Below, one piece after another: positions 1-64,000 of a DNA stretch of 64,000 nucleotides. Numbering within the stretch: position 1 is the stretch's first letter; each line of letters opens with the position of its first letter. Under the pieces are notes generated by a model that saw nothing but the letters and a program-made list of their open reading frames with translations, made no database searches and was not told where the DNA came from. Location: NCBI RefSeq assembly GCF_002214385.1, contig NZ_CP014855.1, positions 496,001-560,000 on the forward strand, in the 5' to 3' direction. The position numbers and the translations under genes were made by a program. Source of the DNA: Thermococcus gorgonarius (GTDB lineage Archaea; Methanobacteriota_B; Thermococci; Thermococcales; Thermococcaceae).

Positions 1-577
1 CGAGGAACTTGGCAAGCCTCTCGAATATCTCAAGGTCTTCTCTTATCTGCCTCTCAGCGTCCTCATAGCTGTCGTGGGCGGTGTGGGCTTCAAAGAAGCG
101 GCTTATCTCCCTGACGCGGATGAGCGGCCTGGTGTGCTTGGTTTCGTACCTGTAAACGTTAACTATCTGGTAGATTTTGAAGGGCAGGTCGGCGTGCGAC
201 CTTATCCAGAGCGAGAACATGGAGTACATCGCCGTCTCGCTCGTTGGCCTGAGGATGAGCCTGACGTCAAGCGGGTCCAGACCCGCGTGTGTAACCCAGT
301 AAACCTCGTCCTCGAAGCCCTTTATGTGTTCTGCCTCCTTCTGAAACTCGGTCTCAGGGATTAAAGCCGGGAAGAGCACCTCTTCGTGGCCTGTTCTGGC
401 CATCTCCTCGTGGATGAACCTCTCTATGTTGCGCATGATTTTAAGGCCGTAGGGAAGCCATATGTTCATTCCCTTGACCGGGTAGCGCTTGTCCTGGATT
501 CCAGCGGTTTCGATAAGCTCGTTATACCATTCGCTGAAATTCTCGCTCCACTTTTCCCTCTTAACTTTGCCCGTCAT
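1..577 (-). CDS. proS: Prolyl-tRNA synthetase (N-terminal part, cut by window edge)
   Basis: Class II aminoacyl-tRNA synthetase that charges tRNA-Pro in the cytoplasm. Only the first 190 or so residues are inside the window; the gene runs off the left edge. The translation opens [17 protein letters not shown] and carries the class II motif 2 region ([16 protein letters not shown], then [17 protein letters not shown]), typical of archaeal/eukaryotic-type ProRS. The start at 577 is preceded by GGTGGTGCAG. An AT-rich promoter-like element lies at about 605-620. The identity is clear; nothing can be said about the missing C-terminus. Confidence 0.95.
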
Positions 578-656
578 CTGCACCACCTAGCCGTTGGACG
601 TAAAAGCCGTTTATTAAGTTTTTTCCAAATCTAAAGTAAGGATGTGAAGGAAAAGC

Positions 657-1982
657 TCAGAACTTCAGAACCCTTGCCAGAACTATCAGCGGGTCCCAAA
701 CCGGCGCGAAGGGGGGCGCATAAGCCAAGTCGGTAAAGAAGGCATCCTTCGTTGTGAAGCCAGCGGTGAGCATCGCCGCGGCCGTGTCTATCCTTGGTAG
801 TATCTCAGCACCGACAGCCTGGACGCCGAGGAGCCTGTTGGTCTCGTTGTCAACAACTCCCTTTAGCCAGATTTCTCTGGCCCCCGGGTAGTAGTGGGGC
901 TTCGTATTGGCTTTTATGAAAGCAGTCCTGACGTCGTAGCCTTCCTTTATTGCTTCGGCCTCAGTGAGGCCCGTCTTGCCTATCTCAAGGTCGAGGAACT
1001 TGGTTATGCTCGTTCCAAGCACTCCGGGGAAGTGTATCTCCTTCCCGGCTATGTTGCTTCCGGCCACGTAACCCATCTTGTTCCCGGGCGGTGCGAGGGG
1101 TATCCACACGCGCCTACCGGTTATTAGGTGCTTCGTCTCTGCCACATCACCAGCCGCATAAACGTTCTCAACGCTCGTCTGCATCTTCTCGTTCGTCCAT
1201 ATCGCGCCGGTCTCGCCTATCCTGACGCCCAGTTCTCTGGCCAGCTCGGTGTTCGGCTTTATCCCTGTGGCAACTATGACGAGGTCCGCTTTATACTCCC
1301 CGGCGTCGGTGATGACCTTCTCGACCCTTCCGTCGCCCTCAAAGCGCATGGTGAGCTCCTCTAGGCGGAGGTTGAGGTTGGCCTTAAGCTTCTCCTCGAC
1401 TATGTCCGTAATCTCCTTGTCGAAGGTCTTCCTGAGGATCCTCTCGCTCCTGCCGATGAGGGTCACGTTCTTGCCCCTAGCGACGAAAGCCTCGGCCATC
1501 TCAAGGGCGATGTAGCCGGTTCCGATGACGACCACGTCCCTGACGTCGTACTTTTCCATATACTCGGTTATTGCGACCGCATCGGGGGGCAGGTCGGCGG
1601 TGAAAACACCCGGAAGGTCTATGCCCTCTATCGCCGGAACTTGGGGAGAGGCACCGTTGGCAAAGACGAGGTAATCCCACTCGTAGGTGTGCTCCCCGTC
1701 GGGCTCCCTCACGCGGACATTCCCCTGCTCGACCTCAATGACTTCTGCTTTCATGTGAAGGTCAATACCGCGCTTCTTGATGAAGACCTCTGGAGGGTAA
1801 TGCATCAGCTTTTCCTTTGGTGAAATTCCCTCAACGACGTAGGGAATGCCGCAGGGGGCGTGGCTTACCCACTCAGTGGCTTCAAACACTTTGACGTCCC
1901 ACTCGGGCCTGAGTCTTTTAACACGGGATGCCGCGCTCATTCCAGCTGCTCCACCGCCTATGATAACCACCGTTTTCTTCAT
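657..1982 (-). CDS. CoA-disulfide reductase / NAD(P)H sulfur oxidoreductase family flavoprotein
   Basis: A 441-aa FAD/NAD(P)-dependent pyridine nucleotide-disulfide oxidoreductase. It has an N-terminal FAD-binding [10 protein letters not shown], a single redox cysteine at about residue 44 in HAPCGIPY (the hallmark of CoA-disulfide reductases), a central NAD(P)-binding [12 protein letters not shown] and the second FAD motif VYAAGDVAE. In Thermococcales this family includes CoADR and NSR, the CoA-dependent sulfur reductase of the elemental-sulfur response. Which of the two this is cannot be decided from sequence. I chose the ATG at 1982, 24 nt inside the longest frame, because GTGGTGG sits just upstream and it restores the family N-terminus [12 protein letters not shown] SurR-like site lies just upstream. 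Confidence 0.9.
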
Positions 1983-1992
1983 CCCGTACCAC

Positions 1993-2009
1993 CACAAAAG
2001 GTTCAAAAC
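1993..2009 (-). promoter_or_regulatory. SurR-like binding site in the CoADR/NSR promoter
   Basis: Read on the minus strand, GTTTTGAAC (2009-2001) fits the SurR core GTTn3AAC, and GTG follows after five bases, close to the extended GTTn3AACn5GTT. The element lies between a TATA-like AATTTTTAA (about 2016-2026) and the start codon at 1982, so a bound protein would cover the transcription start. That is the position expected for repression. Binding is inferred from motif and gene context, not proven. Confidence 0.55.
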
Positions 2010-2028
2010 CCGGGGTTAAAAATTTGCC

Positions 2029-2274
2029 TCAGGTCTTTCTCAGGATCACCTCGTAGGTTTTGTCGCCCTTCATGATGCTGAGAACAAGGCTCTTGTCATA
2101 GTCCACGAACTTGGCTCCTGTTAGGGAGTAGCCTTCCTTTTTGAGGAACTCCTTGAACTTCAGTCCAAGGTCTCCAAAGAGTTCGGCCGCTAGAGTTGCG
2201 AGGCTGGGTTCTTCAATCTTCAACTCCGTATGGTACTTGCGGGCAAGCTCAAAGACGTCTGGCTCATCCACCAT
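2029..2274 (-). CDS. Conserved small protein of unknown function
   Basis: An 81-aa acidic/basic protein beginning MVDEPDVFELARKYH. It has two predicted helices and a C-terminal beta-rich stretch (SLVLSIMKGDKTYEVILRK). I recognise no family. The start at 2274 was preferred over the ATG 12 nt upstream because GGTGGTTGCA precedes it. It is divergent from the TFS gene; the two share a short AT-rich promoter block near 2305-2316 (TTTTTATT on one strand, AATAAAAA on the other). It is followed on the same strand by the CoADR gene after about 46 nt, which holds that gene's own promoter. Confidence 0.6.
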   Translation of the reverse strand: MVDEPDVFELARKYHTELKIEEPSLATLAAELFGDLGLKFKEFLKKEGYSLTGAKFVDYDKSLVLSIMKGDKTYEVILRKT

Positions 2275-2356
2275 TGCAACCACCATTGTAAATTTATCCA
2301 CAAACCTTTTTATTCCCTTCCCACATACCACAACCTCGGCTGGTGAGGTGGTGAAA

Positions 2357-2689
2357 ATGAAGTTCTGTCCGAAGTGTGGGAACCTCATGCTCCCCGACAG
2401 AAAGAAAAAAGTGTGGGTTTGTCGCGTTTGCGGTTATGAGGAATCCTTTGACGAAGAAAAGGACAGGGAGAAGACAAAGATTACCCAGAAGGTCGAGCAC
2501 AAACCCGACGAGGAAATCGTTGTCATCGAGCAGGACGTCAAGACCTTGCCGACCACCAAGGTTACCTGCCCCAAGTGCGGTAACGATACTGCCTACTGGT
2601 GGGAGCTTCAGACGAGGGCTGGAGATGAGCCGAGTACGATATTCTACAAGTGTACCAAATGCGGCCACGTATGGAGGTCCTACGAGTGA
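2357..2689 (+). CDS. tfs: Transcription factor S (TFIIS-like RNA cleavage factor)
   Basis: A 110-aa two-zinc-ribbon protein that stimulates transcript cleavage by backtracked archaeal RNA polymerase. The N-terminal RPB9-like ribbon uses C4, C7, C22 and C25. The C-terminal ribbon uses C71, C74, C99 and C102 and carries the catalytic acidic pair D90-E91 in TRAGDEPST. The start at 2357 is preceded by GAGGTGGTGAAA. It leads a tight cluster with a 62-aa protein, PCNA and GINS51, linking transcription elongation and replication genes. The stop codon overlaps the GTG start of the next gene, so the two are probably translationally coupled. Confidence 0.95.
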   Translation: MKFCPKCGNLMLPDRKKKVWVCRVCGYEESFDEEKDREKTKITQKVEHKPDEEIVVIEQDVKTLPTTKVTCPKCGNDTAYWWELQTRAGDEPSTIFYKCTKCGHVWRSYE

Positions 2690-2874
2690 AGGACATTGAA
2701 AGGGAAGTCCTTCTAAGGCTTGCAAAAAAGGCGTTGAAAGAACTGGATGAGGCCTACCTTAGAGTACCCGATTTGGATAACGGAAAAGCTTATTTATTCA
2801 GGGGGAAAGAGAGAGTTAGGCTGATGCTCAAAATCCTGGAGTCTACGAACAGGGGGGATGAAGATGCCGTTTGA
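2686..2874 (+). CDS. Small conserved protein between TFS and PCNA, unknown function
   Basis: A 62-aa helical, charged protein (starts KDIEREVLLRLAKKAL after the initiator) with no motif I recognise. I choose the GTG at 2686: it overlaps the TFS stop as GTGA and has a perfect GGAGGT seven bases upstream, inside the TFS coding region. The 3' end overlaps the PCNA start by 11 nt, so all three genes appear translationally coupled. Context suggests a role near the replication clamp or RNA polymerase, but that is inference only. The alternative start at 2671 (ATG) lacks comparable support. Confidence 0.75.
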   Translation: MKDIEREVLLRLAKKALKELDEAYLRVPDLDNGKAYLFRGKERVRLMLKILESTNRGDEDAV

Positions 2875-3613
2875 GATAGTTTTTGATGGTGCTAAGGAGT
2901 TTGCAGACCTTATAGCCACTGCCAGCAACCTAATTGACGAGGCAGCTTTTAAGGTAACTGAGGAAGGAATAAGCATGCGTGCCATGGATCCCAGCAGAGT
3001 GGTTCTAATAGACCTTAATCTGCCGGAGAGCATTTTCTCCAAGTATGAGGTCGAGGAGCCTGAAACCATAGGCGTAAACATGGACCACTTCAAGAAGATC
3101 CTCAAAAGAGGAAAGAGCAAGGACACCCTCATACTCAGGAAGGGGGATGAAAACTTCCTTGAGATAACCTTTGAAGGAACTGCAAAAAGAACCTTCCGCC
3201 TTCCCCTCATAGACGTTGAAGAACTCGAGCTTGACCTTCCGGAGCTTCCATTCACTGCCAAGGTTGTTCTCCTTGGCGAAGTCTTAAAAGAAGCCATAAA
3301 AGACGCTTCACTCGTTAGTGATGCCCTCAAATTCATAGCGACTGAAAACGAATTCACGATGAAGGCTGAGGGAGAGACCAACGAGGTTGAGATAAGGCTC
3401 ACCCTTGAGGATGAAGGCTTGCTTGACCTGGAAGTCCAGGAAGAAACCAAGAGCGCCTATGGAATAAGTTATCTGGCCGATATGGTCAAGGGCATCGGAA
3501 AGGCCGATGAGGTCACACTGAGGTTCGGCAATGAGATGCCCCTCCAGATGGACTACTACATCAGGGACGAAGGAAAGCTTACATTCCTCCTCGCTCCGCG
3601 CGTAGAGGAGTGA
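2864..3613 (+). CDS. pcn: DNA polymerase sliding clamp (PCNA)
   Basis: A 249-aa homotrimeric clamp that tethers polymerases B and D, RFC-loaded, with partners binding through PIP boxes. The sequence opens MPFEIVFDGAKEF and has the full two-domain PCNA fold, including the interdomain connector region and a C-terminal FLLAPRVEE tail that matches archaeal PCNAs. The start at 2864 was chosen over the in-frame ATG at 2858 because it gives the family N-terminus and is preceded by GGGGGATGAAG. It lies downstream of TFS and the 62-aa gene and upstream of GINS51. Confidence 0.97.
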   Translation: MPFEIVFDGAKEFADLIATASNLIDEAAFKVTEEGISMRAMDPSRVVLIDLNLPESIFSKYEVEEPETIGVNMDHFKKILKRGKSKDTLILRKGDENFLEITFEGTAKRTFRLPLIDVEELELDLPELPFTAKVVLLGEVLKEAIKDASLVSDALKFIATENEFTMKAEGETNEVEIRLTLEDEGLLDLEVQEETKSAYGISYLADMVKGIGKADEVTLRFGNEMPLQMDYYIRDEGKLTFLLAPRVEE

Positions 3614-3645
3614 CTTCCAAATTCTAACTTTTTTGGTGGTTGGCG

Positions 3646-4242
3646 ATGGACATCATTAAGCTCAGAGAGATGCTGGAGGAGGAGCTCTCGAAGCCAGAAC
3701 TAGTCAGGATCGATGAATCTTTTTACGTTGATTTCGACAGCCTGATAAAGGCCCTTCACCTAGGGGCCGAGAGCTCCCGGGAGAGGGGAGAAAACTTAGA
3801 AGAGGCCATATACCTTGAGCAGCTCAAGATAGCCGAGGGGCTGATGAGGGAAATAATACGGTTGAGACTTCACAAGCTCGTTGATGCGGTCTTTTCTGGA
3901 AGTTTTAGCCCCGGTGAGCTGGTTGAGGAGGAAAGGAAACTATTCCTGATTCTGAAGGCTTTTGTGGAAAGGAAGGACTTTGGAAAAGGTGTCCAGCCCC
4001 AGAAACAGGTGGAAGAAACGGAGAAAAAAGCTGATCTGGGCTCGGAAATAGTCAGTAAGGAAAGCTCTCAGAAAACAAGAATTCGTACTGCTTACATAGT
4101 CTCTGCTGATTTACCGTCAATTCTGGACGAAAATCTCAGAGAACACGGGCCAGTAACCGCTGGGGACCTCGTGGTGCTTCCCGAGAGCATTGGCGAGGTT
4201 CTCGTTAAAAGAGGCGTCGCTAGAAGAGTCAGCATTCTTTGA
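3646..4242 (+). CDS. gins51: GINS complex subunit Gins51 (Gins15)
   Basis: A 198-aa subunit of the archaeal GINS complex, which joins MCM helicase and the GAN/Cdc45-like nuclease at the fork. The alpha-helical A domain comes first (about residues 1-115, with the basic RLRLHKLVDAVFSG helix). A charged, low-complexity linker follows, then a small beta B domain (about 150-198, ending VKRGVARRVSIL). The A-then-B order is characteristic of the Gins51 type. The start is the ATG at 3646, with GGTGG six bases upstream; a TTG two codons earlier is less likely. It lies 32 nt after PCNA, as in other Thermococcales. Confidence 0.9.
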   Translation: MDIIKLREMLEEELSKPELVRIDESFYVDFDSLIKALHLGAESSRERGENLEEAIYLEQLKIAEGLMREIIRLRLHKLVDAVFSGSFSPGELVEEERKLFLILKAFVERKDFGKGVQPQKQVEETEKKADLGSEIVSKESSQKTRIRTAYIVSADLPSILDENLREHGPVTAGDLVVLPESIGEVLVKRGVARRVSIL

Positions 4243-4273
4243 AACATAAAAACCTGAGAAAAGAAAGAAAGGT

Positions 4274-7200
4274 TCAGCCGAACCTCTCCAGGAACATCTG
4301 AAGTATCTTGTTGGCCTTCTTCTCAAAGATGTAGGCCAGCTTCATGTAGTACGCTGCCCTGTTGTGGTACCTGCTCGCGAGGTTGAGGATCATGGTTCTG
4401 ATGGGCTCGGGAATTGCTGACTGGACAAGTGCGGTGAGGTTCTCGTAAAGCTGGGTCTCCTCGTTGTATAGGTTCTCCCAGTACTGGTACTTAGACATCA
4501 CGTCTATCTGGCTAAGGGTGAACGTCTTCTCGACGTCCTGGTAGTTCGGGTTTATGACCCCGATCCTGAGGGTGTCATGAGGTCCGCGCGGTGTGTAGTA
4601 GAACTCCAGTATTCCGTCGTTGGTGTAATAGATCTGGTCGTTGACTATGACCTTGCTCTCTCCGATTACCGGTGTCATGTTCTGGGCATCGAGGAGGAGC
4701 ACCTTGATCTTGGTTGGCTCACCGGTAACTACCTGTCCTTCTGCGTAGGCCATCACGACCATCTTTGGCAGTCCTGCCTGGACTACAACCGGGGCGTAGT
4801 CGAGTACTTCGCCGGTTGAGCTGTCCTTGACGCCGATGACACCGAGGTATGTTCCGCTCTCGTTGACATTGATCTTAACTGATGCATACGTGATACTGTT
4901 GTTGACCACTGGGGCAGTGCTCGGGCTTACCTTGATGTTGCCGTTGTCTCCGAGGATCTGGTAGTAGAAGATGTAGTGGATCGGGTCGTAGCCAACGGTA
5001 TCGTAGCCGTAAACTGCTATGAGGTAGTATCCTGGCTCTGGCATGAACTTCTCGAAGACCTCGTCGCTGGTCGGGCCGATCTGGTCGGTGTAGACTGTAT
5101 AGTTGGTGAAGTTCATGAGGTCTTCATAGGTCGGGAAGTAGTACACGTAGAGGTCGAGGTCGGCGTTCGGGTCTTCTGGCTGGGTTATGCCGACGCGGAA
5201 GTAGTAGTCGCTTTCTGTAATGGGTATGGCACCTATGACATCGAAGTCGTCCTGGCTGACGTTCCTTATCATGCCATAGACCTGGTCGAGTCTGCCCATA
5301 CCGAGTCCGTAGAGTTCTGCCTGGAAGGTTCCGTAGTTGGTGTTCTTAACCGTGATTGCAGAGTGAATAATTCCCGGAGAGTCCATGTCGGTTATTATCT
5401 TCTCGGGCTGTATGGTCACTCCAACGGTCTCGACGCTTATGGTGTAGTGGGACTCGTTGTAGCCAGTTCTGGGCTTTGTGAAGGTGCAGGTGTAGGCGGT
5501 TATCTCCCAGGTGCCGGGTTCTGGGTTCTTGATAACCCAGGTGTACTCCGGCAGGCCAGGACCAACGAAGTAGTAACCTGGGACGTATTCTGCTACAACT
5601 GCACCTTCGGGTCTCGCTATCATGAGGGTTGTCCTGCCCATGGGAGTTCCGTTCTCGTCGAGCGGTACCCTGAGGGTAACGCGGAGCTCCTTGGTTCCAG
5701 GAGCGACCTGGTAGAAGTAGTGCTTAGCAACACCTGGCAGAGCGGTGTCACTGAGTGAAGCCTTGTTCTGTCCGTTCATGTTCATTGGCAGGTCGACTAT
5801 GACCGGGATGAATCCGTCGATGTAGCTGGTCTCGGGGTCATCGATGTACACGAAGCCAACGTAGATGTGGCCGGGCTGGAGCTTGGAGTAGTCTATCTGA
5901 ATTGAGAAGCTTCCGAAGGTTTCTCCTCCGGCTATTACAGTGTCAACGTTGGGAATGATCCAATCGTCGCTTGTGCTTATGTGGTAGGCTTTTTCGACCG
6001 CAACTGGTGATAATCCAAGGCCGTTCTCGTATTCCATCGGGTAGAAGTAGAGCGGAACTCCTGCCGGGAATTCGTTCCTGATGTAGACACCGCGGTAGAG
6101 GTAAGGCATGTCGTAGAGACCGTAGAAGTAGCTGTTGTACTCGATGTAGTCCGGGCTTATGGGTATCTCCTTCTCCTCGAGGTCGTTCCTGAAGCCTGTG
6201 AAGGTGGTTCCGCCGTAAATGTAGGTGGTCTTCTCCGCGCTGAGGTTCTGGAGGACGGCTATTGCACTGTCAACATGTATCAGTCCGAAGCCCTGGTCGA
6301 CTGGAGTGGCCTCCTGGACTGGAACTGCACTCATCTCAAGGGCGCGCTTTATCATTATCGGGTTGTAGGTCAGGTTGTGCTGCTTGGCGTAGCTTATGAG
6401 GAGCGCCACAGCACCGCTGACGTGGGGAGTTGCCATTGAGGTTCCGTCCCATATTCCATAATATTCGTACGGATCCTGGTCAAGTACGGTGTACCAGAGC
6501 GGGAGACTTGAGAATATCCTTTCACCCGGTGCTATGACGTCCGGGTCGAGAAGGCCGTCCATCCTCGGTCCCCTGCTAGAGAAGCTTGCCACAGTGTCGG
6601 CAACGCCGTCAGCACCGTAGAAGATGCTCCAGCGCTGGCTTGAGCGGAACGCACCGACTGTTATGACGAGGTCGCTGTCACCGGGGCATGGACCGTGTTA
6701 GTGGTTGGCCCCTCGTTTCCAGCGGCGATGGCGAAGGTGACGCCGAACAGGTCTGTTATCAGGTTGGCGTAGAATATTTCTGGGTTCTCCAGACCGTCGT
6801 TTATCTCCCCGCCTCCACCGAGGGACATGCTTATGACGTCGGCACCGTTTAGGGCGGCGTAGAACATTCCATTAATTATCCAGCTCGTCCTTCCAAAGCC
6901 CTGTTCACCTGGGAGAACCTTGACCTCTATGAGCTGGGCGTTTGGTGCCATTCCGTAGGTTCCGTTGAAGACCGGGTCAGTTGGAAGGCCCACCCCGGCC
7001 ACTGTACCGCTGACGTGGGTTCCGTGGCCGTGGGCGTCCCACCTGAACATTGCGTAGCTGATTCCCTCTCCGCAGGGTATCGTAAAGAGCGGGTTCTCAT
7101 CGTTGCTCATGTCGCCTATGTGAACCCTGGCCAGGGCTATGTTCACCTTGGTGGAGTTCACGGTAACGTAGTCCCCGGTGATGTCGTAGAGGGTCATCGG

Positions 7201-8167
7201 CTGGTCGTCGGTGAAGTCGTTGTTGAGGTTGAGGTCTATGTAAGCAACGAAGTTGCCGCTCTGGTTGACAACGAGAACCGGGTAAACGTCGCTGAGGTCG
7301 CCGAAGAGCCCGAGCTCATAGGGATCGTTGGGTGTGCCGTTGAAGTTGTTGAGGTCAAAGTACCTCTCCGGGAGGAGGCCGAGGTAGTACTCGCTTCCGG
7401 TTATGTTGCCAACATAGTATGCAGTCATGTTATACTCCGTCACGCTTGGGTGGCCATAGTACATAGCATAAGCGCCCCAGTAAATCGGAACTGTCATGTT
7501 GACAACGATGGTGCCGTTTACAGTCTGGGTGGCGACGTAGTAGAGCTGGGCTATTCCCTCGTCGCTGGCGTCGTAGATGTCGATTATCTTCCTCCTGCCG
7601 TCGAAGGTAATCTGGAGGAACGGGTGGCCGACGTCAACGCCGGTGTCGAGGACGGCAACTGTAACGTTGTCACCAAAGACCCCGTAGTTCATCCATGCGT
7701 CGTAGGCGCGGGTGGTGAAGATGCTGAGGAACATGTCTGGCATCTGCGGGGCTTCCTTCGGTGGTAGAGCCTCGGGCTCCTTGACAGGCTCCGAAAGCTT
7801 GACCATCTCGTCCTTCCAGATTCCGATTATTCCGTTGATCTCCTTGAGCTTTGCCAGCTTCTCCCTGGGTATCGTGGCAACTATGAACTGGTACTCGGGC
7901 TTGCTTATAGGATCAATCTTGCCAATCTTGGCTATCTCGTTGTAAACTTCCATGGCCTTGTCCCTTGAGGGGGCAATGATCAGCCTAAGCTCCTTTTTCG
8001 TCCCCCTTGAGGAACTTGTCGATCTGCTTGTCAACTGGCATTATCTTGTTGCTTGGTTCGTTGATTTGAGTGCTCATCCCTGCAGAAACTATCGGCACTG
8101 TGGCCACTGGAACAACGGCCAGGGCCATAATTAAAACAATTAAGACGCTCAGGGTCTTTCTGTTCAT
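4274..8167 (-). pseudogene. Pyrolysin-like secreted subtilase, broken by two compensating frameshifts
   Basis: If two one-base errors are corrected, this is a 1297-aa secreted S8 serine protease. A signal peptide (MNRKTLSVLIVLIMALAV) comes first, then an I9-type propeptide and a catalytic domain with Asp in AVLDTGVDVGHP, His in DAHGHGTHVSG, oxyanion Asn in AIAAGNEGP and Ser in WDGTSMATPHVSG. A long beta-rich C-terminal region typical of pyrolysin/stetterlysin ends in a helical tail. Break one: an extra A in the A-run at 7994-7998 changes KGDEKELRLI into a stop at 7985. Break two: a missing G near 6680-6683 (GCCCCGGTGAC where GCCCCGGGTGAC restores AGNEGP...APGDSDLVITVGA). The overall length stays divisible by three. 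It is either a sequencing artefact or a recent pseudogene. The start is 8167; a TATA-like TTTTAATAA lies at about 8219-8227. Confidence 0.85.
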
Positions 8168-8538
8168 GACTAAGGACACTTCCATGCACTTGTGTGCAAT
8201 AGTGTATCTGTAGTGGGATTATTAAAACTTTTTTCCATGGAGAAATAGGGGCCAAAGAGCGGGTTTAGATTTGCCGATGGACTCTCAATTTAGGGCTCTT
8301 TGTGAAGTATTGTGTTCATTGAAAATCTAAAAAGGGCAATATAGGACGTCAACAACCTTGAGGATATCTTGGATACACTAATGCATAGAAAAGAGAATGT
8401 TGGCGTTAGAATTCCCGAAATTTTCTCCGGATTAGTCAGATGGAGCTTAAAAAGCTTTTCTCTTCCGACTTTTCAGTTAATTTTAAATAGGGTTTCCATA
8501 TATCACCTCCGGTAAGTACCTTAAATGGAGGGATAGCC
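8168..8538. other. Intergenic region between divergent subtilase and pps
   Basis: A 371-bp AT-rich gap. It holds the subtilase promoter on the minus strand (TATA-like element near 8219-8227) and the pps promoter near 8481-8517 on the plus strand. Between about 8230 and 8440 I see no convincing ORF, RNA gene or repeat. A short AAGCTT...AAGCTT pair at about 8447-8458 is the only local symmetry. Confidence 0.6.
8481..8517 (+). promoter_or_regulatory. pps promoter: TATA box and imperfect TGM-like element
   Basis: TTTTAAATA at 8481-8489 is a good archaeal TATA box. TATCAC-CTCCG-GTAAGT at 8501-8517 follows. Its left half matches the Thermococcales glycolytic motif TATCACn5GTGATA exactly, the right half only partly. 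It lies downstream of the TATA box at the expected transcription start, the position used for repression of glycolytic genes by TrmBL1/Tgr. The weak right half keeps confidence low. Confidence 0.4.
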
Positions 8539-10914
8539 ATGAGCGGATACAGGTTTATAAAGTGGTTTGAGGAGCTCGGCAAGGAAGACGTGCCCCTCGT
8601 CGGAGGAAAGGGGGCAAACCTCGGAGAACTTACAAAAGCCGGAATTCCGGTTCCACCCGGGTTCTGTGTCACGGCCGAGGCCTACAAGTACTTCGTCGAG
8701 AACGTCAAGCTCGAGGACGGCAGGACCCTCCAGGAGTGGATTATGGACATCATAAGCAAGACCAACGTTGATGACTCCAAGCAGCTCCAGGAGAACACCG
8801 CCAAGATCAGGCAGAAGATAATCGAGCTCCCGATGCTCCCCGAGATTGCTGAGGAGATCGAGAGGGCCTACAAGGAGCTCAGCCAGAGGTTCAACAAGGA
8901 CGCCGTTTACGTTGCCGTCCGCTCTTCTGCAACAGCCGAGGACCTTCCGGAGGCTTCCTTCGCCGGCCAGCAGGAGACCTACCTCGACGTCTACGGCGTT
9001 GACGACGTCATAGACAAGGTCAAGAAGTGCTGGGCCAGCCTCTGGACTGCTCGCGCTACCTTCTACAGGGCCAAGCAGGGCTTCGACCACAGCAAGGTCT
9101 ATCTTAGTGCCGTCGTCCAGAAGATGGTCAACAGCGAGAAGAGCGGTGTCATGTTCACCGCCAACCCGGTCACCAACAACAGGAACGAGATAATGATCAA
9201 CGCCAGCTGGGGCCTCGGTGAGGCCGTCGTCAGCGGTAGCGTCACCCCGGACGAGTACATCGTCGAGAAGGGCACCTGGAAGATAAAGGAGAAATTCATC
9301 GCCAAGAAGGAAGTTATGGTCGTCAGGAACCCCGAGACCGGCAAGGGCACCGTCTACGTCAAGGTCGCCGACTACCTTGGCCCCGAGTGGGTTGAGAAGC
9401 AGGTTCTCACCGACGAGCAGATCGTTGAGGTCGCCAAGATGGGCGCCAAGATCGAGGAGCACTACGGCTGGCCGCAGGACATCGAGTGGGCATACGACAA
9501 GGACGACGGCAAGCTCTACATCGTCCAGAGCAGGCCGATAACCACCCTCAAGGAGGAGGCCAAGGCTGAAGAAGCAGCTGAGGTCGAGGAAGCCGAGGTC
9601 ATCCTCAAGGGTCTCGGTGCTTCACCTGGCGTTGGCGCTGGCAGGGTCGTAGTCATCTTCGACGCCAGCGAGATCGACAAGGTCAAGGAGGGCGACGTCC
9701 TCGTCACCACCATGACCAACCCGGACATGGTTCCGGCCATGAAGAGGGCAAGCGCTATCGTCACCGACGAGGGTGGAAGAACCAGCCACGCCGCCATCGT
9801 CAGCCGTGAGCTCGGCATTCCGGCCGTCGTCGGTACCAAGGAAGCCACCAAGAAACTCAAGACCGGTGACTACGTCACCGTTGATGGGACCAGGGGTGTC
9901 GTCTACAAGGGCATAGTCAAGAGCCTCGTCGAAAAGAAGGAGGAGCAGAAGGCCACCGGTGGGCAGGTCGTCGTCGCTGGAGCCCCGCTCATCACCGCGA
10001 CCAAGGTCAAGGTCAACGTCTCAATGCCCGAAGTGGCTGAGAGGGCAGCCGCTACAGGCGCCGACGGTGTCGGTCTCCTCCGCGCTGAGCACATGATACT
10101 CAGCATCGGCCAGCACCCGATCAAGTTCATCAAGGAGGGCAAGTTTGACGAGCTCGTCGAGAAGCTCGCCGAGGGCATAAGGACCGTTGCAGCTGCCTTC
10201 TACCCGAGGCCGGTCTGGTACAGGACCCTCGACGCCCCGACCAACGAGTTCAAGGAGATGCCTGGCGGAGAGGACGAGCCGGACGAGAGGAACCCGATGC
10301 TCGGCTGGCGCGGAATCAGGCGCGGTCTCGACCAGCCAGAGCTCCTCAAGGCCGAGTTCACCGCCATCAAGAAGGTCGTCGAGGAGGGCTACGACAACAT
10401 CGGCGTTATGCTCCCGCTCGTCGGCCACCCAGAGCAGATCAGGAAGGCCAAGGAGATAGCCCGCTCAGTCGGCCTTGAGCCGCACAAGGACGTCGAGTGG
10501 GGAATAATGATCGAGGTTCCAGCTGCTGCTCTCATCATCGAGGACCTCATCAAGGAGGGCATTGACTTCGTCAGCTTCGGTACCAACGACCTCACCCAGT
10601 ACACCCTCGCCATCGACAGGGACAACGACAGGATAGCTCACCTCTACGACGAGAAGCACCCGGCAGTGCTCAAGCTCATCAAGCACGTCATCAAGGTCGC
10701 CAAGAAGTACGGCGTCGAGACCAGCATCTGTGGACAGGCAGGCAGTGACCCGAAGATGGCCAAGATTCTCGTCAGGCTCGGCATCGACAGCATCAGCGCC
10801 AACCCCGACGCGGTTGAGCTCATCAGGAAGACCATCGCCCAGGAGGAGCAGAAGATCCTCCTCGAGGCGGCCAGGAAGAGGCTCTTCGAGGAAGAGGACG
10901 AGCTCGACTTCTGA
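8539..10914 (+). CDS. ppsA: Phosphoenolpyruvate synthase
   Basis: A 791-aa cytoplasmic enzyme interconverting pyruvate + ATP and phosphoenolpyruvate + AMP + Pi. In Thermococcus it is needed for glycolysis as well as gluconeogenesis. It has an N-terminal ATP-grasp domain (opening with GGKGANLGEL), a swivelling phosphohistidine domain with the catalytic His at residue 417 in GGRTSHAAIVSREL, and a C-terminal PEP/pyruvate TIM barrel with Cys731 in ICGQAGSDP. The start is the ATG at 8539 with GGAGGGATAG upstream. Codon use is strongly biased (mostly AAG, ATC and CTC), as expected for a highly expressed gene. It is monocistronic; a pyrimidine-rich stretch follows the stop. Confidence 0.97.
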   Translation: MSGYRFIKWFEELGKEDVPLVGGKGANLGELTKAGIPVPPGFCVTAEAYKYFVENVKLEDGRTLQEWIMDIISKTNVDDSKQLQENTAKIRQKIIELPMLPEIAEEIERAYKELSQRFNKDAVYVAVRSSATAEDLPEASFAGQQETYLDVYGVDDVIDKVKKCWASLWTARATFYRAKQGFDHSKVYLSAVVQKMVNSEKSGVMFTANPVTNNRNEIMINASWGLGEAVVSGSVTPDEYIVEKGTWKIKEKFIAKKEVMVVRNPETGKGTVYVKVADYLGPEWVEKQVLTDEQIVEVAKMGAKIEEHYGWPQDIEWAYDKDDGKLYIVQSRPITTLKEEAKAEEAAEVEEAEVILKGLGASPGVGAGRVVVIFDASEIDKVKEGDVLVTTMTNPDMVPAMKRASAIVTDEGGRTSHAAIVSRELGIPAVVGTKEATKKLKTGDYVTVDGTRGVVYKGIVKSLVEKKEEQKATGGQVVVAGAPLITATKVKVNVSMPEVAERAAATGADGVGLLRAEHMILSIGQHPIKFIKEGKFDELVEKLAEGIRTVAAAFYPRPVWYRTLDAPTNEFKEMPGGEDEPDERNPMLGWRGIRRGLDQPELLKAEFTAIKKVVEEGYDNIGVMLPLVGHPEQIRKAKEIARSVGLEPHKDVEWGIMIEVPAAALIIEDLIKEGIDFVSFGTNDLTQYTLAIDRDNDRIAHLYDEKHPAVLKLIKHVIKVAKKYGVETSICGQAGSDPKMAKILVRLGIDSISANPDAVELIRKTIAQEEQKILLEAARKRLFEEEDELDF

Positions 10915-10948
10915 TTTTCCTTCCCTTCCTTTCTCTTGTCTTTCTCTT
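10915..10948 (+). terminator. Pyrimidine-rich putative transcription terminator after pps
   Basis: Immediately after the pps stop the plus strand is a T/C tract containing TTTTCC, CCTTTCTCTT and CTTTCTCTT. Archaeal RNA polymerase terminates at T-rich tracts without needing a hairpin. The next promoter begins near 11046, so transcription probably ends here. Confidence 0.45.
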
Positions 10949-11077
10949 CAGCGCAGAGTGAATTCCAACTCGGGCCTTCAAACAACCACTTTGACTTTGA
11001 TATCAGCGTTTTCGGTCTGTGATTGGCTCTTTTATCCACAATAAACTTTTTATACCAACGTTTCGACAGCCGTCTCA

Positions 11078-12484
11078 ATGAGGCATAAAGTTGAAGCCAT
11101 GCGCGAGCAAATCCTCAATGGCCCGATAGTAAAAACGCTCATCCTGTTAGCCTACCCGCTGATAATCAACCAGCTCGTTCAGGTTCTTTACAACCTCACC
11201 GATACGTTCTGGCTCGGTAAACTCGGCAGGACTGAGCTTTCCGCCCCGGGAACTGCCTGGCCCCTCGTGTGGTTCTTCATGAGCATAGGCATGGGCTTCG
11301 CCACTGCTGGCTTCGCCTTCGTGAGCCAGTACGTCGGTGCCAGGGAATATGATAAGGCGAACCGCGCTGCTGGAGCTCTCTACTCCCTCATGCTCATTTT
11401 CGCCACAGCAGTTGGTATAACCGGCGTGGTTCTCGCCCCTCAATTGCTCCGCTTGATGAACGTGAGCGATACCATCTACCCCTACGCGCTCAGCTACACG
11501 AGGGTCATCTTCGCGGGAATACCCTTCTCCTTCACCCTCTTCGCCTTCAACTTCCTCCTCAGGGCGGTCGGAGATACGAAGACACCGGTCAAGATAAACA
11601 TCGCCACGGTAATCCTCAATATAATCCTCGACCCCTTATTCATCTTCGGCTGGGGACCGTTTCCAGAACTTGGCGTTGTCGGTGCGGCGATAGCGACGAT
11701 GCTCTCCAACACGGCTGGTTCCATAGTGGGTGGCTACCTCCTGTTCACGGGTAGGGTGGGAATTCACCTCACTCCCGAGACCCTGAAGCCGGATTTCCAC
11801 TTCTACTCCCGCATCTTCCGCGTCGGCCTTCCGGCGAGCATCGGAAACTCAACGACAGCTTTGGGCTTCGTTATTCTGACGAGGGTCATCTTTACCATCG
11901 GAAAGCTCTACGGGCAGACTCACGGCATCCCCAACTTTGAGGACGTTGCTTTTGCCACATACAGCATAACCAACCGATTAACGAACTTCATGTTCGCCTT
12001 CTCCGACGGAATAAGCATGGCCATGGGAACGATGGTGGGGCAGGCGATAGGGGCGAAGCTCTACGACAGGGCAAAGGAGATAGCCGAGAAGACGATGGTC
12101 ATAAACTTCACGATACTCGGCGTTGGAACGCTTCTCTTCATATTCTTCCGCGTGCCCATATTCAGGTTCTTCATAAACGACCCGGCCGTCATAGCCGAGA
12201 GCGCCAAGGTCGTGAAGTACTTTTCAGCCTCGCTTCCCTTCTTTGGGATCTTTGCGGCGGTAAACAACGTCTTCCAGAGCGCCGGGCAGACGAAGAAGAG
12301 CATGGTGCTCGGCATGGTGAGGCTCTGGGGGATAAGGCTCCCGCTCAGCTACGGTCTTGGAGTCCTGATGAGAGACACCGCCGGGATGTGGCTTGGAATG
12401 GGCCTCAGCAACGTCCTTGGAGCGGTTATGGCCCTCGCGTGGTTCCTGAAGGGGAGCTGGATGAAGGCGATAATCGAGGAGTAG
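11078..12484 (+). CDS. MATE family multidrug/sodium efflux transporter (copy 1)
   Basis: A 468-aa integral membrane protein of the MATE/NorM family, with twelve hydrophobic segments in two homologous halves. These are cation-coupled exporters of organic compounds. The N-terminus has the family pattern ILNGPIVKTLILLAYPLI and VQVLYNLTDTFWLGKLG. A TATA-like CTTTTTATACC at 11046-11056 puts the transcription start at about 11076-11080, so the ATG at 11078 is probably leaderless. The internal ATG at 11099 is an alternative. A close paralogue follows 44 nt downstream. Confidence 0.9.
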   Translation: MRHKVEAMREQILNGPIVKTLILLAYPLIINQLVQVLYNLTDTFWLGKLGRTELSAPGTAWPLVWFFMSIGMGFATAGFAFVSQYVGAREYDKANRAAGALYSLMLIFATAVGITGVVLAPQLLRLMNVSDTIYPYALSYTRVIFAGIPFSFTLFAFNFLLRAVGDTKTPVKINIATVILNIILDPLFIFGWGPFPELGVVGAAIATMLSNTAGSIVGGYLLFTGRVGIHLTPETLKPDFHFYSRIFRVGLPASIGNSTTALGFVILTRVIFTIGKLYGQTHGIPNFEDVAFATYSITNRLTNFMFAFSDGISMAMGTMVGQAIGAKLYDRAKEIAEKTMVINFTILGVGTLLFIFFRVPIFRFFINDPAVIAESAKVVKYFSASLPFFGIFAAVNNVFQSAGQTKKSMVLGMVRLWGIRLPLSYGLGVLMRDTAGMWLGMGLSNVLGAVMALAWFLKGSWMKAIIEE

Positions 12485-12527
12485 CTTTTTATTGGTGCGT
12501 TTCGACTACTGTCCAACTGTGGTGCCG

Positions 12528-13940
12528 ATGGAGCGCGGAAAACTGCTCAAAATGCGCGAGGAAATACTCAACGGCCCCATTGAAAAGACACTCCTCAAGT
12601 TAGCATATCCTCTAATCGTCAACAACCTCGTTCAGGTTCTCTACAACATAACGGACACCTTCTGGCTCGGCAAACTCGGTAGGGAGGCTCTGGCCGCTCC
12701 CGGAACGAGCTGGCCGATAATAGGAACCCTAATGGCCCTCGGCATGGGCTTTGCAACGGCCGGCTTTGCCCTCGTCGGCCAGTACATAGGCGCGGGGAAC
12801 TACGAAAGGGCCAACCGCTCCGCTGGAGCGCTCTACTCGCTCATGTTCCTCTTCTCCACGGCAACCGCCATAATAAGCCTGGCCATCCTCCCCTACGCGC
12901 TCCGCTTCATGAAAGTCACACCCAACGTCTACCCATACGCAAAGGCCTACGCGCAGGTGGTCTTCGCCGGCGTACCACTGTCATTCTCCTTCATGGCGTT
13001 CTCTGCCCTCATGAGGGCTTCTGGAGATACAAAGACGCCGGTGAAGATAAGCATGCTTACCGTTGGGATGAACATAGTTCTCGACCCGATTTTCATATTC
13101 GTCCTTGGGCTCGGCGTTGAGGGAGCGGCGATCGCCACGGTTCTCTCAAACGGCACTGGAGCCATAATCGGCGCGAAGATTCTGACAAGCGGGAAGGCCG
13201 GCCTGCACCTCACGCGCGAGACCATGAAGCCTGATTTCGGGTTTTACAGGAAGATATTCCACGTTGGCCTTCCGTCGGCCGTTGGCCAGTCAGCGGACAG
13301 CTTCGGCTTCGTCGTCCTCACAAGGATCATCTACGGCTACGGTGATGTCGTTTACGCTGCCTACACCATAACCACCCGCCTCGTCAACTTCATAACGAGC
13401 ATAGCGAGGGGCGTTAGCATGGCCATGGGGACGATGATAGCCCAGAACGTTGGGGCCGAAAACTACGGGAGGGCCAAGAAAATAGCTGAGAGGGCAATGG
13501 TGATCAACTTCCTCATAGCGAGCTTTGCGATAGTCATCATCGGCCTCTTCCGGGTTTCCGTTTTCAGGGTCTTCCTGGATGATCCAGCGGTTATAGCCCA
13601 GAGTGAGTACGTGCTCAAGTACTTCCTCATCTCCGTGCCCTTCTTCAACGGGATATTCGTCGTTGTCACGAGGACCTTTAGCTCAGCAGGCCACACAAAG
13701 AAGAGCATGTTCCTCAGCATGCTGCGCCTCTGGGGCCTCAGGATTCCGCTTAGCTACGCCTTTGGCTACGTTGGGGCGATAACAGTGCTGGGCCTCACAA
13801 TTCCGCTGGCAAAGCTCTTCGGCTTCACGAGCAAGGGAGTATTCTTCGGGATGGGCATGAGCAACTTTCTGGCGGCGCTGGTGGCTCTAGCCTGGTTCAT
13901 GCGCGGAACCTGGATGAAGAGGATAATAGAAGAAAAATAG
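12528..13940 (+). CDS. MATE family efflux transporter (copy 2)
   Basis: A 470-aa paralogue of the preceding gene with the same architecture and the same signature (ILNGPIEKTLLKLAYPLIV, VQVLYNITDTFWLGKLG). It clearly arose by tandem duplication with later divergence. The start is the ATG at 12528 (MERGKLLKMREE), with GTGGTG just upstream; in-frame TTG/GTG codons further upstream are less likely. CTTTTTATTGG at 12485 looks like its own TATA box, so the two copies may be expressed separately. Substrates cannot be predicted. Confidence 0.9.
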   Translation: MERGKLLKMREEILNGPIEKTLLKLAYPLIVNNLVQVLYNITDTFWLGKLGREALAAPGTSWPIIGTLMALGMGFATAGFALVGQYIGAGNYERANRSAGALYSLMFLFSTATAIISLAILPYALRFMKVTPNVYPYAKAYAQVVFAGVPLSFSFMAFSALMRASGDTKTPVKISMLTVGMNIVLDPIFIFVLGLGVEGAAIATVLSNGTGAIIGAKILTSGKAGLHLTRETMKPDFGFYRKIFHVGLPSAVGQSADSFGFVVLTRIIYGYGDVVYAAYTITTRLVNFITSIARGVSMAMGTMIAQNVGAENYGRAKKIAERAMVINFLIASFAIVIIGLFRVSVFRVFLDDPAVIAQSEYVLKYFLISVPFFNGIFVVVTRTFSSAGHTKKSMFLSMLRLWGLRIPLSYAFGYVGAITVLGLTIPLAKLFGFTSKGVFFGMGMSNFLAALVALAWFMRGTWMKRIIEEK

Positions 13941-13942
13941 CC

Positions 13943-15793
13943 TCAGCCGAGGGTTTTTACCACGAATGCAAGCATATCAGCCAGCTCCCTCGCCCTCGTC
14001 TCCGGCGATGCACCCATGTGACCGCTCTTGGTCTCGACACGGAGGTAAACCGGCGCGCCGATCTCTTTCATCTTTGCGAAGAACTTGAGGGCGTGCGCCG
14101 GATGAACCCTGTCGTCGTGCAGGCCCGTGTAGATGAGCGTTGGCGGGTATTTCTTATTGAGGTCAATGTTGTGGTACGGTGAGTATTTCAGCAGGAACTC
14201 CCTGTCCTTCGGGTCGTCTGGGTTGCCGTACTCAGGAACCCACACGCTACCGATGTAGAGCTTGTGGAACCTGAGCATGTCAATGACGGGATAGCCTATC
14301 AGTGCTGAGTCCATGACGTCGGGCCTCTGGGTGAGCGTTGCCGAAACCAAAAGCCCCCCGTTGCTCCTTCCCCACGCTGCAACCCTGTAGCCCTCCCCCT
14401 TGAGCTTGCTAAGGACGGCTATGAAGTCGTCGAAGACGTTCTGCTTGTTTTCCCTCATTCCCGCCCTGTGCCACTCCTCGCCGTACTCACTTCCACCGCG
14501 CAGGTTGGCCATCGCAAAGCTTCCACCGCGCTTGATGAATGGAATCGCCTGCGGGAAAAAGCGGGGCGTCAGCGAGATGTTAAATCCTCCGTAGCCGAAG
14601 ACCCAGACTTTTTTCTTGTCCTCCGTTCCCTTCACGTGGAAGTAGTGGATTTTCGTGCCGTCCTTTGAGACCGCGAAGTCCTCCTCAACTCTGAAGTCGC
14701 CCTCAACTTCCTGCTTTTCGACGAGCTTAAGCTCCCCGTCGAACTCGTAGAGGCGATAGGGCACGGTGAAGCTCTCGTAGCGGAGAAGGACCCTCTTCCC
14801 GTCGGTGTCGAGCGGGTAGACGCTTCCGGGGAGGTCGAAGGTTACATCGTCGAGCTTTTCGCCATTAAGCGAGTAGACCTCAAGCCTGTGGCTAGCGTGA
14901 ACGAGCCTGCCGGCGAGGATTTTGTCGCCAGAGATTACAGCCCACTCTAGCGGGAACTCTCCTTCGGGAATTACCTCGGTGACGTTCTCTCCTTCGATGA
15001 CTATTACCTTTCCAAGCCCCTTGCCCTCTCTTGTGAGGACGTAGAGCCTGCCGTTGATAACGTCTATAGGTTCCGCTGGAACTTCAGCGGAGTAAACCTT
15101 TCCCCACAGGTCGGGGGCGTCTATCGGTCCGATGTAGATATCCGCCTTGTTCCAGCCGAAGGTGACGGTGAGCATCGCCCACTTTTCATCGGTGCTCTTC
15201 CTGAGTCCCATAAAGTAGCCCGAGCCAAGCCCCTTCCCGAAGACTATCCTCTCGCCGCTCTCGTCCTTCCAGAAGAGCCTGACAGCCGGAGCTTTAACCC
15301 CGTCCGGCGTCTCCCCGTGCCTGTAGAACCTGCTGAAGTAGTAGCCGTTCTCAAGGAACGTGATGTTCCAGACCGAGGGCTTAAACTCTTCCAGGATTTC
15401 GCCGGTTTCGAGGTTCACTATCCGGGTTATCCCCTCGTCCGCTCCTCCTATGGAGAAGCTGTAGGCGAGGAGCTTTCCTGACTTATCAGCGGTGAACCCC
15501 TGGAGGAGAACCTCGTCGTTGAGCTCCTTTTCGAGCTCCTTTGAGTCAATTATGACATCTCTTCCGAGCCACCGAATAACCTGTCTGTCCCTCTCCTTGT
15601 ACATAGCTATAACACCCTTTTCCGTAAGCCTCGCGCCATAGAGGGTCGGCATTGAGTAGTACTCCCAGACTTCGGGAAAGAGCTCGTCGCTTAGCTTTCC
15701 AACGAACTCCCTAAAGCGTTTGTTTTCCTCCTCAACGAGCTTTAAAACGCGCTCATCGTTGAGGTTTTCCATCCACAGGTATGGATCCTCCAC
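13943..15793 (-). CDS. Prolyl oligopeptidase (S9 family)
   Basis: A 616-aa cytoplasmic serine peptidase that cleaves short peptides after proline. The N-terminal beta-propeller (about residues 60-370) is followed by an alpha/beta-hydrolase domain with nucleophile Ser in WGRSNGGLLVSA, Asp in GLHDDRVHP and His in TKSGHMGASP. The start is the GTG at 15793 (MEDPYLWMENLNDE), with GGGTGG five bases upstream. It gives the same length and N-terminus as the Pyrococcus enzyme as I know it; a GTG three codons earlier is the alternative. It is convergent with the MATE genes, with only 2 nt between stops. Confidence 0.93.
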   Translation of the reverse strand: MEDPYLWMENLNDERVLKLVEEENKRFREFVGKLSDELFPEVWEYYSMPTLYGARLTEKGVIAMYKERDRQVIRWLGRDVIIDSKELEKELNDEVLLQGFTADKSGKLLAYSFSIGGADEGITRIVNLETGEILEEFKPSVWNITFLENGYYFSRFYRHGETPDGVKAPAVRLFWKDESGERIVFGKGLGSGYFMGLRKSTDEKWAMLTVTFGWNKADIYIGPIDAPDLWGKVYSAEVPAEPIDVINGRLYVLTREGKGLGKVIVIEGENVTEVIPEGEFPLEWAVISGDKILAGRLVHASHRLEVYSLNGEKLDDVTFDLPGSVYPLDTDGKRVLLRYESFTVPYRLYEFDGELKLVEKQEVEGDFRVEEDFAVSKDGTKIHYFHVKGTEDKKKVWVFGYGGFNISLTPRFFPQAIPFIKRGGSFAMANLRGGSEYGEEWHRAGMRENKQNVFDDFIAVLSKLKGEGYRVAAWGRSNGGLLVSATLTQRPDVMDSALIGYPVIDMLRFHKLYIGSVWVPEYGNPDDPKDREFLLKYSPYHNIDLNKKYPPTLIYTGLHDDRVHPAHALKFFAKMKEIGAPVYLRVETKSGHMGASPETRARELADMLAFVVKTLG

Positions 15794-15849
15794 AGAAACC
15801 ACCCTTCAGAATAAGGAAAGAGAAAGATATAAACGTTTAGGCAGTTCTC

Positions 15850-16944
15850 TCAAAGGGTGGACACGTGGAAAACGCCCTCCATTAACCTGCCAAAGAGGTA
15901 GCTCAGGAACGCCGCCCCAAGGCCCGTTGTAACCATCTCGATAATTTTTGACTTTATGGAAATCCCTGAGAGTATTGATACCAGGGTTGCCACGATGGCT
16001 AGAACTGTCCCCGCGAGGAGTATTGAGAACGGTAGCGCCACTGTGGACGTGGGTGCCAGGAAATAGGGGAGAACCGGGAAGATCACGCCGAGAAGATAGG
16101 CTATGCCTGTATACAGTGCCGAACGGACTTCGTTCTCGTTTCCTTCTGGCGCTAGGAGTTCAACAATGCCCTCTCCTCTTTTTGCAAGCTCTTCAGCTGT
16201 GTTTTCGGCCACTTCCTCTGGAACGCCACCCTCGATCAGGCGTTCCTTTATTTCCTCCTTTGCCTTTTCGGGGGAGATTTTAAAGAGAACCTTCATCCTT
16301 TCCCTCAGTGCCTCATTTACCTGCCTCTGCGAGCGAACCGAAATGAAGGCCCCAATACCCATTGAGAGAGAGCCCGCAACGCCAACGATAACCCCGCTTA
16401 TTCCCACCAGTTTTGGAGTGGTGGTGTAAACCGCTGAGAGCCCGGTCACTGCACCGAGTATCTCTACCAGCCCATCGTTCATCCCAAGGACCAGATCTCG
16501 AATGTTCTCGGTGTGGAAGCTCTTTTTGCTTTCCCTAAAGAACTGTTCGTGCTCCAGCTCATCGAGGATGACCTCCTTCAGCTTTTCAATCTCCTCCGAG
16601 GAGAGCTTGTCCGAGTATTCTGTTAGGTATCGGAAGTACTTCTGGACGGCGCTTCTTTCCCCCAGCTCTAGAAGAGACGCAACGGCACCGGGCCCCAGGA
16701 GTTTTCTCAAAATCCTTATACTAAGTTCGTGCATTCTATTGATCTCTGGTTTTTTAACCTCTATCCCCCGGGCTTTCAGGAACTCATACCAGAACCTCGC
16801 ATGTTTGGACTCAATCTGCGAGAGGCGGAGAAACTCTTCCCTGATGTTTTTGTCCTTTTCCGTCCTTGAAAGTTTGGCATACAATACTGAATCGGAGTAT
16901 TCATCTTTGTAGAATTTTTTGGCCAGCTTAAGCATCTCCTCCAC
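15850..16944 (-). CDS. Ferritin-like domain fused to VIT1/CCC1 membrane transporter (MbfA-type)
   Basis: A 364-aa membrane protein of the erythrin-vacuolar iron transporter type. The N-terminal ferritin-like four-helix domain (about residues 1-140) has metal-ligand motifs DEYSDSVLY, ESKHARFW and DELEHEQFF. The VIT/CCC1 domain follows (DLVLGMNDGLVEILGAVTGL, then four or five hydrophobic helices). Known relatives export Fe or Mn, or limit peroxide damage. The start is uncertain: GTG at 16944 has GGTGAGGG upstream; 16953 and 16935 are alternatives. It overlaps the 3' end of the upstream GNAT gene, so both come from the promoter that carries a DtxR-like box. It opens the iron/peroxide island. Confidence 0.88.
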   Translation of the reverse strand: MEEMLKLAKKFYKDEYSDSVLYAKLSRTEKDKNIREEFLRLSQIESKHARFWYEFLKARGIEVKKPEINRMHELSIRILRKLLGPGAVASLLELGERSAVQKYFRYLTEYSDKLSSEEIEKLKEVILDELEHEQFFRESKKSFHTENIRDLVLGMNDGLVEILGAVTGLSAVYTTTPKLVGISGVIVGVAGSLSMGIGAFISVRSQRQVNEALRERMKVLFKISPEKAKEEIKERLIEGGVPEEVAENTAEELAKRGEGIVELLAPEGNENEVRSALYTGIAYLLGVIFPVLPYFLAPTSTVALPFSILLAGTVLAIVATLVSILSGISIKSKIIEMVTTGLGAAFLSYLFGRLMEGVFHVSTL

Positions 16945-17497
16945 GGCCCTCACCCCCGTACTTGAGCACCACGAACTCTCTGTAGTCCATGACCCTGGTG
17001 AAGCCCTTTTTCATATAATAAGAATACGCCTCAAGGTCGGGGAAAGTTATCACGTAAGCCTCTCTACCAAACTCCTTCAGCCTCTCCACAGCGAACTCAA
17101 GGAGCATTGAGCCGTAGCCTTTGCCCCTGTAAGCTGGATCAACCATGAAGAACTCGATGAGGCCGCTCTTCTCGTTCTTTATTTCCTCCGGCACCCACCA
17201 CACATTCTTGCCTTCGAGGTTGTAGACGAGGGCCACGGTCCCAATTATTCGTCCGTCCTTCTTCAGCACGTATAGCTCGTCGAACTCTTTACCAAGCCTG
17301 AACTCCAGGAAGGGCTCGTAGACCCTTTTGAAGCCCTCGAAATCATCCACCGAAGGCTTCTTCTCCACCCACTCTAGGGCAGGATACGCTCCGCCGGTAC
17401 CCTGGTAAACTCGAAAGACGAACTTGAGGAGCTCATCCTTCAGCTCGAGGGGATTATTAACTCTCTCAATTTTCAGGCTTTTTTCTTCGTCTCCCAT
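16928..17497 (-). CDS. GNAT family N-acetyltransferase
   Basis: A 189-aa acetyltransferase. It has the acetyl-CoA pyrophosphate-binding signature in MVDPAYRGKGYGSMLLEFA and the GNAT beta-bulge/C-terminal pattern in DLEAYSYYMKKGFTRV. The substrate is unknown. The start at 17497 has GGTGGGG about 9 nt upstream; an ATG at 17530 would add 11 residues. It is the first gene of an operon with the ferritin-VIT protein, whose coding region overlaps its 3' end. Its promoter is divergent from the Bcp operon and shares the DtxR-like palindrome, so a role in metal or redox stress is inferred from context only. Confidence 0.85.
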   Translation of the reverse strand: MGDEEKSLKIERVNNPLELKDELLKFVFRVYQGTGGAYPALEWVEKKPSVDDFEGFKRVYEPFLEFRLGKEFDELYVLKKDGRIIGTVALVYNLEGKNVWWVPEEIKNEKSGLIEFFMVDPAYRGKGYGSMLLEFAVERLKEFGREAYVITFPDLEAYSYYMKKGFTRVMDYREFVVLKYGGEGRGGDA

Positions 17498-17544
17498 ATT
17501 TTCGGCCCCACCAGTTTTTTGCGTCATCACCCAAAAAGCTTATG

Positions 17545-17562
17545 AATTAGGTTAGCCTAATT
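17545..17562. promoter_or_regulatory. DtxR/IdeR-type operator in divergent GNAT-VIT / Bcp promoters
   Basis: A perfect inverted repeat AATTAGG-TTAG-CCTAATT. Its core TTAGGTTAGCCTAA matches the DtxR/IdeR-type iron-repressor consensus. It sits between two facing promoters: a TATA-like CTTATGAA (17539-17546) reads right into Bcp, and ATATAATTA (17566-17558, minus strand) reads left into GNAT-VIT. It overlaps both TATA boxes, so a bound repressor would silence both operons. The sequence match is strong; binding is inferred. Confidence 0.75.
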
Positions 17563-17576
17563 ATATGGGTGATACC

Positions 17577-18041
17577 ATGGAGTACCTCGACATAAAAGTC
17601 CTTGATGAAGATGGAAAGGAAAAGCCCCTGAGAGACCTCGTCTTTGGCAGGTGGACGGTTCTCTACTTCTACCCAAAGGACAACACGCCTGGCTGCACCA
17701 CTGAGGCCAAGGAATTCACAGAACTGCTTCCGGAGTTCGAAAAGCTTGGCGTTCAGGTTATCGGCGTTTCCCGGGATTCGCCAAAGAGCCATCAGAGGTT
17801 CAAGGAGAAGCACGGCCTCAAAGTAAAGTTGATCAGCGATCCCAACGCCGAGCTCCACAGGGCCCTTGGAGCGTGGGGCAAGAAAAAGAGCTACGGAAGG
17901 GAGTATGAGGGAGCGATAAGGAGCACCTTCATTCTGAACCCCGAGGGAGAAATCGTGTGGAAGAAGATAAAGGTTCGGGCCAAGGGACACGCCGCCCAGG
18001 TGCTTGAGGAGATCAAAAAGCTAATAGGAACGGAAAACTAA
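17577..18041 (+). CDS. bcp: Bcp/PrxQ-type peroxiredoxin
   Basis: A 154-aa thiol peroxidase that reduces hydrogen and organic peroxides. It has a thioredoxin fold with the peroxidatic cysteine C40 in NTPGCTTEAKEF. There is no second cysteine anywhere, so it must act as a 1-Cys enzyme or use an external thiol for resolution. The start at 17577 has GGGTGATACC upstream; the ATG at 17565 would be 4 codons longer and nearly leaderless. It is co-transcribed with the rubrerythrin-like gene 17 nt downstream. The promoter carries the DtxR-like operator, which links peroxide removal to iron status. Confidence 0.93.
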   Translation: MEYLDIKVLDEDGKEKPLRDLVFGRWTVLYFYPKDNTPGCTTEAKEFTELLPEFEKLGVQVIGVSRDSPKSHQRFKEKHGLKVKLISDPNAELHRALGAWGKKKSYGREYEGAIRSTFILNPEGEIVWKKIKVRAKGHAAQVLEEIKKLIGTEN

Positions 18042-18058
18042 GTTTGGTGGGTGATAAC

Positions 18059-18538
18059 ATGAAGGAGCTTGAGGCTTTAGCCCTCGCCCTTGAAGTTGAA
18101 AAGGCCGAGCTTAAGTTCTACATTAAGCTTGCGAAAAAAGCTAAGGACGAGAGGGCGAAGAAGATGTTCCTCTTCCTCGCTGGAGAAGAGGCCGAGCACT
18201 GGGACATCTTTGAGGAGAAATTCGTTGAGGCGCTGGTCGAAAAGTGTGAGCTCCCAGCGGTGGACAAGGAGCTCCTAGAAAAGCTGGTTGTTCAGGTTGA
18301 TGAAGAAAACCTCAGTGAGGTCGACGCGGTTAAGATCGGCATGGAGCAGGAAAAGCTGACCTGGGAGTTCTACGAGAGGGCCGCTAAGGAAGCGGAGCAC
18401 GAGAGCGTCAAGAGAGTTTTTGAGGAGCTGGCGAAGATTGAGAAGGCCCACTACGAACTGCTTAAGGCGCAGTACGACTCGGTGATGAAGACAGGCATAT
18501 GGATGGACTACCAGGACTTCAGCCTTGAGGTTGATTGA
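18059..18538 (+). CDS. Rubrerythrin-like ferritin family protein (no rubredoxin domain)
   Basis: A 159-aa di-iron four-helix-bundle protein with two internal repeats. Each repeat has a carboxylate helix and an ExxH helix: EVEKAELKFY with GEEAEHWDIF, and EQEKLTWEFYERA with IEKAHYELL. The tail (GIWMDYQDFSLEVD) resembles that of rubrerythrins, but the C-terminal rubredoxin domain is missing, as in erythrin-type proteins. Its probable role is peroxide reduction or iron handling. The start at 18059 follows GGTGGGTGATAAC. It is the second gene of the bcp operon and converges on the Fur/PerR gene. Confidence 0.88.
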   Translation: MKELEALALALEVEKAELKFYIKLAKKAKDERAKKMFLFLAGEEAEHWDIFEEKFVEALVEKCELPAVDKELLEKLVVQVDEENLSEVDAVKIGMEQEKLTWEFYERAAKEAEHESVKRVFEELAKIEKAHYELLKAQYDSVMKTGIWMDYQDFSLEVD

Positions 18539-18543
18539 GGCTT

Positions 18544-18921
18544 TTATTCAACCAGCACGTTGACGAGCTTGACGTTCTTCCCTATCTTTTGCTTTATTGC
18601 GTTGATTATCTCGGGATCGTTAACATCGATGATTTTTTCTCCCATTATCAGGTTTAGGTGAGGTTTGGTGTTGACCTCTACTCTGGTCTCGCCTTCGAGG
18701 GAGAAGAGCTCTATGAGGCCAAGCTCCTTAAGGGTTATCAGATTTGAGTATAGGGTTGAGAAGCTCATAGTTGGAAACTCCTTTCTTATTTCCTCAAGGA
18801 GCTCGGTAAGCGATGGATGAGATGGCCCAAATTCCTCCAGAACTTCAATGAGCCTGAGCCTCTGGGGCGTGAGCTTGTAGCCACTCTCTTTGAGCCTTTC
18901 TATGGCCTTTTCTCTCCACAT
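18544..18921 (-). CDS. Fur/PerR family transcriptional regulator
   Basis: A 125-aa regulator. The N-terminal winged helix (RLKESGYKLTPQRLRLIEVL, FSTLYSNLITLKELGLI) is classic Fur superfamily. The dimerisation domain is unusual: it has no cysteine at all, so the structural CxxC zinc site is absent, and the usual HHHH/CxxC stretch is reduced to NTKPHLNLIMGEKI. The His in SHPSLTELL matches a PerR metal-ligand position. A TATA box CTTATAAAG (18950-18942) places transcription start at about 18921, so the ATG there is probably leaderless. It is divergent from the Dps-like gene, with PerR-like palindromes between. I infer an autoregulated peroxide/metal sensor. Confidence 0.88.
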   Translation of the reverse strand: MWREKAIERLKESGYKLTPQRLRLIEVLEEFGPSHPSLTELLEEIRKEFPTMSFSTLYSNLITLKELGLIELFSLEGETRVEVNTKPHLNLIMGEKIIDVNDPEIINAIKQKIGKNVKLVNVLVE

Positions 18922-18959
18922 GTGTTTCAATTCGCGGGGGACTTTATAAGCCTTCCTAA

Positions 18960-18976
18960 TTAGAAATAATTTCTAA
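18960..18976. promoter_or_regulatory. PerR/Fur-like operator, box 1
   Basis: A perfect inverted repeat TTAGAAAT-A-ATTTCTAA (8-bp arms, 1-nt spacer). It resembles PerR boxes (TTATAATnATTATAA type) with slightly longer arms. It lies upstream of the fur TATA box (18942-18950) on one side and of the Dps-like TATA box (about 18985-18993) on the other, and is the obvious binding site for the adjacent Fur-family protein. Confidence 0.7.
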
Positions 18977-19000
18977 ATCGAAAAGTTTATTAAGTAGAGG

Positions 19001-19013
19001 TTATTACTAATAA
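19001..19013. promoter_or_regulatory. PerR/Fur-like operator, box 2
   Basis: A second perfect palindrome, TTATTA-C-TAATAA, lies 24 nt downstream of box 1. It sits between the Dps-like TATA box and the predicted transcription start near 19014. This position would block initiation at the Dps-like gene only, allowing stronger control of that side. It is short and AT-rich, so chance is possible. Confidence 0.45.
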
Positions 19014-19025
19014 TTGGTGAAATCC

Positions 19026-19577
19026 ATGTCGGAACACAACAGAAGGTTGGTTGAAAAGGCAGGAATAGACGTGGAAAAGCTCCTGGACATGCTGCTGAAG
19101 GCGGCCGCTGCGGAGTTTACGACCTATTACTACTACACTGTTCTGAGGAACCACGCCGCAGGCTTGGAAGGCGAAACGATAAAGGAAATCGTCGAGGATG
19201 CGCGCCTTGAGGACAGGAACCACTTTGAGGCCCTCGTGCCGAGGATTTACGAGCTCGGCGGAGAGCTCCCGAGGGACATCGTGGAATTCTCGAAGATGGC
19301 CTGGTGCCGCGACGCTTATCTGCCGGAGGAGCCCACTGTAGAGAACATCCTTAAGGTCCTCCTCGAAGCGGAGCGCTGTGCGGTTGGTGTCTACACGGAG
19401 ATATGCAATTACACGATGGGCAAAGACCCGAGGACCTACGACTTGGCCCTGGCAATCCTCCACGAGGAGATAGAGCACGAAGCTTGGTTCGAGGAGCTTT
19501 TGACCGGCAAGCCAAGCGGCCACTTCAGGCGGAGCAAACCCGGAGAGAGCCCCTTTGTCTCGAAGTTCCTGAGGTGA
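19026..19577 (+). CDS. Dps-like protein (DPSL, thioferritin)
   Basis: A 183-aa ferritin-superfamily protein of the archaeal Dps-like group, which forms 12-subunit cages that use peroxide to oxidise and store iron. The ligand helices contain [39 protein letters not shown] and [12 protein letters not shown]. The cysteine pair C94 (AWCRDAYLP) and C118 (EAERCAVG) next to the metal site is the thioferritin signature; C127 is extra. The start at 19026 has GGTGAAATCC upstream. It is divergent from the Fur/PerR gene with two palindromes between, and followed by an EncFtn-type gene with its own promoter. It probably protects DNA and proteins from peroxide and ferrous iron. Confidence 0.88.
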
Positions 19578-19625
19578 GGGGATAAGGTTTATCTGGAGAA
19601 AATGAGGTATATGAGTGGTGATACT

Positions 19626-19934
19626 ATGCTCGCCAAATACCCCTTTGAGCTCCCAAAGGACAGGCCCTTGACCAAGACCGAGATAGCGCAGGCCCTCCGC
19701 TGGGCCATCGAGGCGGAGCTTGATGCGATAAACATCTACGAGCAACTTGCCGCTGGAATAGAGGACGAGAGGATAAGGCACATCTTCCTTGATGTAGCCA
19801 ACGAGGAGAAGGAGCACTTTGGTGAGTTCCTCGCGGCTCTCTTCGAGGTTGATGAAGAACTCGCGAAATACATGAAGGAAGGCTTCGAGGAAGTTGAGGA
19901 GGAGACGGGGATAAAGGTGAACTTTCTGAAGTAA
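19626..19934 (+). CDS. Encapsulated-ferritin-type protein (EncFtn), no encapsulin shell attached
   Basis: A 102-aa two-helix ferritin-like protein. It has E31 in AELDAINIYEQ and E61/H64 in NEEKEHFGEF, at the spacing of encapsulated ferritins, whose dimers build the ferroxidase centre. In Pyrococcus the same domain is the N-terminal part of a fused encapsulin (HK97-fold shell) protein. Here the reading frame stops after the ferritin part (TGIKVNFLK) and the next gene, on the other strand, is unrelated, so no shell is encoded nearby. The start at 19626 follows GGTGATACT. A TATA-like GGTTTATC near 19586-19593 gives it its own promoter after the Dps-like gene. Confidence 0.85.
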   Translation: MLAKYPFELPKDRPLTKTEIAQALRWAIEAELDAINIYEQLAAGIEDERIRHIFLDVANEEKEHFGEFLAALFEVDEELAKYMKEGFEEVEEETGIKVNFLK

Positions 19935-19941
19935 AGACCCG

Positions 19942-20319
19942 TCATTCCAGACTAATCCCGTTTTCTTCTTCTGAATTTTTGAGTTCCCTTATTTCAAAAA
20001 CCTTCAGCGGGACTTTTTTTAGGGCCTTTCCAACGACGGCCTTCGCTATTCTCTCGGCGTGCTCTATGCTCTGAGCGTTGAAGACCTTGAGGGTCAGGTA
20101 TATACCAACGAGACCAACGTTGCCTATTACGAAGGCGCTCTCAAAGTGGGCTCCGCAGACGGGACACTGGGAGTAACCCAGCTCGACCCTAACGAAGTCG
20201 AGGTTTTCCCTGTTGAGAGCCTTTGTAACTTTACTTACCGCCACGTTTATGGCATCTTCGTTCGTTTCGACGTCTTTAACTATTATCGGTGCTTCAAGAA
20301 CCACCACGTAGTCCCCCAT
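19942..20319 (-). CDS. UPF0212 / DUF555 family protein
   Basis: A 125-aa conserved archaeal protein of unknown function. The N-terminus MGDYVVVLEAPIIVKDVET, the central zinc-knuckle-like CPVCGAHFESAFV and the C-terminal ESIEHAERIAK-type helix are characteristic of this family, which is shared with methanogens and Archaeoglobus. The start is the ATG at 20319 with GGTGAGAG upstream; longer in-frame starts would run into the preceding gene. It lies 10 nt downstream of a DUF357 gene, forming a two-gene operon of conserved archaeal proteins. Confidence 0.8.
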   Translation of the reverse strand: MGDYVVVLEAPIIVKDVETNEDAINVAVSKVTKALNRENLDFVRVELGYSQCPVCGAHFESAFVIGNVGLVGIYLTLKVFNAQSIEHAERIAKAVVGKALKKVPLKVFEIRELKNSEEENGISLE

Positions 20320-20329
20320 ATCTCTCACC

Positions 20330-20617
20330 TCAGCCAAAGGCAAAGAGCCTGTCGTCTTCTCCCTTAAAAACTCCAAGTCTCACTCCGGCGTCTATAAAGC
20401 CGTGGGCATAGTTCAGCGCCGCGAACGCTGTCACGTAGTCGCCTTTCTCGTAGTAGTATTTGGCATCCTCAAAATAGCTTCTCGCCATGGTTAAGAAATC
20501 CCTGGCAACAACGCCCAGGAGGCTCTTCTCGTGAACCACCACTTCGAGCCTTTTAAGAGCCTCGCCTGTTATTTTAAAATACCTCTGGAGCCTCTCCTCT
20601 GAGATCTCTCGCTCCAC
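20330..20617 (-). CDS. DUF357 family protein
   Basis: A 95-aa all-helical protein of the archaeal DUF357 family, function unknown. The family pattern is the helical hairpin [41 protein letters not shown], quoted here in separated blocks: [27 protein letters not shown] and DAGVRLGVF. It resembles small scaffold or HEPN-like helical bundles, but no active-site residues are evident. It is the first gene of the operon with UPF0212, and divergent from a HAD phosphatase gene. Confidence 0.8.
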
Positions 20618-20716
20618 CTGTCTCGCCTCGGAAAGGGTTGAGCACCGGTTTTATAAATCTTGCCCACCATCACTGTTAAATACTCCAACCCTCCTAAAGT
20701 CCAGTGGGGAGGGGAA

Positions 20717-21448
20717 ATGATAAAGGTCGTTTTCTTTGACCTGGATGACACTCTCATCGACACGACAAAACTGGCTGAGATAGCGAGGCGAAACGCTATC
20801 GAGGGCATGATACGGGCCGGAATGCCTGTTGACTTTGGGATAGCCTATCACGAGCTTCTGGAGCTTATAAACGAATACGGGAGCAACTTTCCCCATCACT
20901 TTGACTATCTCCTTCGGCGTCTGGATTTACCCCACAATCCTAAGTGGATCGCGGCCGGGGTGGTAAATTACCACAACACAAAGATAGCACACCTCAAAAC
21001 CGTGAAAGGCGCAAGAAAAACCCTTCTCAAACTCAAGGAAATGGGTCTTAAACTCGGCGTGATCACCGATGGAAATCCAGTAAAACAGTGGGAGAAGATA
21101 CTGAGAACGGAGATAGAGGACTACTTTGACGATGTCCTTATTTCGGACTTCGTAGGAGTTAAAAAACCTCACAGGAAGATATTCGAGAAGGCATTGAAAC
21201 GGTTTGGCGTGGGGCCCGAAGAGGCCGTGATGGTGGGCGACAGACTGTACTCCGACATCTACGGTGCAAAGCAGGTTGGAATGAGGACGGTCTGGTTTAA
21301 ATACGGCAAGTATGCCAGTAAAGAACTGGAATACCTTGAATACGCGGACTTTGTAATCAGGTCGCTCGAAGAAGTGGTAGAGATAATCAGGGGGATCGAA
21401 AGTGAGGAAAGGGAAGAGCGTTCAGATAAGGAAGTTCATGCTGATTGA
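20717..21448 (+). CDS. HAD superfamily hydrolase (subfamily IA, TIGR02253-like)
   Basis: A 243-aa phosphohydrolase with all four HAD motifs: [11 protein letters not shown] (Asp nucleophile plus acid/base Asp); [37 protein letters not shown] helical cap lies between motifs I and II. The substrate is not predictable. The start is the ATG at 20717, preceded by GGGGAGGGGAA; an upstream in-frame ATG at 20660 lacks a ribosome binding site. The 3' end overlaps the following ASCH-domain gene by up to 47 nt, which suggests coupling. Confidence 0.9.
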
Positions 21449-21986
21449 CTCCGCTTACAAGTCGAGAATTCTCAGAGGGGACAAGCTCACAACGATACGC
21501 TACGGGGACTACGAGGCGAAGCCGGGTAGCGAGGTCTATCTAGTGGTAACACCGAGCGATACTGCGGTAGCCAAGGTCAGGATAACCCGCGTGGAGAAAA
21601 AGAAGGTAAGAGAACTGACAAACGAAGATGCAAAGCTCGACGGCTTCTCCGACGTCAGGGAGCTTCTCAGGGAGCTCAGCAAAATCTACGGCGAGCTCTA
21701 CGGCGATGATGAGGTCACAATCATCGGCTTCGAGGTCATAAAGCGTTTCGACGACGGTATTCCGCTCAAGTGGCTCAAGGGCCTCAACTACCGCGAGCCG
21801 GCCGAGATTGCGAGGCTCTACCTTGAGAACCAGGAGAAACTGAACCTCAACCGCGAGACCGACTTTATAATGCGCCGTATCTACAACGAAGGCCTCGGAA
21901 GGGCAGTCAGAACCTTTGGGCCTAAGAGGGTTCAGCAGGCCCTGCTCAAAACCTACCACGCGCTCTACTCGGCGGGGGTTATCTAA
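21402..21986 (+). CDS. ASCH domain protein (putative RNA-binding)
   Basis: A 194-aa protein with an N-terminal ASCH (PUA-like beta-barrel) domain: [29 protein letters not shown] gives the typical pattern [14 protein letters not shown] helical C-terminal region (about residues 120-194) follows. ASCH domains are thought to bind RNA or nucleic acid; the specific role is unknown. The start is ambiguous: GTG at 21402 has GGGGGATC upstream, while ATG at 21438 has AAGGAAG. Both overlap the HAD gene, so the pair is probably an operon. Confidence 0.8.
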
Positions 21987-22040
21987 CTCGGAATTTGACA
22001 AGGAAAAGCTTTTTTACTGTCCCGACCTTTTTTGGGTGCC

Positions 22041-22691
22041 ATGGCAAAGTCTGAACACAAAAGAGGTTTCCTGGCACTCACGCTCGCGCTCTTTGCCCTT
22101 TTGGCCCTGCAGATAGCCGGGGCATTTAACGGGATAAACGAGTGGATGAACTCGATCCTTCCTCCTGGCGGGCCTCTAACCAGCGCCTTCACGGAAACGG
22201 CGAGCTTTGCCCTCACTGCCGTTTACATCATCCTCTTCCTCCTGCGGGACGTCAAGGATAGAGGAAAGTTAAGCAGGTTCCCCCTTGAACTAACCGCAGG
22301 TATTGCGGTCTCTATGGTTATTGTTGCTCTGCTGAAGGTTCTGATCGGTGTCCCTCGGCCCGGGGAGGCCCGGGTTCACTGGAGTTTTTTCGAAGCAATA
22401 AAGAACGTTGGCTATTTTGCCTTCCCTTCCGGACACACGACGAGGGCCTCGGTTCTCGCCTACTTCCTCGCAAAACGCTGGAAGAGGCTCTGGCCGCTCT
22501 GGTGGGCTTGGGCACTTGGAATAGGTCTCTCAAGGCTTTTTCTCCACGTTCACTGGTTCAGTGACGTCCTCTTCGCTCTCTTCCTTGCCCCCTGGACAGG
22601 TTTGTTCGTTGAACTTACCGAAAACCGGTGGCTGCCCCTTTACGGGGCCTTCGTGAGAAAGCTCAAACTGGAGGTGCTGGACGTTGAATGA
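22041..22691 (+). CDS. PAP2 family membrane phosphatase
   Basis: A 216-aa membrane protein with about five hydrophobic helices. It has the three PAP2 phosphatase motifs: KVLIGVPRP (Kx6RP), FPSGHTTRAS (PSGH) and SRLFLHVHWFSD (SRx5Hx3D). Such enzymes dephosphorylate lipid pyrophosphates, such as polyprenyl diphosphates, or phosphatidic acid-like substrates at the membrane. The start at 22041 follows GGGTGCC. The gene overlaps the following COG2426 membrane protein by 8 nt, so the two are likely co-translated. Confidence 0.9.
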   Translation: MAKSEHKRGFLALTLALFALLALQIAGAFNGINEWMNSILPPGGPLTSAFTETASFALTAVYIILFLLRDVKDRGKLSRFPLELTAGIAVSMVIVALLKVLIGVPRPGEARVHWSFFEAIKNVGYFAFPSGHTTRASVLAYFLAKRWKRLWPLWWAWALGIGLSRLFLHVHWFSDVLFALFLAPWTGLFVELTENRWLPLYGAFVRKLKLEVLDVE

Positions 22692-23145
22692 GTTCCTTCA
22701 GGTCTTCCTGCTCTCGCTCGTTCCTACCTTTGAGGGACGCTACGCGGTAGTTTACGGCATTGGACGGGGCTACACCCTCTGGCAGACATTGGTAGCTTCT
22801 AGCCTGGGAGTTTTAACCCTTTCTGTAATCCTTCCCCTTCTCCTGCCATACATAGACAGGCTCATGCTCTGGCTTGAGAAGACCCCCCTGGAAAGAATAG
22901 CGCGCCTCTACCTCTACTACGTTGAGAGGGTGCGGAAGAAGGCCCATCCCTACGTTGAGAAGTGGGGCTTCTGGGGCCTTCTCGTCTTCGTTGCAATCCC
23001 CCTCCCTGGAACCGGCATATGGACGGGCGCTTTAGCGGCCTACCTCCTCGGGATCGAAAAGAGGAAATCCTTCCCGGCGCTCCTCCTCGGTGGTCTGCTG
23101 AGCATGGCCATAACCCTGCCTCCGAGTCTCGGCATCTGGGGGTGA
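22684..23145 (+). CDS. COG2426 small membrane protein (putative small multidrug export family)
   Basis: A 153-aa integral membrane protein with four hydrophobic segments. The opening FLLSLVPTFEGRYAVVYG and the re-entrant-like FVAIPLPGTGIWTGALAAYLLG are family hallmarks. It is annotated elsewhere as small multidrug export protein, but the fold is DedA-like and transport is unproven. The start is TTG at 22684 because GGAGGTG lies six bases upstream. It overlaps the PAP2 gene, so an undecaprenyl- or dolichol-phosphate recycling link is conceivable (inference). Confidence 0.8.
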   Translation: MNEFLQVFLLSLVPTFEGRYAVVYGIGRGYTLWQTLVASSLGVLTLSVILPLLLPYIDRLMLWLEKTPLERIARLYLYYVERVRKKAHPYVEKWGFWGLLVFVAIPLPGTGIWTGALAAYLLGIEKRKSFPALLLGGLLSMAITLPPSLGIWG

Positions 23146-23149
23146 TAAT

Positions 23150-25075
23150 ATCTTCTCGGTCTGCATGCGTGATTGTTACGACACCTGCTCCATGATAAGC
23201 GAGTTCAAGAACGGACGGCTTACGGTTAAGGGCAACCCGGAACACCCGGTAACGGTGGGCTTTCTCTGTCCCAAGGGTGCCCTTCTGCCTAAGTGGTTCC
23301 ACTCCAAAGACAGGCTCAAAAAACCGCTCATAAGAAAGGGCGAGCGCGGCAGTGGGCAGTTCAGAGAAGCGAGCTGGGAGGAAGCAATAAAGCTTGTTGC
23401 CAGCAAGTTGAAGGAGACCATCGAAGAGCACGGAAGCGAGAGCGTCCTGGTTTACCAGTACGCCGGTGACAGGGGTGTGGTGAACTACGCCTTCCCTCTG
23501 AGGCTCTTCCACTACCTCAACACGGCGATGCTCGACTACGGTATCTGTGACAGGGCCGGGCAGGAGGCTTTGAAGGATATTTATGGGACAGCGGTTGGCA
23601 TGGATCCTGAAGAATTCAAAAATCAGCGCTTGCTCGTTTACTGGGGGATAAACGCATTCTGGACCAATTTACACGGCTTCATGCTGGCTAAGAAAAGCGA
23701 CCTTGAGATATGGACGGTAGATGTCGTAAGAACAGAGACCGCGAAGAGGAGTGACAGGTTCTTCCAGGTAAAGCCTGACACGGACGTTCTATTCGCACTG
23801 GGCGTTGCGAAGGTTCTCATAGAGGAAAACCTCTACGACAGGGCCTTTGTCCGCGAGAACGTTTACGGCTTTGAGGAATTCAAGAATTATGTAAAAACAT
23901 TATCGCTTGATTATGTAAGCAGGGAGACCGGTTTGAGCGTTGAGGAGATCGAGGAGTTTGCCCAGGGCTACGCCGAAAAGAAGGGGATAATCCACATCGG
24001 CTACGGCTTCCAGCGCTCTCTGGCTGGTGGTGAGGCTGTCAGGGCGATAGCGATTCTTCCAGCGTTAGTCGGCCACCGCTTCGGCTTCATCTACGACATG
24101 AAGACGATAGACAAAAGCTACGCGGAAGGGGCCTTTCTGAGGAGCAGGCCCGCTAAGAGAATTCCGCAGATGAAGCTCGCGGAGTACATCGAGAGGGGTG
24201 AGATTAAGTTCCTCTACGTCTACAACTCCAACCCGCTCGCGAGCCTGCCGAACCAGAACAGGCTGAGGAAAGCGCTGATCGAGAGTGATGTCTTCGTCGT
24301 TACGCACGACATTTTCCTTACCGACACCGCCCTCTACTCGGACGTCGTCCTGCCGGCTAACACATTCTTCGAGCGGCTTGATATAGCCGACAGCTACTAC
24401 CACCGCTACGTGGCTTTAAACGAGCCGGTTGCAAGGCTCTACGGAAAGAGCAACAGCGAGGTTACTAGGCTTTTGGCAAAGGCCCTAGGAATTGAGAACC
24501 CTTACCTCTACGAGAGCGACGAAGAAATCATTAGGAAAATCCTCCAAATCAACGGGTTGAGCTGGGACGAGCTCAAGGAGAATGGCTTCGTCAGAGTGCC
24601 TGAAAAGCCGAGGAAGTGGGAAACACCGAGCGGAAAGATAGAGTTCTACTCACAGAGGGCTGTGGAAAGAGGCCTGAGCCCATTCCCGGAGTACAGGAAG
24701 TTCAAGGGCAAATACCCGCTCCGGCTCCTCACACCAACGTACAGAATGACCATAACGAGCCAGTACCACAACACCTACGGCATGATAGACCCTAACCTCT
24801 ACATCAACCCAGCAGACGCCAAGGAGAGGGGCATTCAAGACGGCGACACCGTCGAGGTCTTCAGCGACTACGGAAGCATTAAAACGGTTGCAAAGCTCAG
24901 CGACGACGTGCCCAGGGACATAGTCCTCCTCTACAAGGCCTTCTGGGTTAGCTTACTCGGCTGGAATGCGAACTTCCTGACAACGGACGAGACAGTTGAT
25001 GGCTACGGCAAGGGCTCGGCGTATCACTCGACCTGGGTGGAGGTAAAGAAAGCCAGCTCCCTACACGAGGGTTAA
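23150..25075 (+). CDS. Tungsto/molybdopterin oxidoreductase with [4Fe-4S] cluster; probable non-canonical ATC start
   Basis: A 641-aa DMSO-reductase superfamily enzyme that binds bis-pterin Mo or, in hyperthermophiles, usually W. The [4Fe-4S] motif is VCMRDCYDTC plus FLCPKG, i.e. Cx3Cx3C...C. A possible metal-ligand Cys lies in YGICDRAGQEA. The C-terminal dinucleotide-binding domain begins near LRLLTPTYRMT. The first cluster cysteine lies just before the first in-frame ATG (23165). No ATG, GTG or TTG exists between it and the upstream in-frame stop. ATC at 23150 has the same spacing after GGGGGTGAT as other starts here, so I place the start there. The electron partner and substrate are unknown; no small subunit is adjacent. 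Confidence 0.85.
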   Translation: MFSVCMRDCYDTCSMISEFKNGRLTVKGNPEHPVTVGFLCPKGALLPKWFHSKDRLKKPLIRKGERGSGQFREASWEEAIKLVASKLKETIEEHGSESVLVYQYAGDRGVVNYAFPLRLFHYLNTAMLDYGICDRAGQEALKDIYGTAVGMDPEEFKNQRLLVYWGINAFWTNLHGFMLAKKSDLEIWTVDVVRTETAKRSDRFFQVKPDTDVLFALGVAKVLIEENLYDRAFVRENVYGFEEFKNYVKTLSLDYVSRETGLSVEEIEEFAQGYAEKKGIIHIGYGFQRSLAGGEAVRAIAILPALVGHRFGFIYDMKTIDKSYAEGAFLRSRPAKRIPQMKLAEYIERGEIKFLYVYNSNPLASLPNQNRLRKALIESDVFVVTHDIFLTDTALYSDVVLPANTFFERLDIADSYYHRYVALNEPVARLYGKSNSEVTRLLAKALGIENPYLYESDEEIIRKILQINGLSWDELKENGFVRVPEKPRKWETPSGKIEFYSQRAVERGLSPFPEYRKFKGKYPLRLLTPTYRMTITSQYHNTYGMIDPNLYINPADAKERGIQDGDTVEVFSDYGSIKTVAKLSDDVPRDIVLLYKAFWVSLLGWNANFLTTDETVDGYGKGSAYHSTWVEVKKASSLHEG

Positions 25076-25230
25076 GACCCCCAAAAGCCCGTAGTGGAAC
25101 TTATTCAAGCGGGAGTTTCCAATGGCCTCCATTTCTCTCCCTCCAACAGAGGTTAGGGCGGAGAGAGTTTTTAAGGATTTCTTGGCCAGAAGCTTTAAAT
25201 TCCTCTGACGGAACATCCTTCGGTGGTCAA

Positions 25231-26422
25231 ATGGACGTCCTGAGGAGGTTTAAGCTCCTCTTTTCTATGACTTACGCGGGATTCCTTGGGAACATCGCGG
25301 TAATATACTATCTTTCCCGCGGGCTGACCTACGGTGAGATAGGCCTTGCCACTGCTGTAGCTGGACTTGGATTCTTCCTCTTTGAGGTCCCACAGGAGTT
25401 GTCGGCGACAAAGTGAGCAGGAAGACGAGCGTTCTAATCGGGCTTTCAATAATGCCCCTTGCGACCCTTCTCTTTGTCTTCCTCAAGAATTTCTGGGTTC
25501 TTCTCGCTTCAGAGCTCCTTGGGACACTGGGAGGTTCCTTTGTGAGTGGAAGCCTTCAGGCGTGGTTCTTTGACAATCTAAAGGCTGAGGGAATAGAAGG
25601 TCAGTTCAAGGAAATCTGGCGGTCGACCCAGAAGCTTTCCCTGGTTGTCAGCTCGACGACAACGGTACTCGGTGGCCTTATCGCACAGTTCTTTGGGTTT
25701 GCTCCAGTCATAGTCCTGACTGCTTTGGTGCAGGCCCTTCTAGTCCCCCTGGCCATGAGCATACCGGAGGTTGGATTTTCAAAGCCTGAAACCTCCTACA
25801 CGCTCCACGTTATAAATTCCTGGCGCGAGCTGAGAAAACCGGAGATCGCGTGGCTCATTGCCTACCTTCTCTCAGTTACTCTCGCCCTGAATCAGTTTAG
25901 GAAATTCTTTGAACCGTACCTCGAGGAAATTCTTGCCCTCTTCCTGGGCACAACTATTACCGGAACCCTTGGAATCCTCGAGCTTGTTGAGGTTCTTGTG
26001 AAAGTCATCCCCCGGTACGCTGGGGTTGCACTGGAGGGAAAATCGGGCGGTTTCTCCATGAGACCGCGCCCGTTGGAATACCCCTCGCGACGGTTTTATC
26101 CGTCATAATTCCGAATCCCTGTATTATAGTCCTTCTCGGGATTCTCGCCACCCTCTTCGCATCGGCGTTCACATTTAATTTCTCGGTGGAGTTCCAGAGG
26201 AGGGTTTCAAGCGAGAAGAGGGCGACTGTAATTTCCCTCAGGAACATGCTCTTGGCCCTTGCCACGTCGGTGTTCTACACCATCTACGGCTTCTCCGTTG
26301 ATTTTCTTGGACTCTCGAAGGCGAGACTTTTATTTGCGCTAGTCTTTCTTATCGTGGGAGCTGTGTTTAAGGCCCTCAGTCTTGGCCCTCTGAGGGAGTA
26401 CCTGACCTTCGGTGAAGGATAA
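25231..26422 (+). pseudogene. MFS transporter, broken by two single-base frameshifts
   Basis: Corrected for two missing bases, this is a 397-aa major facilitator with about twelve hydrophobic helices. The loop after helix 2 reads PTGVVGDKVSRKTS once a C is added to the CCC run at 25389-25391; without it the frame stops at 25416. The second break lies in the AAAA run at 26039-26042: one more A restores GKIGRFLHETAPVGIPLATVLSVIIP through to the C-terminus, otherwise translation ends at 26108. The start at 25231 is preceded by GGTGGTCAA, with a TATA-like CTTTAAAT near 25192. It is a pseudogene or a sequencing artefact. The substrate is unknown. Confidence 0.8.
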
Positions 26423-26448
26423 AAGTGAAGAGTAAAAAAGTGCCGGGC

Positions 26449-27771
26449 TCACTTCGTTGCCCTCGTTATCCCGACGTCCTTCACCAGAACGTAGGGCGTT
26501 GAAACCGGCGTATTGACCTCCCACCAGTGGACGTGGTGGCTCTCTTTGGTAAGGGCCGCTATGCTCTTGAGTATGTGCTGGAGGTTGTCGCTGACGCGGA
26601 TGTTCCTTATCGGCCTAAGCTCGCCGTTCTCGACGAGGAAGATACCGTCCCTCGGGATGGTCGAGAAGTCGCCCGTTACGTAGTTCTGGAAGCGCGTGTA
26701 CCAGACGTTGGTTATGTAGATGCCACACCTGACCTCGCTGAACAGTTCATCCCTCGAGTAGTCGCCCGGCTCAAGGACGATGTTCCACGCGTGCGGCATT
26801 ATTAAACCTGCGTTGGCCGTCGTCTCGGTTCCGTACTTCCTCGCCAGGCTCGTGTTGAGGAGGAAGGTCTTGAAGGTTCCGTTCTCGATTATCGTGGTTT
26901 CCCTCGTTGGGACTCCCTCGTCGTCGAACTTCCTTGTGCCGTAGCCGTTCGGCATGTTGCCGACGTCCTTGATTGTGACGATTTCACTGGCGACCTTCTG
27001 GCCGAGTTTATTAACCAGGAAGCTGAATCCGGCCTCGGCGGCGTAGGCGGAGGTCATGAAGCTCATATAGCTGAGCAGGTTAGCGAAGGCTAACGGGTCG
27101 AAGATGACATTAAAGCGCCCTTCCGGCCCCTGCTCCGGGTTTCTCGCTAAGCTCGCTATCTCTCCGGCCTTCCTTCCAGCGCTCTCGGGGTCGAACTTTT
27201 TCAAAACCCTTACTGAGTTCGTCCCGTGGCCGCTCTCGAGGTCGCCGATGAATGCCCTGACGCTTATCTCTATCCCTGTTCCCTCGTCAAAGGCCTCCAC
27301 GCCGTTGCTCGTGGTGAGGTAAATCCTGTCGTGGTCGGTGTAGAGAACTCCCGCTACCCTCTTGGCACCTTCCTCAAGGGCCGCGTTTATTGCCCTCTCT
27401 ACATATTCGTTCGGCTCGTCAAGCTCGACGATGGCTTTATCGAAGGTCTCCGGGATGTCCTTGTACTCGAACGGGCCCTCCGCTATTCCGTAGTAGTCCT
27501 CCTTAGGTGCCATTCCCTTCATGTTGCTCAGGAGCGTCTTGAGGGTGCGCTCGATGTTCTCCTCGCTCAACTCGGTTATCGTCGTTCCGGCTATTCTCTT
27601 CTCGAACTCGACGAAGAGCTCGACCTTCCTCTCGTGCCAGTTTTTCGCCACTGTTATCTCGTTGTTGGCAAAGCGGACCTGCCTCCTGTTCATCTCGTGG
27701 GAGAGAACGACGACGTCGCCGAAGCCAAGCTCTTTAGCCTTCTTCAGGATGAGTTCGTTAACGTCAAACAT
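26449..27771 (-). CDS. tldE: TldE/PmbA-like subunit of TldD/E metalloprotease
   Basis: A 440-aa partner of TldD. TldD/TldE form a heterodimeric zinc metalloprotease that degrades unfolded or ribosomally made peptides; the E subunit lacks the HExxxH motif and shapes the chamber. Family features include the C-terminal EPGDYSRDELFSEV and GIYITNVWYTRFQNYVTGDF patterns. The start at 27771 (MFDVNELILKKAKELG) is preceded by GGTGGTGGAG; a much longer frame upstream overlaps tldD and has no support. It lies 10 nt downstream of tldD in a two-gene operon. Confidence 0.92.
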   Translation of the reverse strand: MFDVNELILKKAKELGFGDVVVLSHEMNRRQVRFANNEITVAKNWHERKVELFVEFEKRIAGTTITELSEENIERTLKTLLSNMKGMAPKEDYYGIAEGPFEYKDIPETFDKAIVELDEPNEYVERAINAALEEGAKRVAGVLYTDHDRIYLTTSNGVEAFDEGTGIEISVRAFIGDLESGHGTNSVRVLKKFDPESAGRKAGEIASLARNPEQGPEGRFNVIFDPLAFANLLSYMSFMTSAYAAEAGFSFLVNKLGQKVASEIVTIKDVGNMPNGYGTRKFDDEGVPTRETTIIENGTFKTFLLNTSLARKYGTETTANAGLIMPHAWNIVLEPGDYSRDELFSEVRCGIYITNVWYTRFQNYVTGDFSTIPRDGIFLVENGELRPIRNIRVSDNLQHILKSIAALTKESHHVHWWEVNTPVSTPYVLVKDVGITRATK

Positions 27772-27781
27772 CTCCACCACC

Positions 27782-29203
27782 TCACGGCCTCCTGAGCGGT
27801 ATGTCCCTGAGTCTTGCATGTGCTCCGCCCATCCAGACGGGGACGCCCTGTCCCGGCTCACCTTTGCCGCAGGTTCCCGGATAGAACTCCACTTCCTTTC
27901 CGACCGCATCGACACTGCTCCACAGGGCCCTCGTGGTTATCTCAAGGATTGGCCTTCTCACCGGGTGCTTAATCTCACCGTTCTCGATGAGGTATGCTTC
28001 CCTGCCTATGTACCTCTGCTGATAACGCCTGTCGTCGATGTTCCACTCGTTGAAGCTCACCATGTAGACGCCGAGCTTGATATCTTCAATCAGCTCCTCG
28101 AAGGAATAATCGCCGGGTGCGAGGTAGGTGTTTGCCATCCTCACGATTGGCTCGCGGTTGTAGTTGATGGCGCGGGCCGCTGCATTGGAGTGCTGGCCGA
28201 GCTTGTGGGCATATTCCCTGTTGGTAAGGAACTCGGTGATGATTCCGTTCCGTATGAGGTAGCGCGGGCGTGCCTTTACGCCCTCGTCGTCGTAGAGGTA
28301 GAAGCCCCAGCTGTTCGGTATCGTCGGGTCGTCTATGACGGTAACGACCTCACTGCCAATCCTCTCGCCGAGCATATCCGGTTTCACGAAGCTCTCTCCC
28401 GCTTGAGCGGCTTCCCTTCCGAATATCCTGTCGGACTCGTATGGGTGCCCAACGCTCTCGTGGACGGCTATGCCCGCCACCTCTGGGCTTATTACCAAGT
28501 CAACCTTCCCCTCTGGTGGTCTCTTGCCCTCATAGATGAGCTTTTTGAGAGCCTGCACGTCCTTGACGGCCCATTTCCAGGGCTCGTCCTTCTCGATTAG
28601 CTCAAGGCCGCCGGAGAATGCCCTCTGGACGAAGGGCGCCTGCTCCATCTGGCCGTTCTCGAAGACGACGAGGTTGTAGGTGGTGGAGACGCGTGGGATA
28701 AAGCTCTCGATGAACGCTCCATCGCTGTTGAATATTATCTTGTGCCACATCTGGTCATAATACCTTATGAAGCGCATCGGCACGTTTACGCCTGTGGCCT
28801 TTACCTCTTCCTCGATTTTTTTCAGGAGTTCAAGCTTCTCCTCTGGAGAAACGTCGCGGAAGTCCTTCCTCATCTTGACCTTGTATGAAACGCGGTGGAA
28901 GTTTTCCTCGGAAAAGCGAATCGGCTCGTTCCTAACGCGGGAGGCCGCTTTGGCCAGCTTTATTGCCTTCTTCACTGTCTCGGCAACGCTCTCCTTCGTG
29001 AGGACGTTGGTGCTTGCAAAGCCCATTCCGCCGTTTACGAGAACGCGAACTCCAATCCCCTTGTCTGCCAGAATCTCCAGGCCCTCGGGAGAGCCGTTCT
29101 TCATTGTCAGAGACGTGCCGTTCTTTTCCTCAAAGCGTGCCTCGGCGTAGTCTGCGCCGAGTTCGAGTGCATTTTCAACGGCGAACTCTACAAGTTCATG
29201 CAT
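27782..29203 (-). CDS. tldD: TldD catalytic metalloprotease subunit
   Basis: A 473-aa catalytic subunit of the TldD/TldE protease. The zinc motif HESVGHP (HExxxH) lies near the middle, and the third ligand Cys is in the C-terminal PGTCGKGEPGQ. The N-terminal half has the substrate-tunnel fold (ADYAEARFEEKNG, KGIGVRVLVNGGMGFAS). The start at 29203 (MHELVEFAVENA) follows GAGGTGGTG. A minus-strand TATA-like TTTTTATAC lies at about 29247-29256. It leads the tldD-tldE operon. Confidence 0.94.
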   Translation of the reverse strand: MHELVEFAVENALELGADYAEARFEEKNGTSLTMKNGSPEGLEILADKGIGVRVLVNGGMGFASTNVLTKESVAETVKKAIKLAKAASRVRNEPIRFSEENFHRVSYKVKMRKDFRDVSPEEKLELLKKIEEEVKATGVNVPMRFIRYYDQMWHKIIFNSDGAFIESFIPRVSTTYNLVVFENGQMEQAPFVQRAFSGGLELIEKDEPWKWAVKDVQALKKLIYEGKRPPEGKVDLVISPEVAGIAVHESVGHPYESDRIFGREAAQAGESFVKPDMLGERIGSEVVTVIDDPTIPNSWGFYLYDDEGVKARPRYLIRNGIITEFLTNREYAHKLGQHSNAAARAINYNREPIVRMANTYLAPGDYSFEELIEDIKLGVYMVSFNEWNIDDRRYQQRYIGREAYLIENGEIKHPVRRPILEITTRALWSSVDAVGKEVEFYPGTCGKGEPGQGVPVWMGGAHARLRDIPLRRP

Positions 29204-29267
29204 GCACACCACCTCGGTTTACTGCATAGAATAGTGCCCGCCGAAGTATAAAAATCTTTTCGTTTAG

Positions 29268-29299
29268 ATGATGATCGAAAGGTGCCCAAACATCATCAT
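29268..29299. repeat. Inverted repeat in tldD / rpl35ae intergenic region
   Basis: ATGATGAT (29268-29275) and ATCATCAT (29292-29299) form perfect 8-bp arms around a 16-nt loop. It lies upstream of the tldD TATA box and about 85 nt upstream of the L35Ae promoter (AATTTTTAAAAC, about 29383-29394). It could be an operator or a stem-loop. No box D or second box C is found, so it is not a C/D RNA. Confidence 0.4.
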
Positions 29300-29429
29300 T
29301 ATTTACTCTTGAAAGATATACCCTTCAGGGCGGGAGAGGGCGGATGTACCCTCTAATCTCCAGGAGGCCTTTTAGATGTCGCAAAATTTTTAAAACTGAT
29401 TCCAACACTGCTAGTACGGGGGTGGTGCC

Positions 29430-29693
29430 ATGGCACTGAAGGCGGTTGTTCTTTCCTACGCCGGGAGCCATGAGCACCAGCACAACCACTACATGATACT
29501 CAAGCCCCTTGGTATTGACGATAGGGGCAGTGCGGCCAGGTTAATCGGCAGGAAGGTCGTGTGGAGAACCCCCACCGGGAGGAAGATGAAGGGCAAAATC
29601 GTGAGAACTCACGGCAACGGGGGAGAGGTTAAGGCATACTTCAACCCCGGCTTACCGGGACAGGCCCTGGGTGATTACGTCGAAATTCTTTAA
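29430..29693 (+). CDS. rpl35ae: Ribosomal protein L35Ae
   Basis: An 87-aa large-subunit ribosomal protein of the archaeal/eukaryotic L35Ae family. The conserved ending [18 protein letters not shown] and the core [21 protein letters not shown] (shown as the blocks RLIGRKVVW and [10 protein letters not shown]) are diagnostic. The start at 29430 has GGGGGTGGTGCC upstream. TATA-like AATTTTTAAAAC lies about 40 nt before the start. It is followed closely by trm1, also plus strand, 32 nt downstream. Confidence 0.95.
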
Positions 29694-29725
29694 AGCTTCA
29701 CCTCTTTTTTCCCTCAGGTGGAAAC

Positions 29726-30859
29726 ATGGAGCTGAAAGAAGTAAGGGAAGGTGCCTCCAGGTTTTTTGTACCCGAGGCAGAAAGGATATACGATGCTCCA
29801 GTTTTCTACAATCCGGTTATGGCAATAAACAGGGATATAAGCGTTCTAGCGGTTGATGTTTTGAAGCCTTCAAGGGTTCTTGACGCCCTCTCTGCAACCG
29901 GAGTGAGGGGACTCAGGTACCTTTTGGAAACCCCGGCCGGTGAAGTGTGGATGAACGACATCAAGGAGGAGGCCTTTCGCCTCATACTCCGGAACGTTGA
30001 GCTGAATGGAGGAAAAATCGTGAAGTCTTCCAATGAGCGGGTTGTTTTTGACATCTCCGGCAAAAAGGCGATTGTGAGCAAGGGTGATGCAAATCGGCTG
30101 ATGGCTGAAAAATTCAGATACTTTGACTTCATCGACCTTGATCCCTTCGGTGCGCCTGTTGAATTTCTCGACACGGCTCTTAGGGCCGTGAAAAGGAGGG
30201 GTTTTCTTGGGGTTACTGCAACCGATACGGGAGTCCTGTGCGGGGCTTATAGGAACGCCTGCCTGAGAAAGTATCTGGCCGTCCCAATAAGGGGGGAGCT
30301 CTGTCACGAGGCAGGTCTCAGAATACTGATAGGCCTCGTTGCTAGATACGCCGCCAAGTACGACCTTGGCGTTAAGGTACTGCTCGCCTATTACAGGGAT
30401 CACTACTTCCGTGTCTTCTTGGGCCTTAAGAGCGGTGCCAGAAAGGCCGACGAGTCCCTTTCTAACATAGGCTATCTCTGGCAGGATAAATCCGGGAAGT
30501 TTTGGTATTCAAGGGAATTTCTCCCGTCCGAATCAAACGCCTACGGCCCTCTATGGCTGGGAGAGCTCAAGGATGATGATTTCATGAACTCTCTCTTGAA
30601 GAAATCTCAGGAGGTGGTATTGGCCAGCAATAAAACGCTGGAGTTCATCAGACTGCTTTCGGATGAGCTGGATGTTCCCTTCCACTACGATACCCACGCG
30701 ATAGCCAGGAGACACGGTTTGGAAGTCAGAAAACTTGCTGTAATAATGGAAAAGCTCGAAAAAATGGGCTACAGGGTGACCCGAACTCACTTCTCCCCCA
30801 CGTCAATAAAAACAGACGCCCCCTTTGACGCAGTTTTGGATGCGTTGAGGGGTTTGTAG
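29726..30859 (+). CDS. trm1: tRNA (guanine26-N2)-dimethyltransferase Trm1
   Basis: A 377-aa SAM-dependent enzyme making N2,N2-dimethylguanosine at tRNA position 26. The N-terminal Rossmann fold has [13 protein letters not shown] (SAM loop) and the catalytic-type motif [15 protein letters not shown]. The C-terminal domain is unique to Trm1 ([18 protein letters not shown], then [12 protein letters not shown]). The start is 29726 with CAGGTGGAAAC upstream. Length matches archaeal Trm1. It lies downstream of L35Ae and may be co-transcribed. Confidence 0.95.
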
Positions 30860-30909
30860 TACCGGTCAGCACAGAAAAGAATAAATACTTTTGAGGAAGA
30901 TTAACTCAG

Positions 30910-31539
30910 ATGAGCCTGGTATTTCAACCCCTTGAGGAGGAAGAATCCGTAAGGCCCTTTGACGGTTTCCCCTTCGATATCAAGCTGGGTAGCTCCCTTG
31001 CCGTTCTTTTCTCTGAACCTCTTTCTCAGGCTGTGTTTTTGACATATCTCGAGGCCGCTCTCCTTGAAAAGGGGGAGGTTTACCACGTGAGTGTGGGCAG
31101 GACATCTGCTCCCCCCGTGAACAGGCTCTTGGACAGTACAGAGGGCTTCTACTTCGCCAGAACCACCAGGTTTGAGGACGTTCTAATGGCCTCCCGCGAA
31201 GTTCCGACGGGATCATCCCTAGTGGTCGATGGATTTCCCGCCCTTTTGGGCATTAGTTCCGAAGGTTTGCTGGAGCTCGTTGATGAATCAGGTTCGAAGA
31301 ACATAACCCTCATTCTTTCCCATACTCCCGTTGTTTTAAACGAACTCGACCTTCCCGGGGAATTTCAGAGGAACTTTTTAGTTCCAGAGGTGTTTGACTA
31401 TCTCCTGGCCATAAGGAGCGCTTCCTACCGGAGCCACTATAAAATGGGTATCTCCGCCCTTCGGCTTCCCCTGGAGTGGGTCTCTCTCGTAGGAGAACAT
31501 ACGATCCCCGCGGACTCAATAGTAAAAAGAGTTCTCTGA
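30910..31539 (+). CDS. Protein of unknown function, possibly a degenerate RecA/KaiC-like fold
   Basis: A 209-aa soluble protein I do not recognise. The order of hydrophobic strands (SLAVLFSEPLSQAV, VYHVSVGR, SSLVVDGFPALLG, ITLILSHTPVV) resembles a RecA/KaiC-type core. The position where a Walker A GKT would sit reads FSEPLSQA, so ATP binding is unlikely. That reading is inference. TATA-like AATAAATA near 30880-30888 predicts a start of transcription at about 30908, so the ATG is probably leaderless. It is convergent with surE. Confidence 0.7.
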   Translation: MSLVFQPLEEEESVRPFDGFPFDIKLGSSLAVLFSEPLSQAVFLTYLEAALLEKGEVYHVSVGRTSAPPVNRLLDSTEGFYFARTTRFEDVLMASREVPTGSSLVVDGFPALLGISSEGLLELVDESGSKNITLILSHTPVVLNELDLPGEFQRNFLVPEVFDYLLAIRSASYRSHYKMGISALRLPLEWVSLVGEHTIPADSIVKRVL

Positions 31540-31600
31540 AGAATATAAAAACAGAAAAGAGCCGCAGATTCCTTCACCGCAGGTGGTTTTGGTCTTGGTT

Positions 31601-32392
31601 TCAGTTTCCCAAGGAGTCAATACTTTGGAGGATCTCTTTAACTTTCTTGAATCCAACCTTGGCCGTCAGGTCTATGTTTATGGGGGTCACGCTGACTTTT
31701 CTTTCCACTTTCAGGGTATAAGCATCGGTTCCCGGCTCGAATTCCGTGGTTTTCCTTCCGACTATCCAGTAGTAAGGATGGCCCCGTGGATCTATCCTTT
31801 CCTCTACTGTTGGACTGTATCTCTTTCTGGCGAGCCTTGTTATAGCTATCCCAGTTTTCTCGGGAGCATCGCTCGGAACGTTAACGTTGAGCATGTCCAC
31901 GCCCTTTGGAAGGCCGTTCTCCAGTATCGCCTTCGCTATCCTCTTGAGAAAGTGTGCCGAAACCGAGAAGTCAATTCCCTCCCCTTCGCCGAGCGTCTTC
32001 TTCCACTCAACCTCAAGGCTTATGGCAATGCTCGGAACCCCATGGGTAGCGGCTTCAATTGCAGCTGAGGCTGTTCCGGAAACTGTTATCTCAGTGCTCA
32101 GGTTCTCACCGAGGTTTATGCCGCTGACGGCGAGGTCAAAGTCTCCAAAGCGTGCTATGGCGAAGATGACACAGTCCGTAGGAGTGCCGTCTATACCATA
32201 AGCGATTTTAGCCCCTGGAAGCTCAATGCGCTTTGCCCGTATGGGCCTGTGGAGCGTCATCGCCCTACCGCTGGCACTCCTCTGAAAGAGCGGGGCGACA
32301 ACATAGACCTCGCCGAGCTCGCTCAGAGCTTTCACTGCCGCCCTAATACCGTTGGAGTAGATGCCGTCGTCGTTGGTTAGTAGGATTCTCAT
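31601..32392 (-). CDS. surE: 5'/3'-nucleotidase SurE
   Basis: A 263-aa metal-dependent nucleoside monophosphate phosphatase. The N-terminal metal site LLTNDDGIYS, the SGINLGEN loop and the GTPTDCV region are SurE signatures. The C-terminal part (YSPTVEERIDPRGHPYYW) forms the swapped dimer hairpin. The start at 32392 has GGGAG upstream, and only 2 nt separate it from the stop of the upstream PIN gene, so it is the last gene of a VapB-VapC-SurE operon. Confidence 0.95.
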   Translation of the reverse strand: MRILLTNDDGIYSNGIRAAVKALSELGEVYVVAPLFQRSASGRAMTLHRPIRAKRIELPGAKIAYGIDGTPTDCVIFAIARFGDFDLAVSGINLGENLSTEITVSGTASAAIEAATHGVPSIAISLEVEWKKTLGEGEGIDFSVSAHFLKRIAKAILENGLPKGVDMLNVNVPSDAPEKTGIAITRLARKRYSPTVEERIDPRGHPYYWIVGRKTTEFEPGTDAYTLKVERKVSVTPINIDLTAKVGFKKVKEILQSIDSLGN

Positions 32393-32394
32393 CG

Positions 32395-32817
32395 CTACTC
32401 CCTCACGATCTTCACATTGAGCTTTTCAAAATCCCTGTCAAAGGTGTAGATTTCATCAATACCGAGTTCCCGCATTTTAAGGTATGCGAGTGCATCGTTT
32501 ATTCCCAGATTCCTTTCCTCCGCGATCAACGCCACCCGGAGGTAATCCGCAGTTGAAACGTCAAGGACCATGATATTTTGGGAGGTAAGCATTGAAAGAA
32601 CGATTTCGGCCGCCTTCCCCTTTCCAGCTCTGTTTCCCACGACATTTGCCACTTTGCTGAGGAGGATCACAGTCGTAACGACTTCTTCACCATCGCTGAC
32701 CCTCTTGAGAATCTCTTTGGCTTTCTCTTTGATTGCTATGACGTTATCTAAAGGTTCTCTGCGAGGCTTGAGGAAGGCGTATATGAAGACGTTGCTGTCA
32801 AGGAACAAGCTCATCAT
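32395..32817 (-). CDS. vapC: PIN domain ribonuclease, VapC-type toxin
   Basis: A 140-aa PIN-domain protein, probably a magnesium-dependent RNase toxin. The acidic active site is visible: D in FLDSNVFIYAFL, D in GINDALAYLKM and D/D in YTFDRDFEKL. The start is at the ATG pair 32817/32814; the weak GAGATGT upstream and the overlap with the preceding gene suggest translation coupled to the antitoxin. Its partner is the 62-aa gene just upstream. Typical of the many VapBC loci in Thermococcales. Confidence 0.9.
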   Translation of the reverse strand: MMSLFLDSNVFIYAFLKPRREPLDNVIAIKEKAKEILKRVSDGEEVVTTVILLSKVANVVGNRAGKGKAAEIVLSMLTSQNIMVLDVSTADYLRVALIAEERNLGINDALAYLKMRELGIDEIYTFDRDFEKLNVKIVRE

Positions 32818-32986
32818 ACATCTCGGCCTCCAGCTCCTGCCAGGATCTGAAGGTTTTCATGACTCCCCTAGCTCTTTTCAAGGCCTCTTTTTTGTCAATT
32901 TTTCCAAAGAGAATCGCGAGCTGAATCTCAAGCCAGAGAGGATCATCTTTTCTGTACTGGGCAATTATCTCATAGACGTCCTCCAT
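32798..32986 (-). CDS. vapB: Putative VapB-type antitoxin
   Basis: A 62-aa acidic helical protein (MEDVYEIIAQYRKDDPLWLE onward, ending AEMYDELVP). It overlaps the VapC-type gene by up to 20 nt. Size, order and overlap fit an antitoxin that neutralises the PIN nuclease with its C-terminal helix. No clear DNA-binding motif is visible at the N-terminus, so the antitoxin class is uncertain. The start at 32986 follows GGTGAGAG; longer in-frame extensions run into the divergent promoter region and are unlikely. Confidence 0.8.
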   Translation of the reverse strand: MEDVYEIIAQYRKDDPLWLEIQLAILFGKIDKKEALKRARGVMKTFRSWQELEAEMYDELVP

Positions 32987-33083
32987 TCTCTCACCACTTT
33001 TCCCTTCTTCCACTATGTATAAATAGCTTCCGCCAGCACTCACCTTTAAAAACCCTAACCACCAGCGGCCTTCAGGTGAGAAA

Positions 33084-34058
33084 ATGACGTACTGGACGAG
33101 CGAGGACAACGTGGCTGGAAAGCCGGGAACGGCGCTCTTCATAATCCTGCCAACAATAGGCTGCTACCGCTTCCGCATAGGGGAAGCCTGCTACATGTGT
33201 GCCTATCCCACTGCCGCGCCCAAGATAAAGTGGAGTCAAGAAGCCATAGTGGACTACGTCCGCGAGGCGCTGAAGAAGATTGAAGGAAAGAAGGGGCCCT
33301 TTGCAGTTAGGATGTTCACCTCGGGCTCATTCCTCGACAACGGTGAGCTGAAACCTGAGACAAGGAGGAAAATCTTTGAGATTCTGGCAAAAATGGACAA
33401 CGTTGAGGAGATAGTAATCGAGAGCAGGAGCGAGCTTGTGAGATACGATGCGGTTAAAGAGCTCGCCGAGATAGTCCCGGACAAGCACTTCGAGGTTGCA
33501 ATCGGCTTGGAGACCGCGAACGACGATATTGCCGAGGTCTCCATCAATAAGGGCAACACCTTCGCGGACTTCGTGAAGGCCGCTGAAATAGTCCACAAGG
33601 CCGGGGCGAAGGTCAAAACTTATCTTCTCCTCAAGCCAATCTTCCTGAGCGAGAGGGACGGGATTAGAGACGCGAAGGAGAGCATAATCAAGGCCGAGCC
33701 CTACACCGATACCTTCTCGATCAACATCACTGACATACAGAAGGGGACGCTCTACGAGAGGCTCTGGGAAAAGAAGGAGTACAGGCCGCCATGGCTCTGG
33801 AGTGCGGTTGAGCTCCTCATCTGGGCCAAGAGGAAGTTCCCGGAGAAGAGAATCCTCAGCGATCCGGTGGGGGCGGGTTCGCCAAGGGGGCCGCACAACT
33901 GTTTGACCGACTATGACAGGGTTATTGGGAAAGCTATAAAGAAGTTCTCCGCCACACAGGACATCAGTTATATTGAGAACCTCAAGCCGGAGTGCCGCGA
34001 TAGGTGGAGTTACATCGTTGAGAACGGCCTCCTTGACTGGCAGCTGGTAACCTGGTGA
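33084..34058 (+). CDS. raSEA: Archaeosine biosynthesis radical SAM protein RaSEA
   Basis: A 324-aa radical SAM enzyme of the COG1244/TIGR01210 family. With ArcS it converts the lysine adduct on preQ0-modified G15 of tRNA into archaeosine. The cluster cysteines are C27, C36 and C39 (PTIGCYRF...EACYMCAYP), a Cx8Cx2C variant rather than Cx3Cx2C. The (beta/alpha) core has FTSGSFLDNGE (GGE-like SAM motif) and VIESRSE. The C-terminal PVGAGSPRGPHNC is a family hallmark. The start at 33084 has GGTGAGAAA upstream. It is monocistronic. Confidence 0.9.
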   Translation: MTYWTSEDNVAGKPGTALFIILPTIGCYRFRIGEACYMCAYPTAAPKIKWSQEAIVDYVREALKKIEGKKGPFAVRMFTSGSFLDNGELKPETRRKIFEILAKMDNVEEIVIESRSELVRYDAVKELAEIVPDKHFEVAIGLETANDDIAEVSINKGNTFADFVKAAEIVHKAGAKVKTYLLLKPIFLSERDGIRDAKESIIKAEPYTDTFSINITDIQKGTLYERLWEKKEYRPPWLWSAVELLIWAKRKFPEKRILSDPVGAGSPRGPHNCLTDYDRVIGKAIKKFSATQDISYIENLKPECRDRWSYIVENGLLDWQLVTW

Positions 34059-34132
34059 ACTTCCTTCGCTGGAGTGCGTTTGCATCCATACCTTTTTCTT
34101 GTCGTGTATAAACCCTGCCGATGCTTCTTTTA

Positions 34133-34167
34133 TGGACACTGATGTCCACCCACGAAACCTTTAAATG
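34133..34167 (+). promoter_or_regulatory. kor operon promoter with upstream inverted repeat
   Basis: TATA-like CCTTTAAATG lies at about 34158-34167. Ten bases upstream is a perfect inverted repeat TGGACA-CTGA-TGTCCA (34133-34148). The repeat sits upstream of the BRE/TATA, an activator-like position. I do not recognise the regulator. Confidence 0.45.
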
Positions 34168-34209
34168 TTGACAAACGTAAATGGGCTTAGCAAATCGCGG
34201 GTGATGATT

Positions 34210-34482
34210 ATGGCAGATGTCGAAGGGAAAACCACCGTTGAAAAGAACGGCTACCTTGTGATTGGAAAGGCTGAAGGAATCGTTGAAATCGACGTTGACA
34301 CTTTTCTCTGTAAGGGCTGCGGAATCTGCGTCGAGATGTGCCCGAGGAAGGTCTTCGAGTGGAGTAAAGAGCTCAGCGAAAAGGGCGTGCATTACCCTGT
34401 CCCGGTTCACGCCGAGAAGTGCGTCAAGTGCAAGCTCTGTGAGTTGCTCTGCCCTGATTTTGCAATAGCGGTAAGGTGGTGA
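34210..34482 (+). CDS. korD: 2-oxoglutarate:ferredoxin oxidoreductase delta subunit (8Fe ferredoxin)
   Basis: A 90-aa ferredoxin-like subunit with two [4Fe-4S] motifs, CKGCGICVEMCP and CVKCKLCELLCP. It passes electrons from the TPP-bound intermediate to free ferredoxin. The start at 34210 follows GGTGATGATT. It heads the kor operon and lies 3 nt from korA. No second delta gene accompanies the downstream korA2B2C2 set, so it may serve both enzymes. Confidence 0.9.
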   Translation: MADVEGKTTVEKNGYLVIGKAEGIVEIDVDTFLCKGCGICVEMCPRKVFEWSKELSEKGVHYPVPVHAEKCVKCKLCELLCPDFAIAVRW

Positions 34483-34485
34483 GGC

Positions 34486-35676
34486 ATGATAATCAGGGGC
34501 GACGAGCCCGAGCAGATCAGGCTCATCAGGAAGCTCTACAAGCCCGGCAACTACTTCATGCAGGGCGACGAAGCGGTCTCATACGGTGCGATCTTCGCAG
34601 GCTGCCGCTTCTACGCTGGCTACCCAATAACTCCCGCCAGCGAGATAGCCGAAACGATGGCCAGAGAACTGCCGAAGGTCTCGGGCTATTACATCCAGAT
34701 GGAGGATGAGATTGGGAGCATAGCGGCTGTAGTTGGTGCCTCTTGGACGGGACTCAAGTCAATGACAGCCACCTCAGGCCCGGGTTTTTCGCTGATGCAG
34801 GAGAACCTCGGCTACGCGATAATGACCGAGACGCCGCTCGTTCTCGTTGACGTCCAGAGGAGTGGTCCCTCAACGGGGCAGGCCACCAAAGGTGCCCAGG
34901 GAGACTTCTTCCAGGCCAGGTGGGGAACACATGGAGATCATACGATAATTGCCGTTTCTCCAACCAGCGGACAGGACGCCTTCTGGGAAACGATAAGGGC
35001 CTTCAACATCGCCGAGAAGCTGAGGACGCCGGTGGTTATGCTCTTCGACGGCGTTTTGGCACACACGAGGGAGCTCGTCAGGATTCCCGATATAGAGGAG
35101 GTCGAGATAGCCTACCGCAAGTTGCCTGCAAACGAGGAAGAAGCTAAGCTTCCTTTCGGTGACCCCCACGGCGACGGTGTCCCACCAATGCCGCTCTTCG
35201 GCCACGGCTACTTTACCCACGTCACCGGCTCGACCCACAAGGAGAACGGACTGAGGGATGTCTACACTCCCGAAGTCCACGACAAACTCGTGAGGAGGCT
35301 CCACAGGAAGATAGAGCAGAACAAGGACGTTTACGAAAAGTACGAGGAGCACTTCACCGACGATGCTGAAATCCTCGTCGTCAGCTGGGGTGTAACTGCT
35401 CGTCCGGCCCTAGGGGCGGTTCTCAAGGCGAGGGAGGAGGGAATAAAGGCCGGCCTCTTCGTGCCGAAGACCGTCCATCCGTTCCCCGGTGAGGGGATGA
35501 AACAGCTCGGAAAGCGCGTTAGGGCAATCCTCGTGCCGGAGATGAACCTCGGTCAGATGATCCTTGAGGTTCAGCGCTTCGTTAACGATGACGTTCTGCT
35601 TAAGGGTGTTAACAAGATAGGCGGTGTCCCCCTGACCGTTGAGGAGATCCTGCGCGAGATAAGGGGTGTTGCCTGA
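34486..35676 (+). CDS. korA: 2-oxoglutarate:ferredoxin oxidoreductase alpha subunit (set 1)
   Basis: A 396-aa alpha subunit of a 2-oxoacid:ferredoxin oxidoreductase. It oxidises 2-oxoglutarate (or another 2-oxoacid) with CoA to the acyl-CoA, CO2 and reduced ferredoxin. It has the pyrimidine-binding domain motif FYAGYPITPASEIAE, then QMEDEIGSIAAVVGASW and ATSGPGFSLMQENLG, all typical of KorA/PorA. The C-terminal transketolase-like domain ends GGVPLTVEEILREI. The start at 34486 has GGTGGTGAGGC upstream. The stop overlaps the korB start (TGATG). Confidence 0.93.
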   Translation: MIIRGDEPEQIRLIRKLYKPGNYFMQGDEAVSYGAIFAGCRFYAGYPITPASEIAETMARELPKVSGYYIQMEDEIGSIAAVVGASWTGLKSMTATSGPGFSLMQENLGYAIMTETPLVLVDVQRSGPSTGQATKGAQGDFFQARWGTHGDHTIIAVSPTSGQDAFWETIRAFNIAEKLRTPVVMLFDGVLAHTRELVRIPDIEEVEIAYRKLPANEEEAKLPFGDPHGDGVPPMPLFGHGYFTHVTGSTHKENGLRDVYTPEVHDKLVRRLHRKIEQNKDVYEKYEEHFTDDAEILVVSWGVTARPALGAVLKAREEGIKAGLFVPKTVHPFPGEGMKQLGKRVRAILVPEMNLGQMILEVQRFVNDDVLLKGVNKIGGVPLTVEEILREIRGVA

Positions 35677-36530
35677 TGGCCAAGGAAATTTACTCCAAGT
35701 ATCCTCTCATAAAGTATTTGAGGAAAGAGGCCCTTCCCACGGCCCTCTGCCCCGGTTGCGGCGGTGGAACCGTCCTGAACGCCTTTGCCAACGCTGTTGA
35801 TCAGCTCAAGATTGATCCTAGGGATCTGGTCGTCGTCAGCGGAATAGGCTGTTCCGCGTGGATAGCCTCGCCGTACTTCCTAGCCGATACACTCCACACG
35901 ACCCACGGAAGGGCGATAGCCTTCGCTACCGGCGTTAAGGTCGGCCTTCCCGACAAGAAGGTCGTCGTCATAAGCGGCGACGGTGATTTAGCGGGAATAG
36001 GCGGGAACCACCTCATCCATGCAGCGAGGAGGAACATAGACATAACGGTCATCCTCGTTAACAACTTCATCTACGGCATGACTGGAGGCCAAGTCGCTCC
36101 GACGACTCCCTTCGGCGCTAAAACCACGACGACTCCCTACAGGAACATCGAGCATCCATTCCAGATAAGCGAAACAGTCGCAGCAGCGGGAGCAAGCTAC
36201 GTTGCAAGATGGACAACTGCCCACGTCTATCAGCTCATAGAGAGCATAAAGAAGGCCCTTCAGGTTAAGGGCTTCTCCCTCGTCGAGGTTATTTCACAGT
36301 GCCCCGTCCAGTTTGGAAGGAGGAACAGGATGAAAGAACCTGCTGAAATGCTCCGCTGGTTCCTCAAGAACAGCGTGCCGATAAGCAAGGCGAAGAAGAT
36401 GAAGCCGGAGGAGCTTGAGGGCAAGTTCGTCATCGGTGAGTTCGTCAACAGAGAGAGGCCGGAGTTCGTTACCGAGCTTAACAAGCTGATTGATGAAGTC
36501 CAGGAGCACTTCGGGCTTAAGGGGGAGTGA
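35676..36530 (+). CDS. korB: 2-oxoglutarate:ferredoxin oxidoreductase beta subunit (set 1)
   Basis: A 284-aa TPP-binding beta subunit. The N-terminal CPGCGGGTVL, the TPP/Mg motif VVISGDGDLAGIGGNHLIHA with NNFIYGMTGGQ, and the conserved IGCSAWIASPYF loop define it. The C-terminal part contains FGRRNRMKEPAEMLRW. It overlaps korA by one base (TGATG), and korC follows after 3 nt. It forms the catalytic core with KorA. Confidence 0.95.
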   Translation: MAKEIYSKYPLIKYLRKEALPTALCPGCGGGTVLNAFANAVDQLKIDPRDLVVVSGIGCSAWIASPYFLADTLHTTHGRAIAFATGVKVGLPDKKVVVISGDGDLAGIGGNHLIHAARRNIDITVILVNNFIYGMTGGQVAPTTPFGAKTTTTPYRNIEHPFQISETVAAAGASYVARWTTAHVYQLIESIKKALQVKGFSLVEVISQCPVQFGRRNRMKEPAEMLRWFLKNSVPISKAKKMKPEELEGKFVIGEFVNRERPEFVTELNKLIDEVQEHFGLKGE

Positions 36531-36533
36531 GAG

Positions 36534-37046
36534 ATGCAGATTAGGTTCGCCGGTATAGGTGGCCAGGGCGTTGTTCTGGCTGGTGTGATTCTCGGAGAGG
36601 CCGCGGCCATAGAGGGTTTGAACGTTCTCCAGACCCAGGACTACAGCTCGGCCAGCAGAGGTGGTCATTCCATAGCTGACGTTATAATCTCAAACGAGCC
36701 GATTTACGATGTGATGGTCACGAAGGCGGACGTCCTCGTGGCCCTTGCCCAGCTCGGCTACGACACAGTTAAGGATTCCCTCAAGGAAGACGGTCTGCTC
36801 ATCGTTGACACCGACCTAGTAAAGCCTGACAGAGACTACATAGGCGCACCATTCACGAGAATAGCTGAGGAGACAACTGGACTTGCCCTGACGGTAAACA
36901 TGGTGGCCCTGGGCTACCTTGTGGCCAAAACGGGCGTCGTCAAGAAGGAGAACGTTGAGGAAGCGATTAGGAGGCGTGTTCCCAAGGGAACCGAGGAGAT
37001 AAACATCAGGGCTTTTAGAGCCGGATTTGAGGAGGGATTGAAATGA
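36534..37046 (+). CDS. korC: 2-oxoglutarate:ferredoxin oxidoreductase gamma subunit (set 1)
   Basis: A 170-aa gamma subunit with the family opening MQIRFAGIGGQGVVLAGVIL and the SRGGHSIADVIISNEP block. It has a Rossmann-like domain that binds CoA/2-oxoacid in related enzymes. The start at 36534 follows GGGGGAGTGAG. Its stop overlaps the korA2 start (4 nt), so all seven kor genes appear to be one operon. Confidence 0.93.
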   Translation: MQIRFAGIGGQGVVLAGVILGEAAAIEGLNVLQTQDYSSASRGGHSIADVIISNEPIYDVMVTKADVLVALAQLGYDTVKDSLKEDGLLIVDTDLVKPDRDYIGAPFTRIAEETTGLALTVNMVALGYLVAKTGVVKKENVEEAIRRRVPKGTEEINIRAFRAGFEEGLK

Positions 37047-38191
37047 GATACCCGTTTCCCGTTGGAAGGTCAGACTTCATCCAGGGTGATGAGGCTATAG
37101 CGAGGGCGGCCATTTTGGCCGGTTGCAGGTTTTACGCCGGCTATCCAATAACTCCTGCCAGCGAGATATTCGAGGCAATGGCCCTCTACATGCCTCTCGT
37201 CGATGGCGTGAGCATACAGATGGAGGACGAGATAGCGAGCATAGCCGCGATAATAGGTGCCTCCTGGGCAGGGGCGAAGGCAATGACCGCAACGAGCGGT
37301 CCGGGGTTTTCGCTAATGCAGGAGAACCTCGGCTATGCGGTAATGACGGAAACTCCGATAGTCGTCGTCAACATGATGCGCGGCGGCCCCTCGACGGGCC
37401 AGCCAACGTTCCCAGCTCAGGGGGACATAATGCAGGCCATCTGGGGGACCCACGGCGACCACATGCTGATCGTCCTCAGCCCCTCAACTGTTCAGGAGGC
37501 CTTCGATTTCACTATCAGGGCATTCAACCTTGCCGAGAAGTACAGAACGCCTGTGGTTATACTCGGCGATGCCGAGTTGGCCCACATGCGCGAGCGCGTT
37601 TACATCCCCAACCCAGATGAGATTGAAATCGTCAACAGAAAGCTTCCTGCCACTGAAGAGGAGGCCAAGCTTCCCTTCGGTGATCCTCACGGAGACGGCG
37701 TTCCACCGATGCCGATATTCGGAAAAGGTTACCGCACCTACGTGACAGGTCTGACCCACGATGAGTACGGCTACCCGAGGACAGTTGAGCCTGAAGTTCA
37801 GCAGAAGCTCATAGGGAGGATATACCGCAAGATACTCGACCACAAGGACGACATAATCGACTACGAGACCTTTGAGCTCGACGATGCCGAGATAGCGATA
37901 GTTACAACCGGCATAGTCTCGCGTTCCGCTATAAGGGCCGTCAAGATGCTCCGCGAGCGCGGCGTGAAAGCTGGCCTGCTGAAGCTCAACACGGTGTGGC
38001 CCTTTGATTTCGACATGATTGAAGAGATGGCCGAGCGTGTGAAGAAGATCTACGTTCCAGAGATGAACATGGGACAGCTCTACCACCTCGTCAAGGAAGG
38101 GGCCAACGGAAAGGCCGAGGTGGAGCTGATAAGCAAGATAGGCGGTGAGGTTCACACGCCGATGGAGATCGTTGAAAGGGTGGTGGGATGA
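37043..38191 (+). CDS. 2-oxoacid:ferredoxin oxidoreductase alpha subunit (set 2)
   Basis: A 382-aa paralogue of the first alpha subunit. Its shorter N-terminus starts MRYPFPVGRSDFIQGDEA. It has the same motifs (FYAGYPITPASEIFEAM, QMEDEIASIAAIIGASW, ATSGPGFSLMQENLG). Thermococcales carry this second set beside KGOR; its preferred 2-oxoacid is not settled by sequence. ATGA overlaps couple it to korC upstream and to its beta subunit downstream. Confidence 0.9.
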   Translation: MRYPFPVGRSDFIQGDEAIARAAILAGCRFYAGYPITPASEIFEAMALYMPLVDGVSIQMEDEIASIAAIIGASWAGAKAMTATSGPGFSLMQENLGYAVMTETPIVVVNMMRGGPSTGQPTFPAQGDIMQAIWGTHGDHMLIVLSPSTVQEAFDFTIRAFNLAEKYRTPVVILGDAELAHMRERVYIPNPDEIEIVNRKLPATEEEAKLPFGDPHGDGVPPMPIFGKGYRTYVTGLTHDEYGYPRTVEPEVQQKLIGRIYRKILDHKDDIIDYETFELDDAEIAIVTTGIVSRSAIRAVKMLRERGVKAGLLKLNTVWPFDFDMIEEMAERVKKIYVPEMNMGQLYHLVKEGANGKAEVELISKIGGEVHTPMEIVERVVG

Positions 38192-39036
38192 TGTACCTGA
38201 AGTCCGCTTACGAGATCCGCGACAAATATCTGAGGAAGGACATGCTCCCGACGATATTCTGTCCCGGCTGTGGGATAGGCTCGGTTTTGCAGTTCACGCT
38301 CAGGGCGATAGACGACCTCGGCCTCAACCAGGACGAGATAGTATGGGTCAGTGGAATAGGCTGTTCATCCCGCGTTCCCGGTTTTGTGAACTTCGACGGC
38401 CTACACACCACCCACGGGAGGGCTTTGGCCTTTGCGACCGGAATAAAGCTCACCAACCCCGACCTCAAGATAATCGCCTTCATGGGCGACGGCGATGCCG
38501 CCGCGATAGGCGGAAACCACTTAATCCACGCCATAAGGAGGAACCTCGACGTCACGGTTATTCTCATCAACAACTTCACCTACGGCATGACTGGCGGGCA
38601 GGTTGCTCCAACCACACTCAAAGGCTTGAAGGGAACGACTGCTCCCTACGGCCAGTTTGAGAACCCCTTCGACATCGCTCAGCTCGCAGTTGCCGCCGGG
38701 GCGAACTACGTGGCCAGGTGGACTGTCTTCAACTACCTCCAGGGCATCAACAGCATAAAGAAGGCCCTCCAGAAGGAAGGCTTCACTCTCGTGGAGTTCC
38801 TATCCCCGTGTCCAATAAGCTTTGGAAGGAGAAACAGGATGAAGACTTCGCCCGAGCTAATCCGCTGGTACCAGAAGATAACTGTTCCGCTCGCGAAGTC
38901 CAAGAAGATGAAGCCTGAAGAGCTTGAGGGCAAGATAGTCATAGGAGAGTTTGCTGACAGGGACAGGCCGGGCCTCGTGAGGGAATACAGGGAGTACATA
39001 AAGCGCGCCAAGAAGATGATGGGGTGGGAGCAATGA
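38188..39036 (+). CDS. 2-oxoacid:ferredoxin oxidoreductase beta subunit (set 2)
   Basis: A 282-aa TPP-dependent beta subunit. FCPGCGIGSVLQ, IGCSSRVPGFVNFDG, FMGDGDAAAIGGNHLIHA and NNFTYGMTGGQ match the first copy closely. Two adjacent ATG codons (38188, 38191) follow GGTGGG; either may start. It overlaps the upstream alpha gene and, as ATGA, the downstream gamma gene. Confidence 0.92.
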   Translation: MMYLKSAYEIRDKYLRKDMLPTIFCPGCGIGSVLQFTLRAIDDLGLNQDEIVWVSGIGCSSRVPGFVNFDGLHTTHGRALAFATGIKLTNPDLKIIAFMGDGDAAAIGGNHLIHAIRRNLDVTVILINNFTYGMTGGQVAPTTLKGLKGTTAPYGQFENPFDIAQLAVAAGANYVARWTVFNYLQGINSIKKALQKEGFTLVEFLSPCPISFGRRNRMKTSPELIRWYQKITVPLAKSKKMKPEELEGKIVIGEFADRDRPGLVREYREYIKRAKKMMGWEQ

Positions 39037-39584
39037 GGAAGGAAGTCCTCTTCAGCGGTTTCGGCGGTCAGGGTGTCATATTGGCGAGCGTCATCCTCGG
39101 AAGAGCCGCGGCCGTCTATGAAGGGCTTTATGCTGTCCAGACCCAGAGCTACGGGCCGGAGTCAAGGGGTGGAGCGAGCAGGGCTGAGGTAGTGATAAGC
39201 AACGAGCCTATAGATTATCCAAAAGTCATAGCTCCCGACTACGCGGTCTTCTTTTCTCAAGAGGCCTACAGCAAGTTCCTTCGCACCGTCAAAGAAGGGG
39301 CAACCGTAATAGTTGAGAAGGATCTCGTGCCGCACAGGGATTTCGAGTTCGAGAAGAAGCTCAACGTTATAGCCCTCCCCCTGACGGAGATAGCCGAAGA
39401 GACGACTGGCCTGAGCCTGACGATGAACATTCTGACCCTTGGAATACTGGTGGGCGTTACGGGAATAGTAAGCAAGGACGCGATAGAAAAGGCCGTCAGG
39501 GATGCCGTTCCACACGGCACGGAAGAGATAAACGTCAGGGCCCTCAAGAAAGGCTTTGAGCTGGCCGAAAAATTCAAACCCTGA
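39033..39584 (+). CDS. 2-oxoacid:ferredoxin oxidoreductase gamma subunit (set 2)
   Basis: A 183-aa gamma subunit starting MRKEVLFSGFGGQGVILAS, with ESRGGASRAEVVISNEP. The start is the ATG at 39033, overlapping the beta stop as ATGA, with GGGGTGGGAG upstream. It is the last gene of the seven-gene kor cluster. Its 3' end overlaps the end of the convergent prefoldin-like gene by 11 nt. This set has no delta ferredoxin of its own. Confidence 0.92.
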   Translation: MRKEVLFSGFGGQGVILASVILGRAAAVYEGLYAVQTQSYGPESRGGASRAEVVISNEPIDYPKVIAPDYAVFFSQEAYSKFLRTVKEGATVIVEKDLVPHRDFEFEKKLNVIALPLTEIAEETTGLSLTMNILTLGILVGVTGIVSKDAIEKAVRDAVPHGTEEINVRALKKGFELAEKFKP

Positions 39585-39864
39585 GCTTTGATAGTTCTTC
39601 CATTAGCTCCTTCTCCTTCTTTCTGAGCTTTTCTATCTCGCTTTTGTAGAGGAGCCTCATCCTCTCGATGTGCTCTAAGGCCTCATCCTTGGTGACCTCC
39701 ACGATTATATCCGAGAAGGCCCTGAATATCTTCCTTTCAGCCTTGCTGGAGCTTATGAGTCCTTCGGCGTAGTCCAGTTCTTTCATCTTAAGCTCAAGGG
39801 TCTGTCTAAGCTCTCTCACCTGTCTGAGCTGTAAGTTAAGTTCGTAGGCCTTTACCGCCTCCAT
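39574..39864 (-). CDS. Prefoldin beta-like coiled-coil subunit
   Basis: A 96-aa protein of two long helices joined by a short beta turn. The block FSDIIVEVTKDEALEHIERM followed by the heptad-rich LRKKEKELMEELSKL matches the prefoldin beta pattern (GTLIVKTTKDKA...LERQEKKLNEKL), though the N-terminal helix is shorter and divergent. It probably pairs with the alpha subunit encoded just upstream to form a hexameric co-chaperone. The start at 39864 follows GGGGGTGGGCC. It could instead be a dedicated assembly partner of that alpha subunit. Confidence 0.7.
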   Translation of the reverse strand: MEAVKAYELNLQLRQVRELRQTLELKMKELDYAEGLISSSKAERKIFRAFSDIIVEVTKDEALEHIERMRLLYKSEIEKLRKKEKELMEELSKLRV

Positions 39865-39904
39865 TGGCCCACCCCCGTAAAAATAAATAGGGAGTGGTGG
39901 AGAA

Positions 39905-40333
39905 TCACTCCTTCTTCTCTGGCTGGCTCTCCCTGAGCTCCTTGAGGAGCTCGTTGACCTTTCTGGTGTCCTCTTCAATCTTCCTCAGCAGGGCGAGGCG
40001 GAGCTCCATAAGGGTGTTTATCCTCTTTTCGATGTTCTCCCTGGCCTCGTCAACGGTCGTGTTTATGAGTATTCCGGCACCGACGTCCATTATGACGTCA
40101 TCTGGCTTCTCTATCTTGCCCCTTATGGCTATGCCGCTTCCGAGCGGGATGTATATGGACTTGCCTTCGCCCTTCTCCTTAAGGTACCTGAGTGTGGCGT
40201 CAACTATCCTGAGGTCTGCTATGGTTGCGTCAATTGCTCCAATCTGCTCCCTGAGGTACTCGATTTCACCGAGGTAGCTCCTTATCTCGTCCTGAATCTG
40301 CTCGTGTGTCCTGACCTTCTTCTCCTCAGCCAT
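39905..40333 (-). CDS. pfdA: Prefoldin alpha subunit
   Basis: A 142-aa subunit of the archaeal prefoldin hexamer (2 alpha, 4 beta) that hands unfolded proteins to the thermosome. Two coiled-coil helices flank the double beta hairpin: IYIPLGSGIAIRGKI and VIMDVGAGILINTTVDEA are hallmarks of alpha. The start at 40333 has GGTGGTGGAG upstream. A promoter-like TTATTATAAC is near 40367-40376. It leads a two-gene operon with the beta-like protein. Confidence 0.92.
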   Translation of the reverse strand: MAEEKKVRTHEQIQDEIRSYLGEIEYLREQIGAIDATIADLRIVDATLRYLKEKGEGKSIYIPLGSGIAIRGKIEKPDDVIMDVGAGILINTTVDEARENIEKRINTLMELRLALLRKIEEDTRKVNELLKELRESQPEKKE

Positions 40334-40473
40334 CTCCACCACCCCCTACCTTTTTTCCTTACCCAATGTTATAATAACCTTTGGTGTTTAAAAGTTTTTT
40401 GCCCCCTAAACTAACGCGCGTTCCTGAGAGAGGTCCAAGAAACCCTTAAAAGAACCCCCAGAAAGTTGGTAGC

Positions 40474-41556
40474 ATGAGGCCCGAAGACGAAAAGTTCATG
40501 CGCCTTGCCCTTGAGCTGGCAAAAGGGGGAGAAGGCTGGGTGAACCCGAACCCGATGGTCGGGGCGGTAATAGTCAAGGACGGCGAGATAATCGGCGTCG
40601 GCTGGCACCAGCGCTTCGGCGAGAAGCACGCGGAAGTCAACGCCATAGAGGACGCCAAGGCCAAAGGCCACGAGGTTAAAGGGGCTACTATGTACGTGAC
40701 CCTCGAACCCTGCTCCCACTGGGGGAAGCAGCCTCCCTGCGCCGACAGAATAATCAAGGAGGGCTTTAAACGGGTCGTCGTTGCGATGAAGGACCCAAAC
40801 CCCCTCGTGGCGGGAAGAGGGATAGAGAAGATGAGAAAAGCTGGAATAGAGGTGGAAGTCGGCCTCCTTGAGGATGAAGCAAAGAAGCTCAACGAGATCT
40901 TCATAAAGTACATAACGACCAAGATACCCTTTGTCTCGATCAAGCTCGCCTTAACCTTGGACGGCTTCATAGCAACCGAGAGCGGCTCTTCTCAGTGGAT
41001 AACTGGCGAAAAGGCTCGCCAGAGGGTTCAAGAGCTGAGGAGGAGGCACATGGCGATAATGGTGGGTTCTGGGACTGTCTTAGCCGACAACCCGAGGCTC
41101 AACTGCAGGCTTGAGAACTGCCCGCCAAAGGTCAAGGTGATCCTCGACCGCTCCGGCAGGGTGGCGGAAGAGGTGCGGAAGGGACGGAAGTTCAGGCTCT
41201 TCGACGACGGCAGGGTGATCTTCTTCACGGACAGGCCGGAGAAGTTCGAGGGAATAGCGGAAGCCTACCCGATAACAGAGCCGGAAGAAATCCTGAGGAA
41301 GCTCGGCGAGCTGGGAATAGATAGCGTTCTGATAGAAGGCGGCAGAATAGCCTGTCAGTTTTTAAGCTACGCCGATAAGTTCTACCTCTTCTACGGGCCG
41401 AAGCTCTTCGGCAACGGGATAAAACCCTTTGAGTGTCTGAATGTTGAGGATGCGAATGAGGCACCGGTTTTGAGGATTGACTCAATAGAGAGGCTTGGCG
41501 AGAGCTTTCTGGTCACTGCTTACCCTGGTGATGGTGATGTTCAGCGGGATAGTTGA
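40474..41556 (+). CDS. ribD: Riboflavin biosynthesis deaminase/reductase RibD
   Basis: A 360-aa bifunctional enzyme for the second and third steps of riboflavin synthesis. The N-terminal zinc deaminase domain has HAEVNAI and PCSHWGKQPPC. The C-terminal NADPH-dependent reductase domain begins near FVSIKLALTLDGFIA and has VLIEGGRIACQFL. This fused form is bacterial-type; most archaea use separate proteins. The start is 40474 (the weak GAAAGTTGGTAGC lies upstream). It overlaps ribE by 20 nt. Confidence 0.95.
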   Translation: MRPEDEKFMRLALELAKGGEGWVNPNPMVGAVIVKDGEIIGVGWHQRFGEKHAEVNAIEDAKAKGHEVKGATMYVTLEPCSHWGKQPPCADRIIKEGFKRVVVAMKDPNPLVAGRGIEKMRKAGIEVEVGLLEDEAKKLNEIFIKYITTKIPFVSIKLALTLDGFIATESGSSQWITGEKARQRVQELRRRHMAIMVGSGTVLADNPRLNCRLENCPPKVKVILDRSGRVAEEVRKGRKFRLFDDGRVIFFTDRPEKFEGIAEAYPITEPEEILRKLGELGIDSVLIEGGRIACQFLSYADKFYLFYGPKLFGNGIKPFECLNVEDANEAPVLRIDSIERLGESFLVTAYPGDGDVQRDS

Positions 41557-42091
41557 AGCAACCGGTAAAGCTCGCTACTCTGCCGGAAAGCTCTATGTAG
41601 AGGTTCCCTTTGAGGTCAGGCCCGGCGACAGTGTGGCAGTAAACGGCGCCTGCCTGACCGTCGTGGACTTCGACGGGAGAATAGCCATCTTCGACGTTGG
41701 GGAAGAGACGCTGAGGAGGACGAACCTGAGGGAAGCGAAGGTTGTGAACCTTGAGAGGGCCCTAAAAGTAGGCGACAGGTTCGACGGGCACATAGTAACT
41801 GGCCACGTTGATGGTACAATACGGTTCATAGCTAAGAGGACGAGCGGGAATACAACGTGGATGGCCTTTGAGATGCCCCCTGAGAGGTGGGGTGTTGCTG
41901 AGAAGGGTTCCATAGCCTTGAACGGCGTCTCTCTCACCGTTGCAAGGGTTGAAGCGAACCGCTTCTGGATTCAGGTGATCCCCTACACGCTGGAAAAGAC
42001 CAACCTCGGCCTCCTGAGGCCCGGTGAAAGGGTTAACTACGAGATTGACGTCATAGCCAGATACGTGAAAAGAATCCTGGAGGAGAGATAA
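41537..42091 (+). CDS. ribE: Riboflavin synthase alpha-type (RibE)
   Basis: A 184-aa lumazine-dismutating riboflavin synthase with two internal barrel repeats, starting MFSGIVEATGKARY and HIVTGHVDGTIRFI. The substrate loops VNGACLTVVDF and LNGVSLTVARV are present. It is the bacterial/eukaryotic trimeric class, not the archaeal RibC class, which suggests old lateral transfer. The start at 41537 follows GGTGATGGTG inside ribD. The usual partners ribBA and ribH do not follow; a C/D box RNA on the other strand does. Confidence 0.94.
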   Translation: MFSGIVEATGKARYSAGKLYVEVPFEVRPGDSVAVNGACLTVVDFDGRIAIFDVGEETLRRTNLREAKVVNLERALKVGDRFDGHIVTGHVDGTIRFIAKRTSGNTTWMAFEMPPERWGVAEKGSIALNGVSLTVARVEANRFWIQVIPYTLEKTNLGLLRPGERVNYEIDVIARYVKRILEER

Positions 42092-42152
42092 ACCGGTCAG
42101 TGCATCGGCTCCTCCTCATCCTTCGGAGTGAGGGAAAAACTCATCATCCCAT
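42090..42152 (-). ncRNA. C/D box guide sRNA between ribE and the membrane protein gene
   Basis: On the minus strand: box C ATGATGA (42147-42141), a 14-nt guide, D' CCGA (42126-42123), a 3-nt spacer, C' ATGAGGA (42119-42113), a 12-nt guide and box D CTGA (42100-42097). GG and CC flank the ends as a terminal stem. The D' guide contains TTTCCCTCAC, complementary to GTGAGGGAAA, a strongly conserved 23S rRNA element, so it should direct 2'-O-methylation there. The D guide target (complement TGCATCGGCTCC) is not identified. Spacing and boxes fit archaeal C/D RNAs well. Confidence 0.8.
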
Positions 42153-42226
42153 TCCGGAATGGCAAAACGCCTTTTAATATTTTTTCCTGGGAAAATTTTT
42201 TAAGTTCTGCCGTGGTTATCCCTATC

Positions 42227-42892
42227 ATGGAAGCCGGCAGGAAAGCACAGGCAATCTTTCGCAGATGGTCTGTTAAGAAGCCCGTGACCTACAGCAGGTT
42301 TAGATGTCTCCTTCTCTCCGAGTGCTCCGGCGAAATTGAAAAAATTCTCAAAACTCTTAACGTCAGGTTTGTAAGGCTCCTAGAGCCGGATCCAGACGTT
42401 CTGGCTTCATATGCTGAGACCCTTTACGAGGGAAACAGCGCCGCGATAATAGAGCTCACCGACGGCACGGGAAGGATGTTCTATCTCGTGTCTCCCGAAG
42501 TTCAGATTAGAAGTGAGAGCCTGCCCGAGCCCGATTTTGTTCTTCGTTTCAACGTTAAAAGGGTCGATGGACTGAGGGCCCTCCTAAGGATCATAGGCCA
42601 GAGCAAAGTGGGCGGAAAGAGATACCGGTACCGATCGCTGGTAAACTTCACGCTTGGCTACCTGGGGGGCGGGCTGATAGCCCAGTTCTTACCGGTGAAG
42701 AGCAAATTGATCCAGGTTCTTCTTCCTTTGATTCTTGGACTCCTCGTGTTATTCATCCTGGACTACCCGTTCTCCCTTCTCTATTTCAGGGGCGTTGAAG
42801 TCCTTTCCACGAGTACTGAAATCAAAGAAATCAAAGTGGCAAGGGTCAGAATTTTTAAGGGTTCCAGTAAAGAGGACGGCGATGGTGATTGA
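42227..42892 (+). CDS. Membrane protein of unknown function
   Basis: A 221-aa protein. About 140 residues of soluble N-terminal region (basic start MEAGRKAQAIFRRW) precede two hydrophobic helices (LVNFTLGYLGGGLIAQFL and LIQVLLPLILGLLVLFIL) and a charged tail. No known family is recognised. TATA-like AATTTTTTAAG near 42195-42205 places transcription start at about 42225, so the ATG at 42227 is probably leaderless; a longer frame from 42128 would overlap the sRNA. The 3' end overlaps the glycosyltransferase start by 11 nt, suggesting the two work together at the membrane. Confidence 0.65.
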   Translation: MEAGRKAQAIFRRWSVKKPVTYSRFRCLLLSECSGEIEKILKTLNVRFVRLLEPDPDVLASYAETLYEGNSAAIIELTDGTGRMFYLVSPEVQIRSESLPEPDFVLRFNVKRVDGLRALLRIIGQSKVGGKRYRYRSLVNFTLGYLGGGLIAQFLPVKSKLIQVLLPLILGLLVLFILDYPFSLLYFRGVEVLSTSTEIKEIKVARVRIFKGSSKEDGDGD

Positions 42893-43931
42893 GTTCCTCC
42901 TGCTCATAATACTGGCGTGGGACGGCTATTTTTTTCTGAAGTACCTGCTGAGTCTCACAAAGGCCCCCAAAACATCAGCCTTACGGCCGAAAGTGAGCTT
43001 GCTCATGCCAGCGCACAACGAGGAAAAAACCATAGGAGAAGCCATAAGGGCGGCTTTAAACCTTGATTATCCCGATTTTGAGATTATTGTAATCGATGAC
43101 GGTTCCTCGGATAAAACCTACGACGTGGCCTTAACTTTCAAGGATCCCCGCTTGAAAGTCGTGAGAATACCTCACTCAGGGAAGGCCAGAGCCCTGAACG
43201 AGGGGCTTAAGCTTTCCTCCGGCGAGATAATAGCGACCACGGACGCGGACGGCGTGCTGGAAGGGAAAGCCCTGAAAGGTCTTGTCGAGCGCTTTTATGC
43301 GGATGATGTGGTGGCGGTTGGCGGCCAGGTTCGCGTCCAGCCGAGGAGCTTTCTTGAGGTTGTCCAGGACATAGAACACCTGAGGATAGCCATGTTCAGA
43401 AGGGCCCATGAGCTCGAAAACCTTAGCGTGGCACCCGGACCGATAGCGGCGTTCAGAAGAAAAGCCCTTGAGGCCATCGGTGGCTTCGTGAATGACCCGG
43501 TTGAGGACTACGCAACGACGGTAGCCCTGAAAGGTTTCGGAAAAGTTGTCTACTCACCCAAAGCCAAATGCTGGGTCAGAATGCCAACTACGCTGGCAAA
43601 CCTCTGGAGACAGAGGAAGAGGTGGTTCCTCGGTGATCTTCCAAAGCTCGGCGGCGGCCCGTTAAAGGAGAAAGTGTTTCTCGGCATAAGTGATATCGTT
43701 GCCTTCTTCGATGTCCTCTTCCCGGTACTGGCGATTTTCGCGGGAAAATTTGAATTGCTTGCCGTTTTTTTGCTCTTTGAGGTTCTTACTATGGCGACCG
43801 TTGTAGCTGTGGAGGGTGGCTATCTGGTGGAAGTTTTGGCATTCCCCTTCGTCCTGTGGTTTCTGGCACTCTTTTACCTGACGCTCCACGTTTATGGCTA
43901 TCTCCACTTGCTTTTCCGGAAAAAGCAATAA
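42882..43931 (+). CDS. Family 2 glycosyltransferase, membrane-bound
   Basis: A 349-aa processive-type GT2. An N-terminal membrane helix (IEFLLLIILAWDGYFF) precedes a GT-A domain with IIVIDDGSSDKT, the metal-binding TTDADG, the acid motif VEDYATT and the acceptor-site RQRKRWFLG (QxxRW). Three hydrophobic helices follow at the C-terminus. It resembles cellulose synthase/poly-GlcNAc synthase-like enzymes that make or export polysaccharide or modify lipid-linked sugars. The start is the ATG at 42882 with GAGGACGGCG upstream, overlapping the preceding membrane-protein gene. Confidence 0.88.
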   Translation: MVIEFLLLIILAWDGYFFLKYLLSLTKAPKTSALRPKVSLLMPAHNEEKTIGEAIRAALNLDYPDFEIIVIDDGSSDKTYDVALTFKDPRLKVVRIPHSGKARALNEGLKLSSGEIIATTDADGVLEGKALKGLVERFYADDVVAVGGQVRVQPRSFLEVVQDIEHLRIAMFRRAHELENLSVAPGPIAAFRRKALEAIGGFVNDPVEDYATTVALKGFGKVVYSPKAKCWVRMPTTLANLWRQRKRWFLGDLPKLGGGPLKEKVFLGISDIVAFFDVLFPVLAIFAGKFELLAVFLLFEVLTMATVVAVEGGYLVEVLAFPFVLWFLALFYLTLHVYGYLHLLFRKKQ

Positions 43932-44039
43932 GCGCCGACTACAAAGAGCGGTTTTGCCTGATTAGTGGGATCCAGGTGATTCTCTTGCTTTTATAAACCC
44001 CGTTAATAGAAAGGAGGAGAGTGGCGAGGCCCAGTCTTT

Positions 44040-44943
44040 TCATGTCATCCCCAGATAGCCCTCAAAGACCTCCACGTATTTAAACCCATCATCGGGGAAG
44101 ATGAGGACGTAGGTGCCCTCGCCGAACTCCTCCGAGACCCTCTCGTAGGCCTTCGCTACAGCGCCGGAGCTGAGGCCTATCAGCAGACCGTCCCTTCTGG
44201 CTATGTCTATGGATCCTTCTATGGCCTCGCTCCTCGTTACCTCAACGACGCGGTCTATCTTTACCAGGGAATACCACTTCTGGCCGGTTTCGAGGCGCTT
44301 TATTCCCGGAATCTTCTCCCCCCTGGCTGGCACGACGCCGACGATACGGGTGTCGTAGCGCTCCTTCAAGTATTTGGCTATACCCGCTATGTGGCCCGAA
44401 GTTCCAATTCCAGCTATTAGCACGTCGGGTTTCTTCCCGATGCTTCGCAGCTGCTCCTCGATCTCCCTGGCCGTAACGCGGTAGTGGACATCAAAGTTGT
44501 CGTCGTTCTCGAACTGGTTTAGGTTGGCCGCTCTTGCCTTCCTTGCTTCTTTCTTAACGAATTCGACCATCTCAGTGTCAATGGTCTCAAATTCTGTAAC
44601 AACAACCTTCGCTCCAAGAACCCTCAGGAGAACCCGCGTGGCCTTTGGAGTCGGCTTCGGGAGATAAGCCCGGAACTTTATGCCAAAAACATTGCTCAAA
44701 GCGGCAAGGGAGATGCTGGTGTTGCCGGAACTGGCCTCAAAAAGATTCCTCGCGCCGTTGATGTCCCCGCGCTCTATCGCGCGAAGAAGCATGTTAAAAG
44801 CGGTTCTGTCCTTTATGCTCCTGCTGAAGGGGTTAAAGAACTCCAGCTTGGCAAAAGACATCCCCCCTATCAAAGGAAAGCCGCACAAGGGGGGTGGGCT
44901 TGTACTTCTCGTATAGCTCGATGGTGCTGTTAAACACGTTCAT
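44040..44943 (-). pseudogene. Cysteine synthase-like PLP enzyme with one frameshift near the N-terminus
   Basis: A 300-aa fold-type II PLP enzyme of the cysteine synthase family once one base is removed. The PLP lysine is in SRSIKDRTAFNM; EASSGNTSISLAA binds the substrate and GIGTSGHIAGIAKYL the PLP phosphate. The start at 44943 (MNVFNSTIELYEKYKPTPLV) follows GGTGATGGC. The TTT run at 44879-44877 has one T too many: read as TT it gives TPLVRLPLIGGMSFAKLEFF, as found it breaks the frame. Without correction, only the part from 44888 is open. It may make cysteine or act on a related beta-replacement substrate. It could be a recent pseudogene or a sequencing error. Confidence 0.8.
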
Positions 44944-45028
44944 TTGCCATCACCGGAAAGAACTCCTGAGAACCCTTTAAAAGTTTTCCTAAAACGAACA
45001 GTTGTGCACAGAAATGGGTAAACATTGG

Positions 45029-45116
45029 TGGTGCGGGGGCGGGGATTTGAACCCCGGAACCCCTGCGGGACGGGACCCTAAATCCCGCGCCTTTGGCCAG
45101 GCTCGGCTACCCCCGC
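45029..45116 (-). tRNA. tRNA-Leu (anticodon UAG)
   Basis: An 88-nt tRNA with encoded CCA (85 without). Acceptor stem GCGGGGG/CCCCCGC, D arm GCCGAGCCTGGCCAAAGGC, anticodon stem CGGGA/TCCCG around loop TTTAGGG (anticodon TAG). A 14-nt variable region forms the class II long arm, and the T arm is CGGGG-TTCAAAT-CCCCG. It reads CUA and other CUN codons. A TATA-like CTTTTTAACG lies about 25-35 nt upstream on the minus strand. No intron. Confidence 0.97.
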
Positions 45117-45158
45117 GCCGGTTTAACTCATGAAGGTGACGTTAAAAAGTTTTTGGGT

Positions 45159-45809
45159 TCAGATGAAGCCCGTCTTTTTAAGCCCCCTCGCATTGAGTTC
45201 CTCATCTATTATTCCCCGGACGGTACTCTCTAATGTCTCACTTACCAAGCTCTCCAGCAGTTTCCTGATGCTGTCTATGTCCTCTCTCATACCCTCAAGA
45301 ACCCTTATGTACTCCCTGGCCATCTCGAGCTCGCCCTCCTGCTTGAGAAGCTGTTCCTTGAGGTGCTCAAAGTCCTCCTTCATCACTTCACAGCGCCTCA
45401 GCTCCCGCTGGGCATCGTCAAGCTGTCTCCTGAGTGAGCTGACTTCTTCCTTGAGTGAGTTAACCACCGCTTCCTTTTCCCTCAGCTGGGCCAGAACTTC
45501 TTCGTACTCGCCCCTGAGCTGGGCAAGGCTTTCTATCTCCCTCAGTGGTGGAACTTTCCCGTCTCCTATTATTATAACGTCCGGACCAACGTTGACGATA
45601 TCGCTCGGCTCTATCCTCAGCTTAGTCTCGTTGGTAAACATGCCCTGGCCCTTTCCTAGGTTTTCCACTACCTTCATCTTCAGGATAAAGAAGAACTTGT
45701 CCCCCTCGACCTCTACGTTTATATCGGTTACATAACCGAGTATCTTTCCAGTGGTAAGGGAAACAACGAACTTGTTGATTAGCTGGTTCGCCCTGTCACT
45801 CACAACCAT
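45159..45809 (-). CDS. PRC-barrel domain protein with long coiled coil
   Basis: A 216-aa protein. An N-terminal PRC-barrel (about residues 1-85, with TTGKILGYVTDINVEVEGD and VGPDVIIIGD) is followed by an uninterrupted heptad-rich coiled coil (about 90-185) and a C-terminal helical tail ending NARGLKKTGFI. The same order (PRC-barrel, then coiled coil) is found in crenarchaeal CdvA, and single PRC-barrel proteins act with SepF in euryarchaeal division, so a cell division or scaffold role is possible (inference). The start at 45809 has GGTGGG upstream. It precedes the tRNA-Leu gene on the same strand. Confidence 0.75.
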   Translation of the reverse strand: MVVSDRANQLINKFVVSLTTGKILGYVTDINVEVEGDKFFFILKMKVVENLGKGQGMFTNETKLRIEPSDIVNVGPDVIIIGDGKVPPLREIESLAQLRGEYEEVLAQLREKEAVVNSLKEEVSSLRRQLDDAQRELRRCEVMKEDFEHLKEQLLKQEGELEMAREYIRVLEGMREDIDSIRKLLESLVSETLESTVRGIIDEELNARGLKKTGFI

Positions 45810-45905
45810 AAACCCACCCCACACCATTTTATCCCGAAGGAATACTTAACCTTTCCGGCCGTTTAGCTTATAACCTCTCTCTCGGATTTACGGTGGGGAT
45901 GAGAG

Positions 45906-46478
45906 ATGATAATATTTGTGGGGCGCTCTAACGTGGGAAAGAGCACGCTGATATACCAACTAACCGGAAAAAAGGTTCGCAGGGGTAAACGCCCTGGCGT
46001 GACGAGAAAGCCAGTCGAAGTGGAATGGAGGGGCAGAAAAGTCGTGGATATGCCCGGCTTTGGGTTCATGAGTGGCCTGCCAGAAGAGGTTCAGGAGCGG
46101 GTTAAGGACGAGATCGTGAGGTTCATAGAGGAAAACGCCAAGAAAATCGAGCTTGCCGTTCTGGTTGTGGACGGAAAATCTGCCTCCGAGATAATAGAGA
46201 GGTGGGAGAAGAGGGGGGAGATACCCATAGACGTGGAGTTTTATTCATTTCTTCAGGAACTTGGAATTCCGACGATAGTGGCGGTCAACAAGGTGGATAA
46301 GATCAAAAACCTGGAGCGAACTCTTGGATTTCTGGCCGAGAAGATGGGCATTAAGCCGGAAGAGAGAGAAGAGGTGATGATTCCAATATCCGCCAAATTC
46401 GGCACGAACATCGATCGTCTCAGAACGGAGATCATAAAGAGAGTTGAAGGGTCTCAGAGAACCTCAAGAACAACGTGA
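45906..46478 (+). CDS. engB: EngB-family GTPase
   Basis: A 190-aa small GTPase of the YihA/EngB ribosome-assembly family. G1 GRSNVGKST, G3 DMPGFGFM, G4 NKVD and G5 ISAKFGTN are all present, and GVTRKPVEV gives the G2 Thr. It probably acts in large-subunit ribosome biogenesis. The start at 45906 follows GGGGATGAGAG. The 3' end overlaps the convergent HTH regulator by 25 nt. Confidence 0.9.
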   Translation: MIIFVGRSNVGKSTLIYQLTGKKVRRGKRPGVTRKPVEVEWRGRKVVDMPGFGFMSGLPEEVQERVKDEIVRFIEENAKKIELAVLVVDGKSASEIIERWEKRGEIPIDVEFYSFLQELGIPTIVAVNKVDKIKNLERTLGFLAEKMGIKPEEREEVMIPISAKFGTNIDRLRTEIIKRVEGSQRTSRTT

Positions 46479-46915
46479 GTCACGGTTTCTTTAACACCGT
46501 CAATGGAGGCTATCTCCTCCAGTATCTCGTCGAGCTGCCCCTTGTCAGCCTCGATGATGAGGTCTATGTCCCCGGTGACACGGTAGATCCTCTTTATCTT
46601 CATCTTTTTGATTTCCGCGTAAACGTGTTTCCTCTTCGTCGGCTCTATTCTGACGAAGACAAAGACACCACCCCTTTTCTCCCCAAGAAGTTCGAGGGCC
46701 TTTTCCGTTAGGTCTATGAAGCCCCTGCCTGTTCTGATGTAACCAAGCTCCTTGAGGACCTTGAGGTGGTTGCTGAGGGCCTGCCTTGTTATCCCCAGCT
46801 CTTCGGCCAGCTCATCTTGGGTCTTTTCAACAGTGTGAACTTCAATTGGTTTCCCTTCATTGTAAAGTTTCCTCAAAAGCTTCATCTGTTTGGGTGTAAG
46901 GGAGCCTTTCTCCAC
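46454..46915 (-). CDS. HTH transcriptional regulator with AsnC/Lrp-type ligand domain
   Basis: A 153-aa regulator. The N-terminal winged HTH (KTQDELAEELGITRQALSNH, LKELGYIRTGRG) is followed by a C-terminal RAM-like domain (about residues 80-153, with KIKRIYRVTGDIDLIIEAD and the end TVTHVVLEVL). It probably senses a small ligand such as an amino acid. The start is GTG at 46915 with GGAGGTG six bases upstream; another GTG three codons earlier lies inside the ribosome binding site. It is divergent from the Clp1-type kinase gene. Confidence 0.85.
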   Translation of the reverse strand: MEKGSLTPKQMKLLRKLYNEGKPIEVHTVEKTQDELAEELGITRQALSNHLKVLKELGYIRTGRGFIDLTEKALELLGEKRGGVFVFVRIEPTKRKHVYAEIKKMKIKRIYRVTGDIDLIIEADKGQLDEILEEIASIDGVKETVTHVVLEVL

Positions 46916-47041
46916 CGATAACACCTCCGATCATGACCTTTCAACGTTAAAGTCCGGATTTTTTATTTGTAAACTTCACGTTTGATCACTACAGGGAAGA
47001 GTTTTATAAACCTTTCCTGAAAGTTCGCTGGAGGGTGTGGC

Positions 47042-48115
47042 ATGGAGCAAATAAACAAAGCGGGCTACACAACGGAGGTTCCTGAGGACAGACTTTCACT
47101 GATTGCCCTTCTCGATGAGATTGGTTCTGGGAAGATAATTTTTATCGGCGATGTTGACAGCGGAAAGACCACGACCGTTTCCTATGTGGCAAATTCCCTT
47201 TTGTCCATGGGGTATAAAGTGGCCGTAGTGGACAGCGATGTTGGACAGAAGAGCATACTCCCCCCAGGTACGGTAAGCCTCGGTATTCTGGATAGGCCCG
47301 TGGCCCACATAGGTGAAGCTGTTCCTTTAGCTCATTACTTCATCGGGACAACCACTCCTTCCCAGTACATCGGAGAGACCGTCGTTGGGGTTAAAAGGCT
47401 CGCTGATATTGGTTCGAGGATAGCGGACTTCGTTCTGATCGATACAACGGGATTCATTAGTGGCCCTGGACTTGAGCTAAAGCGCATGAAAGTGGAGCTC
47501 TTGAGGCCAGATTTAGTCGTTTTTATAGGGGACAGTGAAGATCTTCGCAGGCTCGAAAGTTCGATTGGTTCACTTGCCAGAGTCTTTCACGCTGAGAAAA
47601 GTAGCCTTGTTAAGCCTCACTCCCATGAGGAGAGAAAACTGATAAGGGCTGCAAAGTGGAGGACATACTTCTCGGGATCCAAAATGGTGGAAGTCGATCT
47701 GAACGAGTTTCTGGTTTCTGGAACAGTCATGTTTACTGGCAGACCCCTACTTCAAGAGGAAATTGAGCTAATCGGAAAGCTCCACGAATGGATAATCTTC
47801 AACGGCTGGAAGAACAGGGAAGGCTACGTCGTCGTGAAGGCCGATCCAGAAAGGCCCAGGCCCTACAACCGGTCGGTTATCAAAGCAATAGACATCGAGA
47901 AGCTGAGCAACTTACTCGTTGGCTTTATCGACGAAGAAGGCCTTTGCCTTGGCCTTGGGATAATCAAATGGCCAAAGCTGAGTAGCGGAAAACTGGAAAT
48001 CCTGACTCCACTGGCTGATGAAGAACTGGCAAGGGCACGTGAAATCCGGTTTGGAAGGATAAGGGTGACTGAAGAAGGGGAGGAACTGGAACTGCTCAGA
48101 AGGGAAGAGCTCTAG
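47042..48115 (+). CDS. Clp1-type polynucleotide 5'-hydroxyl kinase
   Basis: A 357-aa ATP/GTP-dependent polynucleotide kinase of the archaeal Clp1/Grc3 family, which phosphorylates 5'-OH ends of RNA or DNA during tRNA processing or repair. Walker A GDVDSGKTTT, the lid and base-binding DSDVGQKSILPPG, Walker B-like FVLIDTTGF, and a C-terminal beta domain are present. The start at 47042 has GGAGGGTGTGGC upstream. The TATA box GTTTTATAAAC is near 47001-47012. Confidence 0.9.
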   Translation: MEQINKAGYTTEVPEDRLSLIALLDEIGSGKIIFIGDVDSGKTTTVSYVANSLLSMGYKVAVVDSDVGQKSILPPGTVSLGILDRPVAHIGEAVPLAHYFIGTTTPSQYIGETVVGVKRLADIGSRIADFVLIDTTGFISGPGLELKRMKVELLRPDLVVFIGDSEDLRRLESSIGSLARVFHAEKSSLVKPHSHEERKLIRAAKWRTYFSGSKMVEVDLNEFLVSGTVMFTGRPLLQEEIELIGKLHEWIIFNGWKNREGYVVVKADPERPRPYNRSVIKAIDIEKLSNLLVGFIDEEGLCLGLGIIKWPKLSSGKLEILTPLADEELARAREIRFGRIRVTEEGEELELLRREEL

Positions 48116-48161
48116 CAAAGCTTTTTAACCCCCCACTCATGAACTCAGTTAGGTGTCCCTA

Positions 48162-48992
48162 ATGGAGTTGAAGGCTTTCATCGAGATCACGAGGCCGCAC
48201 AACTGCCTGCTGGCAGGTCTTGTTGGCGTTCTCGGTTCAATAGTAGCGATAGGGCACCTTCCAAGCGCCGTTAAAACCGTCCTGATCTTCCTTGTTGTCA
48301 CTTTGGGCTGCGCCGGCGGAAACACGATAAACGACTACTTTGATTACGAGATAGACAAGATAAATCGCCCCGAAAGACCGCTCCCCAGGGGCGCGATGAA
48401 AAGATCAACGGCCCTGTGGTATTCGTTCCTTCTCTTCGCGGTTGGGTTGGCTCTATCGGTTTTCATAAACCTCTACGCTTTCTTATTGGCGCTGGTGGCG
48501 TACGCTGCAATGGTACTCTACGCCTGGAAGCTCAAACCCATGCCACTAATAGGCAACCTTACCGTTGCGGCCTTAACGGGTGCAACCCCGCTTTACGGTG
48601 CGGTTGGTGTTGGAAAAATTGGTCTCGCGGGAACGCTTGCCCTCTGTGCCTTTCTTGTGAACGTGGCCAGGGAAATCGTGAAGGACATTGAAGACGTTGA
48701 GGGTGATCTAGAAAAAGGCGCCAGAACCCTTCCAATACTCATCGGAAAGAGAAAAGCGGCCTATATTGCTTCCTTCTTTGGAGTCCTGACAGTTATCGCG
48801 TCCTTCCTCCCCGTTAAAGCAGGCGTTGGTGTTGGATACTATGCCATGCTCCCTGTGGATGCGATAATCCTTTACGCCAGCTACATAATCCTGAGGGACC
48901 AGAGCAAAGAAACCGCTCACAAGTCCCAGTTACTGCTCAAAGTGAGCATATTCCTGGCCGTTGCGGCCTTTCTCATAGCAGCAATAGTGTGA
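48162..48992 (+). CDS. Digeranylgeranylglyceryl phosphate synthase (UbiA family)
   Basis: A 276-aa membrane prenyltransferase adding the second geranylgeranyl chain to GGGP in archaeal ether-lipid synthesis. About eight hydrophobic helices carry the two Asp-rich motifs NDYFDYEIDKINRPERPLP and REIVKDIEDVEGD. The start at 48162 (MELKAFIEITRPHN) has AGGTG upstream. TATA-like CTTTTTAAC is near 48120. It is followed by a 126-aa unknown gene 10 nt downstream. Confidence 0.93.
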   Translation: MELKAFIEITRPHNCLLAGLVGVLGSIVAIGHLPSAVKTVLIFLVVTLGCAGGNTINDYFDYEIDKINRPERPLPRGAMKRSTALWYSFLLFAVGLALSVFINLYAFLLALVAYAAMVLYAWKLKPMPLIGNLTVAALTGATPLYGAVGVGKIGLAGTLALCAFLVNVAREIVKDIEDVEGDLEKGARTLPILIGKRKAAYIASFFGVLTVIASFLPVKAGVGVGYYAMLPVDAIILYASYIILRDQSKETAHKSQLLLKVSIFLAVAAFLIAAIV

Positions 48993-49002
48993 GGTGAGAG
49001 GG

Positions 49003-49383
49003 ATGGAGTTTAAGGAGGAAATCCTGAAGGCTCTCGAAGGGGACGAACTCTGGACTGTCCTCACTTTTAAAACCCCTCACGGACCCGGGGTGACCCTTCA
49101 GAAGCTTGTGGACATCGTTGAGGAGGCCGGCTGGAAAGTCCTCTTTAAGGCAAACTGGTGGACTGCGGACATACCCTACGGTCTCGCTAGACTCGACCTT
49201 AAAAAAGGAGACAGGGAGAAGATACTCCTAGGTAAGTGGATACTTGGAGATAAATGCCTCCTGATAAAGCTTGAAAACATGCCCCTGGAAAAGGGGCGTG
49301 ACGAGTTCTTCAGAATGGTGGACAGCATAACCTCAACGCTGATCCACGATCCTGTTATAAGGACAATGAGGGAGCAGTACTGA
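49003..49383 (+). CDS. Conserved protein of unknown function
   Basis: A 126-aa soluble protein (MEFKEEILKALEGDELWTVL onward). It is rich in aromatic residues, has one cysteine (DKCLLIKLEN) and a helical C-terminus. No family is recognised. The start at 49003 follows GAGGTGAGAGGG. It lies 10 nt after the DGGGP synthase gene in an apparent operon and converges on the RPA genes. Confidence 0.65.
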   Translation: MEFKEEILKALEGDELWTVLTFKTPHGPGVTLQKLVDIVEEAGWKVLFKANWWTADIPYGLARLDLKKGDREKILLGKWILGDKCLLIKLENMPLEKGRDEFFRMVDSITSTLIHDPVIRTMREQY

Positions 49384-49422
49384 TTCTTCTCCTTTTATCT
49401 TCCAGGGATTAAAGGAAAAAAG

Positions 49423-50229
49423 TCATAAAGGCTCGTAGTAACCCGTTTCGGGCTCGTAGATTTCTCCCTCCGCAAGAAGGCGTGTTATGGCCTCTTCTAT
49501 GAGCTCCTCATCGAACTCCTTGGAGAGCTTTTTAACGATGAACCTGTGGGATAGAGGTTTGGCCTTTTCCCTCAGCAGATCCATGACTGCTTTTTTGGCT
49601 TTTTCAAGTTCTGGATTTTCTTCTGGTTTCTCCTCTTCAATCTCCTCCTCGAAGAGCTCCTCCTCAAGCTCGGCACTTCTCTGCTCGAGCATCAGGGTGT
49701 AGAGCTCGTCTATTGTGAGGAGAAGGTCTTCGCTGACACCTTTGTTCTTTGCTATAACCTTGGCCTTTGCCGTTATGCCGTAGCGGTCGTATATCTCAAA
49801 GGCAGTCTTGGCCTTTACTGCGTGCTCTGCCTTTTCTTTCAGCGTCTCAAAGCGGTGGAGGATCATCATGTTGGGATCTACCTTGGCAACGCCCTCCACA
49901 AGTATCTGCTTGTCGTCGCGCCACTCCGCTACTTTTCCTATGACCTGGACAAGGTCGCCTTTCTTAACGAGCTTGACGAAGCGGGTATCATCGCGGAAGG
50001 CAAGGGCCCATATTGTACCAGTTCCGTCGTCGAGCTGGAACTTTCCATAGGTCTCGTCATCGCTGATGAACGGTTCCCTGACAACTGTGGCAACGACCTT
50101 TACGCGGTAAACCTTCCTTGCATCCTTTGTTATCAGATAGTTGGGTTCAAGGTCCCCGTCGCTTTTGATGTAGTAGCCATCTAGAATGTCGCTGATGTAG
50201 ACCCTGCTCGCTGGGAGGCGCTTTTTCAT
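49423..50229 (-). CDS. rpa32: Replication protein A subunit RPA32
   Basis: A 268-aa subunit of the Thermococcales heterotrimeric single-strand DNA-binding protein. The OB fold spans about residues 30-130 (VATVVREPFISDDETYGKF, LDDGTGTIWALAFRD). An acidic Glu-rich linker (EEELFEEEIEEEKPEENPE) is followed by a C-terminal winged helix (FIVKKLSKEFDEELIEEAI), as in eukaryotic RPA32. The start at 50229 overlaps the RPA14 stop by 4 nt. Gene order RPA41-RPA14-RPA32. Confidence 0.94.
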   Translation of the reverse strand: MKKRLPASRVYISDILDGYYIKSDGDLEPNYLITKDARKVYRVKVVATVVREPFISDDETYGKFQLDDGTGTIWALAFRDDTRFVKLVKKGDLVQVIGKVAEWRDDKQILVEGVAKVDPNMMILHRFETLKEKAEHAVKAKTAFEIYDRYGITAKAKVIAKNKGVSEDLLLTIDELYTLMLEQRSAELEEELFEEEIEEEKPEENPELEKAKKAVMDLLREKAKPLSHRFIVKKLSKEFDEELIEEAITRLLAEGEIYEPETGYYEPL

Positions 50230-50606
50230 AGCTCTTCACCTCCTTCCCAGAAAGCCGTTATCTTCCGAATCTTGGGGAGGTATTCCCTTTCGAGCTCCCT
50301 TATTTCCTCAAGGGCATCCAGATCGGCACCGCTGAAGTCCTGGATGACCTCACCGTAAATGTGGATTCCACTTTCTTCCCTTATCACCCTTCCGATAACT
50401 CTGACGAGCTGTCCCGGCTCTGGAAGAACGTTGTCCTCGCTCTCGATAAGAATAACACCAGTACCGTCGTCGATCCAGAAGGTATAGTCCATCTTGTCGA
50501 TCTTGAAAGCCTTTCCTATGAGAGCGACACGGGTATCTTCTTCGCTTATCTCCGCTATCTTCCTCTCAACAGCAGGTTTTCTCCTTCTAAAGGTTTGTTC
50601 TTCCAT
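50226..50606 (-). CDS. rpa14: Replication protein A subunit RPA14
   Basis: A 126-aa single OB-fold subunit of RPA (DYTFWIDDGTGVILIESED, LVRVIGRVIREESGIHIYG), with a short helical tail for trimer contact. Middle gene of the RPA operon, 5 nt after RPA41 and overlapping RPA32. The start is 50606, with GGGGTGATGTAA upstream overlapping the end of the RPA41 gene. Confidence 0.93.
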   Translation of the reverse strand: MEEQTFRRRKPAVERKIAEISEEDTRVALIGKAFKIDKMDYTFWIDDGTGVILIESEDNVLPEPGQLVRVIGRVIREESGIHIYGEVIQDFSGADLDALEEIRELEREYLPKIRKITAFWEGGEEL

Positions 50607-50611
50607 TTACA

Positions 50612-51694
50612 TCACCCCTGAAGCTCGGAATCTACCTTTTTGAGGGCCTCCTTAAGCTCGCTTTTAATGAGGCCAAGTTCTCTCCTGTAGTCTACTGGAT
50701 CCCAGCCGAAGGCCTTCAGTATTAGACCAAAGAACTTGTCGTCCACCACGTTACCCCTAACGACGATTTCCTGTCCGAGAACTGTGTAAAACTCTTCCTC
50801 AGCGAGTTTTCTGGAGGCTTCCTTGGGGGTTGCCCCTGCCTCGATAAGTTCATTCTGCTTCTGGTATATCTCCTCTGGATCCGCACCCAGAAGGTCGGCG
50901 GCGTCTTCCCCGAAGAGGGTGACTCTGATGTAGCCGGAGCCGTCGTCCAGGCCGAAGTCCACAACCGTGATCTTTACGGGCTCGACTTCGCCGTGCTCAA
51001 TGCAGATCCACTTCTCAGTGGCGGGATCGTAATCAACTTTTCTCCTGCACTGCGGGCAGGCGTTGTACACGGTCACGCGGTAAAGCCTTGCTATTGTTCC
51101 TCTCAGTTCAATGAACTTCTCACCGCCCATTAGATCGGCTATCTTGACGCGTCTGTAGTTATAGCTCCTGACTTCCTCGAGTGGGGGTAGCTCTTCAACG
51201 CGCGGATCATCCTTGGGGTTGAGAATTATCCTGCTCCTGAAATTGACGTGCAGTTCAACGCCGTTTCTGCCTTCTCTGACCGATGGGTCGATGACCTTGA
51301 TGACGTCGCCAGGGTTTATCTCGTTGTAGTACTTCGAAACCTGGGAATCCCAGAGAACGAGTCTGGTTTTACCCGTAGAGTCGTAGATAACCATGCTCGC
51401 CACGAGGCCTTTACTCCCGTCTTTCTTCACGTACTCCCTGGGGGGATACTTCCTGAGAACCCTCGCAACGATGTTCACCCTTTCCATGCCTGGAACAAGA
51501 TCGGCTATGTGAAGGGGCTCTTCCTCACCTTCTATGCTTACACCCAGTTCTTCTGCCAGAAGTAAAGCAGCGGCGTGTTCACCTATGCCTTCCCTTCTCA
51601 TTATTTCCTTGATTCTCTCCTCAATCTCGTCGAGGCTCATCCCAGTCTTGGACCGGATGAGGTTCACTATGTCGTCCTTTGTAAGCACCATCAT
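50612..51694 (-). CDS. rpa41: Replication protein A subunit RPA41
   Basis: A 360-aa large RPA subunit. Helical N-terminus (about 1-60), one OB fold near residues 70-170 (VNIVARVLRKYPPREYV), a second DNA-binding region with a zinc site formed by CPQC and CIEHGE, and a helical C-terminus for trimerisation. The start is 51694 (ATG ATG pair) with GGTGAG upstream. TATA box GCTTAAATAC is at about 51731-51740. It leads the RPA operon. It binds ssDNA at forks and stimulates polymerases and recombinase. Confidence 0.94.
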   Translation of the reverse strand: MMVLTKDDIVNLIRSKTGMSLDEIEERIKEIMRREGIGEHAAALLLAEELGVSIEGEEEPLHIADLVPGMERVNIVARVLRKYPPREYVKKDGSKGLVASMVIYDSTGKTRLVLWDSQVSKYYNEINPGDVIKVIDPSVREGRNGVELHVNFRSRIILNPKDDPRVEELPPLEEVRSYNYRRVKIADLMGGEKFIELRGTIARLYRVTVYNACPQCRRKVDYDPATEKWICIEHGEVEPVKITVVDFGLDDGSGYIRVTLFGEDAADLLGADPEEIYQKQNELIEAGATPKEASRKLAEEEFYTVLGQEIVVRGNVVDDKFFGLILKAFGWDPVDYRRELGLIKSELKEALKKVDSELQG

Positions 51695-51818
51695 AGAACT
51701 CACCTAAATGGTAATCGTTGCCCGAGGTATTTAAGCTTTTCTAAGCCTTTATCAGCCCTTCAAGGGATTAAACTTCTTACTTTCGCAGAAAATGGATAAC
51801 TGAAGGTTCTAAAAAACT

Positions 51819-52433
51819 TCAAGAAGACTCTTCAACCCCTTCATTTTTTTCAGCTTCGGCCTCAGTTTCGGTCTCGGCAGAACTCTCGCCTTCGAGTTTG
51901 GCTATGATGTCCGTGTACTCGGCGTGGACTACCTTCTTGAAGGCTTCTTTGATTATCATCGGATCGTTCTCCGGGAAGCCATACAGTTCGGCGAACTTCT
52001 GGGTCGTGCCAAGGAGTTTTGTCCTCTCGTAGGGTTCAGCGTAAATAAGCCCCATCTCCACGAGCTTTTTGATGTGCTCGTAGGCCTGACTTCCGCGGAG
52101 CTTTATGATCTTGCTCTGTTCTATGGGCTGAAGGTAGGCGATAAGGGCCAGAGTCTTCAGCTCGCCCGTCCTCAGGTCGGGCCTCGGCATGAGGTGAATA
52201 ACCTTCTGGCTGTACTCCTGCTTGACCTGCATGACGAACTTGTCCCCCAGAACCCTGACCACCTCTATGGCACTCTTTCTCTCCGCGTATTCAGCCGCTA
52301 TGAGCTCTATGAGCTTTTCAAGGTAATCTAGGGATTTTATTCCCAGGGCCTTTGAGAGCTCCTTCAGACTCAGAGGCCTTCCAGAAACGAAGAGGGCCGC
52401 CTCAACCAAAGCCTTGTCCTCAAGCAGTCCCAT
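51819..52433 (-). CDS. scpB: Condensin accessory protein ScpB
   Basis: A 204-aa kleisin-binding subunit of the SMC complex. Two winged-helix domains are visible (LVEAALFVSGRPLSLKELSK; RTGELKTLALIAYLQPIEQS and KLRGSQAYEHIKKLVEMG). The C-terminal tail is a Glu/Ser/Thr-rich disordered stretch. The start at 52433 follows GGTGAAAATC; a GTG three codons upstream is the alternative. TATA-like ACTTTATT lies at about 52468-52475. No scpA or smc is adjacent. It probably works with them in chromosome segregation. Confidence 0.9.
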   Translation of the reverse strand: MGLLEDKALVEAALFVSGRPLSLKELSKALGIKSLDYLEKLIELIAAEYAERKSAIEVVRVLGDKFVMQVKQEYSQKVIHLMPRPDLRTGELKTLALIAYLQPIEQSKIIKLRGSQAYEHIKKLVEMGLIYAEPYERTKLLGTTQKFAELYGFPENDPMIIKEAFKKVVHAEYTDIIAKLEGESSAETETEAEAEKNEGVEESS

Positions 52434-52506
52434 GATTTTCACCCAGAAAAAATGGGAGGTTCGGCAAATAAAGTTTGCTGGAGTAGAGGGGAAAAGTAAA
52501 AAGGTT

Positions 52507-53088
52507 TCACTTTCTCCTCCGCAGGAGGATGGGAATCACTGAAAGGCCAATTATAGCGGCTGGGCCGCAGAGTCCTCCACCACCCTCGCTGGTCGTAGTT
52601 GTGGTGGCCGTGGGTCTGACGAATAGCTCGTACAGCTCGTTCGTCAGTTTCACTCCCTCGGTGGTGTTGTGACGGATTAAGTAGGTTACCCCTCCGACGA
52701 TGAGTATGGTGCCGTTGTGGTCTATGGCCGTCTTTACAATCTCCGGCGTCGCTGAAACGTTGAATTCGCCCTCTATCACAGCCACCAGCTGGCCGTCATA
52801 GACTATCCCTATTGCCGGGACGCCGGTTATATGCGTTAAGTGTGAGATGTTCTCGAAGACCTCCATGTTGTGTCGGTTTCCGTTGAGCTCGTAGTAGGTG
52901 AGCTTGTCGGAACCATAAACTTCCGGGATCAGCTGCTTCATGTGCCTGCAGTGCGGGCAAGTTGAGAGGCCGTACATGTAGAAGTGAACCTTTGATTCAT
53001 TGAACTCCCAGCTGGATGCAGATGCCACCGGCAGGATAAGGAATGCCAGTGATAGTGCAAGAGCCAATAGAGCCTTTTGGACTTTCAT
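52507..53088 (-). CDS. Surface-anchored thioredoxin-like protein with CGP-CTERM
   Basis: A 193-aa secreted protein. Signal peptide (KALLALALSLAFLILPVA), then a thioredoxin-fold domain with the redox pair CPHC (YGLSTCPHCRHMKQL) and the cis-Pro loop TGVPAIGIV, a Thr-rich spacer (PTATTTTTSEGGGG) and the C-terminal LCGPAAIIGLSVIPILLRRRK. The last is the CGP-CTERM sorting tail found in Thermococcales. It is probably a cell-surface disulfide oxidoreductase. The start at 53088 has GGGTGGTAAA upstream. Monocistronic. Confidence 0.88.
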   Translation of the reverse strand: MKVQKALLALALSLAFLILPVASASSWEFNESKVHFYMYGLSTCPHCRHMKQLIPEVYGSDKLTYYELNGNRHNMEVFENISHLTHITGVPAIGIVYDGQLVAVIEGEFNVSATPEIVKTAIDHNGTILIVGGVTYLIRHNTTEGVKLTNELYELFVRPTATTTTTSEGGGGLCGPAAIIGLSVIPILLRRRK

Positions 53089-53184
53089 TTTACCACCCAT
53101 ACATCGTTTGGGGAAGTTGGGTTAAAACGTTTCCTCCACCAGATTTTTATACTCTGCTGGCGTGCATTAATCAAGGTGAAGGGC

Positions 53185-53991
53185 ATGGAGATAGGGGTAA
53201 GTGTTTATCCGCACTTCATCACGAAGGACAAAACGCTGGCCTCCATACTGGCGGACGTTAAGATAAAGGACTACGACTTCGTGTCGATCTTCCCCCATAC
53301 TCTTGGCCTCATCGTCAACGGCCAGGTCTTTGAGAAGAAACTCCGCAACATCGAGAACACCCTCAGGGGGGTCGGCATAGACTACATAATCAGGATGCCC
53401 ACTTCCATGAACCTCAGGGATCACATCTACCACACGAGGCACTTCCGCGTTGCCAAGGCAGTGGCCGACGTGGCGATAAAGCTCGGGGCGAAGGTAATAG
53501 TCATGCAGAGCGGAAAAACCGGGAGGCTGGATCTCGAGATAGAGGCCCTTCAGCAGCTCGCCGATATGGTAAAGCCCTTTGGCATAAAGATAGCCCTGGA
53601 GAACACTTACAGCGTCAAGGACACACTCTACGTTGTGGACAACGTGAACAGGGACAACGTCGGCTTTGCCCTTGACGTTGCCCACGCCTTCCTCAGCGCC
53701 CAGGGCGACGAGAACAAACTGCTGGAGGATGTAAAGCTCGGAACCGACAAGACGATAATCCTGATGATCCACGATAACTTCGGAAAGCTCTTCCCGCAGG
53801 TTGAGCCCGAGGATGCTTTGGCTTATGGCGTCGGTGATCTGCACCTCCTGCCGGGGGAGGGCAAGATTCCCTTCAGCAAGATACTCAAGCTGTTCGGCGA
53901 CGTTCCAATCCTACTCAAAGTAAAGGATCCAGAGAAGTTTGCCAAAGTTCCCACGAAGAAGGGCCTCATCGAGATTCTCACGAGCATTTGA
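53185..53991 (+). CDS. Xylose isomerase-like TIM barrel protein (sugar isomerase / endonuclease IV superfamily)
   Basis: A 268-aa TIM-barrel protein. Features are AKVIVMQSGKTG, IALENTYSVKDT, FALDVAHAFL and MIHDNFGK, with Glu, Asp and His residues placed as in metal-binding AP endonuclease family 2 barrels. It could be a sugar-phosphate isomerase/epimerase or a DNA-repair relative; substrate unknown. The start is 53185 (MEIGVSVYPHF) with AAGGTGAAGGGC upstream; a longer frame from 53077 has no support. Divergent from the surface thioredoxin gene. Confidence 0.82.
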   Translation: MEIGVSVYPHFITKDKTLASILADVKIKDYDFVSIFPHTLGLIVNGQVFEKKLRNIENTLRGVGIDYIIRMPTSMNLRDHIYHTRHFRVAKAVADVAIKLGAKVIVMQSGKTGRLDLEIEALQQLADMVKPFGIKIALENTYSVKDTLYVVDNVNRDNVGFALDVAHAFLSAQGDENKLLEDVKLGTDKTIILMIHDNFGKLFPQVEPEDALAYGVGDLHLLPGEGKIPFSKILKLFGDVPILLKVKDPEKFAKVPTKKGLIEILTSI

Positions 53992-54034
53992 TCCTTTTCT
54001 CCGTTTTCCTTTAAGGGTTTAAAAATGGAAAGGC

Positions 54035-55027
54035 TCATTCCTCACCGAAGATAAGGTCGGCAAACCACTTTTCGTCGAAGGGCTTCAGGTCATCGTAGCC
54101 CTGGCCGACGCCGACGAAGAGTATCGGGGCACCGATAGCGTGGCTTATACTCAAGGCAGCGCCTCCCCTCGCGTCGGCGTCGAGTTTGGTAAGGATAACC
54201 CCGTCTATTCTAACAGCCTCGTTGAACTGCCTCGCCTGCTCTATTATTGAGTTTCCTGCCAGAGAATCGCCAACGAAGACAACCAGATCGGGCTTTGTGA
54301 CGCGTACTATCTTCCTCATCTCGTCCATGAGGTTCCTGTTGCGCTCGTTTCTACCCGCTGTGTCGATGAGAACCACGTCTATGCCCCTGGCTTTTGCGTG
54401 CTGTATGGCGTCATAGGCCACAGCGGCGGGATCTGCTCCATAGGAGTGCTTTATCACCTTGACGCCAACTCTTTTGGCGTGTTCTTCGAGCTGTTCTATT
54501 GCTCCGGCCCTGAATGTATCGCTGGCCGCTATAACGACGCTGAAACCCTGTTTTTTAAGCCAGTGGGCGAGTTTGGCAATGGTCGTCGTTTTCCCGGAGC
54601 CGTTGAAGCCCACAAAGGCTATAACGTAAGGCTTTTCTTCCTTTTTTCTTATCTCCTCAACGAGGTCTATTCTTCTCGGGGGTGTTAGAACCTCCAGTAC
54701 AGCCTCTTTCACGGCCTCTTCAATGATTTTCCCTTTGTCCGATCCGATTCTAACCTTTTTGCCAACGAGCTTTTCCGTTATCTTTTCTCTGAGCTCATCA
54801 ACCACCTCAAGGGCAACGTCTGCCTCAAGAAGCTCGAGCTCCAGCTCGTCTATTGCATCATCTACGTCTTTTTCCTTTATCTCCACCTGGAGAAGCCTGT
54901 CCAGAAGGCCGGCCTTTTCTTCTTTCTTTTCCTCTTCTTTGGAGATAACGGTCTTCTCCTCTTCTTCGATTTTCTCCTCTACCTGTTTTGTGAACTTTTT
55001 GAGCTTCTCCCTGAGCTTTCCGAACAT
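54035..55027 (-). CDS. ftsY: Signal recognition particle receptor FtsY
   Basis: A 330-aa SRP GTPase docking ribosome-nascent chains at the membrane. The N-terminus is charged and helical ([15 protein letters not shown]), followed by the N domain and G domain: G1 [29 protein letters not shown] (G2), [10 protein letters not shown] (G3), [11 protein letters not shown] (G4). The start at 55027 (MFGKLREKL) follows GGTGGTGAGC. The C/D box RNA lies about 45 nt upstream on the same strand. Confidence 0.95.
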
Positions 55028-55069
55028 GCTCACCACCACCAAAGCAAACCTCGCCGGCTATATATCGTT

Positions 55070-55131
55070 ATCGGCCTCAGCGATAGCTGGTGTCCTCACC
55101 CTTCGGACCCGAAGCCACTCATCATCGGCTT
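55070..55131 (-). ncRNA. C/D box guide sRNA upstream of ftsY
   Basis: On the minus strand: box C ATGATGA (55125-55119), a 12-nt guide, D' CCGA (55106-55103), a 3-nt spacer, C' GTGAGGA (55099-55093), a 12-nt guide, box D CTGA (55080-55077). GCC/GGC flanks form the terminal stem. Both guides have the canonical 12-nt archaeal length. The D guide CACCAGCTATCG is complementary to GATAGCTGGT, a conserved 23S rRNA segment, predicting 2'-O-methylation there. Box C overlaps the stop codon of the upstream 152-aa gene, so processing from its mRNA is possible. Confidence 0.88.
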
Positions 55132-55580
55132 CCACGACGTATGAACTCCTTTGATTCAACTATTCTGCCATTTTTAAGGCAGTAGAGCTTTATCACTTCG
55201 GTATCGACCGTTTCTCTCCGGTAGGCGAGGAGGTAGTCTATGAAGTTCCGTATTCCGTATCTGACTATTGAATCCCCAACGTACTTGGTTTCGTACAGCA
55301 GGACCAGCTTGTCCCTGTTTTCAGCAAGCCACCCGTAAAGGACTTCCCGCTCGGACTTGGATTTTGAGAGGGGGTTAAGTATGAGGTATGCATCAAACCC
55401 AGGGTTTTCTAGGGGGTTTCCGATGAAGACCTCCCCGTCCACCACGAAGGGAAGTCCCTCCGCTAGAACCTTAAATCCCATCCTCACCCATTCGTTGATG
55501 AATATCCTGGCTATCCTCTTCGGCCCGCCACTCATGAGAATTCTACCGGACTTTACGTTTATTAGGTCGCTCAGTTTCAT
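55122..55580 (-). CDS. Protein of unknown function
   Basis: A 152-aa soluble alpha/beta protein opening MKLSDLINVKSGRILMSGG. The layout (SGGPKRIARIFINEW after a first strand, KLVLLYE, TEVIKLYCLKNGRIVE) loosely recalls a shortened RecA/RadB-like core without a Walker A lysine-threonine pair. That is weak inference. The start at 55580 is supported by a TGAAATG context only. The stop TGA is part of the box C of the downstream sRNA. Confidence 0.65.
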   Translation of the reverse strand: MKLSDLINVKSGRILMSGGPKRIARIFINEWVRMGFKVLAEGLPFVVDGEVFIGNPLENPGFDAYLILNPLSKSKSEREVLYGWLAENRDKLVLLYETKYVGDSIVRYGIRNFIDYLLAYRRETVDTEVIKLYCLKNGRIVESKEFIRRGSR

Positions 55581-55662
55581 TTCAACCGGGTGTACTTCAC
55601 CGGCAGGTTAAAAAGGATTTGGTAAGTTTGATGAATGTTGTTGAAGAAAGAAAAGAGAGATC

Positions 55663-57153
55663 TCATTCCACCGCAACATCTTTCTCCCCCTCGTTTTCCA
55701 CCTCGTGGATCCTTCCGCCCTTCATGACCTCCCTGAGAGCCAAAATCAGCAGGGCCAAAAGCAGGAAGATGGCCGCTGAGGTTCCGAAGAGGACCTCGTA
55801 GGCCTTTGTGGTCGGGATTTTAATCTTGACCCATGGCGGAGCCCCTGGCGGATGGAAGAGGATGTAGTATGTGCTCATGATGGTGCCGGCGATGGCTGGC
55901 CCCCACGTGGAGCCGAAGTTTCTGAAGAGGCTGTTCGCTCCAGTTGCTACTCCCATGGCCCTTGGAGGGACCGAAAAGACCAGCACGTTGATGAGGGAGA
56001 TGTTAATCAGCGTTATGCCCGTTCCAACGAGCGTTATTAGTCCAATAAACGCCCAGAGGTGGTCGGGCGGAAGCTGGGGGACATACTTCGACAGAATTCC
56101 CAGCCCGATGCTTGCTGTTAAGGCCCCGGTCAGGGCGACTGGCTTTGCGCCGACCTTTGGCATAAGCTTTCCTGCTATCGGGGCAACGATGAGCATAACG
56201 AGGGCCATTGGCGTCATTAGGAGACCGCTCTGGAGTATCGTCTTGCCGAAACCGTAGGGCTTAGGCATCTGGAAGATGTATGTGTTCGCCTGGCTCATCA
56301 TGGAGATGCCAAAGGCCGCGAACATTATCCCGATGTTGACTATCGCGGGGTTTCTTGCGGAGATTATTTCAATTGGTATCAGCGGGTTCTCGACTCTCTT
56401 CTCCCAGAGGACGAGAATGATGGCGCTGACTACGGCCACACTGAAGAGGACGAGCGTCTCTCTGGCCGTCCATCCCACGTTAGGTGCCCTCGTAACGCCG
56501 ACGAGCGCCGGGACGACGGCGACGGTGAGAAGAACTGCTCCAATCCAGTCAACCTTTCCCGGGTTGATGTAGCGGCTCTCGCGGAGAACCTTCCATGCGA
56601 GGAAGAACATGAGCACCGCGAAGGGTGCCGCCGAGTGGTAGGTCCAGCGCCAGCCCCAGTTCTGGGTTACCCAAGCTCCAAGCGGTAGGGCTATGACCAT
56701 ACCCACCGCAAACATCGCGCTTATCATTCCCTGGACCTGCGGGACCATTTTGGGCGGGAACTCCTCCCTAACCAGGGAGAAGGCGAGCGGGAAGATGGCC
56801 ATGCCAAATCCCTGTATTCCCCTCGTCACAAGGAGCCACTGGAAGCTCGGGGCGAAGCCGTTGAGGATGACGCCGAGCGTGTAGAATCCCAACGCAACCA
56901 GGAACATCTTCTTCTTGCCGTACATGTCGCCGAGCTTTCCAAATAGGGCGACGCTGACCGTTCCAACGAGGAGATAAATTGTGAGAACCCAGCTCACGTC
57001 ATTGGGGTTTATGGCAAACTCCTTCTGGATCGTCGGGAGTGCCGGCGTGAGCATCGCTTCCGTGTACATGACGAGGAGCGGGAGGATGACCACCACGAGC
57101 ATGGCCTTTTTTGCGTAGGCCAGGTCATATTCTGCGTTCTTCATGACGTTCAT
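55663..57153 (-). CDS. MFS drug exporter, DHA2-type (14 TM)
   Basis: A 496-aa major facilitator with about fourteen hydrophobic helices. LTPALPTIQKEFAI and VSWVLTIYLLVGTVSVALFG are typical of DHA2/EmrB exporters, and GKLGDMYGKKKMFL is MFS motif A. It probably exports hydrophobic compounds by proton or sodium antiport. The start at 57153 follows GGTGATAAAG; ATG 57168 could be leaderless from the TATA box GCTTATAAAC near 57189-57198. Divergent from the Lhr helicase. Confidence 0.88.
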   Translation of the reverse strand: MNVMKNAEYDLAYAKKAMLVVVILPLLVMYTEAMLTPALPTIQKEFAINPNDVSWVLTIYLLVGTVSVALFGKLGDMYGKKKMFLVALGFYTLGVILNGFAPSFQWLLVTRGIQGFGMAIFPLAFSLVREEFPPKMVPQVQGMISAMFAVGMVIALPLGAWVTQNWGWRWTYHSAAPFAVLMFFLAWKVLRESRYINPGKVDWIGAVLLTVAVVPALVGVTRAPNVGWTARETLVLFSVAVVSAIILVLWEKRVENPLIPIEIISARNPAIVNIGIMFAAFGISMMSQANTYIFQMPKPYGFGKTILQSGLLMTPMALVMLIVAPIAGKLMPKVGAKPVALTGALTASIGLGILSKYVPQLPPDHLWAFIGLITLVGTGITLINISLINVLVFSVPPRAMGVATGANSLFRNFGSTWGPAIAGTIMSTYYILFHPPGAPPWVKIKIPTTKAYEVLFGTSAAIFLLLALLILALREVMKGGRIHEVENEGEKDVAVE

Positions 57154-57235
57154 CTTTATCACCGACATATCGAACGATAGGTTGGTTTATAAGCTTAGCG
57201 GTTAGGGTTATAAACTCACCAATAAAGCTCACACC

Positions 57236-60019
57236 ATGCACCCCCTCCTCAGGAAGGCCATTAAAGAGCGCTTCGGAAGGCTCAACAGGCTCCAGCAGGA
57301 TGCTTTTAAGGAGGTTAGCTCGGGAAAGAGCGTTCTGATAATAGCCCCCACCGGTTCCGGCAAAACGGAGGCCGCTGTCCTTCCGGTGTTCAACGAAATC
57401 CTTGAGAACGGTCTTAAGCCGATTTCCGCCCTCTACATTGCCCCGCTCAAGGCTTTGAACAGGGATTTGCTTGACAGGCTCGAGTGGTGGGGGAGAAAGC
57501 TCGGGATAAGCGTCGAGGTGAGGCACGGCGACACTTCAACCTACAGGAAGGCAAAACAGACGAAGAACCCACCTCAGATGCTCATCATAACCCCCGAAAC
57601 CCTCGGCGTCATCCTGACGGTTAAATCACTTAGGAAGCACCTTGAAAATGTTAAGTTCGTCATTGTGGATGAGATAGCCGAGCTGGTGGACAACAAGCGC
57701 GGGGCGCAGCTCCTTTTAAACCTTGAACGTTTGGCGGAGATTGCGGAGTTCAAAAGGATAGGAATGACCGCTACGGTCGGCAACGAAGAGGAAGTGAGGG
57801 AGTGGCTGAAAGCCGACGTTATAGTAAAGCCGCCCTGGAAGAAGAACTACCGTTTCCACGTCCTCTATCCCAAGCCGGGCGAGGAGGATGAGGAGCTCGC
57901 GAGAAAGCTGAGCCTCTCGCCGGAGATAGCGGCTCGTTTAAGGCTCCTCTGGGAGATTGTGGAAAAACATGGAAAAGCCCTGATATTCACGAACACTAGG
58001 CAGTTTGCCGAGATTTTAGCCCACAGGCTTAAGGCCTGGGGGAAGCCGGTGGAGGTTCACCACGGCTCTCTTTCCAAGGAGGCGAGGATAAAGGCTGAGA
58101 GGGCCCTTAAAGAGGGGAAAATCAAAGCGCTGATATGCACTTCCTCGATGGAGCTCGGCATAGACATCGGCGACGTTGACGTTGTGATTCAGTACATGAG
58201 CCCGCGCCAGGTGAACCGGTTGGTTCAGCGCGCGGGGAGGGCGAAGCACCGTATTGGAGAGGTCAGCGAAGCCTACGTTATCACATCTAACGTCGAGGAC
58301 TACCTCCAGAGTTTGGTGATAGCAAAGCACGCCCTTGAGGGCCGCTTTGAGGCTGTTGAGCCGATGGGCGGCCTTGACGTTCTCGCTCACTTCATCGTGG
58401 GACTGCTCATAGAGTATAAGAGGCTCCCGCGCGAGAGGCCATACGAGATAGCAAGGAGGGCATACGTTTACAGGAATCTGGGCTGGAGCGATTACCTCGA
58501 CGTTCTGAGGGTCTTAGAGGACGCTAGGCTGGTGGGCTATGACGAAGAGACGGGACTGCTCTACCTCAGGAGGGGAGCGTTCCAGTACTACTACGAGAAC
58601 CTCTCAACGATTCCGGACGAAGTCTCATGGAGAGTCTTCGACGCCAGGAGTGGGCACGTGATAGGGAGACTGGACGAGAGCTTCGTGATGGATCTGGAAG
58701 AGGGCATGGAGTTCGTGATGAACGGGCGGAGCTGGATAGTGCTCAAGATAGACGACGAGGCGAGGCTTTTGAAGGTCCGCGAGAGCAAAAGCTTGGAGAG
58801 TGCGATACCGAGCTGGGAGGGCGAGATGATTCCCGTGCCGTTTGGGGTTGCCCTCGCCGTCGGCAGGCTGAAGAGGGAGCTGGCCTTTGACTTCGGGAAG
58901 GCAAAGGAGCTTTTGGAGGGCGTCGGGTTCAGGGAGGAGGAGCTGAAACGAGCCTTCGAGGAGATAAAGGGCGAGCCGTTCTCAACTGATAGGGACATCG
59001 TAGTTGAGAGCACGCCTAAAGCACTGGTAATCCACGCGGACTTTGGCAACAGGGCGAACGAAGCCCTTGGGAGACTCGTGCACTCGTTTTTAATCCTGCG
59101 CTACGGGAGGGTTTTCTCGGTTCGCGCACAGGCCCATGCCGTTGTGTTTAAAACGCCCTTCCAGCTGAACCCAGAGGAGGTGAAGGGTTATCTCTATCAG
59201 GAGCCAGAGAGCCTGGAGTTCATCGTGGCAAGGGCGCTGAGGGACTCCCACGCCTACCGCTGGCGTATGCTGAACGTCGCAAAGCGCTTCGGGGCATTGA
59301 GGAGAGACGCTAGGATTGGGCGTGTGGAGAGGCTCTTCGAGGGGACCGTTATCGAGAGGGAGACGCTGAACGAGCTGTACCACGACAAGGTGGACGTAAG
59401 CAAAGGAGAACTCGTCCTCGAGATGCTCAAGAGGGGCACGATAAGGGTAAAGAGCGAGCTTAGAAGGGAACCCTCGACGCTGGCGAGGCTCAACATGACC
59501 GTCGGCGGGGAGTTTCTGCTTACAGGCGTGCTCGAGCGGGACGAAATCCTTGAGCTGTTTAGGAACAGACTGCTTGACCATGAGGTGGTCCTGGTCTGCA
59601 CCAACTGCGGCTGGTACTCAAAGACGAAGGTTTCAAGGCTGAGGAGCATCAAAGACAGGGAGTGCCCGCGCTGCGGCTCTAAGATGCTGGCCGTTGCCCA
59701 TCCGATTGATGCCGAGGAATTCCTCCCTGTTCTTGACAAAGTCCGGCGTGGAGAACCGCTTGAGAGAAAGGAAGAGAGAACCTACAGAAAACTTCTGAAA
59801 GCTGCCGACCTTGTTGATACCTATGGTTTTGAGGCCGTTTTGGCTTTGGCCAGCTATGGAACGGGGCCGGACACCGCGGCGAGGCTTCTGGCACAGTACA
59901 GGGGAGATGCCCTTCTGGTTGCCCTCATGGAGCGCGAGAGAGAGTTTATACGGACGAGAAGGTTCTGGGTGGAAGACAAGAACAGGACAGAGAAGCAGCC
60001 CGAGGAAAACAACGTGTAG
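57236..60019 (+). CDS. Lhr-type superfamily 2 helicase with C-terminal zinc ribbon
   Basis: A 927-aa ATP-dependent helicase. Motif I is APTGSGKTEAA, Ia is IAPLKALNRDL, motif II is VDEIAEL (DEIA instead of the common DEIH/DEVH), III is GMTATVGN, IV-VI include IFTNTRQFAE and QRAGRAKHR. A winged helix and the Lhr core domain follow. A Cys4 site (CTNCGWY, CPRCGSKM) lies near residues 790-820. Archaeal Lhr proteins unwind DNA or RNA-DNA during repair. The start is 57236, close behind a TATA-like TTATAAAC at about 57208. Which archaeal Lhr subgroup is not decided. Confidence 0.9.
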   Translation: MHPLLRKAIKERFGRLNRLQQDAFKEVSSGKSVLIIAPTGSGKTEAAVLPVFNEILENGLKPISALYIAPLKALNRDLLDRLEWWGRKLGISVEVRHGDTSTYRKAKQTKNPPQMLIITPETLGVILTVKSLRKHLENVKFVIVDEIAELVDNKRGAQLLLNLERLAEIAEFKRIGMTATVGNEEEVREWLKADVIVKPPWKKNYRFHVLYPKPGEEDEELARKLSLSPEIAARLRLLWEIVEKHGKALIFTNTRQFAEILAHRLKAWGKPVEVHHGSLSKEARIKAERALKEGKIKALICTSSMELGIDIGDVDVVIQYMSPRQVNRLVQRAGRAKHRIGEVSEAYVITSNVEDYLQSLVIAKHALEGRFEAVEPMGGLDVLAHFIVGLLIEYKRLPRERPYEIARRAYVYRNLGWSDYLDVLRVLEDARLVGYDEETGLLYLRRGAFQYYYENLSTIPDEVSWRVFDARSGHVIGRLDESFVMDLEEGMEFVMNGRSWIVLKIDDEARLLKVRESKSLESAIPSWEGEMIPVPFGVALAVGRLKRELAFDFGKAKELLEGVGFREEELKRAFEEIKGEPFSTDRDIVVESTPKALVIHADFGNRANEALGRLVHSFLILRYGRVFSVRAQAHAVVFKTPFQLNPEEVKGYLYQEPESLEFIVARALRDSHAYRWRMLNVAKRFGALRRDARIGRVERLFEGTVIERETLNELYHDKVDVSKGELVLEMLKRGTIRVKSELRREPSTLARLNMTVGGEFLLTGVLERDEILELFRNRLLDHEVVLVCTNCGWYSKTKVSRLRSIKDRECPRCGSKMLAVAHPIDAEEFLPVLDKVRRGEPLERKEERTYRKLLKAADLVDTYGFEAVLALASYGTGPDTAARLLAQYRGDALLVALMEREREFIRTRRFWVEDKNRTEKQPEENNV

Positions 60020-60069
60020 TGAGCATCATAACAAAATGAAAAAGGGCACAGGCGCTTAGGGCGTGAAAG

Positions 60070-60249
60070 TCAAACGTGCCTGGCGTAGAGGGTCTTCTTG
60101 CCCTCGGCTTGGGCCCTCTTAACGGCCTTTTCGATGAGAACCTTGAGTTCGGCCTCGAGGGCGTCGTAGAACTCTGGGCTAACTCTCATTTCTTCGTCTA
60201 TAGCCTTAACGGCCTCCTTAACCTTGGACTTAACCAGCATCTCAACCAT
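60070..60249 (-). CDS. DUF1931-like mini histone-fold protein
   Basis: A 59-aa basic helical protein: VKSKVKEAVKAIDEEMRVSP, then EFYDALEAELKVLIEKAV and the histone-like end GKKTLYARHV. The second half resembles the alpha2-alpha3 part of the histone fold, as in the DUF1931 family. It is shorter than archaeal histones and may bind DNA as a dimer, or not at all. The start at 60249 has GGAGGTG nine bases upstream. TATA-like GTTATAAAGC is near 60312-60322. Confidence 0.75.
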   Translation of the reverse strand: MVEMLVKSKVKEAVKAIDEEMRVSPEFYDALEAELKVLIEKAVKRAQAEGKKTLYARHV

Positions 60250-60445
60250 TTTTGAACACCTCCTTAATGGGGAACCGTTTGCCGCGGTTCCCATTGTAAC
60301 TTGAGTTTGAGCTTTATAACTCTTCCTGTGGGCCTCGAGAAGAATTTAACATACGGGGGCACCTCTTAAGATACCGGTTCCGTTCTCCTTGGTGAGGGGC
60401 AGAAAAGGTTTAAACACTCTTGAACAAGTTTCCCGGGGGATTGAG

Positions 60446-61744
60446 ATGAAGCTCGTCCTGATAGATGGTGAGCATTACCCGGACGTTACGAGGTGGGCTA
60501 TTGAAAAGCTGGGAAATGTTTGTTGCGCTGTCTTCCTTGGCGGCAGCGAGAAGATAGGAAGTCTAAGTTCGCTTGAAAAAAGAATCGGAGTTCCTATTTA
60601 TACCTCCTCTAACTATCTGGACGCCATAAAGCGGGCGGTTACTGAAAACGATGTTGATGAAGTGGTTGATCTGAGCGATGAACCCGTTCTCACTTATGAG
60701 GACCGCTTTAGAATGGCCTCCCTGTGCATGCTTTTGGGTGTGAAGTACAGGGGCGCGGATTTCGTCTTTACGCCAAAACCACTCAAGAAAGTGAAAAAGC
60801 CAAGCATCGCTGTAATCGGGACCGGGAAGAGAGTGGGGAAGACAGCTATCAGCGGTTTTATAGCCAGGACGCTTAAGGAGATATCCAGGCCCGTTGTAGT
60901 AACCATGGGCAGGGGTGGGCCTGAAAAGCCCGAAATAATAGACGGCGAAGCCATGGAGATAACTCCCGAGTTCCTTCTTAAAGTGGCGGAAGAAGGAAAA
61001 CACGCCGCGTCTGATCATTTTGAAGACGCCCTCACGTCGGGGGTAACGACCATAGGCTGCAGAAGGTGCGGTGGCGGAATGGCGGGCTTTCCGTTCTTCG
61101 ATGTTGTGGACGAGGGAATAAAGCTTGCGGAGTCCCTTCCCCACGATCTTGTAATCCTTGAAGGAAGCGGTGCCACGTTTCCGGCCTACGAGGCGGATGC
61201 ATACGTGCTCGTCGTGGGTGGAAAGCAGAAGGTGGACTTTCTCAGAAACTACTTTGGCCCGTTCAAAATTGCCCTTGCAGATGTTGTGGTAGTCACGATG
61301 GCGGATGAGATAAGCGGGGAGAAGCGGGAGGCGATCTTGGAAGCTATCAAGAACGTAAACCCCGAAGCCGACGTTCACCTTACCGGGTTCCGGCCCAGGC
61401 CCCTTGGCAACGTTTCGGGGAAGAGAATAGGTCTGGTCATGACGTCATACCCGGCACTTCCAAAGGCAAAAAGACACCTTGAGGACCTCGGTGCTCAGGT
61501 CGTGGCCCTCTCGGGGAACCTCTCCAACAGGGAACTTCTCAGAAAAGACCTCGCGAACTTTACCGGCATTGAAGCCGTAGCCGTTGAGCTGAAGGCGGCG
61601 GCTGTCGACGTGGTCACCAGATGGGCTTTGGAGAGGGAAATTGAGGTGATTTACCTGGACAACGAGCCAGTAAACCTGGATGGGAAGAACCTGAGGGAAG
61701 CTGTTTTAAAGCTTGGAAGAAAAGTCTTGGGGCGAGGAGAATGA
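60446..61744 (+). CDS. cpgS: Cyclic 2,3-diphosphoglycerate synthetase
   Basis: A 432-aa enzyme that closes 2,3-diphosphoglycerate into the cyclic trianionic osmolyte with ATP. Motifs include the P-loop IGTGKRVGKTAISGF, MGRGGPEKPEII and RRCGGGMAGFPFFD. Such enzymes are known from thermophilic methanogens (Methanothermus). The start at 60446 follows GGGGGATTGAG; TATA-like GGTTTAAACA is near 60408. It overlaps the next gene as ATGA. Together with the downstream kinase it forms a complete 2-phosphoglycerate to cDPG route. Confidence 0.88.
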   Translation: MKLVLIDGEHYPDVTRWAIEKLGNVCCAVFLGGSEKIGSLSSLEKRIGVPIYTSSNYLDAIKRAVTENDVDEVVDLSDEPVLTYEDRFRMASLCMLLGVKYRGADFVFTPKPLKKVKKPSIAVIGTGKRVGKTAISGFIARTLKEISRPVVVTMGRGGPEKPEIIDGEAMEITPEFLLKVAEEGKHAASDHFEDALTSGVTTIGCRRCGGGMAGFPFFDVVDEGIKLAESLPHDLVILEGSGATFPAYEADAYVLVVGGKQKVDFLRNYFGPFKIALADVVVVTMADEISGEKREAILEAIKNVNPEADVHLTGFRPRPLGNVSGKRIGLVMTSYPALPKAKRHLEDLGAQVVALSGNLSNRELLRKDLANFTGIEAVAVELKAAAVDVVTRWALEREIEVIYLDNEPVNLDGKNLREAVLKLGRKVLGRGE

Positions 61745-62613
61745 TAATAGTCACCGATGAAGAAAAGAAGATCAAGTTGCCATTCTCCAGGGGCATTTTA
61801 ACCCGCTCCATAACGCTCTCCGGTATAGACGTTGGAATAGCCTACGCCATAGCAACGGAAGTCCAGAAGGAGCTGGAGGCTAAGGGGAAAAAAGTTGTTT
61901 CGACGGAGGAGATAAGGGAGCTCACTTACCGGAAGCTTGTTGAGAGGGGTTTAAAAAAGGAAGCAAGGAGATACCTCTTCTGGCGCGAACTCAGGAGGAA
62001 AAAGATCCGCCTGACCGTCCTGCTCGGCGGTGCCACCGGAGTCGGAAAGTCAACGATAGCAACTGAACTGGCTTTCAGACTTGGAATAAGGAGCATCATA
62101 GGAACGGACACTATAAGGGAAGTCATGAGAAAGATTATAGCCCAGGAACTGCTACCGGATATCCATGTATCATCTTTTATGGCCGAAAAAGTTGTAAAGG
62201 TTCCAAAAAACGCTGATCCACTTATCTACGGCTTCGAGACCCAGGTAAAGCACGTCTCTGTTGGAATAAAGGCCGTACTTGAGAGGTCCAGGAGAGAGGG
62301 GCTTAATGCCATAATAGAGGGCATCCACGTGGTTCCCGGCTTTGTAATGCCCAGAGAAAACGAGTTCATGTACATAATAACCGTCCCCGGAAGGGATCAT
62401 TTGATTGCCCACTTCTATGAGAGGGCCCGCTATTCCCAGAGGGACGCTGAAAAGTACGTAAAGAACGTCGACAGGATACTTCGCATTCAGGAGTACATCG
62501 TGAGCACGGCCAAGGAATACGGGATTCCCATAATAGAAAACATAGAGCCCGAAAGAACGGTCTCCTCAATAATCAACGACATAATAAGCAGGCTGGAAAA
62601 AGAGGAAGTTTAG
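61741..62613 (+). CDS. pgk2: 2-phosphoglycerate kinase
   Basis: A 290-aa kinase making 2,3-diphosphoglycerate from 2-phosphoglycerate. An N-terminal ATP-cone domain (about residues 1-85, with LPFSRGILTRSITLSGI) is followed by a P-loop kinase domain with GGATGVGKSTIATELA, IIGTDTIREVMR and IIEGIHVVPGF. The start at 61741 overlaps the cDPG synthetase stop (ATGA), so the two steps are translationally coupled. The 3' end overlaps the convergent metallophosphoesterase by 4 nt. Confidence 0.9.
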   Translation: MIIVTDEEKKIKLPFSRGILTRSITLSGIDVGIAYAIATEVQKELEAKGKKVVSTEEIRELTYRKLVERGLKKEARRYLFWRELRRKKIRLTVLLGGATGVGKSTIATELAFRLGIRSIIGTDTIREVMRKIIAQELLPDIHVSSFMAEKVVKVPKNADPLIYGFETQVKHVSVGIKAVLERSRREGLNAIIEGIHVVPGFVMPRENEFMYIITVPGRDHLIAHFYERARYSQRDAEKYVKNVDRILRIQEYIVSTAKEYGIPIIENIEPERTVSSIINDIISRLEKEEV

Positions 62614-64000
62614 GTCTTTCTCTTCCATATTCCGAGGAGCTTTTTGCTGCCCCACGTTGACTGAACCTCCCAGACCACGACCATGTCCGTGTATATGTCT
62701 ATAAGGTTGAAGCTGTTCCCAAAGGGGTTTCTGTGGAGCTCCCAGCTGATCGAGCCCGAGTTTACTATCGGCGTATCCTCTATCTTGACCCCGTAGGCGT
62801 TTCCGCCGTGGCCCGTTAGAACGAGTTCAGTTTTTTCATCCGTTAGAACCTTCAGGACGTCTCCGCCATCCTCGAGAAAACCGACTTCCCTGCTCTTGGG
62901 TATGGGTATGACGTTGTGATGGAGAGCCACGATCCTGAACTTCCCCTCGTAGTCCTGCAGGAGTTTTTTGAGCTTTTTCTGCCCCATTCTGCCAACTACT
63001 CCTATGGGTGTCTCGTACTGGGCGCTGAGGACGGGAATGATAACGATGTCTCCCATCTCGAGAACCTCTGGTTCGCCGAAGTACTCCTGGAAAAGCTCGT
63101 AGCCCAGGTAGGTTATGTCGTTGTGACCGGGGATCACCACGGTTTGGGCATTGATCCTTTGGTAGTATTCGTAGGCCTTTTCGTAATAGCGCTCTATTCC
63201 CGCATCGACGATATCCCCGTTGTGGATAACCAAGTCGGGCTTTAATCTGTCATTGATCGTTCTAATGGCGTTCTCCAGCGTTTTTCTTCTGAAGTAGACC
63301 CTGTCAGAAACGTTGCTCTCACTCACCTGCACTATGCGGAGGATTCTTTTTCCGCTGGGAACGAATATCTTTGGCTTCACCGGAGTGTGCTCCTTGCTGA
63401 CTTCGTCCCCTGTTACGCGCCTTATGGTCACCTTTACCTTACCGTTTTCGTGAAGTTCTATTATGTTGTAGCTGTTGACATCGCCCCTCCTCGTCTTTTT
63501 GCAGGAAGTACAGCCGGCGTTGTCTATAATCAAATCCTCAACGCGATAGACGTTGGGAACATGCTTGTGGCCGCAGGTGTAGATGGTGACTTCGTTCCTC
63601 AAGAGAAGGTCGAGGACGTCGCCTGCGTTGAAGAGGACGTTGCGCTCCCTTCCGGTGTCGGGAAGGGGGACGAGGTGGTGGTGAGCAGCGACTATCTTGA
63701 ACCTTCTGTCGGAGTACTCTTCGAGCTTCTCCTTAAGCCATCGGAATTTATGGCCGCCTATTCTGCCGTCGCTCAAGTCCGGAATCGTTGAATCCACCCA
63801 TATGACGACTCCATCCTTGAATTCATAAACGCCGTTGAGTGGACCGATGAATTCCTCAAAGAGCTTGTAGCCGACGTTTCTAACGTCGTGGTTTCCAGGA
63901 AGAACGACGAGGGGCTTTTTTATTTTCTTGAGCTGATATGCTGCTTGCTCGTACTCCTCGCGAAGGCCCTGATTGGTTATGTCCCCTGTGTGGATGACAA
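62610..64000 (-). CDS. Tandem metallophosphoesterase (5' end outside window)
   Basis: A calcineurin-like phosphoesterase protein with two repeated domains; the reading frame stays open to the right window edge, so the N-terminus is missing. Domain 1 has VIHTGDI, LPGNHDV, AAHHHLVP and CGHKHVPN, a complete metal site. Domain 2 has IHNGDIVD, PGHNDITY, LHHNVIP and TGHGGNA, where the usual GNHD reads GHND and GHxH reads GHGG, so it may be altered or inactive. The substrate (nucleotide, phosphodiester or sugar phosphate) is unknown. Convergent with the cDPG operon. Confidence 0.85.
   Translation of the reverse strand, partial: VIHTGDITNQGLREEYEQAAYQLKKIKKPLVVLPGNHDVRNVGYKLFEEFIGPLNGVYEFKDGVVIWVDSTIPDLSDGRIGGHKFRWLKEKLEEYSDRRFKIVAAHHHLVPLPDTGRERNVLFNAGDVLDLLLRNEVTIYTCGHKHVPNVYRVEDLIIDNAGCTSCKKTRRGDVNSYNIIELHENGKVKVTIRRVTGDEVSKEHTPVKPKIFVPSGKRILRIVQVSESNVSDRVYFRRKTLENAIRTINDRLKPDLVIHNGDIVDAGIERYYEKAYEYYQRINAQTVVIPGHNDITYLGYELFQEYFGEPEVLEMGDIVIIPVLSAQYETPIGVVGRMGQKKLKKLLQDYEGKFRIVALHHNVIPIPKSREVGFLEDGGDVLKVLTDEKTELVLTGHGGNAYGVKIEDTPIVNSGSISWELHRNPFGNSFNLIDIYTDMVVVWEVQSTWGSKKLLGIWKRKT

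Follow-up and report, generated by a model that had tools for sequence, protein, structure and literature searches.

According to the literature, encapsulated ferritins (EncFtn) must sit in an encapsulin for iron storage (PMC5012862). A 64,000-nucleotide stretch of the Thermococcus gorgonarius genome, hereafter called the window, encodes an EncFtn domain that stands alone, which raises the question of what such a protein does. The original prediction for this locus left two options, a free ferritin whose shell had been lost or a ferritin loaded into a shell encoded elsewhere, and drew attention to an adjacent Dps-like cage.

The EncFtn gene and its surroundings

The EncFtn gene (Table 1) begins with an ATG codon that is preceded by GGTGAT in the window sequence. 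Its product scores 28.7 bits against the Pfam profile EncFtn-like (PF22277; gathering cut-off 27) and carries the iron site by which membership in this family was tested, E31 and E61-X-X-H64. Residues 6–97 align to the P. furiosus EncFtn 5n5e (54% identity; E 5.4e-26), the N-terminal 99 residues of the fused shell protein 2e0z (345 aa) match the window protein, and so does the profile of 3k6c (NE0167) with E 2e-5. The predicted 102-aa frame, its ferroxidase residues and its correspondence to the N-terminal ferritin part of the fused Pyrococcus encapsulin are thus confirmed.

Table 1. Features of the EncFtn locus in window coordinates
Feature	Position	Strand	Evidence and remarks
PrxQ-type peroxiredoxin	17565..18041	+	Pfam AhpC-TSA 7.4e-37; NCBIfam PrxQ 1.6e-40, below cut-off
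Rubrerythrin-like ferritin-like protein	18059..18538	+	Pfam Rubrerythrin 3.9e-15; EncFtn neighbour kept across family loci
Fur-family (PerR-like) regulator, divergent from DPSL	18544..18930	-	Pfam FUR 3.8e-22; best NCBIfam match PerR, below cut-off
Palindrome AATTAGAAATAATTTCTAAAT (also given as TTAGAAATAATTTCTAA), between Fur-family gene and DPSL	18958..18978	.	Candidate operator
DPSL (thioferritin) mini-ferritin cage	19026..19577	+	Pfam Ferritin 1.4e-21; E 1.3e-111 to P. furiosus DPSL 7stw
Lone EncFtn domain protein	19626..19934	+	102 aa; ferroxidase residues E31, E61, H64
Convergent DUF555 gene, outside the system	19942..20376	-	Pfam; occupies the place that a shell domain would have

Seven residues follow G95 in the window protein, and the tail measures 5–7 residues across the window's group, which leaves no room for a targeting peptide on a flexible tail; this hallmark of the FLP-TP type is lacking from the window EncFtn. 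The last residues, IKVNFL, loosely match a tag pattern; because this match is absent from the protein's 69 group members, we have taken it as chance. At 102 aa, the tail-less protein agrees with the description of s-FLPs (~95–100 aa, no tail, no targeting peptide), and judging from its sequence it fits this class, being neither a fusion-FLP nor a tagged cargo. s-FLPs are mainly bacterial and their encapsulation is uncertain (PMC11202242). Like the window protein, the s-FLP NE0167 of Nitrosomonas europaea (3k6c) is EncFtn-like, of ~95–100 aa, and has no recognised tag. However, NE0167 is bacterial with a shell status marked as unknown (PMC11202242), whereas the set described here is archaeal, stems mostly from shell-less genomes and has a fused orthologue at the same locus. 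The R. rubrum EncFtn (5da5) and M. xanthus EncB/EncC (7s5c, 7s8t) belong to the EncFtn-like family as well and share the EXXH site with the window protein, but their disordered tail carries a tag and a shell gene accompanies them, and the window protein has neither.

Across all 84 compared Thermococcaceae proteins, lone and fused, there is no variation at E31, Y38, E60, E61, H64, G66 and E67, and over 936 pairs of the window's group dN/dS has a median of 0.08. The invariant iron site together with this ratio indicates that the lone protein is maintained by purifying selection. Position 63 separates the groups: 70/70 window-type proteins have E, whereas 10/10 fused family members and 4/4 lone proteins of the fused type have A. 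An A or T at this position is typical of archaeal fusion FLPs (PMC11202242), whereas the E before H in the window EncFtn is the bacterial motif state.

On the 3′ side of the gene the surroundings are as predicted, since no HK97-like sequence follows the frame and the 3′ end of the convergent DUF555 gene begins seven bases past the EncFtn stop. DPSL lies upstream on the common strand with a gap of 49 bases, and its match to 7stw establishes that the adjacent Dps-like cage is real. DPSL/thioferritin (7stw, 9cz0) shares superfamily and stress context with EncFtn; unlike EncFtn, it forms a closed cage of 12 subunits and has a di-iron centre to itself. Palindromes comparable to that between the Fur-family gene and DPSL occur upstream of DPSL in many family loci, although the window palindrome alone is not above shuffles, and we regard it as a candidate PerR/Fur operator of presumed function. 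Elsewhere in the window, a Peptidase_S8 (subtilase) gene at 4200–8180 (minus strand) is apparently split across frames. Its PF00082 halves lie in overlapping frames (6664–8040 and 4277–6697) and its signal-peptide start is seemingly in another frame, which appears to be a frame disruption or an assembly error.

Search for a shell in the genome and in the family

The T. gorgonarius assembly consists of one 1.67-Mb contig and is 99.98% complete. A search of this genome with PF04454, the profile for the classical, family-1 encapsulin shell, gave no match, while three control genomes matched, and hence no capsid gene came to light that would speak against the predicted lack of a shell. Nor does a shell domain stand in the EncFtn's own frame, as it would in a fusion-FLP; the frame stops after 102 aa. 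A sequencing error or broken frame, through which a shell might have been overlooked, was rejected because a stop at about 99–103 aa recurs in many independently sequenced genomes. The profile PF19307 was silent on this genome, but as it was silent on its controls, too, this absence carries little weight. Here and in the following, shell absences are absences in profile searches.

We surveyed 94 Thermococcaceae genomes, 74 of which are good (≥90% complete, ≤5% contaminated). The EncFtn domain occurs in 87/94 genomes and in every good one. A shell (PF04454) was detected in ten family genomes (9/74 good ones), always in-frame behind EncFtn, with a total length of 345–346 aa. The remaining 77 of the 87 genomes have the lone form, and 65 of the 74 good genomes are shell-less. 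Since 30 shell-less genomes are single-contig assemblies, the absence of the shell is not a gap effect. Downstream of the lone genes no shell remnants were detected beyond one chance-level match (E 0.29), with ~30 loci covered by a 1.5-kb flank only. The lone domain is therefore the rule in Thermococcaceae, and the shell looks optional. In one draft genome (G062; L053/L119) the lone EncFtn frame is without its first residues and start codon, likely owing to a frameshift. We found no published account of a lone EncFtn in Thermococcales, in a literature search that was incomplete, and an earlier description is possible.

Beyond the family, lone forms of 93–95 aa are present in three other families of the same class. 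PF04454 matched in 1/21 genomes of these families, and the matching sequence looks phage-like. Lone forms were also found in Archaeoglobi, DHVE2, Bathyarchaeota, Lokiarchaeota, DPANN archaea and some candidate-phylum bacteria, and fused forms in Archaeoglobi and Desulfurococcales. Among 50 scanned genomes outside the family, a shell was detected in 4/4 with fused genes and in 3/3 bacterial ones with a VGSL-type tail; the remaining 43 encode a lone, tag-less domain, and PF04454 matched in one of them. As the genomes outside the family are mostly drafts, single absences are weak. In view of the widespread lone archaeal relatives and the shell-less majority of good family genomes, the idea that the lone EncFtn is an anomaly has to be abandoned.

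Presence and absence of the shell segment

Two genome pairs show where lone and fused genes diverge. G075 (fused) and G079 (lone) are collinear with 86–92% DNA identity; two segments are exclusive to G075, a 1.1-kb cassette of Fur and DPSL genes before the EncFtn domain and a ~790-bp shell segment after it, and the lone frame of G079 departs from the alignment at about codon 101. The second pair, of G047 (fused) with G036 (lone, window type), is likewise collinear on either side of the shell segment, which G036 lacks. These collinear pairs show the shell to be a segment that is either present or absent at a single locus, its junction being the domain/linker boundary, where comparison with fused homologues places the break. 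In the fused family members the locus is equivalent, and Fur-family and DPSL genes lie upstream, as in the window. The P. furiosus fused EncFtn-encapsulin (PFC_05175; 5n5e, 2e0z) has an orthologous N-terminal EncFtn domain and shares the iron-site residues with the window protein, but behind that domain it has a short linker and then an HK97-type T=3 shell, whereas the window frame stops at the domain end in a shell-less genome.

In the domain tree a single clade (65 distinct rows, support 100/98) holds all window-type lone sequences. Outside it, at several positions, lie the fused sequences, with four lone 'fused-type' proteins scattered among them, and the best tree nests the window's clade within fused sequences. 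At least five changes are forced on the domain tree and six on the species tree, for which a single gene, PEP synthase, served as the background. It follows from these changes that the shell came or went, or that the gene moved between lineages, several times. If all shell-linked rows are held apart from the window's clade, the tree is poorer by 7.3 log units, yet the test does not reject it (AU p = 0.298), and we therefore do not claim a shell loss in the window's lineage; the deep relatives are also lone. Of the options in the original prediction, a protein that works free is better supported by the lack of a PF04454 match, whereas the loss of a shell is not established. Near-identical fused EncFtn domains occur across two genera, in G047 (L093), G001 (L091) and G068 (L089), and PEP synthase groups G047 with lone-type species; as far as can be told from the sequences, the fused allele of these three genomes probably moved horizontally.

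Proposed function of the lone protein

In vitro, EncFtn outside a shell has ferroxidase activity but is unable to mineralise iron by itself; when the free R. rubrum protein oxidises iron there is no storage, the iron precipitates and the protein aggregates (PMC5012862). EncFtn homologues are known to form an open ring of ten subunits, in which the iron site lies at the dimer interface (PMC5012862, PMC11202242). Considering the invariant iron site, the dN/dS of 0.08, the dispensability of DPSL and the ability of free R. rubrum EncFtn to oxidise without storing, a free detoxifying ferroxidase is the best reading. We consider it probable that the window EncFtn, encoded in an oxidative-stress locus, acts as a free, ring-forming ferroxidase and not as a shell-loaded iron store. 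Two chains would most likely pair to build a symmetric di-iron site from E31, E61 and H64, and by analogy with the homologues the pairs would assemble into the open ring. In the cytosol this ring is expected to oxidise Fe(II) with O2 or H2O2, as a presumably regulated part of the stress locus with its peroxiredoxin, rubrerythrin-like protein, Fur-family regulator and DPSL. Homologues and context suggest that it would serve to withdraw reactive iron and oxidant rather than to store mineral; iron storage in this genome may be possible through the adjacent DPSL and a classical ferritin elsewhere (at 1,485,489). In the minority of relatives with a C-terminal HK97-type shell domain, the ring would become the filling of an iron-storing capsid.

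Could EncFtn instead be the cargo of a shell encoded elsewhere, for instance of the family-4 'A-domain' proteins (PF08967) or of an unrecognised HK97-type protein? Tail-less short FLPs are theoretically encapsulable (PMC11202242), and the genome has two PF08967 genes, of a kind reported for all sequenced Pyrococcus and Thermococcus (PMC8346489); their presence speaks to some extent against a free protein. These genes, however, are ~406 kb and 1.06 Mb away from EncFtn, one adjoining a DeoC-type aldolase and neither a ferritin. Being remote and without a ferritin link, the A-domain proteins were rejected as the shell of EncFtn, and with PF04454 absent from the genome and no tail of tag length on EncFtn, a shell from elsewhere is quite improbable. 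That a fused encapsulin is decaying and the lone gene is what remains of it would agree with the nested position of the window's clade in the best tree and with the four lone fused-type genes among the fused ones. Yet the dN/dS value contradicts decay, the active site is invariant, EncFtn is kept in every good genome and shell remnants were not detected, which renders this explanation highly improbable.

A partnership in which the open ring oxidises iron and passes it to the adjacent DPSL cage is suggested by the proximity of the two genes on one strand. In addition, the fused form is accompanied by DPSL in 8/9 good genomes versus 28/65 shell-less ones (Fisher p 0.013, uncorrected for kinship), and in tree-independent pairs the association of shell and DPSL is one-directional, 4–5 to 0, but not significant (p 0.06–0.25). 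On the other hand, DPSL mineralises iron unaided by means of its own di-iron centre (PMC12532284), and it is missing from half of the good family genomes, including 37/65 shell-less ones. This distribution rules out an obligate partnership with the Dps-like cage, which the original prediction had brought into play, and we regard DPSL as an unlikely partner. Ferritin-like two-helix domains are functionally diverse, and E63, which replaces the A63 of the fused members, is a surface site by the iron centre; EncFtn might accordingly have been recruited to a task other than iron oxidation, for example structural metal binding or oxidant sensing. Every member retains all iron-site residues, however, and such a recruitment appears rather unlikely.

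Eight good genomes (G005, G006, G007, G009, G011, G033, G090 and G093) have the lone EncFtn but neither DPSL nor a PF00210 match (threshold E 0.001). Their having the protein speaks for a free function, but with no recognised cage to receive the iron such a ferroxidase is hard to reconcile with the in vitro precipitation and aggregation seen for free R. rubrum EncFtn. As a tentative generalisation, free EncFtn may be a core detoxifier of iron or peroxide in Thermococcaceae and many other archaea, working cage-free even without a recognised ferritin, DPSL or shell, and the shell an optional segment that was repeatedly gained or lost at one junction and tends to travel with the Fur–DPSL cassette. 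If the lone form is universal in an archaeal family and the shell exceptional, the free protein has to be useful by itself, and encapsulins would then be additions to an iron enzyme that already existed. Where close Thermococcaceae relatives differ in nothing but the shell and the Fur–DPSL cassette, they represent a natural experiment on the contribution of the shell.

Two further features were noted in individual family loci. In L090 (G077) and L092 (G080), DPSL is seemingly truncated at its start beside a fused EncFtn-shell gene; in G077 only residues 49–183 match, and G080 has no full-length match. A long perfect or near-perfect palindrome, TTATTTAGTTTGAAAACTAAATAA, is located 38–39 bases upstream of the EncFtn start in L083, L084 and L086, and it is kept in these three close genomes with or without the Fur–DPSL cassette and the shell.
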